Shown in pieces: positions 1-33,920 of a stretch of 33,920 nt of DNA. The DNA is from a virus: IMG/VR virus record IMGVR_UViG_3300042543_000289, positions 1-33,920 of that record, one strand, 5' to 3'. The first letter of the stretch is position 1. The number at the start of each line of letters is the position of its first letter. The translations under genes were made by a program, and so were the position numbers. Below the pieces are notes generated by a model. It had not been told where the DNA came from and searched no databases. It worked only from the letters and a program-made list of their open reading frames with translations.

Positions 1-180
1 GAGGGGAGAAAGAAACGGGGCTTTAAGGTAGTTATGTGGATCATTGATAAGCCATCCTATCGGCGTCGGTTTAATGTTGACAAGATTGCTATGCAGGAGT
101 TTGCTAAAGGATTCAAGAAGGAGTTTGAGGATGGAGTGGTTAAGGAGATACGCAGGAGAAAGAGGAAAAAAAGCGGGTGA
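1..180 (+). CDS. 3' end of an unknown basic protein (partial)
   Basis: Reading frame 1 is open from the window edge to the TGA at 178-180 and gives 59 residues. The C-terminus is very basic, with runs of Arg and Lys and the ending KKSG. An ATG at 34 with AAGG five bases upstream could start a complete 48-residue protein, but the frame is also open upstream of it, so truncation by the window edge is more likely. The stretch is AT-rich, like several blocks further right. I recognise no family; it shows no recombinase or HNH motif. It sits upstream of the packaging genes on the same strand, with a hairpin terminator candidate about 115 bases after its stop. Confidence 0.45.
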   Translation, partial: EGRKKRGFKVVMWIIDKPSYRRRFNVDKIAMQEFAKGFKKEFEDGVVKEIRRRKRKKSG

Positions 181-290
181 GTTAGATTAGTATTATTATC
201 AACAACAATAATTAGTGGCTGTATTGCTGAATAGCTGTGCAGAAAAATTTGTTGTGTATTCTAATCAATTTGGGTCCTTTCTACACCTAT

Positions 291-311
291 TGGCCGAGGG
301 TAGATTCGAAC
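291..311 (-). other. tRNA 3'-end-like sequence, possible attachment-site core
   Basis: Read on the minus strand, these bases look like the last part of a tRNA. A T-loop TTCGAAT is followed by CTACC (3' strand of a T stem), CTCGGCC (3' strand of an acceptor stem) and A (discriminator). The bases before the T-loop (GAGCG) do not pair with CTACC, so the 5' half is absent and this is not a complete tRNA. A tRNA 3' end without its 5' half is what a phage attachment core often looks like. No integrase is visible in the window, and the same bases also form part of a terminator-like hairpin, so the call is weak. Confidence 0.2.
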
Positions 312-322
312 GCTCGGTTTTT
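294..322 (+). terminator. candidate intrinsic terminator upstream of terS
   Basis: CCGAG (294-298) pairs with CTCGG (313-317) and is followed at once by TTTTT (318-322). The loop is 14 bases. The short stem makes it a modest terminator. It would end transcription of the gene that stops at 180 and separate it from the packaging operon that starts at about 436. Confidence 0.4.
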
Positions 323-415
323 CTGTTGGTCCCAGCCCAGAGCAATGCGAACCCTGTTGTAGCAAGGGTTTTCAGCGCACCGACCCCCTCCCGCCCCTGC
401 CATCTGTCGCAGCGC

Positions 416-450
416 GTCACATTATTCTGTCACATTTGGCTAATGTGACA
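416..450. promoter_or_regulatory. cluster of three GTCACATT elements: candidate TerS binding site (cosB-like) or operator
   Basis: GTCACATTA occurs at 416-424, GTCACATTT at 429-437, and the inverse of GTCACATTA at 441-449. The second and third copies form a perfect 9-base inverted repeat (428-436 and 442-450) with a 5-base spacer. The first two are direct repeats 13 bases apart, a little over one helical turn. In lambda-type phages with Nu1/GpA terminases the small subunit binds repeated sites next to cos, close to the terS gene, which fits this place. An operator at the head of the late operon is the alternative. The elements overlap the most upstream possible terS start (TTG at 436). Confidence 0.45.
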
Positions 451-1059
451 CCAAATGCGACGGGATGGTCAGTGGCATTGATCAGCGTCCGGGAGGCGGC
501 CGACAAGCTGGGGCTGAGATCGCCCGGCAGCATCTACCGGAAGATCAAAGAAGGCGCTCTCGCCACTGTTGACGGCAAGCTTGAAGAGGAGGGCCTTGCC
601 GATCGCTGGAGACAGGTCAGCCGCGAGAAGCGCCACCGTGCCTCCGATCCCGTTTCCTCTGGCGGGGAGGATCCACCACCGCGCAAGCTGCCAAGGCCCC
701 AGCGGCAGCGGCAGGCCCCAGCCCCGCGCCAGAAACCAGCCGCGCCAAGTTCCACCGATGCAGACACTCAAGAGGAGGCAGACTTCTACGTCTACCGTGG
801 TCTAAATGAAAAAGAGAAATATCTAATCAATAAATTAACCCGACTGGAGAAGGCAAAAACCCTGGTCTACAAAGAAGACTTTGAAGCCGCATATGCTGCA
901 GTCCTGAGCAACCTTATGCTTGGCGCTGAATCGCTCTCAAGGCAAATCAGAACCGATATCCCTCACCTGACACAACAAGAATGCGATAAGATACAGTCAA
1001 GAATCGACGATCTTTTTAGAGCAATCTCTGATAACACCTTTGAGGAGTTAGATGCATGA
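436..1059 (+). CDS. terminase small subunit, Nu1-like
   Basis: This is the DNA-recognition subunit of the packaging motor. An N-terminal helix-turn-helix (ISVREAADKLGL..GSIYRKIKEG, about residues 15-40) resembles the winged-helix DNA-binding domain of lambda Nu1. A Pro/Arg/Gln-rich linker (about 65-110) follows. The C-terminal helical part (about 125-207, starting near EKEKYLINKLTRLEKAK) resembles the Nu1 segment that assembles with the large subunit. The start is uncertain: TTG 436, GTG 445, GTG 472 and TTG 478 are all in frame. The purine-rich GGGATGG at 462-468 favours one of the later starts, which would put the repeats at 416-450 in front of the gene. The stop overlaps the terL start as ATGA. 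The N-terminal half is GC-rich and the C-terminal half AT-rich. Confidence 0.82.
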   Translation: MANVTPNATGWSVALISVREAADKLGLRSPGSIYRKIKEGALATVDGKLEEEGLADRWRQVSREKRHRASDPVSSGGEDPPPRKLPRPQRQRQAPAPRQKPAAPSSTDADTQEEADFYVYRGLNEKEKYLINKLTRLEKAKTLVYKEDFEAAYAAVLSNLMLGAESLSRQIRTDIPHLTQQECDKIQSRIDDLFRAISDNTFEELDA

Positions 1060-3038
1060 TCTCACGCAGTAGAGCGGAAATTGCCAAGCGCCTGGCTGGA
1101 ATGTTGAGGCCAAAAGAGAAAATCACCTTTCTTGAGTATTCTGAGCGGTACGGTTACATCGTAGACGGTACGCATGGAACACAAAAGTTCAGGTGCAGAC
1201 CATACCAGCGTGACTGGTTTCTTGGCGCTACGGATCCAGAGGTGCAGTGCGTTGTCTGCCAAAAGCCTGCTCGAATTGGATGGTCGGAATACATAAAACA
1301 ACTCCTGCAATTCTTTTGCTATTGGAAACCGTCTAAGATTATGATTGTGCAGCCTACGGATTCTGAGGTTGCCGCTTACAGCAAGGAAGATATAGACCCT
1401 TTGTTTGCGGAGAACACCGGCGTACCGGTGCTTGCCGGCCTGCTTGGAAACAAGAAATCAAAAACAGACACACGCAACAGCTATAACTTTAAGCAGCTCA
1501 ATAATGGCGCGCTTATCCACCTTGTCAACGCCGCAACGCCAAGATCCGCAAGACGTGTTGCAAGAAACTGTATATTTTTCGAGGAACCGGCAACCTATGA
1601 CAGCCCTGAAGGGCACACAATTAAGAACTTCCTGAAGCGTGCGGGAACATTCTGGGATCCATTCTTCACGATTGGCGGCACGCCTATTGAGCCTGGCGAT
1701 TACATGGATCAATGCTTCAGGATGGGGGATCAGCAATACCGTTACTATCCATGCCCACATTGCAACACTTACCAGCAACTTGCGTGGGAAAGATTCGTCA
1801 AGGAAGGGCCTGACGCGGGAAAGCTTCAGTGTGAGAACTGTGAAGAGCTGATAGAGAATCGCCACCTGTCCTGGATGGATGAGCGAGCAGGCTGGGCGTG
1901 CCCACTGGGCTTGGATCGCTCCGCCCAGATCCTGCGCGACGGTGTGCCCATCTGGCGCTCGTTTCAGGTTGACGCGGGGATGGGTTATCACCCGGATGCG
2001 GCATGGACTGAAGTCGTGTCGAGGCATCAGGCCGCGCTGCAGCAGATGCAGAAGGGAGACACCGATGACATGCAGACCTTTTGCAACACGGACAGGGGGC
2101 GGCCCTGGCAGGACACCCTGGCGACCAAGATCACTGCCGACAACCTCGCCAAACGGCGGCTCGAAATCGCCCATGGCAACGGCTATGGCCCCGTCAGCTC
2201 CGATCCCTGGCGGGTGCCCAATGGCGTGCTGCTGGTCACTGCTGGCGGGGACACACAGGGCGGCGGCGGCACGGCTGGTCAGCGGCTGGTGGTGACCGTC
2301 TGGGGCTGGGGCCGCGGTGAGGAGGGCTGGCACCTGGGACACTTCGAGATCGACGGCGACCCGCAAGACCCCGTGGTCCTGAGCCAGCTGGATCAGATCG
2401 CGTCAACGGTTTGGGTTCGGGAGGATGGCGCCCGCCTGACCATGGCGAAAGGCCTTCAGGATGAGGCCGGTCTTGAGGCCTCGATGCACGCGATCCGTGC
2501 TCACCTGGCGGGCGGCCCTGGCGTCTGGTCACCCTGCCGGGGAGCTCCACAGCCCGGGAAGGCACTGCTCGGGAAGCCGTTCTCCGCCGAGATCAACCAC
2601 AAGGGCCAGATCGTGAAGCGCGGCATTGAGGTGCATTGGGTCGGGTACCAGGAGAGCGTGAAGCACCTGCACAACCGCCTCCGTGTGTCGGCGCCAGGCC
2701 CCGGCTACCTGCACTTCGGCAATGAACTGATCTCCACTGACCAGTACCTCAAAGAGCTGTTCCCCTGGCGGCGGGTACCGGTGCGGAAGGGTGGCCAGAC
2801 GGTCTACAAATGGGGCGACCCCCCAGCAGGTCACCGCGACGAGGGCGGCGACTGCACCCGGTATGCCATTGCCGCTCGGGAGCTGGTTTCACGGGGCTAC
2901 AACCGCGCCACGATGTGGGATCAGCTGGAGGCGGCGGCGCTGGCTTCCATCGGCCCACAACTGGAGCGGAACGCCGAGCAGCAGGGCAGGGAAAGCCCTT
3001 GGCTCCCAAGGAATCGCAAAGGCTGGCTTGTGCGATAA
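1056..3038 (+). CDS. terminase large subunit, lambda GpA family
   Basis: This is the ATPase and nuclease of the DNA-packaging motor; it cuts concatemers and pumps DNA through the portal. Its 660 residues match the GpA family. K70-PARIGWSE is the atypical Walker A loop seen in lambda GpA (KSARVGYSK). CIFFEE (172-177) is the Walker B/catalytic acid strand. C233, C236, C259 and C262 form a zinc ribbon. The family signature FCNTDRGRPW is at 342-351. D399 in AGGDTQ starts the nuclease domain, and GHRDEGGDC (592-600) carries further metal-binding acids. The 5' two-fifths are AT-rich and the rest GC-rich, with the change near 1870, close to the ATPase/nuclease domain boundary. It overlaps terS by four bases. 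Confidence 0.95.
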   Translation: MISRSRAEIAKRLAGMLRPKEKITFLEYSERYGYIVDGTHGTQKFRCRPYQRDWFLGATDPEVQCVVCQKPARIGWSEYIKQLLQFFCYWKPSKIMIVQPTDSEVAAYSKEDIDPLFAENTGVPVLAGLLGNKKSKTDTRNSYNFKQLNNGALIHLVNAATPRSARRVARNCIFFEEPATYDSPEGHTIKNFLKRAGTFWDPFFTIGGTPIEPGDYMDQCFRMGDQQYRYYPCPHCNTYQQLAWERFVKEGPDAGKLQCENCEELIENRHLSWMDERAGWACPLGLDRSAQILRDGVPIWRSFQVDAGMGYHPDAAWTEVVSRHQAALQQMQKGDTDDMQTFCNTDRGRPWQDTLATKITADNLAKRRLEIAHGNGYGPVSSDPWRVPNGVLLVTAGGDTQGGGGTAGQRLVVTVWGWGRGEEGWHLGHFEIDGDPQDPVVLSQLDQIASTVWVREDGARLTMAKGLQDEAGLEASMHAIRAHLAGGPGVWSPCRGAPQPGKALLGKPFSAEINHKGQIVKRGIEVHWVGYQESVKHLHNRLRVSAPGPGYLHFGNELISTDQYLKELFPWRRVPVRKGGQTVYKWGDPPAGHRDEGGDCTRYAIAARELVSRGYNRATMWDQLEAAALASIGPQLERNAEQQGRESPWLPRNRKGWLVR

Positions 3039-3047
3039 GATGCAACC

Positions 3048-3254
3048 ATGGCCTACACATTGTCAGATCTCGAAAATCTGCGCCAACGGATCGCCGAGGG
3101 CGTTTCAAAGGTCAGGTTCTCTGACGGAAGAGAGATGACGTTTAGATCGTTAGACGAAATGCGTAGAATCGAAGAAAGTATGATTGCAGATCTTGGACTC
3201 AATCTGACCACTTCGCGCAGCCAGCACTACTTCACACCGCGCAGAATGTCATGA
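3048..3254 (+). CDS. head-tail joining protein, gpW family
   Basis: This 68-residue protein has the size and layout of lambda gpW, the small connector added under the portal after DNA filling. The N-terminal helix LSDLENLRQRIAEG is followed by a two-strand hairpin (KVRFSDGREMTFRS) and a second helix (LDEMRRIEESMIADLG). That is the helix-hairpin-helix fold of gpW. The tail ends in the short aromatic/basic stretch HYFTPRRMS, also usual for the family. It lies between terL and the portal gene, exactly where W sits in lambda, and its stop overlaps the portal start as ATGA. Confidence 0.88.
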   Translation: MAYTLSDLENLRQRIAEGVSKVRFSDGREMTFRSLDEMRRIEESMIADLGLNLTTSRSQHYFTPRRMS

Positions 3255-4663
3255 CTGGCGCCGTAAACCTTCGCGGCATACACGCGGCCTTTGATGCAGC
3301 GAAGGAGTCGCGGCGCACGGCTGGGTGGTACGCAACATCCGCCGGGCCAAATGCAGACCTACGCTCTGCGTGGAGCTGGCTAGTCAAGCGCCATCAGGAT
3401 CTTGTGGATAACGATGGCTATGCAAAAAAAGCTATCGGAGTCATAGTGAATAGTTGGATAGGTGATGGCATTATGTCAACACCGACCAACACGGCACAGC
3501 GATACGGTAGGCTCTGGCAATCCTGGTGTGATGAACCAATCTCTGACTTCTACGAAAAGCGTAATTGGTACGGAAATCAGGCAATAGGAGCACGAACAAC
3601 CGCCGTGCGTGGTGCTGTACTGCTGAGGAAAAGAATAAATCCTGAAATCCTGGAAAAATATAAAATGGTCCCACTACAGGTACAGATGCTTGAACCTGAT
3701 TGGCTGGATTTTGGCAAGGATAACGGGATCAATATCATTTTTGGCCAGCAATTTGACGAAGCCGGCAGGTTACAGGGCTATTGGATACGTGATAAACATC
3801 CGGGCGAGTCAATGCTTGGTTACGGCATCAAATACACAAGCAGTTTCGTTTCAAAAGACGAAATAAGCCTACATTTTGAAGACTTAAGGGCTGGCCAACG
3901 GATGGGTATTCCGTTTGGCACCGCCGCAATCCTGACTCTTCGGGACATGGGAGACACAAAGATTGCGCAGCAAATGAAGGATAAGATCTCGGCTTGTTTC
4001 TTTGGTGTGACCAGCGACAGTGACGGCCAGAATAATCAGGTTGATGATGATAAGGTTTTTGAGGAAATTGAGCCAGGAATGAACTACAAACTTCCGCCTG
4101 GCCGGTCGTTTGAAGCGTTCACACCGCCAACCTCTGGCGATTTTTCAACCACGCAAAAGCTCTACGCCCATGAAGTTGCCGCTGCCTACGAAATCACTTA
4201 CGAGGCGTTGACTGGCGATCTTTCAAACGTCAACTACAGCAGCATGAGAGGCGGCTGGCTGGAGTTTTCGCGGCGCGTTGCTCACCTGCGTGGCAACATC
4301 AGCTACCCCGGAATGCTGATGCCAGTCTGCAGGTGGCACGATGAATTGGCGCGGGCGTCTGGCCTCCTGAAGGGCCCTCGGGTGATGTGGTCGCACACCC
4401 CGCCGCGCCGCGAGATGATGGATCCCACCAAGGAGATCCCGGCGCTGGACAAGGCGGTTCGGGCTGGCATTATGAGCCTGGCGGAAGTTCACCGCTCCTA
4501 CGGCTACATCCCCGAGCAAGTGCTCGCAGAGCGCGAGAAAGAAATCAAGGAAGCTCGATCCAGGGGAATCATGCTGACGACGGATCCCGGCGCTGAGCAG
4601 TTCTTCTCAGGCCTCCAGCCAGCCACTCCGCCTACAATGCCCACAAGCAATTCTCAGCCATGA
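3251..4663 (+). CDS. portal protein, lambda gpB family
   Basis: This protein forms the dodecameric ring at the capsid vertex through which DNA enters and leaves. The 470-residue length is close to that of lambda gpB. The N-terminal part has the family's LRSAWSWLVKRHQDLVDNDGYAKKAIGVIV stretch (about residues 37-66, given here as the recognisable pattern of Arg-Asp-Leu followed by Ala-Ile). Near residues 316-335 is the strongly conserved YEALTGDLSNVNYSSMRGG. The C-terminus (about 440-470) is low-complexity Pro/Thr-rich, as in other portals. The first 950 bases are AT-rich and the last 400 GC-rich. It overlaps gpW and the protease/capsid gene by four bases each, consistent with translational coupling. 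Confidence 0.93.
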   Translation: MTGAVNLRGIHAAFDAAKESRRTAGWYATSAGPNADLRSAWSWLVKRHQDLVDNDGYAKKAIGVIVNSWIGDGIMSTPTNTAQRYGRLWQSWCDEPISDFYEKRNWYGNQAIGARTTAVRGAVLLRKRINPEILEKYKMVPLQVQMLEPDWLDFGKDNGINIIFGQQFDEAGRLQGYWIRDKHPGESMLGYGIKYTSSFVSKDEISLHFEDLRAGQRMGIPFGTAAILTLRDMGDTKIAQQMKDKISACFFGVTSDSDGQNNQVDDDKVFEEIEPGMNYKLPPGRSFEAFTPPTSGDFSTTQKLYAHEVAAAYEITYEALTGDLSNVNYSSMRGGWLEFSRRVAHLRGNISYPGMLMPVCRWHDELARASGLLKGPRVMWSHTPPRREMMDPTKEIPALDKAVRAGIMSLAEVHRSYGYIPEQVLAEREKEIKEARSRGIMLTTDPGAEQFFSGLQPATPPTMPTSNSQP

Positions 4664-6690
4664 AGTCGATCTTTCTTTACGGGGACATCGGTCTCGATGT
4701 GAGTGTCCAGGATCTGTCTGCCCAACTTGCTGAGGCGGGAACCCAGGACGTCAGTATCAACGTCTTCTCCTATGGCGGGGATGCTGGCCAGGGCCTGGCG
4801 ATGTTCAACCTGCTGGAGCGGTATCAGGGCCGGGTGACTGCCTACATCGATGGCGTGGTTGCCAGCGCTGGAACCCTGCCGGTGATGGCGGCCGACCGCA
4901 CGGTGATGCCAGCAAATGCCCTGATGCTGATCCACGACTGCTGGAGCGGCGCACGCGGCAACGCATCCAGCCTCAGGCGCCAGGCTGATCAGCTCGACAG
5001 CTTCTCTGGCAGCTATCGGGATGCCTACGCCAGGCGTACCAAGCGCTCTGCAGAGGAGGTTGCCGCATGGATGAGTGCCAACAACGGCGATGGCACGTGG
5101 TTCACTGCTCAGGCCGCACTGGATGTAGGCCTGATTGACGAGATCTCCCCCCCGGTCGCGGTTCAGGCCAAGGCACCTGCACTGGATCCCTCCAGATTCA
5201 CCGGTGAAGCCCTCCCGGAATCGCTGAAGTTTTGGGCGCAGGCTACACTGGCACAGATCGAAGCTCCGCCAATTCAAATGAGCAAGCCATCTCAGGCCGG
5301 GGGCGAACCGGCCGCTGTTGAGCCGCAAGCGACCCGCACGCCTGAGGCTACTGTCGCTCCTGTTCAGGCATCCGCCCTGCCCCCCGTGGCCCCTCCTGTC
5401 GCATCTGGCGGGGAGCTGGCCGAGCTGGCGAGTCTTCGCCGCGAGAATGACATCCGGGCCGCTGCTGCCCACGCCAACCTCCCCCCGGAGAAGGTGCAAG
5501 CGCTGATCGATGGCGGCTTGCCCATGGCACAGGCGGCCATTGAGATCGTAAAGGCTGCAGCCGCCGCATCTGATGCGCGGGCCCCCCTGGCAGGCCACCC
5601 CGCCCGCGTGCAGGTGACGCGAGACGCGGGGGAAAACGTCAAGGCCGGCATCCAGGCCCGCATCGAGCACCGTCTCAAGCCCGGTTCTGTCATGCCTGAA
5701 GCTGCCCGGCAGTTTCGGGGCTGCAGCATGTTGGACCTGATCAAGGCCTCCATGGAGATGAATGGAGTCAACCCGGTTGGGCGGAGCAAATCGGAGCTTG
5801 CCGTCTGGGCGCTTCACAGCACCAGTGACATTCCGCTGCTGCTTGAGAACGCGGCAAACAAGACGCTCATGCCTGCCTATGAGGAGGAACTTCACACCTG
5901 GGGGGCCATCGCTCTGCAGCGAAACCTCCCGGACTTCAAGGACGCAAAGACTTTTAACATTTCCGCCAATCTGATCCCCAAGGAATTGAAAGAGGGCGGT
6001 GAATATGAGTCCGCAACGATCTCTGAGAGCCGGGCATCTTGGCGTCTTTATACCTACGCCAGGAAAATCCTTTATTCTCGCGAGATGATCATCAATGATG
6101 ATCTGTCAGCGCTTGAGGAAACACTGCCCTTGTTCGGTCGTGGTTTCCGAAGGTTTGAGTCCAATATGATCTACGAACTGATCACTTCAAACGCAAACAG
6201 CGCTGAAGATGGTCTGCCGTTGTTTGACGCCTCGCACAACAACACGGGAACGGGTGCCATTTCTATTCCTTCCATCTCCGCTGGCAGAAAAGCCATGCGC
6301 AAGCAGACGGATAAAGCGGGAACGGCGATCAACCTTGAACCCGGCTTCCTGATGGGTCCGTCGGATCTTGAGGACGAAATCCTTCAATTCCTCTATCCAA
6401 ACGGTTACGCGCCTTCCGCGCTGACTGGTGCAAATGGTGTGCATCCCTATGTCGGGAAAATGCAGCCCATCGTCGAGAGCCGTCTCGATGGTTCCGCCAC
6501 TCAGTGGTATCTGGTTGCACCGAAGGAGCGGATTGCCGGAATCGTGTACGGCTATCTGGAGGACGAGCCAGGCCCCAATCTGACCAGCGAAACGCTGCGC
6601 GATCCTGACGGGATCAAGTTCATGGCCCGGATTGACTTTGGCGCGGCAATCCGCGACCATCGCGCCTTCTTCCGCTCCAGCGGAACCTGA
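4660..6690 (+). CDS. ClpP-like prohead protease fused to major capsid protein
   Basis: One 676-residue frame joins two head functions. Residues 1-162 are a ClpP/S14-type serine protease: the strand VSINVFSYGG leads to the nucleophile S69 in GVVASAG, then H92 in LMLIHDCW and D160 in GLIDEI. Residues about 200-330 are Pro/Ala-rich and helical, as expected of a scaffold or linker; this includes METs that could start a nested scaffold (for example at 5278) though none has a strong ribosome site. Residues about 340-676 match the Mu gpT-like major capsid family. Protease/capsid fusions of this kind are known. Self-cleavage presumably frees the capsid subunit. There is no separate capsid gene nearby, which supports the fusion. 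Confidence 0.92.
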   Translation: MKSIFLYGDIGLDVSVQDLSAQLAEAGTQDVSINVFSYGGDAGQGLAMFNLLERYQGRVTAYIDGVVASAGTLPVMAADRTVMPANALMLIHDCWSGARGNASSLRRQADQLDSFSGSYRDAYARRTKRSAEEVAAWMSANNGDGTWFTAQAALDVGLIDEISPPVAVQAKAPALDPSRFTGEALPESLKFWAQATLAQIEAPPIQMSKPSQAGGEPAAVEPQATRTPEATVAPVQASALPPVAPPVASGGELAELASLRRENDIRAAAAHANLPPEKVQALIDGGLPMAQAAIEIVKAAAAASDARAPLAGHPARVQVTRDAGENVKAGIQARIEHRLKPGSVMPEAARQFRGCSMLDLIKASMEMNGVNPVGRSKSELAVWALHSTSDIPLLLENAANKTLMPAYEEELHTWGAIALQRNLPDFKDAKTFNISANLIPKELKEGGEYESATISESRASWRLYTYARKILYSREMIINDDLSALEETLPLFGRGFRRFESNMIYELITSNANSAEDGLPLFDASHNNTGTGAISIPSISAGRKAMRKQTDKAGTAINLEPGFLMGPSDLEDEILQFLYPNGYAPSALTGANGVHPYVGKMQPIVESRLDGSATQWYLVAPKERIAGIVYGYLEDEPGPNLTSETLRDPDGIKFMARIDFGAAIRDHRAFFRSSGT

Positions 6691-6720
6691 TCCACCTATT
6701 CACACCTGAGCTGACTTGCC

Positions 6721-7062
6721 ATGAAAAATGAAGTTTATCCGGGAGATTGCTCCCTGCCGCTCGCCGCACCCTATGCAGTCGCATCGGGTGGAGCGGCGCT
6801 GATCGGCGCCATTGTGGCGGTGGCCGTTGTCGATCTGGCCTCCAACGCGGTCGGCACATTCATGCTTGACGGCACCTACACTTTTCCCAAGAGCACCGGC
6901 ACCGGCACCGGAGGCGCCCAGGGTGCCAAGGCCTACTGGGACAACACCGCGAAAAAATTCACCGCCGTCTCCACTGGGCATACCCTGTCGGGCATCTTCT
7001 CCAAGACCTGCACCGATGCAGCCACCACCTGCGAGGTGCGACTCAGCGGGGTTCCCGGCTGA
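6721..7062 (+). CDS. capsid decoration protein, DUF2190 family
   Basis: The 113-residue protein has the DUF2190 pattern: a conserved start (YPGDC..PLAAPYAVASGGAALIGAIVAVAVVDL), small beta strands, a Thr/Gly-rich loop and the ending motif GAKAYWDNTAKKFTAVSTG. Members of this family, and the equivalent lambda gpD, bind the outside of the expanded capsid and strengthen it. It follows the capsid gene after 30 bases, the only clear gap in the head module. Its stop and the next start share a base (TGATG). No strong Shine-Dalgarno sequence is visible. Confidence 0.82.
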   Translation: MKNEVYPGDCSLPLAAPYAVASGGAALIGAIVAVAVVDLASNAVGTFMLDGTYTFPKSTGTGTGGAQGAKAYWDNTAKKFTAVSTGHTLSGIFSKTCTDAATTCEVRLSGVPG

Positions 7063-7454
7063 TGGGCTGGGCCACCCTATCGGCAGCGGCTGATCAGGTG
7101 GCTCAGCGGCACCTGGGGGGCATTGAGTTCACATGTAACGGCGTCACGGGCACCGGCTTCCTGCTCCGCAGGAGCCGCATGGTGCTCGATGACGAGATGG
7201 TCACCATTCGCTGGTTTCTGACGGCCCTGACGTCGGACGCCAGCAGTTTTGCCTATGGCGACGTGCTCACGGCCCAGGGCCAGACGTTTCGAGTTGAGAT
7301 CCAGGCGCAACCTTTCGACGACGGGACATGGTGCGAGGTTCTCCTCAGTGATCCCATCGCAGTCACCCCTGAGCCCGTCATCACCCTGTTCCTGACCACC
7401 CCAGCAGGCCAGCAGCTGACCACCCCAGCCGGCATCCCCCTGATCGCGATCTGA
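7062..7454 (+). CDS. putative head-tail connector / head completion protein
   Basis: This 130-residue protein lies where lambda FII (head-tail joining) lies, just after the decoration gene. It looks like a small beta barrel: GIEFTCNGVTGTGFLL, TIRWFLTAL, YGDVLTAQGQTFRVEIQAQPFDDGTWCEVLLSDPI. The 'define default, then read back' pattern of short strands ending in an interacting tail resembles FII-type connectors, but I cannot assign a family firmly. The C-terminal segment (about 95-130) contains two copies of LTTPAG six residues apart. It overlaps its neighbours by one base on each side, so it belongs to the same transcript. Confidence 0.55.
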   Translation: MGWATLSAAADQVAQRHLGGIEFTCNGVTGTGFLLRRSRMVLDDEMVTIRWFLTALTSDASSFAYGDVLTAQGQTFRVEIQAQPFDDGTWCEVLLSDPIAVTPEPVITLFLTTPAGQQLTTPAGIPLIAI

Positions 7455-8944
7455 TGGCAGTTCAACCCGGCTCGATCTCCTCCCAGTCCGCAGCGGGCAC
7501 CCTGACCGGGGGTGAGCTGTTGCCCCTCGATCAGGACATCGGCTCACCGGTGTTGGCCACTGCGCTGACGGTGGGCCAGGGCTACCGCATCGTGAGCCTC
7601 GGGAACACCAACTGGCAGACCGTGGGCGCGGGAGCAGGTGCCGCGGTGGGCACCGTGTTCTCGTGCGAGGCGGTGGGCACCGGTACCGGCACCGCCCAGC
7701 GTGTGGACTGCCGACGGGTCACAGCGCAGGCGCTGGCGGGTCTCGCGGGGGTGGCTGCTGCGATCCTGGCGCACAGCCAGGCCGAGGACCCCCACCCCGG
7801 CTACACCACGGCGCAGGAGCTCTCCAACGCCCTGCAGGGCTACCTCACTGCCTCAGCAGCGGCGCAGACCTACCAGCCGCTCAGCACGAATCTCACGAAC
7901 CTGGCCGCCGTGGCCAGTCAGACCGCGTTCGGCCGGGCGTTCCTCGCGCTGGTGGATCAGGCCACCGCGCGCGACTACATCGGCCTGGGGTCTAGCGACA
8001 CGGCCACCCTCGCGGGCCTCACCCTGACCGGGCTGGCCATCTTGCCGCACATCCACGGCAACCTGGCGGGCGGGCTCTATGCCCACGTCAAAAACCTCAG
8101 CGGTGGCGCACTGGCAGCCGGCACGCCCCTGCGCATCACGGGCACCGTGGGCGCCACCACCACGCTGGAGGTGGTGGCCGCGAGCGCATCCTCGGCCGGG
8201 ACGATGCCGGCGCTGTTCGTGCTGTCGGAAGCCCTGGCGAACAACGCCGAGGGCCATGCAATCTTGCTCGGCGAGGTTACTGGGCTGAACACCGCCGGCA
8301 TGACACCCGGGGCGCCGCTGTTCGTTCCTTCTGGCGGGGGCGTGCTGACCGCCACCCGGCCCGCCGCCAACGCCCAGCAGGTGGCGACGGTCGGTCGGGT
8401 GCACGCCACAACCGGCAGTGTTCACGTCCTGCCCTGGCCGGTGCTGGCCGATGTGGCCACATCGGGCGCATACGCGGATCTGTCGGGTAGGCCAACACTT
8501 CTGGCGCTGGGATCCGCGGCGCCAGCGGCGCTTGCAGCCACGGCATCGGCCGGATCTAGCTCATTCGCCGCGCCGATTGATCATGCCCACCAGCGGGACA
8601 CTACGCTCGTGGTCGTCGCACTATCAGGCGGATCATCGGATCCGGTAGCAGCTCAAACGGTTGATCGGTGGATTCCCACAGTAGGCGGAACGATCATAGG
8701 CGCCGCGCTTGACTGCGAGACAGCCGTATCAGGCGCCGCGTTTATTGTCAACACAAGGCTAAATAGTTCTAGTATTTTCAGCACAAAACCACAAATTAAC
8801 GTGGGCGGAACCACTGCCAGCAACACTCCAGTTTTGTCTACAACCACATTTAGCGCTGGCGATGTTTTTAGGTTTGATATTGATCAAGCTAGCGGCGGCG
8901 CTAGACTAGCGAAATTAACTCTAACCATCAGGAGGTCTTCGTAA
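7454..8944 (+). CDS. putative fibre / head-fibre structural protein
   Basis: The 496-residue protein has a tail-fibre style. Ala/Gly/Thr-rich sequence with few charges carries the fibre-like stretch FLALVDQATARDYIGLG (about 165-181), reminiscent of the AARATLGL segments of tail fibres. The region 195-345 looks like repeated short beta strands. The C-terminal 120 residues (from about 375) form a separate beta-rich tip with TRLNSSSIFSTKPQINVGG. Base composition changes inside the gene: GC-rich up to about 8600, AT-rich after it, suggesting a replaced tip domain. It lies between the head connector and the tail terminator genes, an unusual place for a fibre. A capsid- or neck-attached fibre is therefore possible. 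Confidence 0.55.
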   Translation: MAVQPGSISSQSAAGTLTGGELLPLDQDIGSPVLATALTVGQGYRIVSLGNTNWQTVGAGAGAAVGTVFSCEAVGTGTGTAQRVDCRRVTAQALAGLAGVAAAILAHSQAEDPHPGYTTAQELSNALQGYLTASAAAQTYQPLSTNLTNLAAVASQTAFGRAFLALVDQATARDYIGLGSSDTATLAGLTLTGLAILPHIHGNLAGGLYAHVKNLSGGALAAGTPLRITGTVGATTTLEVVAASASSAGTMPALFVLSEALANNAEGHAILLGEVTGLNTAGMTPGAPLFVPSGGGVLTATRPAANAQQVATVGRVHATTGSVHVLPWPVLADVATSGAYADLSGRPTLLALGSAAPAALAATASAGSSSFAAPIDHAHQRDTTLVVVALSGGSSDPVAAQTVDRWIPTVGGTIIGAALDCETAVSGAAFIVNTRLNSSSIFSTKPQINVGGTTASNTPVLSTTTFSAGDVFRFDIDQASGGARLAKLTLTIRRSS

Positions 8945-9456
8945 TGAACTACATTTTAGCAAACACAGAAACCAACGAAGAAAGGCCTTACCCACGGCAA
9001 GACGGTAGCGATGTGGTTGGACTGCAGGATCCGCCGTGGGTTGTGCTAACGGTTATTCAAGATCCATATCCAAATCTTGAGGAAAATCAAACCGCTATTC
9101 CATCAAAAACGAAAGACTATGGTTTAAGGATTATTGCCTATGGCTGGGATGTAATTGATAACCCTCCACCAGGCCCGGACTATCAAGGCTTCTATGATGC
9201 ACTGATCGCCAGCTCTGTGTATCAAGCCGTCGTGCAAACTGAAGGAAAAACAGGAGACCAAGCGGCGGCAATGACCGTCTTTTTGGGCGCAATACAAGAA
9301 ACAAAAAATATCAAAGAAAATCCTCCAGCGTTGCAGGCTGCGATCTGGAAACTATTGAGTGAAATTACGCTTGCTGAAGAGGGTTACAATGAGCTTGAGC
9401 AAATGATGACGCAATATCGACTTAATGAGATTTACCAACTTCAACCGCCACAATGA
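8944..9456 (+). CDS. unknown protein, fibre-associated (possible chaperone or structural partner)
   Basis: I do not recognise this 170-residue protein. Residues 1-75 contain beta strands with PRQDGSDVVGL..PPWVVLTVIQDPYP. Residues 85-170 are mainly helical (QGFYDALIASSVYQAVVQTEG, ALQAAIWKLLSEITLAEEGYNELEQMM). This two-part layout, small size and place right after a fibre gene resemble fibre-assembly chaperones, but that is inference. The start is clear: GGAGG at 8931-8935 is eight bases before ATG 8944, among the best ribosome sites of the late operon. The whole gene is AT-rich, continuing the AT-rich tip of the preceding gene, so both probably arrived together. Confidence 0.6.
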   Translation: MNYILANTETNEERPYPRQDGSDVVGLQDPPWVVLTVIQDPYPNLEENQTAIPSKTKDYGLRIIAYGWDVIDNPPPGPDYQGFYDALIASSVYQAVVQTEGKTGDQAAAMTVFLGAIQETKNIKENPPALQAAIWKLLSEITLAEEGYNELEQMMTQYRLNEIYQLQPPQ

Positions 9457-10265
9457 GCGATATTGTCTACATAAATTCTATCAGGTTTCGATCTGCCTAT
9501 GACGCAGACGCTGCCGCATGGATTGCGCTCATCGAAGCGGCAGACGGTGCGGCACTGGAAGATGCTGTCAGAGATGTCTATAACTCGTTCGTGATCGGCT
9601 GCAAGGCCGACCCCAGCCTGAATCCCGGCGTCAGCAACTGGGCGGCGACCGAGCAGCTCCTGATCCTCAGAGGGCCCAGAACGTTGCCTGGTGCGTTCAT
9701 CACACCGAAAGGCCCGGCGGTTACAAACGTGGGCTTCTTGGCTGGAGATTATTCCAGAAAAGTTGATGTCAAGGGTAACGGTGCGAAGTATGTCAATACA
9801 AACCGTGGCCCATCAGCAGACGGGCAAAACAACGCTTCGCTGTGGTTAAATATAAACAGAGCAGCGACCACCAACAACACAAAATACGCGGGATGTCAGG
9901 ACGGCACCGGGCAAGCCACGCGAGTGATGGACAATAACGGATTGATCAATGCTGCGGTCAACTCATCGACCGCTTATTCGGGTCCAAGTGGATCAGCACA
10001 GCCAACGGGTTTCGTTGGGGTTGCGAGAAATTCATCCAGTCAGATAATCATAAGACACGGGGGGGTGAATTATACTTTTTCGAGCACGTCTGCCGCCCCT
10101 ATTAGCCTCAGTTACTACCTGTTCAGCAGGAACGTATCGGGATCTTCCAACCAAGGTACCGACGCGGGAATCTCCGCCTATGGATCCGGCAAGGCGGTTG
10201 ATCTGGCCCTGATGAATGCCAGGGTCGCAACGCTCCTTGCCGATCTAGCCGCCGACATCCCATGA
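9453..10265 (+). CDS. putative adhesin / receptor-binding structural protein
   Basis: This 270-residue protein has an N-terminal helical part (residues 14-75, DADAAAWIALIEAADGAALEDAVRDVYNSF) and then a long beta-rich part. The latter has many Asn, Ser, Thr and Gly residues (NTNRGPSADGQNNASLWLN, NNNTKYAGCQDGTG, SQIIIRHGGVNYTFSS) typical of a jelly-roll or concanavalin-like carbohydrate-binding fold. The ending, with YGSGKAVDLALMNARVATLLADLA, resembles the C-termini of other such phage proteins. It overlaps its neighbours by four bases on both sides. An adhesin role follows from composition and context and is not proven; no close family can be named. Confidence 0.5.
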   Translation: MSDIVYINSIRFRSAYDADAAAWIALIEAADGAALEDAVRDVYNSFVIGCKADPSLNPGVSNWAATEQLLILRGPRTLPGAFITPKGPAVTNVGFLAGDYSRKVDVKGNGAKYVNTNRGPSADGQNNASLWLNINRAATTNNTKYAGCQDGTGQATRVMDNNGLINAAVNSSTAYSGPSGSAQPTGFVGVARNSSSQIIIRHGGVNYTFSSTSAAPISLSYYLFSRNVSGSSNQGTDAGISAYGSGKAVDLALMNARVATLLADLAADIP

Positions 10266-10672
10266 ACGACACACCAAGCCCCGCTATCATGAAGCCAACA
10301 GAGCAGGAACCGCCTGACATGGACGCGGGAGAATCCAGTGAGCCCCAGCACAGGGTCTCCAGTGTTGAGAAGTGGAGCAACGACCCTCGCGTAACGACTG
10401 GCATCAGATTTTTCGTTGCAATCCTGCAGACCGCCTCGGCGGCGATGCTTATAGCAATCCTGGTGAAGTGGGATTCAATGGGTGATGCCATTGAGCGGCT
10501 TGAGATGAGGCTGCCATTGGTTGAGAACCGCGTAAGCGCTGGAGAGGCCAGGGCGGATAACTACAAAGAAGAGATAACGAGATTGCTTATACAGTCAAAA
10601 GTGCAGGAAGAGTTGCTCAGGAACACTGGCTGGCGCCTTAATCGACTTGAAAGAAAGGCAGGTATTCAGTGA
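10262..10672 (+). CDS. membrane-anchored coiled-coil protein, possible lysis accessory
   Basis: Residues 1-40 are acidic and Pro-rich. A single membrane segment follows (about 48-68, IRFFVAILQTASAAMLIAILV), then a helical coiled coil (about 70-130, DAIERLEMRLPLVENRVSAGEARADNYKEEI, shown as heptad-like Leu/Val spacing) that ends basic. A membrane anchor followed by a long helix recalls XhlA-like proteins or inner-membrane spanins. A tail- or neck-related role is also possible because the gene sits between adhesin and tail genes. It overlaps the next small membrane-protein gene by four bases, which favours a functional pair. Confidence is good that this is a gene, low for the role. Confidence 0.6.
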   Translation: MNDTPSPAIMKPTEQEPPDMDAGESSEPQHRVSSVEKWSNDPRVTTGIRFFVAILQTASAAMLIAILVKWDSMGDAIERLEMRLPLVENRVSAGEARADNYKEEITRLLIQSKVQEELLRNTGWRLNRLERKAGIQ

Positions 10673-10878
10673 GCAACCACCTACCCACCATCCTCCTCCT
10701 GGCGGGCGTCGCTCTGTTCGCGGGCGCCACGATCCCCACCGTTCACTGGCTGCAGTGCACCGCACACGCTGGTGGCCTGGCGTGCTCCGGAGCCGCGTCA
10801 ACCGCCCGTGAGAGCTGGCTGGGTGTGGCCTCCACCCTGCTGGGGCTGGCCTGGCAGGACCGCAGGGGGCAGCGATGA
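10669..10878 (+). CDS. small membrane protein, holin-like
   Basis: The 69-residue product starts at GTG 10669, with AGGCAGG nine to fifteen bases upstream. It has a strong N-terminal membrane segment (residues 7-28, ILLLAGVALFAGATIP) and a weaker hydrophobic stretch at 48-62. Two cysteines, C30 and C41, flank the loop between them and could form a disulfide outside the cytoplasm. The C-terminus is short and charged (DRRGQR). Size, two membrane segments and a charged tail fit a small holin, and the gene before it encodes a membrane coiled-coil protein. No endolysin is adjacent (the peptidase at 22391 is far away), so the holin call remains tentative. Confidence 0.5.
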   Translation: MSNHLPTILLLAGVALFAGATIPTVHWLQCTAHAGGLACSGAASTARESWLGVASTLLGLAWQDRRGQR

Positions 10879-11312
10879 GCACGATTCACCTGCAGTTCAA
10901 GGAGGGCCTCAGGGCGCTGATTGAAGCGGCGCCGGGCATCCAGGCCTGCTACACCAACCGCCCAGGGCCTGTCGGAGAAAACGAGCCGAAACCCGTGGTG
11001 ATCATCCGGGGAGACGTCGCCAGGGCTGAGGCGGACAATCAGCAGACCATGGCTCTGAAGACGCAGCTCAGGGTCTCGCTGTTCTTCGATCTTGTGGCGG
11101 GCGGGGAAAGCCTGGATGAGATCTCAGACCCCCACTGGATCACAGTCAACAACATCATGCACGGCGGCGCTCGTGATCTGCCTGGCGTTCAGGCCGTGGA
11201 GTTTTTGGAGCACCAGCCCGAGCCCGAGGGCGATGCGGGAAGGCTCGATCTGGTTTATCTTGTAACACAGAGAACCCGTCAACTGGACCTGACCTTTGTC
11301 CCGCCGACATGA
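10875..11312 (+). CDS. tail terminator / minor tail protein (gpU- or gpZ-like position)
   Basis: This 145-residue protein begins with the helix LQFKEGLRALIEAAPGI and then has alternating strands (KPVVIIRGDVARAEAD, TQLRVSLFFDLVAGG) and a final pair (AVEFLEHQPEPEG, GRLDLVYLVTQRT). That is the alpha/beta layout of tail-terminator and tail-completion proteins, which cap the tail tube and set its junction with the head. It is the first gene of the tail block, followed by the tail tube gene, as in lambda U-V. I could not pick between the gpU and gpZ families. The start overlaps the upstream stop by four bases. Confidence 0.65.
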   Translation: MSTIHLQFKEGLRALIEAAPGIQACYTNRPGPVGENEPKPVVIIRGDVARAEADNQQTMALKTQLRVSLFFDLVAGGESLDEISDPHWITVNNIMHGGARDLPGVQAVEFLEHQPEPEGDAGRLDLVYLVTQRTRQLDLTFVPPT

Positions 11313-11319
11313 CCCTCCC

Positions 11320-11508
11320 GTGAAGAGCCCACGAATGGAGACCCCGCCAGAAGACCATCCGCTGCCCACGACGTGGATCCTTGGCGGGTGGATCTGGAGC
11401 CCTGAGGCGGGCGAGTTCGTGCCCGCCTCTCCCCAGCCCGAACCCATAGCGCTGCTGGGCCCAGCGGACACCATCACCACCGAGGAGATCACCGATGGCC
11501 AAGGCTGA
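11320..11508 (+). CDS. small hypothetical tail-region protein
   Basis: This frame encodes about 62 residues from GTG 11320, or 57 from ATG 11335; a TTG at 11296 is possible but would overlap the previous gene. The product is Pro- and Trp-rich (HPLPTTWILGGWIWSPEAGEFVPA) with an acidic end. It overlaps the tail-tube start by 14 bases, and the tube's ribosome site (GAGGAG at 11480-11485) lies inside it. The composition is protein-like and the frame fits the tight operon spacing, so I keep it as a gene. No family or function is recognised. Confidence 0.5.
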   Translation: MKSPRMETPPEDHPLPTTWILGGWIWSPEAGEFVPASPQPEPIALLGPADTITTEEITDGQG

Positions 11509-12439
11509 TGCCGTACTGCTGTTCGCGCAGGCGGGAGCCACCTATGGGGAGGCGCCAGGAACATGGCTGGGCAGTCATGCGTTGAACGTGTTCAACGTGG
11601 AGATCAACCCCCTCGAGGCCGACTCCGCCGAGCGGGAGCAAGCCGACTCCGAGGGCGGTCGGGTCACGAAGCCGCACGTTCACAACAAACGAGCCTCCCT
11701 CTCGTTTTCCACCTATCTGGTGGGGAGTGGCGTGGCGGGCACTGCTCCAGCCTGGGGAGTCCTCCAGCAAGCCTGTGGACAGACCGTGACCACCGTTGCA
11801 GGAGTGTCCAACACCTATTCGATGGTCTCGCAGAATTCTCCCATGGGATTCTGTCACCTAATCGTCTATATCGGCGGTGAGAAATTCTTCTTTAATAACG
11901 CCAGGGGAACATGCGAGGAGAACTGGACTGGGCTGCCCACCGCGAGGTGGACTTTCCAGGGCCTGGAGAACACGCCCGTCACCGAGGCGATCCTCTCGCC
12001 CACCTACGCCAACACCGGCTTGGTTCGAGCCGTGGATGCTGTCAACACGCCAACCTTTGAGTTGGGCACACAAGCCTCTCCGATCGCCCGCGAGATCTCT
12101 AGCTGGACCTTCAGCTTAAACAACGAGCTGCAGCTTAGGAACAACGGTGGCGGTTCCCGTGAGGTGATGATCGTCACCGGCCTGCCCACTGCCAGCGTGA
12201 CAATCAGAGACACTGGTTTGTCGGATTACAACAACTTCAGCATTGCTGGAGATGAGACCGAGCAGCGGCTGCGGATCGTTCACGGCCCGATTGGTTCCCG
12301 GATCTCACGGGTGATCCCCCGCTGCACACTGGCGCCGGGCACCAGGGAGGCCGTGAATAACGAGACCTACCAGACTCACGCCCTCAACATTATGCACGAT
12401 TTCAACGTGCGCAATTACTCCACCCTGATCTGCTCCTGA
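11495..12439 (+). CDS. major tail (tube) protein
   Basis: This 314-residue protein is placed between the terminator and the tail chaperone, where lambda V (tail tube) is. The N-terminal part has the tube-protein form: AVLLFAQAGATYGEAPGTW, a long loop region, then LSFSTYLVGSGVAGTAPAWGVLQQACG (split here around SGV), which resembles the segment of other siphovirus tubes that describes a small beta sandwich. TARWTFQGLEN and the strand-rich middle follow. The C-terminal half (about 190-314, ISSWTFSLNNELQLRN onward) may be an added Ig-like or decorating domain. Hundreds of copies would form the tube around the tape measure. The start is set by GAGGAG ten to fifteen bases upstream. Confidence 0.8.
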   Translation: MAKADAVLLFAQAGATYGEAPGTWLGSHALNVFNVEINPLEADSAEREQADSEGGRVTKPHVHNKRASLSFSTYLVGSGVAGTAPAWGVLQQACGQTVTTVAGVSNTYSMVSQNSPMGFCHLIVYIGGEKFFFNNARGTCEENWTGLPTARWTFQGLENTPVTEAILSPTYANTGLVRAVDAVNTPTFELGTQASPIAREISSWTFSLNNELQLRNNGGGSREVMIVTGLPTASVTIRDTGLSDYNNFSIAGDETEQRLRIVHGPIGSRISRVIPRCTLAPGTREAVNNETYQTHALNIMHDFNVRNYSTLICS

Positions 12440-12446
12440 TCCCACC

Positions 12447-12896
12447 ATGGAATTCAATCTTTTTGAAAAGCCCAAAAGCTTCCACTGTGAAGTCAGCGGG
12501 GAAACTGAAGGCGCACGGTTTCATATCCTGGCGGAATTCAAGGCGTTTGGGTCGGATGAAGAGATTGAAAATGTAATGGCCCGCATTGAAGAACTTCAGA
12601 CGGATGGCGGCAGTTCAAGGAAAATTACTGCCGCTATCTACGAGATCGCTGACGAATTGTTTATCGGGTGGGTAAATCCCGTTGATCAACCACATCTTCA
12701 GATGCGCAGTTATGGCGAGCCGGTGGAGTGCACTGAGGAGTATCGAACCGCCTTCCTGAAGCGCCCTGGCGTGTCGTTCCAGATCATGATGGCCTACCAG
12801 AAACAGAGGTTCCAGGCGAAATCGGGAAACTCCGAGAGTTCGCGCACGAATGGTTTCGCGGCCCCGCCCCAGCCGAGGAAGACCGCGCGGACATGA
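12447..12896 (+). CDS. tail assembly chaperone, gpG-like
   Basis: The 149-residue protein lies between tail tube and tape measure, the fixed place of the tail chaperones. It has an N-terminal beta part (KSFHCEVSGETEGARFHILAEFKAF) and helices (DEEIENVMARIEEL, GVSFQIMMAYQKQRF) followed by an unstructured tail. In lambda, gpG and a -1 frameshifted gpGT coat and recruit the tape measure. Here the heptamer G GGA AAC at 12824-12830 lies in the correct phase for a -1 shift into the next frame. The unshifted product would be this protein; the shifted product would be about 288 residues. Confidence 0.8.
   Translation: MEFNLFEKPKSFHCEVSGETEGARFHILAEFKAFGSDEEIENVMARIEELQTDGGSSRKITAAIYEIADELFIGWVNPVDQPHLQMRSYGEPVECTEEYRTAFLKRPGVSFQIMMAYQKQRFQAKSGNSESSRTNGFAAPPQPRKTART
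12824..12830 (+). promoter_or_regulatory. programmed -1 ribosomal frameshift site (G GGA AAC)
   Basis: In the gpG-like frame these bases read G GGA AAC, a canonical X XXY YYZ slippery heptamer that differs from lambda's G GGA AAG by one base. A slip of one base backward re-pairs on GGG AAA and continues as CTC CGA GAG, an open frame that reads without a stop through the ATG at 12893 to the stop at 13312. Downstream, CGCGG (12857-12861) can pair with CCGCG (12883-12887). That hairpin starts 27 bases after the site, so it may not be the stimulator. Confidence 0.78.
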
Positions 12897-13312
12897 GGGC
12901 GGAGCAGCTCAACATGGCGCAGGAGCTGGGCGGCGACGAAACCGCCGAATCCCTGCGGCGCCAGTTCGAGGTGCTCGATCAACTGACCCGGGGGCCCGAC
13001 GGCGGCCCACCACGTCCTCCCTGGCGGGGCCCGGCCAGCCTCTGCCGTAACGCACGGGGCGAGCTGCTGATCCTGCCTGAGAACCTGCCGGCTGTGCTTG
13101 TCTGGCTGCAGTGCGGCAATCAGTGGCATCGCGCCGGCATGGAGGGGGAGCCCGTGGCGCATGATGCCCGTGCGGCGCTCGAATACGCCCGCGCACTCAA
13201 GGAGGAGGACCCCACCGTCCGTCCTTGGCGGGTGGCGGCAGATGTCCAGGTGATCGCCGCTGAGGTGCTCGGCCTGATGAAGCTCCAGCGCTCACGACGG
13301 AGGCCCGCCTAA
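12893..13312 (+). CDS. second tail assembly chaperone frame (GT extension, DUF1799-like)
   Basis: The 139-residue frame from ATG 12893 is probably made mainly as the C-terminal part of a G-GT fusion. The same frame is open upstream to the slippery site and there encodes LREFAHEWFRGPAPAEEDRAD, which reads as natural protein sequence. Hydrophobic helices (LPAVLVWLQCGNQW, VAADVQVIAAEVLGLMK) are mixed with GC-rich linkers. In lambda the T extension binds the tail tube while G binds the tape measure, so the fusion helps to assemble the two. Independent start at 12893 remains possible because ATGA overlaps the gpG-like stop. The stop is shared with the next start as TAATG. Confidence 0.75.
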   Translation: MRAEQLNMAQELGGDETAESLRRQFEVLDQLTRGPDGGPPRPPWRGPASLCRNARGELLILPENLPAVLVWLQCGNQWHRAGMEGEPVAHDARAALEYARALKEEDPTVRPWRVAADVQVIAAEVLGLMKLQRSRRRPA

Positions 13313-16300
13313 TGGCGAACGATCTCGATGCCCTGCTGAAGGTCCAGGCCCGGGTCACCGGCCAGCAGGACCTGAGGGAAGCTGATGCCCTGCTGAAGCG
13401 CCTTGGCGTCAGCGCGGACAACTCAGCCGGTGGCATGAAGCGCATGGCCCGAGCGGGCAACGACCTGCAAGGCGCCCTTGCCGCCATCGGCCTGGGCGCC
13501 GTCGTCGCGGGCCTCACCGCCTACGGACGGCAGGCGCTGACGGCTGGCGAGGATTCCCAGCTGCTGGCTCTGCGCGTCAAGGCACTGGCGGAGCCGCTCG
13601 GCGAGGTGGCGCGGCTGCAGGCGTTCACGGCGCGGGCGGCGGAGCAGTTTACCCTCGGCCAGAACGACGCCGGCCAGGCCGTCACGGACCTCTACGGCCG
13701 CCTCAGGCCGATGGGGGTCAGCTTGGATCAGATCGAGACGACCTTCATTGGCGTGTCAAAAGCTGCCCGGCTGTCGGGCCTAGGTGCGTTCGATGCCAAA
13801 GAGGCGTTCCGCCAGCTGGGCCAGGCCATGGGGAGCGGGCGGCTCCAGGGCGATGAGCTGCGGTCACTCATGGAGCGGATGCCTGGGATCGGCCAGGCGA
13901 TTGTCGAGGTTTTCAACGACATCAGCCGCAGCCGTGGCCTTCAGCAGATCACCCGGCAGCGGGCGGAGCAACTGGTGGCTGAGGTGCGCGACGGGGAGAA
14001 GCGGCAGACCGAGGAACTGCAGGAGGGGATCAGGGACCGGCAGCGGGCGATGCAGCGAGACACGGACGACCAGCTCCGGCTGATCGCCAGGCGTTACGAC
14101 GAACTGCGCACCGCGATGAATCAAGCGGAGGAGGATGGCGACACCAAGCGCGACAGGGCAACGCAGGACAGGTTGGATGCCGAAAAGAAAGCTATAGACG
14201 AGCGATATAAGATTGAGCGCGATGGAATAGAAGAGCGCGTCAAGTTGCGACTCAAGGAGGTATCTGGAGACACCAGCTTAAGCGATGCACAAAGAGAAGC
14301 GGTAGAGAAAAGAATATCGGACGAAAGGGATGCAATTCTTGATGGTATTCAGGAGCGCCAGAGTGAGGAGCTGAAGAAACTCTCTCGCGGCTACGAGGAT
14401 CAGGCCAACCAATCCAGGCGGGCCAGGGAAGCGGAACGGACGAAAAAGGCGAATGCCCTGCAGGACCAACAGCGGGCCGAGGAGGATCAGGTGCGCGAAT
14501 CCCTGCGGCGCCGGCAGGAAGACTTGCAGTCTGCAATGAACAAGGAGCTGGAGATACAGAAAGGGGCGAACAAGAAGGCCATTGTTGACATTCTACTCAG
14601 GTCAAAGGTAACAGTTGGCGACATCAAGAAGATGGGCGCCGAGGGGCTGATAACGACTGACATCATGCTCAAGGCGATGGATAAGCTCGCTCAGAAATCC
14701 ATCCCGCCACCCACGGCGCTGATGGAGTTTAACAAGGCGATGAAAGACCTCACGAAAGTGATAGGTGATGATCTGCTGCCTACGCTGACGCCTGCGATTC
14801 AGGGTATAACGTCGCTGATTAAGTCATTCATTGCCGCTCCTGCCTGGGCGAAGCAACTCACGGTTGGCCTCGGCTTGTTGGTTGCTGCATTAGGCTCTCT
14901 TGCCCTGCTTGTTGCATCTGCAAAGTTCATTGGAGTCAGTCTTGGAATTGTCAAGCTGATTAAGCACTTCAAGGATTTGGCGAGTGCTTCACGGCTGGCC
15001 CGTGAGGCAACAAAAACCATAGGGGAAGCGCTTGTCCCCACGGCAACCATTGGTAAGCCCATCACACCGCAACAGCTCGGACTAGATCTAAGCAAAAAAT
15101 TCCAAGGCTACCAACTACCGCTAGAACTCGATCTTGTCACGCCAAAAATTCCACCAATCAAGGCGGACCTTGTTCCAGAGGTGCCACCTAGTGCTATGTC
15201 CAGGCTGATGGGCAGCCTTGGCGGCATCGGGCGAGCACTGCGCGGGCTGATCGCTGACGTGGCACTGTTCGGCGTCAGTCTGCTGGGCCTGATCCCCGGC
15301 GTGGGTCGCCTCGGCGCGGCGTTCGCGAGCCTGAGGATTGGCGCCACGATCGCGGGCTGGCTGGGCGCCTTGGTGCCCTTCGCCGGCCAGGCAATCGCAG
15401 CCATGGCGCCCTTCCTCGCCTGGATCACCGGCACCCTGCTCCCAACCCTGGTGGGTGTGTTCTCCGGCCCCGTGGGCTGGATTGCCCTGGGCCTGGCCGC
15501 GCTGGTGGTGGGGATGGTCTACTTCCGGGAGCCAATCATGGACTTCCTGTCGTGGGCTCTCGGAGAGATCGCGACATTCTGGAAAAACGTATGGAACTTC
15601 ATCTACGAAACGCAGCTTGAGCCCTGGGTTAATCTGTGGAATAGCGACCTCCTGAAACCCATAAGAGATGCCGCTAAGTCCTGGCTGAATAGCATAGTTA
15701 AATTCTTCGGCGGGATTCTTGAGTTCATCGATAAGAATTGGCTGAAGCAGTGGGGGGCCTACTGGGAGAGCTTTGCTAATGATCCCTTTGCATTCATCGA
15801 AAAGGTAGAGAGGCGGTTCGGCGATCTGTGGTCCAGCGTTGTAGAAACCTGGAAGCGAATCCCTGGCATCCTGCAGAATGTGTGGGATTCTGTCCTCAAC
15901 GGCATGGGCAGGACATGGCGTTGGATGATTGGCGGCGCTGTTGACGCTCTGAATGGAATTATCAGGCTGTGGAATAGTGTCTCTCAGAACGTGAACAGAT
16001 TGCCAACACCTGTAAAGCTGCCAGTAATCCCTGAGATCATGACGGGCCAGATCCCAGGCTTCGCCCGTGGCGGCTGGGTGTCGCGGCCCACGATCGCCCA
16101 GCTCGGCGAGGGCGGCGATCCGGGCGGGGAGTACGCAATCCCAGCCGGCCGGATGGACGCCGCCATGGCTGCGTGGATGCAGGGCGTCAGGGGCCCCGCC
16201 CTGGTGCAGGCCTGGCAATCCTCCCCCTCTCCTGCAGGGGCTCCAGCGGCTGCCCCCCTGCCTGGCAGCTACGGCGCAGCGCCACAGGTCACCCTCCAGC

Positions 16301-16461
16301 TGCAGCAGACTGGGCCCACCCTGCAGATGGCAGACGGCTCCCAGTGGATCCGGCGCGATGAGGCCATGGCCCTGTTGCAGTCCAACACCCGCGCCACCCT
16401 GGCAGCCGTTGACCAGATGAACCGCTCCGCAGTCAACCGCAACCGGTACGGGCCCCGATGA
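13312..16461 (+). CDS. tail tape measure protein
   Basis: The 1049-residue protein sets tail length and takes part in DNA ejection. The TP901/lambda-H type core is recognisable in two pieces. Residues 76-200 include LRVKALAEPLGEVARLQ, FRQLGQAMGSGRLQGDELRSLMERMPGIGQAIVEV (split here), and residues 432-458 hold VTVGDIKKMGAEGLITTDIMLKAM, which usually follows at once. Between them lies a highly charged coiled coil of about 225 residues (205-430). Hydrophobic segments at about 514-550 and 643-735 could enter membranes. The C-terminus has the usual FARGGWVSRPTIAQLGEGGDPGGEYAIPAGRM. At about 0.15 nm per residue, the protein would suit a tail of roughly 150 nm, an inference. Confidence 0.93.
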   Translation: MANDLDALLKVQARVTGQQDLREADALLKRLGVSADNSAGGMKRMARAGNDLQGALAAIGLGAVVAGLTAYGRQALTAGEDSQLLALRVKALAEPLGEVARLQAFTARAAEQFTLGQNDAGQAVTDLYGRLRPMGVSLDQIETTFIGVSKAARLSGLGAFDAKEAFRQLGQAMGSGRLQGDELRSLMERMPGIGQAIVEVFNDISRSRGLQQITRQRAEQLVAEVRDGEKRQTEELQEGIRDRQRAMQRDTDDQLRLIARRYDELRTAMNQAEEDGDTKRDRATQDRLDAEKKAIDERYKIERDGIEERVKLRLKEVSGDTSLSDAQREAVEKRISDERDAILDGIQERQSEELKKLSRGYEDQANQSRRAREAERTKKANALQDQQRAEEDQVRESLRRRQEDLQSAMNKELEIQKGANKKAIVDILLRSKVTVGDIKKMGAEGLITTDIMLKAMDKLAQKSIPPPTALMEFNKAMKDLTKVIGDDLLPTLTPAIQGITSLIKSFIAAPAWAKQLTVGLGLLVAALGSLALLVASAKFIGVSLGIVKLIKHFKDLASASRLAREATKTIGEALVPTATIGKPITPQQLGLDLSKKFQGYQLPLELDLVTPKIPPIKADLVPEVPPSAMSRLMGSLGGIGRALRGLIADVALFGVSLLGLIPGVGRLGAAFASLRIGATIAGWLGALVPFAGQAIAAMAPFLAWITGTLLPTLVGVFSGPVGWIALGLAALVVGMVYFREPIMDFLSWALGEIATFWKNVWNFIYETQLEPWVNLWNSDLLKPIRDAAKSWLNSIVKFFGGILEFIDKNWLKQWGAYWESFANDPFAFIEKVERRFGDLWSSVVETWKRIPGILQNVWDSVLNGMGRTWRWMIGGAVDALNGIIRLWNSVSQNVNRLPTPVKLPVIPEIMTGQIPGFARGGWVSRPTIAQLGEGGDPGGEYAIPAGRMDAAMAAWMQGVRGPALVQAWQSSPSPAGAPAAAPLPGSYGAAPQVTLQLQQTGPTLQMADGSQWIRRDEAMALLQSNTRATLAAVDQMNRSAVNRNRYGPR

Positions 16462-16949
16462 CCAGCCCCAACCGCATCAGCGCCGCATTCCTGGACATCC
16501 GCACCCCTGGCGGGGTGATCATGCGCCGCTGGCAATCCCGCTGGCTTCACGCCGCTGTCACCTGGGAGGGCGCCGAGTGGGGCTATGCCCCGTTCGAGTG
16601 GTCGGGTGTCTCCTCCGGAGGCCTGATCGACGCCGCGACTGCTGCCCTGTCGTTCCCCCTGCTGCTCAGCCTTGAGCAGGATCTGCGGACCGCTTCCGAC
16701 GGCTACTGGATCGGGCGGCTGCGGGTCTACCACTATCCCGAGCCGGACGATGGCCCCCAGCCCCCGGCCGGGATGGTGCTCGTCGGCGGCCCGTTCCGCG
16801 GGCGCGTTGTGCTAGCCGGCGTCAGCGATTCGCGCCTGGAGGTGACGTTGGATGCGGGCCTCATCGCCGCGGGTGGCAGCCGGTTCCCTCCCCGCCAGAC
16901 GACGACTGCCCTGATCGGTACGCCCTGTGAGCTGGGGGGTGGCCGCTGA
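16458..16949 (+). CDS. minor tail / distal tail protein
   Basis: The 163-residue protein occupies the lambda M/L position, directly after the tape measure and before the tail hub. It looks beta-rich: the N-terminus has TPGGVIMRRWQSRWLHAAVTWEG, the middle WIGRLRVYHYPEP, and the end GMVLVGGPFRGRVVLAGVSDSRLEVTLDAGL (broken into strands). A two-sandwich ring protein that joins the tube to the tip is plausible. I cannot name the family securely. It overlaps the tape measure by four bases and the hub gene by one. Confidence 0.6.
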   Translation: MTSPNRISAAFLDIRTPGGVIMRRWQSRWLHAAVTWEGAEWGYAPFEWSGVSSGGLIDAATAALSFPLLLSLEQDLRTASDGYWIGRLRVYHYPEPDDGPQPPAGMVLVGGPFRGRVVLAGVSDSRLEVTLDAGLIAAGGSRFPPRQTTTALIGTPCELGGGR

Positions 16950-19186
16950 TGCCAGGGAGCTCCAGGAGGGACGACAGTAGAGCACCGCTCTACAGCTACG
17001 ACCTGCCTGGGTTCCAGTACGAGGGCGTCAGCACCACCCCCGATCAGTTGTTCGCGCACTGGGGCGGCCTTCAGGGCTGGATCTCCCAGCAGCTGGGCCA
17101 GCTGCAGGCCAACAGCGCTGCAGCGGTTGCGGCGATGACCGCGCAGGATCGGACCGCCACCTCTGACGTGGACCTGCTCGCCCCCATCCAGGCGATGGCC
17201 CTGGGTGCTGCGGTGCCCGTGGTGTTCGCCCGGCGCCGCACCGCTGGCACCGGCGGGGTGATGGTGCAGCCAAGAGCGACAGAGTGCCAGTTCAGCAACA
17301 CCACGAACACGATCACGGTCCGTTTTCACTGCGTGCTGGGTGATGGTCAGATGGGATCCGTTCAGGTGCGCGATGTGCGCAATGGCCTGAGTCGCCAGGG
17401 ATCGTTCAGCCAGAACTACAACACCCGAGCGGGCACCTGGACACCTGGCAACCGGGCGGGTGTTTTCTATGGCATTGGCCAGGAACTACAGACGTTTCCA
17501 TTCATCTGTGGCGGGGGCGGAAACTATAAAGGCCTCTCGACTATTGAATTTTCCAACAGTTACCCGGTCGATTCCCAGAACTGGAAACAGGCCTGGAACG
17601 TCTTCATCAGATCCGGCCTAATCATTGAACGCGGCCGGTTGGTTGATTCAGTCGTTGGCCCGTCTGACAACATCTGCGACCTGCTGATCTGGGCGCTCAC
17701 GAAATCGGGCCGACTGACGGAAGCAGAGATTGATATGGATGCAATGCTGAAGGCAGCGCAGTTCATTGAAGCCAATCAGCTCTATTGTAATGCTGAGTTT
17801 GTTGAGATAACGGATCTGCCGGACTTCATCACGAACATTCTCCCTTCATTCCTGCTGCGTGATGTAACGATTGGCGGGAAGTTTGCCGTTATCCCCCTGC
17901 TACCGACCAACGAGGACGGAACCCTCCTGACCGGGGAAGTGACGATCGACTGGGACCTGACTGAGGAGGTGATCCTCCCTGGCGGCTACAGCGAGCAGCA
18001 GGGCGAGGCTGCCACCCGTGGGGCGCTGGAGGTGATCGCCACCTGGCGCCAGCAGACCAGCGACATCCACCCCCCGCTCAACCGCACGCTCACCGTGGGC
18101 CAGGCGGGCGACGACAGCCCGGCGGTGGAGACCATGGGGATGAGGGGCTACTGCACCTCCGTGCGGCACGCGGCGATGGCAGCCGGCTATCGGCACGCGG
18201 TCCGCACCCTGGCGGGGGCCACTGCGACGGCGCGGCTGGCCCATGGCGATCACTCCGGATACCTCCGGGCGGGCCAGATCATCCGCACCACCCTGCAGGT
18301 TGCGACCGAGTGGGAGCCGCCTGGCGTGCTGTCGTTCACCTGGCAGCTCGATTCGGTGGCGCTGGCCTCCGACGCATCCGAGACCCTGCAGCTGCGTGCG
18401 TTCCCCCTGCTGGCGGACGGCTCCAGCCTGCTCACCCAGCGGGTGATCGCAGCCAGGGATGGCGCCCAGGACGTTGACCTGCCTTACCCGGAGCTGTCCG
18501 CACGGGATGAATCCGGCCGGGCCACGGATACGAGCTCGCCCGCGTCCAGCACCTCCGGCGTGCCGTTCACTAGCGGCGGCGGCATCCCCGCCATCGGGCG
18601 CCCAGGCGACATGGATCGCGTCAACTTGCCACCCGCAGGGCCACTATTGCGCAATGGTCCTGCGGCGCCAGCAGAGGGTAGCGCGGTGTCACGGGCAGGG
18701 GGAGCACCCAATGACGAGGTTCAGCCCGCCTATGGAGGGCAGTCCGGAACCTGGCTCCTTCAATCGTCACCATTTGGATACGTTTATGGGATGGCACACC
18801 CCTGGGAGTGCAGGTACGGCGCCGCGATCATCAGGACGCGAGTACGCGGTCTTAACATTGCATCTAGTGGCTGGGCGTATGTCGATATGACAATCAGCTC
18901 TAAAACACCGGTTCAGGCTCGTAGATTCGCCGTGGGTATCAACGGAGACTTTGGCGATGCACTTGTTGAGACGTATCGCGTTTCCTATACTCGGCTCGAT
19001 GGAACGAAGTACTCCTTTGATGTCTGGGGTTCAACAGATGCTCCCTTTGGCGCCCAGGGCCAATTCCGCAGGGAAGATATAGACTGGCGCTGTAATCTTA
19101 GGGATGAAACGGTCGGGCCGGTTAGAACTCCTGCCGATATTGCTGTTAGAGGTGAAAATGGGGACACCAGTTACCCGCCGCGATGA
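16949..19186 (+). CDS. tail tip / hub protein, gpJ-like
   Basis: The 745-residue protein is the likely tail hub, the part that closes the tube and carries receptor-binding elements. The J/gp27-type core includes APIQAMALGAAVPVVFARRR near 78-97, where lambda-like hubs have the same 'G..VPV.YGR' turn. Also present are DNICDLLIWALTKSGRL near 242-258 and a region that resembles the J domain reading LTEEVILPGGYSEQQGE (about 336-352). Residues about 505-600 are a Gly/Ser/Pro linker. The last 130 residues (from about 610) form a separate AT-rich, beta-rich tip with SPFGYVYGMAHPWECRYGAA, which may touch the host surface. The start overlaps the previous stop by one base (TGATG). Confidence 0.78.
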   Translation: MPGSSRRDDSRAPLYSYDLPGFQYEGVSTTPDQLFAHWGGLQGWISQQLGQLQANSAAAVAAMTAQDRTATSDVDLLAPIQAMALGAAVPVVFARRRTAGTGGVMVQPRATECQFSNTTNTITVRFHCVLGDGQMGSVQVRDVRNGLSRQGSFSQNYNTRAGTWTPGNRAGVFYGIGQELQTFPFICGGGGNYKGLSTIEFSNSYPVDSQNWKQAWNVFIRSGLIIERGRLVDSVVGPSDNICDLLIWALTKSGRLTEAEIDMDAMLKAAQFIEANQLYCNAEFVEITDLPDFITNILPSFLLRDVTIGGKFAVIPLLPTNEDGTLLTGEVTIDWDLTEEVILPGGYSEQQGEAATRGALEVIATWRQQTSDIHPPLNRTLTVGQAGDDSPAVETMGMRGYCTSVRHAAMAAGYRHAVRTLAGATATARLAHGDHSGYLRAGQIIRTTLQVATEWEPPGVLSFTWQLDSVALASDASETLQLRAFPLLADGSSLLTQRVIAARDGAQDVDLPYPELSARDESGRATDTSSPASSTSGVPFTSGGGIPAIGRPGDMDRVNLPPAGPLLRNGPAAPAEGSAVSRAGGAPNDEVQPAYGGQSGTWLLQSSPFGYVYGMAHPWECRYGAAIIRTRVRGLNIASSGWAYVDMTISSKTPVQARRFAVGINGDFGDALVETYRVSYTRLDGTKYSFDVWGSTDAPFGAQGQFRREDIDWRCNLRDETVGPVRTPADIAVRGENGDTSYPPR

Positions 19187-20241
19187 TCCCCTTCCCCGCT
19201 CTCCGCCCCAAGGCCTACGACATAGACCACGGCGACTATCCGGCCTCCGTACAGCAGACAATGAGCGGCCGGACCGCTATTCTGCAGCACTCGACAACAG
19301 AGACCGGGATCAGATTCCCCGCGCAATTCGTAGGGCTAACACAGGCGGAAGTGCTCGATGTTTTTGAGCACTATGAATCTGTCGGCAACGTGATCGGCTT
19401 TACGTTCGATCCCGTCACCCTGCCGGCGACTGAAACCCCCTCCGGCTTCCGCTGGCGCTATGCACGCGAGCCAGTCAGTGTTCTGGATTCTGAGTTTTTC
19501 TCAGTCTCCTGCCAGTTCATCGCGGATCTCTACCCTGACTTCGCGCTGGATGGCGGCTGGGCGACGCTGTTCATCCGGGGGGATGAGGGGACGGTCAGCA
19601 TCCCCCGCACGGTGGCACCCAGTGCGCCCACGATCACCCTGTCGGGCCTGACGGCTGGCGTCACCTCTGACGGGTTCGTGGAGGTGTCGGGCCTGCGCGT
19701 GGGCAGCACCTGGCAGTTCTCGACGAATGGCGGCAGCTCCTGGTCTGCTGGCACCTCGCCAGGGTTCACCCTGCCCGAGGGCACCTATGCGGCCGGGGCT
19801 GTCCGGGTGCGACAGACCGATCCCGACGGGCTCACCTCCACCGCCGCGCAGAATGCCTCCGCCATCACCGTGGCACCGCCCAGCTCGGTCGTGGTGGCGT
19901 TCACCGCAGCAGCTGGGGCGACCACAACCGGCACCGTTACCCTCCCCCTGCTGGGCCGGCTCGTGCGGTTCTCCATGAGCCATCCGGGGTGGTTCACGCT
20001 CTACGCATCTGTGGCGGCCCGATCGGCTGACAGCAGCAGGCCAGCCACGGTGATGCCCGCCAGGGGGGTGGGCGTCTGCGCTGATCCCCGCCTCGCCGCT
20101 GGTGGGGTGATCAATCTGAACCAGTTCGCGGACATCAGAAACGAAGAATCGCCAGCGACAACTGCCTACCCTTGGAAGCATGTCAACGAAGACACGGTGA
20201 GCCGTGACTTCGTGATAATCTTAACCATTATCACCTCATAA
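19183..20241 (+). CDS. minor tail protein, gpM-like N-terminus plus Ig-like domain
   Basis: Residues 1-118 match the gpM-type minor tail pattern: TGIRFPAQFVGLTQAEVLDVFEHY, GFTFDPVTL, GFRWRYAREPVSV, FFSVSCQFIADL. Residues about 140-232 look like an Ig-like/fibronectin-like sandwich (APTITLSGLTAG, STWQFSTNGGSSWSAG, GTYAAGAVRVRQTDPDG), a common bacterial surface and phage tail domain. The remaining 120 residues are beta-rich and end hydrophobic (DFVIILTIITS). Lambda gpM alone is much shorter, so this is a fused, decorated version. It overlaps the hub gene by four bases, and the next gene starts five bases after its stop. Confidence 0.75.
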   Translation: MIPFPALRPKAYDIDHGDYPASVQQTMSGRTAILQHSTTETGIRFPAQFVGLTQAEVLDVFEHYESVGNVIGFTFDPVTLPATETPSGFRWRYAREPVSVLDSEFFSVSCQFIADLYPDFALDGGWATLFIRGDEGTVSIPRTVAPSAPTITLSGLTAGVTSDGFVEVSGLRVGSTWQFSTNGGSSWSAGTSPGFTLPEGTYAAGAVRVRQTDPDGLTSTAAQNASAITVAPPSSVVVAFTAAAGATTTGTVTLPLLGRLVRFSMSHPGWFTLYASVAARSADSSRPATVMPARGVGVCADPRLAAGGVINLNQFADIRNEESPATTAYPWKHVNEDTVSRDFVIILTIITS

Positions 20242-20245
20242 AGCT

Positions 20246-21322
20246 ATGGCAGTTACAACAGCTTCTTATAGCGTCGCGGCGAACTACACCCCAGCGCAGT
20301 TTGCAACACAGGTTCGCGCGATGTTTATCGACGCGGGGCTGATGACTGATTGGGTTGGTAGCTCCTCCAGCGGCGGGGTAGAAAACCGGGTGCTTGAGAT
20401 GACTTACGACGGCTCGAAAACATACGGAAAGACTTATCTATGGTTCCAGTTCCTTGGCGCGGATATGTTCTTTCATATCTCCACCGGCTGGAATACATCG
20501 ACGAATATTCCGCAAGGTGTCGGTGGCGCGGGCACGCAGTATCTGGACTGGCTGAGCACCACCACAAGCGCAACGACGAATCACATGCGGGTGACCGCAA
20601 GCGGGGCGACTGGGTTCAATTCCTCCCAATCGATCTCTATTCAGCGGATCACCAGCAACGTGAGAACGAACTTCTCCGTCTTCCTGTTGGTGAATGGCTC
20701 GACTGCTCTGCATTTCTTTATCGACAAGACGGCGCCTATTGCATCACTGGTGGACCTGGATAAGGTTTGTTATACCTCAATGATGTGGTGTAAGTTGTCT
20801 ACATCCAACAGGATTGGCCAGGCCAGCTTCCAACTATTTTCGCCTCGTCTGCGGCGCTCTCATCTGGGCCAGGCTCTCCGTGGAATCACCAGTGGCGGAG
20901 CTTACGGAGCGTCAAACACCGCACTCTCGCCGTGGGAAGTATGGTCTGGGGCTGCCAATCAGCTCGGAAGTATCACGTATGGCGCAATCGGCAACCTGAA
21001 CTCAACAGGTGGCGGCGATAACTACGCATTTACAGTTCCGGTGGTCACGCTTCCGATTGCGTTCACAAATACAAACCCCGCCTACCCGGCTGACGAAAGG
21101 CCAGTACTTGAGAATTACCTGTTTAATATGTCCTCAGCAGCAACACTCCCGGAAGACTTTGCAATCATTGCGATTTACAACAACAACACCGTTGCCCTTG
21201 GTTCAACCCTCCAGATAACGCCAGGCGTTGAGGAGTACATCGTAATAGCGGTAGCCAATGCCTCCACCTCCGTGCCCCTCGGCGAGGCCCCAACCATGGT
21301 GTTCGGGGGGCGTGTCATCTGA
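20246..21322 (+). CDS. unknown tail-tip structural protein
   Basis: This 358-residue protein is rich in Ser, Thr, Asn and Gly with aromatic residues, like virion surface proteins. The N-terminus has YTPAQFATQVRAMFIDAGLM, a helix near the start seen in phage tail accessory proteins, followed by beta strands such as TYLWFQFLGADMFFHIS. The region 165-205 (STALHFFIDKTAPIASLVDLDK, YTSMMWCKLS) is also strand-like. The final third has TVPVVTLPIAFTNTNPAYPADERP. Nothing points to an enzyme. It lies in the tail-tip block between two gpM-like genes, and shares a base with the next gene (TGATG). The gene is AT-rich from about 20140 to 21250. A receptor-binding or tip-decoration role is inferred only. Confidence 0.55.
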   Translation: MAVTTASYSVAANYTPAQFATQVRAMFIDAGLMTDWVGSSSSGGVENRVLEMTYDGSKTYGKTYLWFQFLGADMFFHISTGWNTSTNIPQGVGGAGTQYLDWLSTTTSATTNHMRVTASGATGFNSSQSISIQRITSNVRTNFSVFLLVNGSTALHFFIDKTAPIASLVDLDKVCYTSMMWCKLSTSNRIGQASFQLFSPRLRRSHLGQALRGITSGGAYGASNTALSPWEVWSGAANQLGSITYGAIGNLNSTGGGDNYAFTVPVVTLPIAFTNTNPAYPADERPVLENYLFNMSSAATLPEDFAIIAIYNNNTVALGSTLQITPGVEEYIVIAVANASTSVPLGEAPTMVFGGRVI

Positions 21323-21609
21323 TGGGCAAATCCCTCAGCCTCCCCACGCTCGCGCTCACGCGGGGCGGCGTCAACCTCTCCCCCTCCCTGGTGGGGCCTG
21401 CCTTCAGCGGCGTCAGCGTGGGCGGCACCTCCGGCGCGAGGCGGAGCCTGGCCCTGCCCACCCTGGCTCTCACCCGGGGCGGCGTCAATCTGAACCCGTC
21501 GATTCTGTCGCTGCTTGAGATCGTCATCGGCGGCACCAACTGCCCACCAGGGCGGCGCTATCCGCTCTACGGTCAGCGTGGGCCTGATGCCTGGGAGCTG
21601 AACGTATGA
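21322..21609 (+). CDS. small tail-region protein with an internal tandem duplication
   Basis: The 95-residue protein contains two near-identical stretches of 20 residues. SLSLPTLALTRGGVNLSPSL (4-23) and SLALPTLALTRGGVNLNPSI (42-61) lie 38 residues apart, and the DNA is duplicated too. The spacer is Gly/Ser-rich. The C-terminal part (62-95) differs, with NCPPGRRYPLYGQRG. No family is recognised. It might be a short adapter that inserts the same strand motif into two partner subunits. The stop of the gene before it and the start of this one overlap as TGATG, and the next gene overlaps by four bases. Confidence 0.6.
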   Translation: MGKSLSLPTLALTRGGVNLSPSLVGPAFSGVSVGGTSGARRSLALPTLALTRGGVNLNPSILSLLEIVIGGTNCPPGRRYPLYGQRGPDAWELNV

Positions 21610-22016
21610 CCATCCTGATCCCTGACAGCTTGCCTGCTGATCTCTGGCGGGGCCGGCTCGATCTGACGGCGGCCTACCGGGTGCTGTTGCTCACCTCCGC
21701 CTACACCTGGCTGCCTGAGCACAATCGCCGCAACGACCTCACCGGGGAACACGCGGCCACAGGTGGCTATCCCACCGGAGGGGTCGCCATCACGCTCTCC
21801 GACAGCATCGATACCAGCACCCATCAGCATCTGCTGGTGACCTCCGCCGTGTCCATCGGGACCGGGCCGATCGTTGCCAGGTGGGCCGCTGTGGTCCGCT
21901 GGAGGGGTGGCGCGGCTTCGGATGATGATCTGGTGTTCGTGAAAGATTTCGGCCGGCTCATAGCGACTGACGGGGCATTTTCTATTCCGGCCCTTACGAT
22001 TCGGACGTTCAAATAA
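21606..22016 (+). CDS. conserved tail-associated protein
   Basis: The 136-residue protein has the pattern of a family often found near phage fibre genes: AAYRVLLLTSAYTWLPEHNRRNDL, then EHAATGGYPTGGVAITL, then AVVRWRGGAASDDDLVFVKDFG. It is beta-rich with a central Gly-turn and likely serves as a structural adapter in the tail tip. I know of no enzymatic role. It is coupled to its neighbours by four bases upstream and one downstream. Family naming is not possible from memory with confidence. Confidence 0.6.
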   Translation: MTILIPDSLPADLWRGRLDLTAAYRVLLLTSAYTWLPEHNRRNDLTGEHAATGGYPTGGVAITLSDSIDTSTHQHLLVTSAVSIGTGPIVARWAAVVRWRGGAASDDDLVFVKDFGRLIATDGAFSIPALTIRTFK

Positions 22017-22387
22017 TGGCCACATTCCCGAGTATCTTCACCCAGCCACCTGAACGGCAATATCAGTTGCCGACAGCAAGCTCATCGGAAACTGTCCTAC
22101 TCACCGGCGTAAAGGTTATTCACAAGCGTGGAAGTCTGGTAAGCAATGCGCCATTTTCGTTTTTGTTCACGAATCTAACTCTCACCCGTGCACAGCTGAT
22201 CAGCACGCACTACAGAGGAGAGAGAAAGAGAGGTTTTTCGATTCCCGTAGACCTATGGGCTAATCACGCCAGCCTATATGATGTAGTTCCTGCAGTGCAG
22301 GAATACAGATACAATTCCCCGCCAAGTAGGCGACAGAACGCGGCGGGACTTTATGACGTTACAGTGGAACTTGTTACCATGTTCTAG
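22016..22387 (+). CDS. second gpM-like minor tail protein
   Basis: The 123-residue protein has the same ordered features as the N-terminal part of the protein encoded at 19183: a strand then LT..(R/E)AQ (FLFTNLTLTRAQLISTHYRG), HY after a helix, GFSIPVD, YRYNSPPSRR, and the ending YDVTVELVTMF. This is the layout of gpM-type proteins. It is likely a paralogue or a partner that shares the fold. It ends just before the peptidase gene, with four bases between them, and is the last structural gene of the late operon. The gene is AT-rich. Confidence 0.6.
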   Translation: MATFPSIFTQPPERQYQLPTASSSETVLLTGVKVIHKRGSLVSNAPFSFLFTNLTLTRAQLISTHYRGERKRGFSIPVDLWANHASLYDVVPAVQEYRYNSPPSRRQNAAGLYDVTVELVTMF

Positions 22388-22390
22388 GCA

Positions 22391-23131
22391 ATGGCGGAAG
22401 ATCTGGCATCAGTGCGCGATGCGGTAGAGCACGCGGTGAAGGTGGGCCGGCTGGAGCCCCATCAGCTCGCGGCGCTCTCGAAGCATGACGAGGGCCTCAC
22501 GCTGGCCCAGCGGCAGGAGTTCACTGAAGGCTGGCGGGCCAAGGGATCCCCGGCGAAGCCGGTGCACGCCAACCCGCTCAGGGTGCCCTACTACAGCCAG
22601 CGAGACAGTGGCACGCAGCACGCCAACAGGATGTGCTTCAGCAGCGCCTGCGCCATGATGCTGGAGGGCATGAAGCCCGGAACGCTGCCTGGCCCCAACG
22701 GCGATGATGCCTACCTAGGCCGAGTGTTCCGCTATGGCGACACCATCAACTCCGAAAGCCAGGTAAAAGCGCTTGCCTCCTACGGCGTCACCGCAATGCT
22801 GAAGAAAAATTGCACAGTTGACGATATCAAGGCACAGATCGATCGGGGCATCTCCGTGCCTTTGGGATGTATTCACAAGGGCAACTTTCAGAACCTATAT
22901 GGCGATGGTCACTGGATTAACGCTATTGGATATGATAAGACCGCGTTTGTAGTGCACGATCCGTTTGGGGAGATGGATGTGATCAATGGCGGTTATCTCA
23001 ACAGCAATGGCAAAGCCCTTCGTTACTCATTCAAGAATTTTTGCCGCCGCTGGGAGGTTGTGCAGGCTGGCAGCAGTTACCGCTATGCACCGGGCAATGG
23101 CTGGGCAATCATCGCCCAGCCTGTTGCCTGA
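22391..23131 (+). CDS. C39-like cysteine peptidase, candidate endolysin or tail-associated hydrolase
   Basis: Residues 62-200 form a papain-like C39-type peptidase domain: LRVPYYSQRDS leads to the nucleophile C82 in NRMCFSSACAMML, then H174 in GHWINAIGYD and D190 in VHDPFG. These three fit the Cys-His-Asp triad. The N-terminal 60 residues (HQLAALSKHDEGLTLAQRQEF) are helical and may bind the cell wall or partner. The closest known use in phages is peptide-bond cleavage in the wall or substrate during lysis or entry. No signal peptide is seen. It is the last gene of the late operon, where endolysins are often placed, though a tail-tip role is also possible. The start follows the previous stop by three bases. 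Confidence 0.78.
   Translation: MAEDLASVRDAVEHAVKVGRLEPHQLAALSKHDEGLTLAQRQEFTEGWRAKGSPAKPVHANPLRVPYYSQRDSGTQHANRMCFSSACAMMLEGMKPGTLPGPNGDDAYLGRVFRYGDTINSESQVKALASYGVTAMLKKNCTVDDIKAQIDRGISVPLGCIHKGNFQNLYGDGHWINAIGYDKTAFVVHDPFGEMDVINGGYLNSNGKALRYSFKNFCRRWEVVQAGSSYRYAPGNGWAIIAQPVA
23099..23121. terminator. hairpin at the convergent operon junction
   Basis: GGCTGGGC (23099-23106) and GCCCAGCC (23114-23121) form a perfect eight-base stem with a seven-base loop. The hairpin lies at the 3' end of the peptidase gene, ten bases before its stop, and the minus-strand operon ends at 23156, just to the right. There is no T-run on either side, so it is not a classical intrinsic terminator, but a strong stem at a point where two operons meet is likely to limit read-through on both strands. 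Confidence 0.35.
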
Positions 23132-23155
23132 TGCCTGCGGCACCCGTCGGCTTGG

Positions 23156-23329
23156 TCAGGGCGGCGCTGGCGGCCTTGGCTGGTGGCTCGATCTGAGCAG
23201 GCCTTCGAGCTGATCCAGTGCCTCGGCCTTGGTCTTGGCGGCCACGCACTGCCCCCGCGAGCACAGGCGCCAGCAGCAGCCACCCGGGCCGTCAACTGCT
23301 GACCACTCCAGATCCAGATCGTCGGTCAC
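23156..23329 (-). CDS. small hypothetical protein (57 residues)
   Basis: A GTG start at 23329 overlaps the upstream stop (GTGA), and the frame runs to the TGA at 23156-23158. The product begins VTDDLDLEWSAVDGPGG and contains CCWRLCSRGQCVAAKTKAEA, with four cysteines in residues 18-28, and an amphipathic helix (ALDQLEGLLRSS). The Cys cluster could bind a metal, but the spacing (C-C-x3-C-x4-C) matches no motif I know. It is the last gene of the minus operon, 24 bases from the end of the convergent peptidase gene. The four-base coupling to its neighbour is the main evidence that it is real. Confidence 0.55.
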   Translation of the reverse strand: MTDDLDLEWSAVDGPGGCCWRLCSRGQCVAAKTKAEALDQLEGLLRSSHQPRPPAPP

Positions 23330-23610
23330 AGGGCCGCCTCAATCCAGCGAAGCCAGAACACCGGCTCGATCCCTCTGCCGCCGCGACGGTGTTCACCGAT
23401 GGCGCGGACTCGCTGACCGTTCTGGAGTAGGCGGCAGGCCTCGGCGAGGCCCCCGCCGACGCCGCCACAGGACACCCCACCTCCGCTGGCGGTGTGGATC
23501 GCCAGGGAGATGACGGGCCCAAACCCGCGCGAGGCGAGCGGGCTGACGATGATGCCGGAGACTGCCCCCTCAATGGTGACGATCTCGGGCGCTGGTGCTG
23601 AGCGTTTCAT
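23326..23610 (-). CDS. small hypothetical protein
   Basis: The 94-residue product starts MKRSAPAPEIVTIEGAVSG and has a Gly-rich middle (HTASGGGVSCGGVGGG) flanked by strands (GIIVSPLASRGFGPVISLAI). Its C-terminal half is charged (LAEACRLLQNGQRVRAIGEH) and ends EPVFWLRWIEAAL. No family is recognised. Real protein composition, in contrast to the other frames here, and overlap with the downstream 57-residue gene support the call. Upstream there is a 59-base gap that contains a repeat of the end of the gene at 24055, probably a trace of a lost gene. Confidence 0.55.
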   Translation of the reverse strand: MKRSAPAPEIVTIEGAVSGIIVSPLASRGFGPVISLAIHTASGGGVSCGGVGGGLAEACRLLQNGQRVRAIGEHRRGGRGIEPVFWLRWIEAAL

Positions 23611-23615
23611 GGGTG

Positions 23616-23642
23616 GGTGTCAGATGAGCGTGGGCGGGGCGG
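23616..23642. repeat. copy of the sequence at the 3' end of the 24055-24477 gene
   Basis: GGTGTCAGATGA at 23616-23627 is identical to 24051-24062 and is followed by a similar GGGCGG-rich stretch in both places. On the minus strand, 24051 is the end of the gene at 24055, where the reading is ATC ATC TGA CACC. At 23616 it reads CTC ATC TGA CACC without an intact gene in front. The short copy could be the remnant of a duplicated or replaced gene. GGTGTCAGA also occurs at 28729-28737, after the stop of the coiled-coil gene. Confidence 0.35.
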
Positions 23643-23669
23643 TGTTGGCAGCCTGCTTACATGCTGTAA

Positions 23670-24011
23670 TCAGTCTTCATTTTGCTCGCGTGTAAGACAG
23701 CGCACCGCTACGCTACCGGGGGCTTCAATTACTAGTCTTACTTCATCGCCATAGGGCTGATCCTGTGGCTCAAACCTCATAGGCCAAGCAGGGAATGGCG
23801 CGTTGTCGTTGCCATTTGAAACACCAATCAGCCAGCCAGTAGACTTGCCGGGGCAATGTTGGCCGGTCACGATCACAGCGAGGCCCGTTACTGGATCTTG
23901 CACCAGATACTCGATTGGCTCGCCACTGGCGCAGTTATCGTAATCGTCGTTCGTGGCGCCATATTCGCCGAACGTGTCGTCGCTGTAGCCTTCAAATCTG
24001 AGAGTAAGCAT
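23670..24011 (-). CDS. conserved phage protein of unknown function
   Basis: The 113-residue protein starts MLTLRFEGYSDDTFGEYG and has the distinctive acidic DDYDNCASGEPIEYLV, then GLAVIVTGQHCPGKSTGWLIGVS, WPMRFEPQDQPYGDEVRLVIEAPG. I recognise the ordering from conserved accessory proteins of other phages, with no function known. It is probably a small soluble alpha/beta fold. The start at 24011 is preceded by an AT-rich 43-base leader after the end of the 24055 gene. Confidence 0.7.
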   Translation of the reverse strand: MLTLRFEGYSDDTFGEYGATNDDYDNCASGEPIEYLVQDPVTGLAVIVTGQHCPGKSTGWLIGVSNGNDNAPFPAWPMRFEPQDQPYGDEVRLVIEAPGSVAVRCLTREQNED

Positions 24012-24054
24012 GAGATTTGGTGTTGAGTTGGTGTGAGATTGAATTGAGCAGGTG

Positions 24055-24477
24055 TCAGATGATCATGGGCGGCGGCGGGCAGGCTTGGCGCTTTGGCGGT
24101 GGCGTCCAGCCCCACATCGTCAGCCATTCACGGAGGGCGGCACCGGAGCCACCATGGGCGGGGATCGGGGCCAGCGCCCTGAGCACTTCGTCACCGTTCC
24201 CGGCGATGCGGGAGGTGCCAGCACCTGGGGATCCCCGCCAGCAGACGAACTCGCCGGAGGACAGCCGATCAACGGCGAGGCTCTGGCCCGTGGGCTCCCT
24301 CCAGTAGGCGAACTCACCGGACTCCAGCCGCTCCACCCCGATGCCATCACACCGGAACCGGGTAGGCCTCCCCTCTGGCGGGGCGGATAGTGCCAGCAGG
24401 CGCAGGGCATTGCTGATCGCTGGTGACCAGCAGACTTCACGGGCGAACTGGCGCCAGTTGGGGTCGTCGGGGATCAT
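24055..24477 (-). CDS. hypothetical protein with a duplicated SGEF-W hairpin
   Basis: I place the start at ATG 24477, two bases after the stop of the upstream gene, giving 140 residues; a longer frame to 24594 overlaps that gene and is poor protein sequence. Residues 48-64 (VERLESGEFAYWREPTG) and 69-85 (VDRLSSGEFVCWRGSPG) are a tandem duplication, 21 residues apart, probably two beta hairpins. A helical N-terminus (WRQFAREVCWSPAISNALRLLALS) precedes them and the C-terminus is Pro-rich. Function is unknown. Confidence 0.65.
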   Translation of the reverse strand: MIPDDPNWRQFAREVCWSPAISNALRLLALSAPPEGRPTRFRCDGIGVERLESGEFAYWREPTGQSLAVDRLSSGEFVCWRGSPGAGTSRIAGNGDEVLRALAPIPAHGGSGAALREWLTMWGWTPPPKRQACPPPPMII

Positions 24478-24479
24478 GG

Positions 24480-24833
24480 CTACAGCATCCACCAGCGGCG
24501 GGGCACGGAGGGCGGCGGCTCGCTGCTGGAAACCAGCCGCCCGCCATGGGGCCGGGGCTTGGCTGGCGCACCACCGGCGCCCTGCTGTTCCCACAGGCGC
24601 ATCGCCGCGTGGGTATAGCCAGCGACATCACGCCAGGGCCTCGGGTCGCTCGGGTTGCTCCCGGACAGGATCCGGGCAATCTTGTGGGCGGCCATGTCGA
24701 GGGCTTCCCGCTCCCCAGGGGTGAGGCGGGGCCAGTTCGCGCCCGCTCGCATGGTGGTCTTGAGGCTCTGCGCTATGACGCCCACGGGGCCTAAGCCTCC
24801 GTGTTGTTCGTCGCGGTTGGGGATGGTGCTCAT
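24480..24833 (-). CDS. DUF6378-like phage protein
   Basis: From ATG 24833 the product has 117 residues. The middle, LDMAAHKIARILSGS..DPRPWRDVAGYTHAAMRLW (about residues 50-84), fits the DUF6378 signature: a helix with HKIARILSG, an acidic/Trp turn and DVAGY. Many phage proteins of this type are small, helical and lack a known activity; a nucleotide-pyrophosphatase-like helical fold has been considered for such sequences but I cannot show active-site residues. The start overlaps the stop of the Acb2-like gene as ATGA. The C-terminal tail is Pro/Arg-rich and ends WWML. Confidence 0.65.
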   Translation of the reverse strand: MSTIPNRDEQHGGLGPVGVIAQSLKTTMRAGANWPRLTPGEREALDMAAHKIARILSGSNPSDPRPWRDVAGYTHAAMRLWEQQGAGGAPAKPRPHGGRLVSSSEPPPSVPRRWWML

Positions 24834-25063
24834 GGCTGGGGCTTGGCTGGCGGGGATCTGCGGGCGATCGCCGCGTTGGCCCAGAAGACGGCCTGCTCCA
24901 GGTTTGTGTGGGCCAAGGCTTGCTCGCGCGACTCGGGACACGCCTGGGCAAACAGCTCTGCCAGTTCGCGGGCCTTGTCGCGCAGCTCCTGATAGGCCTC
25001 AGCCTGCCCAGGCTTGGACGGGTGATAGGTGAACCGGTTTTCCAGTTCTTCGGTCGTGATCAT
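24830..25063 (-). CDS. Acb2/Tad1-family cyclic-nucleotide sponge (anti-CBASS candidate)
   Basis: From ATG 25063 the 77-residue protein matches the Acb2/Tad1 helical-hairpin family closely. The N-terminal motif NRFTYHPSKPGQAEAYQELR is followed by the helix DKARELAELFAQACPESREQ and by the second helix ALAHTNLEQAVFWANAAIAR. Characterised members form hexamers and bind the cyclic di- or trinucleotides made by CBASS enzymes, and related ones bind the signal of Thoeris. That keeps defence effectors inactive. In this protein the key Tyr-His, Ser-Arg-Glu and Trp-Ala-Asn-Ala-Ala-Ile-Ala-Arg features are all present. A start at 25117 would add 18 residues. It lies among small accessory genes, the usual site for anti-defence genes. 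Confidence 0.85.
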   Translation of the reverse strand: MITTEELENRFTYHPSKPGQAEAYQELRDKARELAELFAQACPESREQALAHTNLEQAVFWANAAIARRSPPAKPQP

Positions 25064-25119
25064 GGATTCTCGTGGCAGGGTGTGCACCAGATTGGTCGCG
25101 GCTCTGGCGGGCCGCATGG

Positions 25120-25341
25120 TTAAGACTTTAATGATGGGTTGCTGCCCTTGCGACTCTGATGCTCATCGTAAAAGCGCTTGCGATTCCAATAGCGAGCAAA
25201 CTCGCCAAGGAGAATAATTGCTATAACGCCCGTGATGGCTGATTCCAGTCCCAATATGTAACCGACGAAGTGGAGCATTGTCTTTGTATTGAGCGCTCCT
25301 GCTACGCAGAAACCGAGCACAAGCGCGTTGAATGTGGTCAT
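25120..25341 (-). CDS. small two-segment membrane protein
   Basis: The 73-residue product has membrane segments at about 5-18 (NALVLGFCVAGALN) and 24-47 (FVGYILGLESAITGVIAIILLG) and a basic C-terminal tail (ARYWNRKRFYDEHQSRKGS) that would stay in the cytoplasm by the positive-inside rule. Size and layout fit a holin or a superinfection/membrane-sensor protein. The gene is AT-rich compared with its neighbours and overlaps the upstream gene by four bases. No family can be named. Confidence 0.6.
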   Translation of the reverse strand: MTTFNALVLGFCVAGALNTKTMLHFVGYILGLESAITGVIAIILLGEFARYWNRKRFYDEHQSRKGSNPSLKS

Positions 25342-26048
25342 GGCTGCCCCTCCTGTCCCAGAGGGCAGAAGTCCACTACCCAGACCAATGGGTTTTTATC
25401 CCATGATCCAACACCGTTGACGGATTCCCATAGCCCGCGAAAGGCGCGTCGAGGATCTGATTCCCATTGCTGCCAGTGCCAGCCGTGATCATCACCGCCT
25501 GGCAAACCATCATTGTCTGGAATGCCATATTTGACTAGGCTTCCGTCTTTGGTCATACCTTTCAACCCTTCAGCCCGTGCATCATCCTCGCTTATCTCCT
25601 GCAAGCGTTCCACGCGAATGTCCGCGATCTTCAGGCTGATGCGACTGGCCCATCGGGGCAGGAAGATTGACGGACGCCACAGTAGACCGCCGCGTTCCTC
25701 TGTTGCCGCATAGTGAATCCGCTTGCCCTTTGGAATCTCTCGCGGTTTTAGATGGTCACAATCATGCGGTGCGGCATAGGTTTCCCGCACCCATAACAGA
25801 TCGCCAGGCTTGCCGTAGGGGCATTTGACTATCTCCTGAAGACTGAGCTTATGAAAAGCAGCTACATAGTTGTTGCTGTTTTCGAGCGATACGAAACATT
25901 CACTAAAGCGCCACTCTTCAACAGCTTCCGGCATCCACGGAGTATTAGGAAGCTTCACTACCCGCCGCGTCTGCGTTTTTCGTTGTTTTAAGATTGCTTG
26001 CACCATTGAGGCGCTAAACAGAATTGGCCGCTCATTGGTTTGAGTCAT
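25338..26048 (-). CDS. ASCH/PUA-like phage protein
   Basis: Start ATG 26048 overlaps the upstream stop (ATGA) and gives 236 residues. The sequence follows a widespread phage family: PILFSASMVQAILKQRKTQTRR at the N-terminus, CPYGKPGDLLWVRETYA in the middle, W.PSIFLPRWASRISLKIADIRVERLQEISEDDARAEG, and the end AFRGLWESVNGVGSWDKNPLVWVVDF (each shown in pieces). The TRR and GD.LWVRET motifs belong to PUA-like ASCH folds, which bind RNA or modified nucleotides. In phage genomes these proteins often sit in accessory blocks. The exact substrate is unknown. The gene is AT-rich between about 25340 and 26040. Confidence 0.75.
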   Translation of the reverse strand: MTQTNERPILFSASMVQAILKQRKTQTRRVVKLPNTPWMPEAVEEWRFSECFVSLENSNNYVAAFHKLSLQEIVKCPYGKPGDLLWVRETYAAPHDCDHLKPREIPKGKRIHYAATEERGGLLWRPSIFLPRWASRISLKIADIRVERLQEISEDDARAEGLKGMTKDGSLVKYGIPDNDGLPGGDDHGWHWQQWESDPRRAFRGLWESVNGVGSWDKNPLVWVVDFCPLGQEGQP

Positions 26049-26749
26049 TCTTTCACACCCCCCACCATTTCCGTGGCGCCCGGCAGGGGGAACGCCCACC
26101 ATGGAGCCCATGCCAGGGCTTCAGCAGAGAGCCATTCCCAGCGCATCATTCGCCAGCAGCCGTCGTCCTGCGCCCATCCCCAGCACCATTGCCCTTGACC
26201 ATTGCGAGGGTTGGGGCAGCAGTCATCAGGCCCCGGTAGCCGCTCGGAGACCGGAATGGGCTGGATGGTGGGGCGGTAAGAGCGAGGCAAGGCAAACTGA
26301 GTCCATTCAATGACGGCGGCAAGCGGCACGGCGCCGAAATATGCGGACCCATAGCGATCTTTCCACCAGTCCCGGAAACCGGCTTCGATCTCGTCAGGCG
26401 TCAGGCCGGAGCGGCCTAGCGCTACGGGACTTGGACCCTCAGCCGGCTGCGCAATGGCGGCCGGTTGTGCGCTGGACGGCGCTAATCCCCACGCGATGGC
26501 CAGGCGCTCGCTTGTACTTAGCCTAGCGCTGAAGTCTGGATCGTGGAGATCGGCCAGGTTCACAGGGGTGGCCCCGGCGCACGCTGTCCCGGCCATGGTG
26601 ATCAGGTGCTCCTGGATGGCCTCCTTCAGCTCCCGGAGCTTGATTCGCCCCACCCGTGCGCCGTCTTCTGTGCGCCACCAGCCGCCTTCGGGGTGGTCTT
26701 CCTGGCGGTCAATGCCGTCGAGGATGGTGTCAATTCGGCTGAATACCAT
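26045..26749 (-). CDS. hypothetical protein with DUF551-like C-terminus
   Basis: The 234-residue product has a helical start (MVFSRIDTILDGIDRQEDHPEGG), a middle rich in Ala and Pro and a C-terminal part resembling DUF551. That part has PIPVSERLPGPDDCCPNP, GQGQWCWGWAQDDGCWRMM and WLSAEALAWAPWWAFPLPG, with its many Trp residues. DUF551 occurs in phage accessory genes with no known function, and Trp/Cys-rich ends of this type may bind a small ligand. It overlaps the preceding gene by 20 bases and the next by four. Confidence 0.7.
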   Translation of the reverse strand: MVFSRIDTILDGIDRQEDHPEGGWWRTEDGARVGRIKLRELKEAIQEHLITMAGTACAGATPVNLADLHDPDFSARLSTSERLAIAWGLAPSSAQPAAIAQPAEGPSPVALGRSGLTPDEIEAGFRDWWKDRYGSAYFGAVPLAAVIEWTQFALPRSYRPTIQPIPVSERLPGPDDCCPNPRNGQGQWCWGWAQDDGCWRMMRWEWLSAEALAWAPWWAFPLPGATEMVGGVKE

Positions 26750-27074
26750 TGGAATCCTTCGGTGGTGGTTGTGTAGTCTTTTCTGCGATCTTGTTTAGCT
26801 TCTTCTGAATCTCGCCAAGTTTACCTTTGATCGCTTCTTGAACATCAACCGGCAAAGCTTGAAGATCCTCCAGGATGTTGTCATCTATTGCCCCCGCAAC
26901 CGCCACGGACGCATCCAGCAGCAGCAGCAGGGCTTGAACGGTGCGCTCGTTGCGCTGTGCGACACCTTCGACGCAAGCCGCTGGCCATTGTGAATACAGA
27001 TCGGCTGTGGCAATCAGCACGGTCACAGAGTGCTCGTGCCCCAGGCCGATTGACGCGCAGGCATCCCTACTCAT
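26730..27074 (-). CDS. hypothetical helical protein
   Basis: Start ATG 27074 is preceded by a strong purine tract (GGAGGAGGGGGGG) and overlaps the stop of a 39-residue gene as ATGA. The 114-residue product has helical stretches: SVTVLIATADLYSQWPAAC, ERTVQALLLLLDASVAVAGAI, VQEAIKGKLGEIQKKLNKIAEK, the last probably a coiled coil. The C-terminus is Pro/Asn-rich. A longer frame to 27314 overlaps upstream genes and has unlikely composition. No family is recognised. Confidence 0.65.
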   Translation of the reverse strand: MSRDACASIGLGHEHSVTVLIATADLYSQWPAACVEGVAQRNERTVQALLLLLDASVAVAGAIDDNILEDLQALPVDVQEAIKGKLGEIQKKLNKIAEKTTQPPPKDSNGIQPN

Positions 27075-27190
27075 TTCCCCCCCTCCTCCTGGCGGGTGGC
27101 CATGATCCAACCGATGGGGGCGCCTAGTGCGACGCCCAGCAGGGTTCCCAGAGACAGGAACCACAGGCACAGGACCTCTGTGGTGCTCAT
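27071..27190 (-). CDS. 39-residue single-membrane-segment protein
   Basis: This short gene, too small for usual cutoffs, starts at ATG 27190, which overlaps the upstream stop as ATGA, and ends in TGA overlapping the next ATG (ATGA). The product starts MSTTEVLCLWFLSLG and has one hydrophobic segment of about 25 residues (LWFLSLGTLLGVALGAPIGWIM) and a charged end (ATRQEEGGK). Four-base overlaps on both sides support it. The ribosome site of the next gene lies within it. The function is unknown; a small membrane-active or regulatory protein is possible. Confidence 0.55.
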   Translation of the reverse strand: MSTTEVLCLWFLSLGTLLGVALGAPIGWIMATRQEEGGK

Positions 27191-27513
27191 CGCTTCCCCC
27201 TGCGCAGGGAGGGGGAGCGCTCCTCGGCGGTGGGGACTTCGCGGCTGTAGTCATCGGCGATGTCGTCGGCGGGCCAAGGGAAGGGCTCCAGCGCCATATT
27301 GAAAAAGCTGTCATGAAGCTCCACCTGTGTCAGGTAGGGCGTGCCAGGCTCCAGCGGCTCCACCTCCGGCCTGGTGGGCGGCCTCCACCCCAGCCCCGCC
27401 AGGATGAGGCTGATTCCGGGGACCAGCAGGTGTGTCGTGATGGTGCCGATGGCGTCACCAAGCAGGAGGAGGCTGGTGATGACCAATTTTTCTGTCGGGT
27501 TGATTGTTTTCAT
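27187..27513 (-). CDS. hypothetical membrane protein
   Basis: From ATG 27513 the product is 108 residues. It has a long hydrophobic region at about 8-38 (KLVITSLLLLGDAIGTITTHLLV, GISLILAGLGW), enough for one or two membrane passes, then a Pro-rich polar C-terminus (RPPTRPEVEPLEPG, LTQVELHDSFFNMALEPF) that ends very basic (SPSLRRGKR). A longer frame reaches 27708 but would overlap the next gene and has poor composition. No family is recognised. It is coupled by four bases to the 39-residue gene, which also encodes a membrane segment. Confidence 0.6.
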   Translation of the reverse strand: MKTINPTEKLVITSLLLLGDAIGTITTHLLVPGISLILAGLGWRPPTRPEVEPLEPGTPYLTQVELHDSFFNMALEPFPWPADDIADDYSREVPTAEERSPSLRRGKR

Positions 27514-27538
27514 GTGGGTGCGAGTGAGCGAGAGAACC

Positions 27539-27802
27539 CTAGGATGCACTAGGGGAGGGATCTGTAGTGCTGTCGCCATCTGTAACATTGTCGGCGAGCA
27601 TTTTGCCGAACAGGGATTCCATTGGGTAGCGGTAGTCGCTGCATATTCGCCGGTAGTTCTCGGAACAGCAGATGTGCCTGATGATGACCAACAGATGCGC
27701 CCGCGCAATCAGCTCATCGTCGGCGCTGTAGGACCGAGCCGGCCGGGCCCCCAGCACCTCATCCGAGGCATCGATCATCTTCTGCCAGAGCGGTTTCGTC
27801 AT
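27539..27802 (-). CDS. small hypothetical protein
   Basis: From ATG 27802 the product is 87 residues. It is helical in the first 65: KPLWQKMIDASDEVLGARP, DDELIARAHLLVIIRHIC, CSENYRRICSDYRYPMESLFG. Cys45, Cys46 and Cys54 are close together. The last 20 residues are Asp/Ser/Thr-rich. The start overlaps the stop of the 84-residue gene as ATGA. No family is recognised; small size and position suggest a host-interaction gene. Confidence 0.6.
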   Translation of the reverse strand: MTKPLWQKMIDASDEVLGARPARSYSADDELIARAHLLVIIRHICCSENYRRICSDYRYPMESLFGKMLADNVTDGDSTTDPSPSAS

Positions 27803-28053
27803 CGCGGCACCGCTCGAACTGTGGTGACCATGCCTTGCCGCCCCATGGCAGCCAGGACCGTGCGCCGCTGAATGGCCACCTCCAGCGTGGGGGTCACCCA
27901 AGCGTCCTGAATCGAGCCGGACAGGGTGAGGCCTGGGAGCCATGTCACCTCTCCCAGGTGGTGAGGCAGCGTGGCGAGGCTGGCCTTGCTCACCTTGGCG
28001 GGCCTTGCGACCCACTGGCGGCCCCGGACGAGGCCGTAGAGAGGGGTGCTCAA
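27799..28053 (-). CDS. small hypothetical protein
   Basis: The 84-residue product starts MSTPLYGLVRGRQWVARPAK and has a beta-like pattern (SLATLPHHLGEVTWLPGLTLSG, WVTPTLEVAIQRRTVLAAMGRQGMVTTVRAV). It lies directly after the SSB gene, overlapping its stop by four bases, and directly before the 87-residue gene, also overlapping. This coupling to ssb suggests a linked role in replication or recombination, but no family can be named. Confidence 0.6.
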   Translation of the reverse strand: MSTPLYGLVRGRQWVARPAKVSKASLATLPHHLGEVTWLPGLTLSGSIQDAWVTPTLEVAIQRRTVLAAMGRQGMVTTVRAVPR

Positions 28054-28694
28054 AATGGCGCCTCCTCATCGCGGAGGTCTTGGCCGCCATGCTGCTCAGT
28101 GTCGCGCTTGCTGCCCAACAGCTCCAGGCGGTCCACATGGACCACGGGCTTGCTGCGCTCCTCGCCGGTGGTGCGATCGGTCCAGTGGTCCAGCTCGAAC
28201 CGGCCGATAATGCCCAGCTGCGATCCCTTGCGCACGAAGTCCGCCGCCACCTGGGCCTGCTTGCCCCAGATCTCAAGGTTGAACCAATCGGGCTTCTCAT
28301 CGCGGCCGATGCGGTTCACGGCGAGGCTCAGGTTGGCCACGCATTTCCCGGAATCGAAGTAGCGCACCTCCGGATCCCGCCCGGCGCGGCCCACCAGGGC
28401 GATGCGGTTGACGCCCGGCATGTCCACCGGATGGACCTGACTGAGGCCACTGAGCCGCAGCATGGGCGCCAAGTCCCGCTCCATATGTATGGAGCCCTCC
28501 AGGATCAGGTACTCGTCGGGCGCTACCTTCGCCAGGGCGTCGGCCACCCACCCGGCTTTTTCGCTCGCCCAGGCGATGATCTGGGTGGGCTGGTGGCCCG
28601 GCTTGTATTCCGGGATTTCGAACCAGCATGTAACTCGTGCTTCGTCCCGCACTGGCGCCTCGATGACGCGGGCCAGGACTGTGATGGTGTTCAT
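28050..28694 (-). CDS. ssb: single-stranded DNA-binding protein with two OB folds
   Basis: From ATG 28694 the product has 214 residues. The C-terminal OB fold is clear: NRIALVGRAGRDPEVRYFDSG, ANLSLAVNR, DWFNLEIWGKQAQVAADFVRKGSQLGIIGRFELDHWTD, VVHVDRLELLG (about 96-195). It resembles the SSB of picocyanobacteria. The C-terminal tip DEEAPF is the acidic peptide that recruits host or phage replication partners. Residues 1-92 (TITVLARVIEAPV, PTQIIAWASEKAGWVADALAKV, EYLILEGSIHM) form a degenerate second OB fold. Ordinary SSB has one. It would coat ssDNA in recombination with the exonuclease upstream. A longer frame to 29351 is mostly shadow. Confidence 0.9.
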   Translation of the reverse strand: MNTITVLARVIEAPVRDEARVTCWFEIPEYKPGHQPTQIIAWASEKAGWVADALAKVAPDEYLILEGSIHMERDLAPMLRLSGLSQVHPVDMPGVNRIALVGRAGRDPEVRYFDSGKCVANLSLAVNRIGRDEKPDWFNLEIWGKQAQVAADFVRKGSQLGIIGRFELDHWTDRTTGEERSKPVVHVDRLELLGSKRDTEQHGGQDLRDEEAPF

Positions 28695-28731
28695 GGGGTG
28701 TTTTCGGGTTGGGTGAATAGTTGGCGGGGTG

Positions 28732-29691
28732 TCAGAGGAGGCTGGTGTCAACGCTGACGGCTGGGTGGAAGGTGCCATCCAGCAGCTCGGCGGCCACCTG
28801 GGGGCCCCTCTTGCCTCTGAGGCACGCCAGCAGCGCCAGCTCCTGCCGCGCCCTGATGGCCCCAGGATCCTCCTGTGCCTGGCGCCTGGCGGGAGGCTGG
28901 TAGACGCTCCGCCGCTGGAGGATGGCGCTGTGATCTCGGTAGTCGCCCTCTGCGGGGACACCCTGCTGCAAGGCCTCCTCCTGCTCAGGCCCGGCTTCCG
29001 GCTGGCAATCCAGGGCTGCCTGTTCCTGTCGTTCGGCGGCGAGGCGGGCCTCCTCCTGCTCGGCGGCGAGGCGGGCCTTCTCCTGCCGCAGGGCCTCCAG
29101 CTCAGCCGCGTCGGCTTCCTGCTGCAGCAGCTGGGCATAAAGCTCCTGCAGCCGCTCACTCTGCTCGGCGGCCCGGTTGGCGCCAGCGGTCGCGAACTCC
29201 TCCAGGGTGCTGGTGTCCACCTGCTGGAGGGCCTCCAGCCGGGCCTGGGCTTCGGCGGATGTCGTGACGCCAGCGGTGAGCCCTTCGATGTAGGCCAGAA
29301 CGGAGCGGTGATCGGCGACACGCTTGGCCTCCCTTGCCTCAATCTCCTCAATCGCGTCTTTGTGTGGCTGGATTAGCGCGGCAACGGAACTTTTGAGATC
29401 TTTGGCGGTCCTATCCACCGTTCGACCGCCTTCCAGATAAAACTCTTTGGCGTCTTTCCGTGCGCCTTCGATCTGGCCATTCAGGCCGCGCAACCTGTGA
29501 AGCCAAGATCTGGCAGCCTTTAATTCTTCGGGATTGCTGTAGTCAAAGGTCTTGTCTTTGCTTTCCTTCTCGGCCTCTTTGATCTGGTGCTTCAAGCCTT
29601 CCCATGCGGCAAGGGCTTTAACCTCAAGCTCCTGCACGGGTGGGGCCAGTTGCCCCGCTTCTGATGCTGGTACTGATGCGGTTGTCGTCAT
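28732..29691 (-). CDS. coiled-coil protein of the recombination module
   Basis: The 319-residue protein is almost all helical. The region 30-150 (EGLKHQIKEAEKESKDKTFDYSNPEELKAARSWLHRLRG, GARKDAKEFYLEGGRTVDRTAKDLKSS, in pieces) and the Glu/Ala/Arg-rich 185-240 (EADAAELEALRQEKARLAAEQEEARLAAERQE) would form long coiled coils. It has the length and position of DUF1351-like proteins, which are found next to phage recombinases and may act with them. No recT/erf/beta gene appears in the window, so this protein might support or replace annealing, an inference. The start overlaps the next upstream gene by four bases. Confidence 0.7.
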   Translation of the reverse strand: MTTTASVPASEAGQLAPPVQELEVKALAAWEGLKHQIKEAEKESKDKTFDYSNPEELKAARSWLHRLRGLNGQIEGARKDAKEFYLEGGRTVDRTAKDLKSSVAALIQPHKDAIEEIEAREAKRVADHRSVLAYIEGLTAGVTTSAEAQARLEALQQVDTSTLEEFATAGANRAAEQSERLQELYAQLLQQEADAAELEALRQEKARLAAEQEEARLAAERQEQAALDCQPEAGPEQEEALQQGVPAEGDYRDHSAILQRRSVYQPPARRQAQEDPGAIRARQELALLACLRGKRGPQVAAELLDGTFHPAVSVDTSLL

Positions 29692-30263
29692 GGGGTGCTC
29701 TCGGGGGTTGCAATGCGCCGCACAGGAGCGGCAGGTGCTGAGGTTCCGCCAGCGGGGATGATCCGCCGCCGAGCGGGCTCAGGAGGTGCGCTGGCCGGTG
29801 GAGGTGCCACCGGCGCGGGGGCGGGCCGGGCAGGCGCTGGGGCGGCTGCTGGCCGTGCTGGTGGGGGATCGTCCTCCAGCAGGAGAACGGTGTAGATCAT
29901 TCGCTCTCCACGGGTTTTGGTGAGGATGATCTCAAGTTTCGGGCCAGGGATGTTAGTCATGTGACTGATGCGGATCCCCCCGGCCTTTACGCCTTTGTAG
30001 GGAACAGTTGGATCACGGAAGAGTGTGATTCTGCGCCCGATGTAAACGGTTGAATCGGTATCCCAGGCGCCAACCAAAACGCGGCGCATGCTCAGGCATG
30101 GCAGGTAAGGGCGGCCTTCGTCGCCTTCGTATGAGATCGCGACTTTTTGCTTGTCGTTTGGCCCTGGCTTTACGCTCGTGATCTTTATCGTTTTGCTACC
30201 TGCAATCAGGTCGTCAGCATTTAACTGAGCCGATTGGGGCTTGATTGTGTCGGATAGGTCCAT
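29688..30263 (-). CDS. conserved partner of the YqaJ exonuclease
   Basis: The first 130 residues are a conserved domain that I know from other phages next to YqaJ-type nucleases: MDLSDTIKPQSAQLNADDLI, SKTIKITSVKPG, PYLPCLSMRRVLVGAWDTDS, YIGRRITLFRDPTVPYKGVKAGGIRISHMT, and TRGERMIYTVLLLEDD. The last 60 residues are Pro/Ala-rich and probably disordered. No catalytic residues are clear. The likely role is DNA end binding or annealing, inferred from its neighbours: exonuclease upstream, coiled-coil protein and SSB downstream. It shares one base with the exonuclease stop (TGATG). Confidence 0.75.
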   Translation of the reverse strand: MDLSDTIKPQSAQLNADDLIAGSKTIKITSVKPGPNDKQKVAISYEGDEGRPYLPCLSMRRVLVGAWDTDSTVYIGRRITLFRDPTVPYKGVKAGGIRISHMTNIPGPKLEIILTKTRGERMIYTVLLLEDDPPPARPAAAPAPARPAPAPVAPPPASAPPEPARRRIIPAGGTSAPAAPVRRIATPESTP

Positions 30264-30952
30264 CAGAATTTGATGTCGTCTTCGGGTTCTATTGAGGCTA
30301 GGTCAACGGGCTCGGTGTCAACCATTGTAAGGGTGATACAGTTGTAGTGTGAAAGCATTTGATCTAGCTGCTTTTCTGCCGCATGTGCAGCGGTCTCAAT
30401 GGCCAAGATCATTTGTTCATCTCTGCATACCCTGTGGCAGTAGAAAGAAAGGCCTGGGGTGTAAGATATAAAGTCAAGCCAGGGTCTGCCGGTAACCAGC
30501 AAGCCGGTCTGAATTTGAATTGCAAACTCTGAAGGAACTCCGCCCTCCAGAATGCTTTTGACGTGATGCTTCGCCAGGCGAGACTTAATCTCAATCAAAC
30601 CATCATCTCCAACTACACCGTCGGGACTGAACCCGAGGGTAAAGCCTTTGTAGTGCCGCTGAATGAAGCCGCACTCGGTAACGGGGTGGTAATACCTGGC
30701 ATACAGATCACGGGCGTAAGGCTCCAGCATGTGGCCTCGCAGCATGTCGTTGCTGCAGTAGGAAGAGTCGCTGGTGCCAGTAATTCGTTCGGCGAGGAGT
30801 TGGGCCAGGTAGGCGCGGCTGGTGTCATTGTTGGCCACCTTCCCCGTTGGGGTGACCAACACTTTCATGGCGCTGGCTGTGATGACCCCCCGGCGGATGG
30901 CGTCCCATTCTGGGGTGCCCTGCATGATGTCCCAGTGATAGGTGGGATCCAT
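30263..30952 (-). CDS. YqaJ/lambda-type viral recombinase exonuclease
   Basis: The 229-residue protein degrades one strand from DNA ends, producing the overhangs used for annealing. The N-terminus GTPEWDAIRRGVITAS (12-27) is the family motif. The metal-binding acids are in GHMLEPYARDLY (E77), GFSPDGVVG (D111) and GLIEIKSR (E121, K123), giving the PD-(D/E)xK layout, with Q146/Q148 after it (PSEFAIQIQTGLLVTG). The gene follows an 82-base gap that holds a weak promoter candidate, so the recombination set may also start here. Confidence 0.92.
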   Translation of the reverse strand: MDPTYHWDIMQGTPEWDAIRRGVITASAMKVLVTPTGKVANNDTSRAYLAQLLAERITGTSDSSYCSNDMLRGHMLEPYARDLYARYYHPVTECGFIQRHYKGFTLGFSPDGVVGDDGLIEIKSRLAKHHVKSILEGGVPSEFAIQIQTGLLVTGRPWLDFISYTPGLSFYCHRVCRDEQMILAIETAAHAAEKQLDQMLSHYNCITLTMVDTEPVDLASIEPEDDIKF

Positions 30953-30991
30953 GGTTCGTTTTGTGGGTTTCCGTTTGAACCCGCCAACCCT

Positions 30992-31020
30992 ATCACAGTC
31001 CTAGGATTCTATGGCGCCAA
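30992..31020 (-). promoter_or_regulatory. weak promoter candidate upstream of the exonuclease gene
   Basis: On the minus strand TTGGCG (31015-31020) and TGTGAT (30992-30997) are 17 bases apart, each matching four of six positions of the sigma-70 consensus. The region is the longest gap between replication-module genes (30953-31034), which raises the chance of an internal promoter. With two mismatches in each box, it could also be chance. Confidence 0.22.
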
Positions 31021-31034
31021 GGTTGAGAGTTGTG

Positions 31035-31505
31035 TCACTCGGGTATCAGGGCAGCCCGTTCGGCTTCCACTGCGGCGCGGGCTTCCTCGGAGGATCGCGC
31101 AACGACCGCGATTCCACCGGCCTGGCGCACCTGCTCCAACCATGTGCGCTGATCGTCCGCCAGCCGCCCGCCATGGCGGCGCTTCGACTCAACGGAGAGG
31201 AACACCGCCAGACGGATGGTCCTGCCCACATGGGCCTCCGTGATCGGGATCTCGATCGTCTCCCAGCCCACGTTGTCGGCTGAGCCCCTCTGTAGGCCGG
31301 CGTGCAGAGGGCGGGCGCTGGGGACGATCACGTCTCCTGGGCGGACGGCGGCGCGGGCCTGGGCGAGATTCTGCGGCGTCACCCGTAGGGCTTTTCTCTG
31401 TCCATCTCCTCCGGCCCAGCCGGTCCCCACGTTGTTGCGGAAGAGGCGGCGGGTTCCCCTGCTGAGATCGCGCCAGATCTCGCGCATGGTGGCGGATTCG
31501 AGCAT
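31035..31505 (-). CDS. VRR-NUC domain nuclease
   Basis: From ATG 31505 the product is 156 residues; M7 is an alternative start. The VRR-NUC fold, a PD-(D/E)xK type, is shown by LSRGTRRLFRNNVGTGW at the N-terminus, GSADNVGWETIEI (75-87, where most members have G.PDL) and LSVESKRRHGGRLADDQRTWL (103-122). E106, K108 and Q119 fit the catalytic set. It then has GGIAVVARS. In phages such enzymes serve as structure-specific or Holliday-junction-type nucleases. The usual Asp of the PD motif appears as Asp78 in a SAD context, which may be functional. It lies between methyltransferase and exonuclease genes. Confidence 0.85.
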   Translation of the reverse strand: MLESATMREIWRDLSRGTRRLFRNNVGTGWAGGDGQRKALRVTPQNLAQARAAVRPGDVIVPSARPLHAGLQRGSADNVGWETIEIPITEAHVGRTIRLAVFLSVESKRRHGGRLADDQRTWLEQVRQAGGIAVVARSSEEARAAVEAERAALIPE

Positions 31506-31545
31506 GGCGCGTGGGTGGCGTGGGTTATTGCATTCTATTGCGAAC

Positions 31546-32721
31546 CTACAGGCTGAGACCGAGCTGGGCGCCATCGGTGCGATGTTCTGCCATGGCGAAA
31601 GAATCGGGATCCTGTTCAATCCCTATGGCGTAGAAGCCCTCACTATTCGCGGCCTTTATGGTGGTCCCGCTGCCCATGAATGGATCTAGCACCGTTCCCC
31701 CTGGTGGGGTGACCAGCCGGCAAAGGTAGGCCATCAGAGCGAGGGGCTTCACCGTGGGATGCGCGACCCCCTGGCGTTCGCTGGCGCTGGCCTTGGCGGT
31801 GTAGAAGAAGCGGGCGGCAGAGCCGTGATCTGAAGTCCCTAGCTCTCTGTCTGCCTGATGCGGAAAGCCGCCGTACACCTTGTTTCCGTGGCCAGTGTTG
31901 CCCTTCATGCCGACCTTGCCGCTCACGACAGGAAACAACCCCACCACCTCGTAGCTGCCGTCGTGGATCAAATTGCTAGGCCAGCGGCCTCCCGGTTTCA
32001 ACTCCAATACAGACTCCCGCCTGCCCGCCTGCCGGTGCTTCTCGCTGGGGTTGTCGATATTGGCCTGCGATGGGGCCATCATCCGGCAGTCCTCGTCGTG
32101 AGCCACCCTGCACCCGTCGATGTTCAGCGCCCCGGTGCCGTGCTCCAGCACCGTCGCGGCGACGGTGCTGCTTAGGGGCTTGCGGGCCACGGTGATCGGC
32201 TCCAAGGCGGGCTTTAGAGCGGTGCCCCAGCCTTGCCACTGGCGGGCGGCTTCGGTGGCGGGGGCGGTGATGTCAAGTTCAATTGGTCCGCGATTGGCTT
32301 GCGTCCAAGCATCCTGAGCGAAGGTTTGCGAACCGCCAATCCCTGCCTTCATGCGGCTGCCAACCACCTTTCGCTCGGCCCCCGCAGCCTTGTCGATCGC
32401 CTTGCTCACGTCCAACGACTTCGGAAACCCCGACCCGTAGACCCAGGCGATCATGTCCCGGATCTCGAAACCCGCATCCTCAATTCGACAGGCCATTCGA
32501 TGCTGTGTCCGCGTCCCTGCAAAGGCCAGCAGATGCCCGCCAGGCTTCAGCACCCGCAGGCACTCCGCCCAAACCTCAACACTGGGCACGTCGTAATCCC
32601 ACTTCTTGCCCATGAATGACAGGCCATAGGGCGGATCGGTCACCACCGCGTCAATGCTGCAGTCCGGCATGGTGCGGAGCACCTCCAGGCAGTCGCCAAG
32701 GTGAAGGGTGTGCATTGTCAC
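31546..32721 (-). CDS. DNA methyltransferase (N4-cytosine/N6-adenine, class beta)
   Basis: The 391-residue protein has the class-beta motif order: DPPY (29-32) near the N-terminus and the AdoMet-binding DPFMGSGTT (346-354) near the C-terminus. Its target-recognition region (about 85-300) lies between. HPTVKPLALMAYLCRLV (about 322-338) precedes motif I as usual. It would methylate phage DNA, protecting it against host restriction or marking it for packaging or gene control. No cognate restriction gene is nearby, so it is an orphan. An alternative ATG at 32715 is two codons later. It overlaps the helicase stop by four bases. Confidence 0.9.
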   Translation of the reverse strand: MTMHTLHLGDCLEVLRTMPDCSIDAVVTDPPYGLSFMGKKWDYDVPSVEVWAECLRVLKPGGHLLAFAGTRTQHRMACRIEDAGFEIRDMIAWVYGSGFPKSLDVSKAIDKAAGAERKVVGSRMKAGIGGSQTFAQDAWTQANRGPIELDITAPATEAARQWQGWGTALKPALEPITVARKPLSSTVAATVLEHGTGALNIDGCRVAHDEDCRMMAPSQANIDNPSEKHRQAGRRESVLELKPGGRWPSNLIHDGSYEVVGLFPVVSGKVGMKGNTGHGNKVYGGFPHQADRELGTSDHGSAARFFYTAKASASERQGVAHPTVKPLALMAYLCRLVTPPGGTVLDPFMGSGTTIKAANSEGFYAIGIEQDPDSFAMAEHRTDGAQLGLSL

Positions 32722-33920
32722 GCCCTCGCCCTCCTCACCCGCCTCACCGGCTGGCGGTGCTGCGGATACCGGCTGCCATTGCGGAATGAGATCTGCAGGT
32801 GCGCCCAGCGCATCGCACGCACGGGGTCCACATCCTGCCCAGATTCAGCCTGACGCGTTTTGGCCAGCGCGAAAAACCGGGCCAGGGACCCCCAATGGTC
32901 GGCAGGATTCCAGCAGGCACACTCCTCCTCCTTCCGCGCCCGCGCCCGCTCCTGGCGCTCCTGCTGCTCCTGTTCGCGGCGCTGGCGGCGTTCATCCTGG
33001 CCAACCGGAAACTCAGACAACCGGCCCGGCAGCAACACCACATCGCGAACCTTCGGCGCCTCCCGCTCGTGGCCACAGTCCAGGCATCGGCGGCCGACCA
33101 TGGCGGTGCTGTAACAGCGCTCGCACACGGCCACCGGCGGCACAGCCTCGCGCACCCGGCGCCCGCACCCGTCGTCCAGGCTCCAGAGGTGCATCCGACG
33201 CGCCAGGGGATCGCCCAGGCCAGGGCGGCGGCAGTTGCCAACGTGATCCAACAGGTAGCAATCGGGCCAGGCGCTCGACTTCCGCAGGCCGCGGCCGACC
33301 ATCTGCAGCCACACGATGAGGCTGTCAGTTTTCCGCAGGCACACCACGGCGCCAAGGTCTGGCAGATCCAGGCCGGCCACGTACAGATCCGCGCAAACCA
33401 GTGCGTCCAAATCTCCGCCACGCATCCAGGCCAGGGCATTGCGGCGCTCCTGCGGTGGGCTGTCGCCGCTGACTGCCATGGCCCGGAACCCAGCGCGGCG
33501 CCAGGCCTCGGCGGTCTCCTGTGCCTGCCTGACACTGGAGGTGAATATCACGGTCGGGCGGGTGGCCCCGGCGGTGCGACAGAGCTCCTCCCAGTGCTCC
33601 AGCGCGTCGCCGAGAATTGCGCCGTCGGACATGATCTCACCGGCAGCAGCCTGATCGAAATCACGGCCACGAAAACCCAGGCGAGCGAGCTCGGACGGCT
33701 CAGGAAAGGACCAGGCGCGCAGTGGGGAGAGCCGGCCGGCGTTGATCAGGTCAATCGTGTCAGGCGTTCTGATCAGGGCATCGAATCCACCGGCCCGCAT
33801 CGGGCGGCCGTCGGTGCGCAGGGGGGTGCCCGTGAGACCCATCACCTGAGGGCGGCCCAAGGCGTCCAGGGTGAGCTGGTAGCTTGGCGATGTGGCGCGG
33901 TGGACCTCATCGATGACCGC
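32718..33920 (-). CDS. superfamily 2 helicase (5' part beyond window)
   Basis: The frame is open to the right edge and gives the last 400 residues of a DEAD/DEAH-type helicase; motifs Q, I and Ia lie outside. It begins with motif II, AVIDEVHRA (DEVH at residues 4-7). Motif III-like GLTGTPLR (28-35) follows. Domain 2 has TVIFTSSVRQAQETAEA, SGDSPPQERR, LVCADLYVAGLDLPDLGAVV and motif VI QMVGRGLR (206-213). After it comes a C4 zinc ribbon (CERC, nine residues, CLDC) and a charged coiled coil of Arg/Glu. UvsW/RecQ-like proteins of phages with such layout unwind branched DNA. It is the first gene of the minus operon in view. Confidence 0.9.
   Translation of the reverse strand, partial: AVIDEVHRATSPSYQLTLDALGRPQVMGLTGTPLRTDGRPMRAGGFDALIRTPDTIDLINAGRLSPLRAWSFPEPSELARLGFRGRDFDQAAAGEIMSDGAILGDALEHWEELCRTAGATRPTVIFTSSVRQAQETAEAWRRAGFRAMAVSGDSPPQERRNALAWMRGGDLDALVCADLYVAGLDLPDLGAVVCLRKTDSLIVWLQMVGRGLRKSSAWPDCYLLDHVGNCRRPGLGDPLARRMHLWSLDDGCGRRVREAVPPVAVCERCYSTAMVGRRCLDCGHEREAPKVRDVVLLPGRLSEFPVGQDERRQRREQEQQERQERARARKEEECACWNPADHWGSLARFFALAKTRQAESGQDVDPVRAMRWAHLQISFRNGSRYPQHRQPVRRVRRARA

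Follow-up and report, generated by a model that had tools for sequence, protein, structure and literature searches.

The locus examined here raises the question of whether two small overlapping genes just upstream of a phage tape measure gene are expressed as separate proteins or are also joined by a programmed -1 ribosomal frameshift, a device familiar in long-tailed phages such as lambda, where the slip site is G GGA AAG. A conserved tail-chaperone frameshift of dsDNA phages was reportedly described by Xu, Hendrix and Duda in 2004. In the window (33,920 nt of viral DNA, the whole stretch analysed), the first gene, at 12447..12896 on the + strand, encodes a G-like tail assembly chaperone of 149 aa if no shift occurs. 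The second, as called from its ATG by the ORF finder (12893..13312, + strand, 139 aa), would encode T, and its ATG overlaps the G stop codon as ATGA. The tape measure protein (13312..16461, + strand, 1049 aa; Pfam TMP_3 E 1.5e-21 and many PHROG tape measure families) is encoded directly downstream and would be the expected client of G and of a G-GT fusion. Upstream, the gene at 11495..12439 (+ strand) had no family match in Pfam/PHROG profile searches and, judged by position only, probably encodes the major tail (tube) protein, with which the T part would be expected to interact. The gene order G, T, tape measure agrees with a tail-chaperone frameshift. Elsewhere in the window, 4660-6690 encodes a single 676-aa protein in which a Clp-type head maturation protease is fused to the major capsid domain Phage_capsid_4; a Peptidase_C39-like protein, possibly a lysis enzyme, lies downstream of the tail genes (22391-23131); and a minus-strand cluster carries a YqaJ-like recombinase and an N6/N4 DNA methylase (30263-30952 and 31546-32721).

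The heptamer GGGAAAC occupies positions 12824..12830 (+ strand). The zero frame of the first gene reads ..TCG GGA AAC TCC.., which places the heptamer in the phase G GGA AAC, with the pattern X XXY YYZ, inside the G/T overlap. The preliminary description of this DNA had put it in exact zero-frame phase at the end of a gpG-like gene; the coordinates and phase are as described, but 21 sense codons and then the stop codon follow, and the site does not lie at the very end. Reading in the -1 frame after a slip gives CTC CGA GAG.., that is LREFAHEWFRGPAPAEEDRAD-M(12893).., and continues, as had been proposed, through the next gene to the TAA at 13310-13312, for a T extension of 160 aa plus the stop codon (12830..13312, + strand). 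This frame is already open from 12737 and holds no ATG, GTG or TTG before 12893. The predicted G-GT fusion, of which the first 128 aa are common to G, has a computed length of exactly 288 aa, in agreement with the earlier estimate of about 288; its predicted junction peptide is ..AKSGNLREFAHEWF.. (junction-type peptide ..SGNLREFAHEWF..).

The string GGGAAAC occurs in the window about as often as chance predicts (3 found vs 4 expected), and a second copy in the G gene, at 12499, is out of phase. The count of heptamers over the full window showed no enrichment and was uninformative. The chance that a strong in-phase heptamer (Y = A or T) arises anywhere within the last 53 codons is 3-5%; because of this, the window sequence alone is weak evidence, and the case rests on conservation. 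These same figures speak for reading the heptamer as a product of chance, or the two frames as one continuous gene split by a sequencing or assembly indel, whereas the two-frame arrangement recurs in separately assembled contigs and in the complete genomes of named phages. Conservation effectively refutes this explanation, which is left with a very small probability.

Scans of viral contigs found the junction in eight of them. Since several derive from related samples, the set represents about three T lineages and four G lineages. One contig (L002) is identical to the window. In the L003/L004/L005, L006, L007 type, T is 94-96% and G 53% identical to the window; the corresponding values are 36-37% and 34% in L013/L021, and in L020 T is 41% identical. 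GGGAAAC stands in the same phase in all eight (L002-L007, L020 and L021; T 36-100% identical), and is kept though G is only 34-53% identical in most of them. An additional match in genome_contigs (L029) was a false positive, a bacterial chemoreceptor-like protein. The G gene of the window is a mosaic: the window DNA follows the L003/L005/L007 type as far as 12501 and resumes the match at 12786, so that the junction and T travel together. Within 12447-12786, about 285-340 nt of G have been replaced by a divergent version (G 53% identical at the amino acid level) with breakpoints near 12501 and 12786; the DNA on either side of the replacement, which takes in the frameshift junction, shares 86-94% identity with related contigs. 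A comparison of the junction among related phages had been suggested as a check, and in every related junction found the heptamer and the -1 peptide upstream of the T start are conserved. No case of a destroyed heptamer with both genes intact was found among the related contigs and 12 named phages.

Depending on the lineage, the -1 peptide that follows the slip begins with LREFAHEWF, LREFAREWF or LQAFAREWV, and in each of the eight related contigs the motif L..FA[RH]EW comes directly after the slip and ahead of the T ATG. The preliminary description had held that this segment reads as natural protein; its peptide was correct and is conserved across the related junctions. As a null, the zero-frame protein was held fixed and synonymous codons were randomised, with 1000 draws for each of seven comparisons. 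The observed -1 similarity exceeded 1000 of 1000 randomisations in 7/7 comparisons. In the reverse test, the zero-frame constraint was weaker in distant comparisons, and the similarity of the zero-frame tail went beyond the null in only part of the comparisons. The -1 frame is open from the slip through T and is constrained at the protein level upstream of any T start. In L003 and L021, a -1 stop codon lies just upstream of the heptamer (12 nt and 30 nt before it, respectively) with no start-like codon between, and the -1 peptide can therefore be entered solely at the heptamer or in its immediate neighbourhood. A longer free T made from a non-standard start inside G would have one near-start codon available in the window (ATC 12821), whereas in L003, L006, L007 and L021 the stretch from the upstream -1 stop to the heptamer holds no start-like codon; such a product is extremely improbable.

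The same data bear on the possibility that G and T are separate proteins, with T translated by termination-reinitiation at the ATGA (ATG 12893) and the heptamer accidental. The ATGA overlap is found in all loci of the window group, L020 and L021 included, and a GAGG-like motif lies ~14 nt before the T ATG. Against this stand the conservation as protein of the -1 frame upstream of that ATG and the retention of the heptamer while the rest of G diverges. Moreover, the slippery site is conserved in the named relatives described below, but in most of them the annotated T start, found 50-200 nt beyond the G stop, is not. Separate translation as the whole explanation is very unlikely. The ATGA overlap at 12893 may leave room for some separate T, and reinitiation could add some T alone alongside a frameshift product.

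No match was found by tblastn of the window G or T against the phages collection; named relatives were reached via the tape measure protein and then via the T of S-LBS1. By tape measure and terminase, the nearest named phages are Synechococcus siphophages, with the S-LBS1 tape measure as the best match and its terminase 45% identical over 97%. A search with the T of S-LBS1 returned 695 phage records. The window T scored 22.8 bits against DUF1799 (E 1.1e-4), below the Pfam cutoff of 26, and matched phrog_680 at E 9.9e-5, while T sequences of the S-LBS1 group score 44-54 bits, above the DUF1799 cutoff; a profile-profile match between the T proteins of the two groups gave E 2.6e-5. By these profile matches, the window T is a divergent relative of DUF1799/phrog_680, and its closest kin on present comparisons is the HK639/Synechococcus-siphophage DUF1799 branch rather than the gpT of lambda itself. 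The host is probably cyanobacterial, judging from the phage relatives.

All 12 named phages examined that have a DUF1799/phrog_680 T carry, at the corresponding junction, an in-phase heptamer that is either GGGAAAC or AAAAAAC, and a broken slip site was seen in none of them (0/12). In S-LBS1, S-CBS3 and S-CBS1, AAAAAAC immediately precedes the G stop, and slipping by -1 there would lead into a T with a full DUF1799 match. In the other nine (HK639, phiES15, Silvanus, YMC11/02/R656, Medea1, phiPMW, pAEv1818, RS1 and Dhillonvirus LM40P1), the heptamer is GGGAAAC or AAAAAAC, again always directly before the G stop. Every examined member of the DUF1799 branch thus retains the predicted slip site, and the A-site codon is AAC in each. 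A profile alignment of the window-group and Synechococcus fusions (E 4.4e-10) put both slip residues in one column, the window slip residue N128 and the following L sharing columns with the N-L of S-LBS1, whose predicted junction peptide is ..AKNLTAAVEHLF... At this junction a joined frameshift product is annotated in Silvanus; in the more distantly related KS9, the corresponding gene position is occupied by a joined tail protein. In S-LBS1, T is annotated from an internal ATG, and the records of S-CBS1 and S-CBS3 are also without a joined product. The S-LBS1 G (MG271909 13023-13403; L030 3524-3904) is annotated as 'ATPase component of ABC-type cobalamin/Fe3+-siderophores transport system', and phrog_569 and phrog_680 are labelled 'tail length tape measure protein', although their members in L030, L031 and L032 are the pair of tail chaperones encoded ahead of the tape measure gene.

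The window G reached no Pfam family and matched phrog_569 weakly, and its profile match to the G proteins of the S-LBS1 group had E 1.8e-7. An AlphaFold2 model of G (pLDDT 85.6) found tape measure chaperones of Serratia phage Scapp in BFVD (E 0.016 and 0.027, prob 0.97-0.99), with other tail assembly chaperones ranking lower and the top matches (E 5e-5 to 7e-4) carrying no chaperone name. A Foldseek search of the model against the PDB gave no significant match. As modelled, the G fold is one that matches known tail or tape measure chaperones; these fold matches, like the profile matches, are in keeping with the predicted frameshift. The model of T (pLDDT 50.5) was too poor for use.

Downstream of the heptamer, a possible stimulatory stem would pair GUUCGCGC (12838..12845, + strand), which begins after 7 nt, with GCGCGGAC (12885..12892, + strand), which abuts the T ATG. 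Across the cyanophage-type loci tested, the stem starts 5-7 nt after the heptamer in 9/9, the usual stimulator spacing being 5-9 nt (PMC5009743). The window stem is 8 bp long; stronger stems at the same spacing occur in L007 (10 bp), L020 (11 bp), L021 (13 bp), S-LBS1 (13 bp) and S-CBS1 (9 bp). Because the criterion was chosen after the folds were seen, the chance fractions are indicative only: 1.5% of random anchors in the window do as well, random anchors equal the stem in 0.1-1.7% of cases when six lineages are taken singly, and individual fractions over the nine loci run from 0.001 to 0.076. The 45-nt downstream segment of the window folded no better than shuffles, with an MFE that was not unusual, and MFE z-scores over 87 nt were not significant. 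A notable stem was absent in 5/9 of the further named phages, and upstream Shine-Dalgarno-like stimulation was not above background. The stem is likely to act as a stimulator in part of the family; for the stem of the window itself, this role is uncertain.

Taken together, the comparisons indicate that the junction is very likely a programmed -1 ribosomal frameshift by which two tail-assembly chaperones would be made from one start. By all comparative criteria it has the features of a real and ordinary lambda-type -1 frameshift signal of the DUF1799 branch. Most ribosomes would read G to its stop at 12896 and release the 149-residue G protein. On a minority, tRNA-Gly on GGA and tRNA-Asn on AAC would slip back one base to GGG and AAA, possibly assisted by the RNA stem that starts 7 nt downstream of the heptamer, and these ribosomes would continue in the -1 frame to 13312 to give the 288-residue G-GT protein. 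In lambda, G and GT arise through the -1 frameshift; G binds to the tape measure and T to the tube protein (PMC5009743). By analogy, the tape measure protein here would be coated by G, and the tail tube protein recruited by the T portion of GT. With these assignments, both tail-chaperone genes can be annotated correctly in a phage group that is otherwise without matches. Retention of the slip site extends to three published Synechococcus phages in whose records the genes are entered separately, and the natural set of GGGAAAC/AAAAAAC sites from probable cyanobacterial hosts could be used for the measurement of frameshift efficiency.

The arrangement resembles lambda gpG/gpG-T: in both, the tape measure gene is immediately preceded by a pair of small ORFs that overlap, G carries near its end an X XXY YYZ heptamer phased to the zero frame, and an open -1 frame leads to a G-T fusion. 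It differs in the A-site codon, which is AAC (Asn, read by tRNA-Asn) in the window and AAG (Lys, read by tRNA-Lys) in lambda, and in the T protein, which belongs to the DUF1799 type; between the window G and lambda gpG, no sequence relationship was detected. Slippage in E. coli is much weaker at A_AAA_AAC than at A_AAA_AAG, and the poorer standing of AAC as an A-site codon in this A_AAA_AAN series counts against a frameshift here (PMC5009743). GGGAAAC is also the predicted slip site in gp18/gp19 of phage KL1 (PMC3483164) and in Caulobacter phage Colossus (PMC3556154), and is listed for HCTV-1 (PMC5009743). KL1 and Colossus, which are other phages of other hosts, share with the window the predicted site in a tail chaperone gene; in KL1 the stop codon comes immediately after this site, and the tape measure gene is preceded by an extra gene (PMC3483164). 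The HK639/S-LBS1-type DUF1799 phages share with the window a homologous T, the heptamer GGGAAAC or AAAAAAC, the gene order and, in many, a downstream stem; S-LBS1, S-CBS1 and S-CBS3 also share the column of the slip residue, Asn then Leu. In the window group, T has an extra insert of ~35-40 residues and a weak score against the family profile, and the G stop lies 64-82 nt past the slip, whereas in the named phages it directly follows the heptamer. With this displaced stop, free G has a C-terminal tail of 21-27 residues encoded by the same bases as the start of T. It is conceivable, if rather doubtful, that the stop has moved such that the G tail and the T start are dual-coded with both frames functional; if so, the window group would represent a dual-coding variant of the design, seen in its named relatives, in which the stop comes right after the slip.
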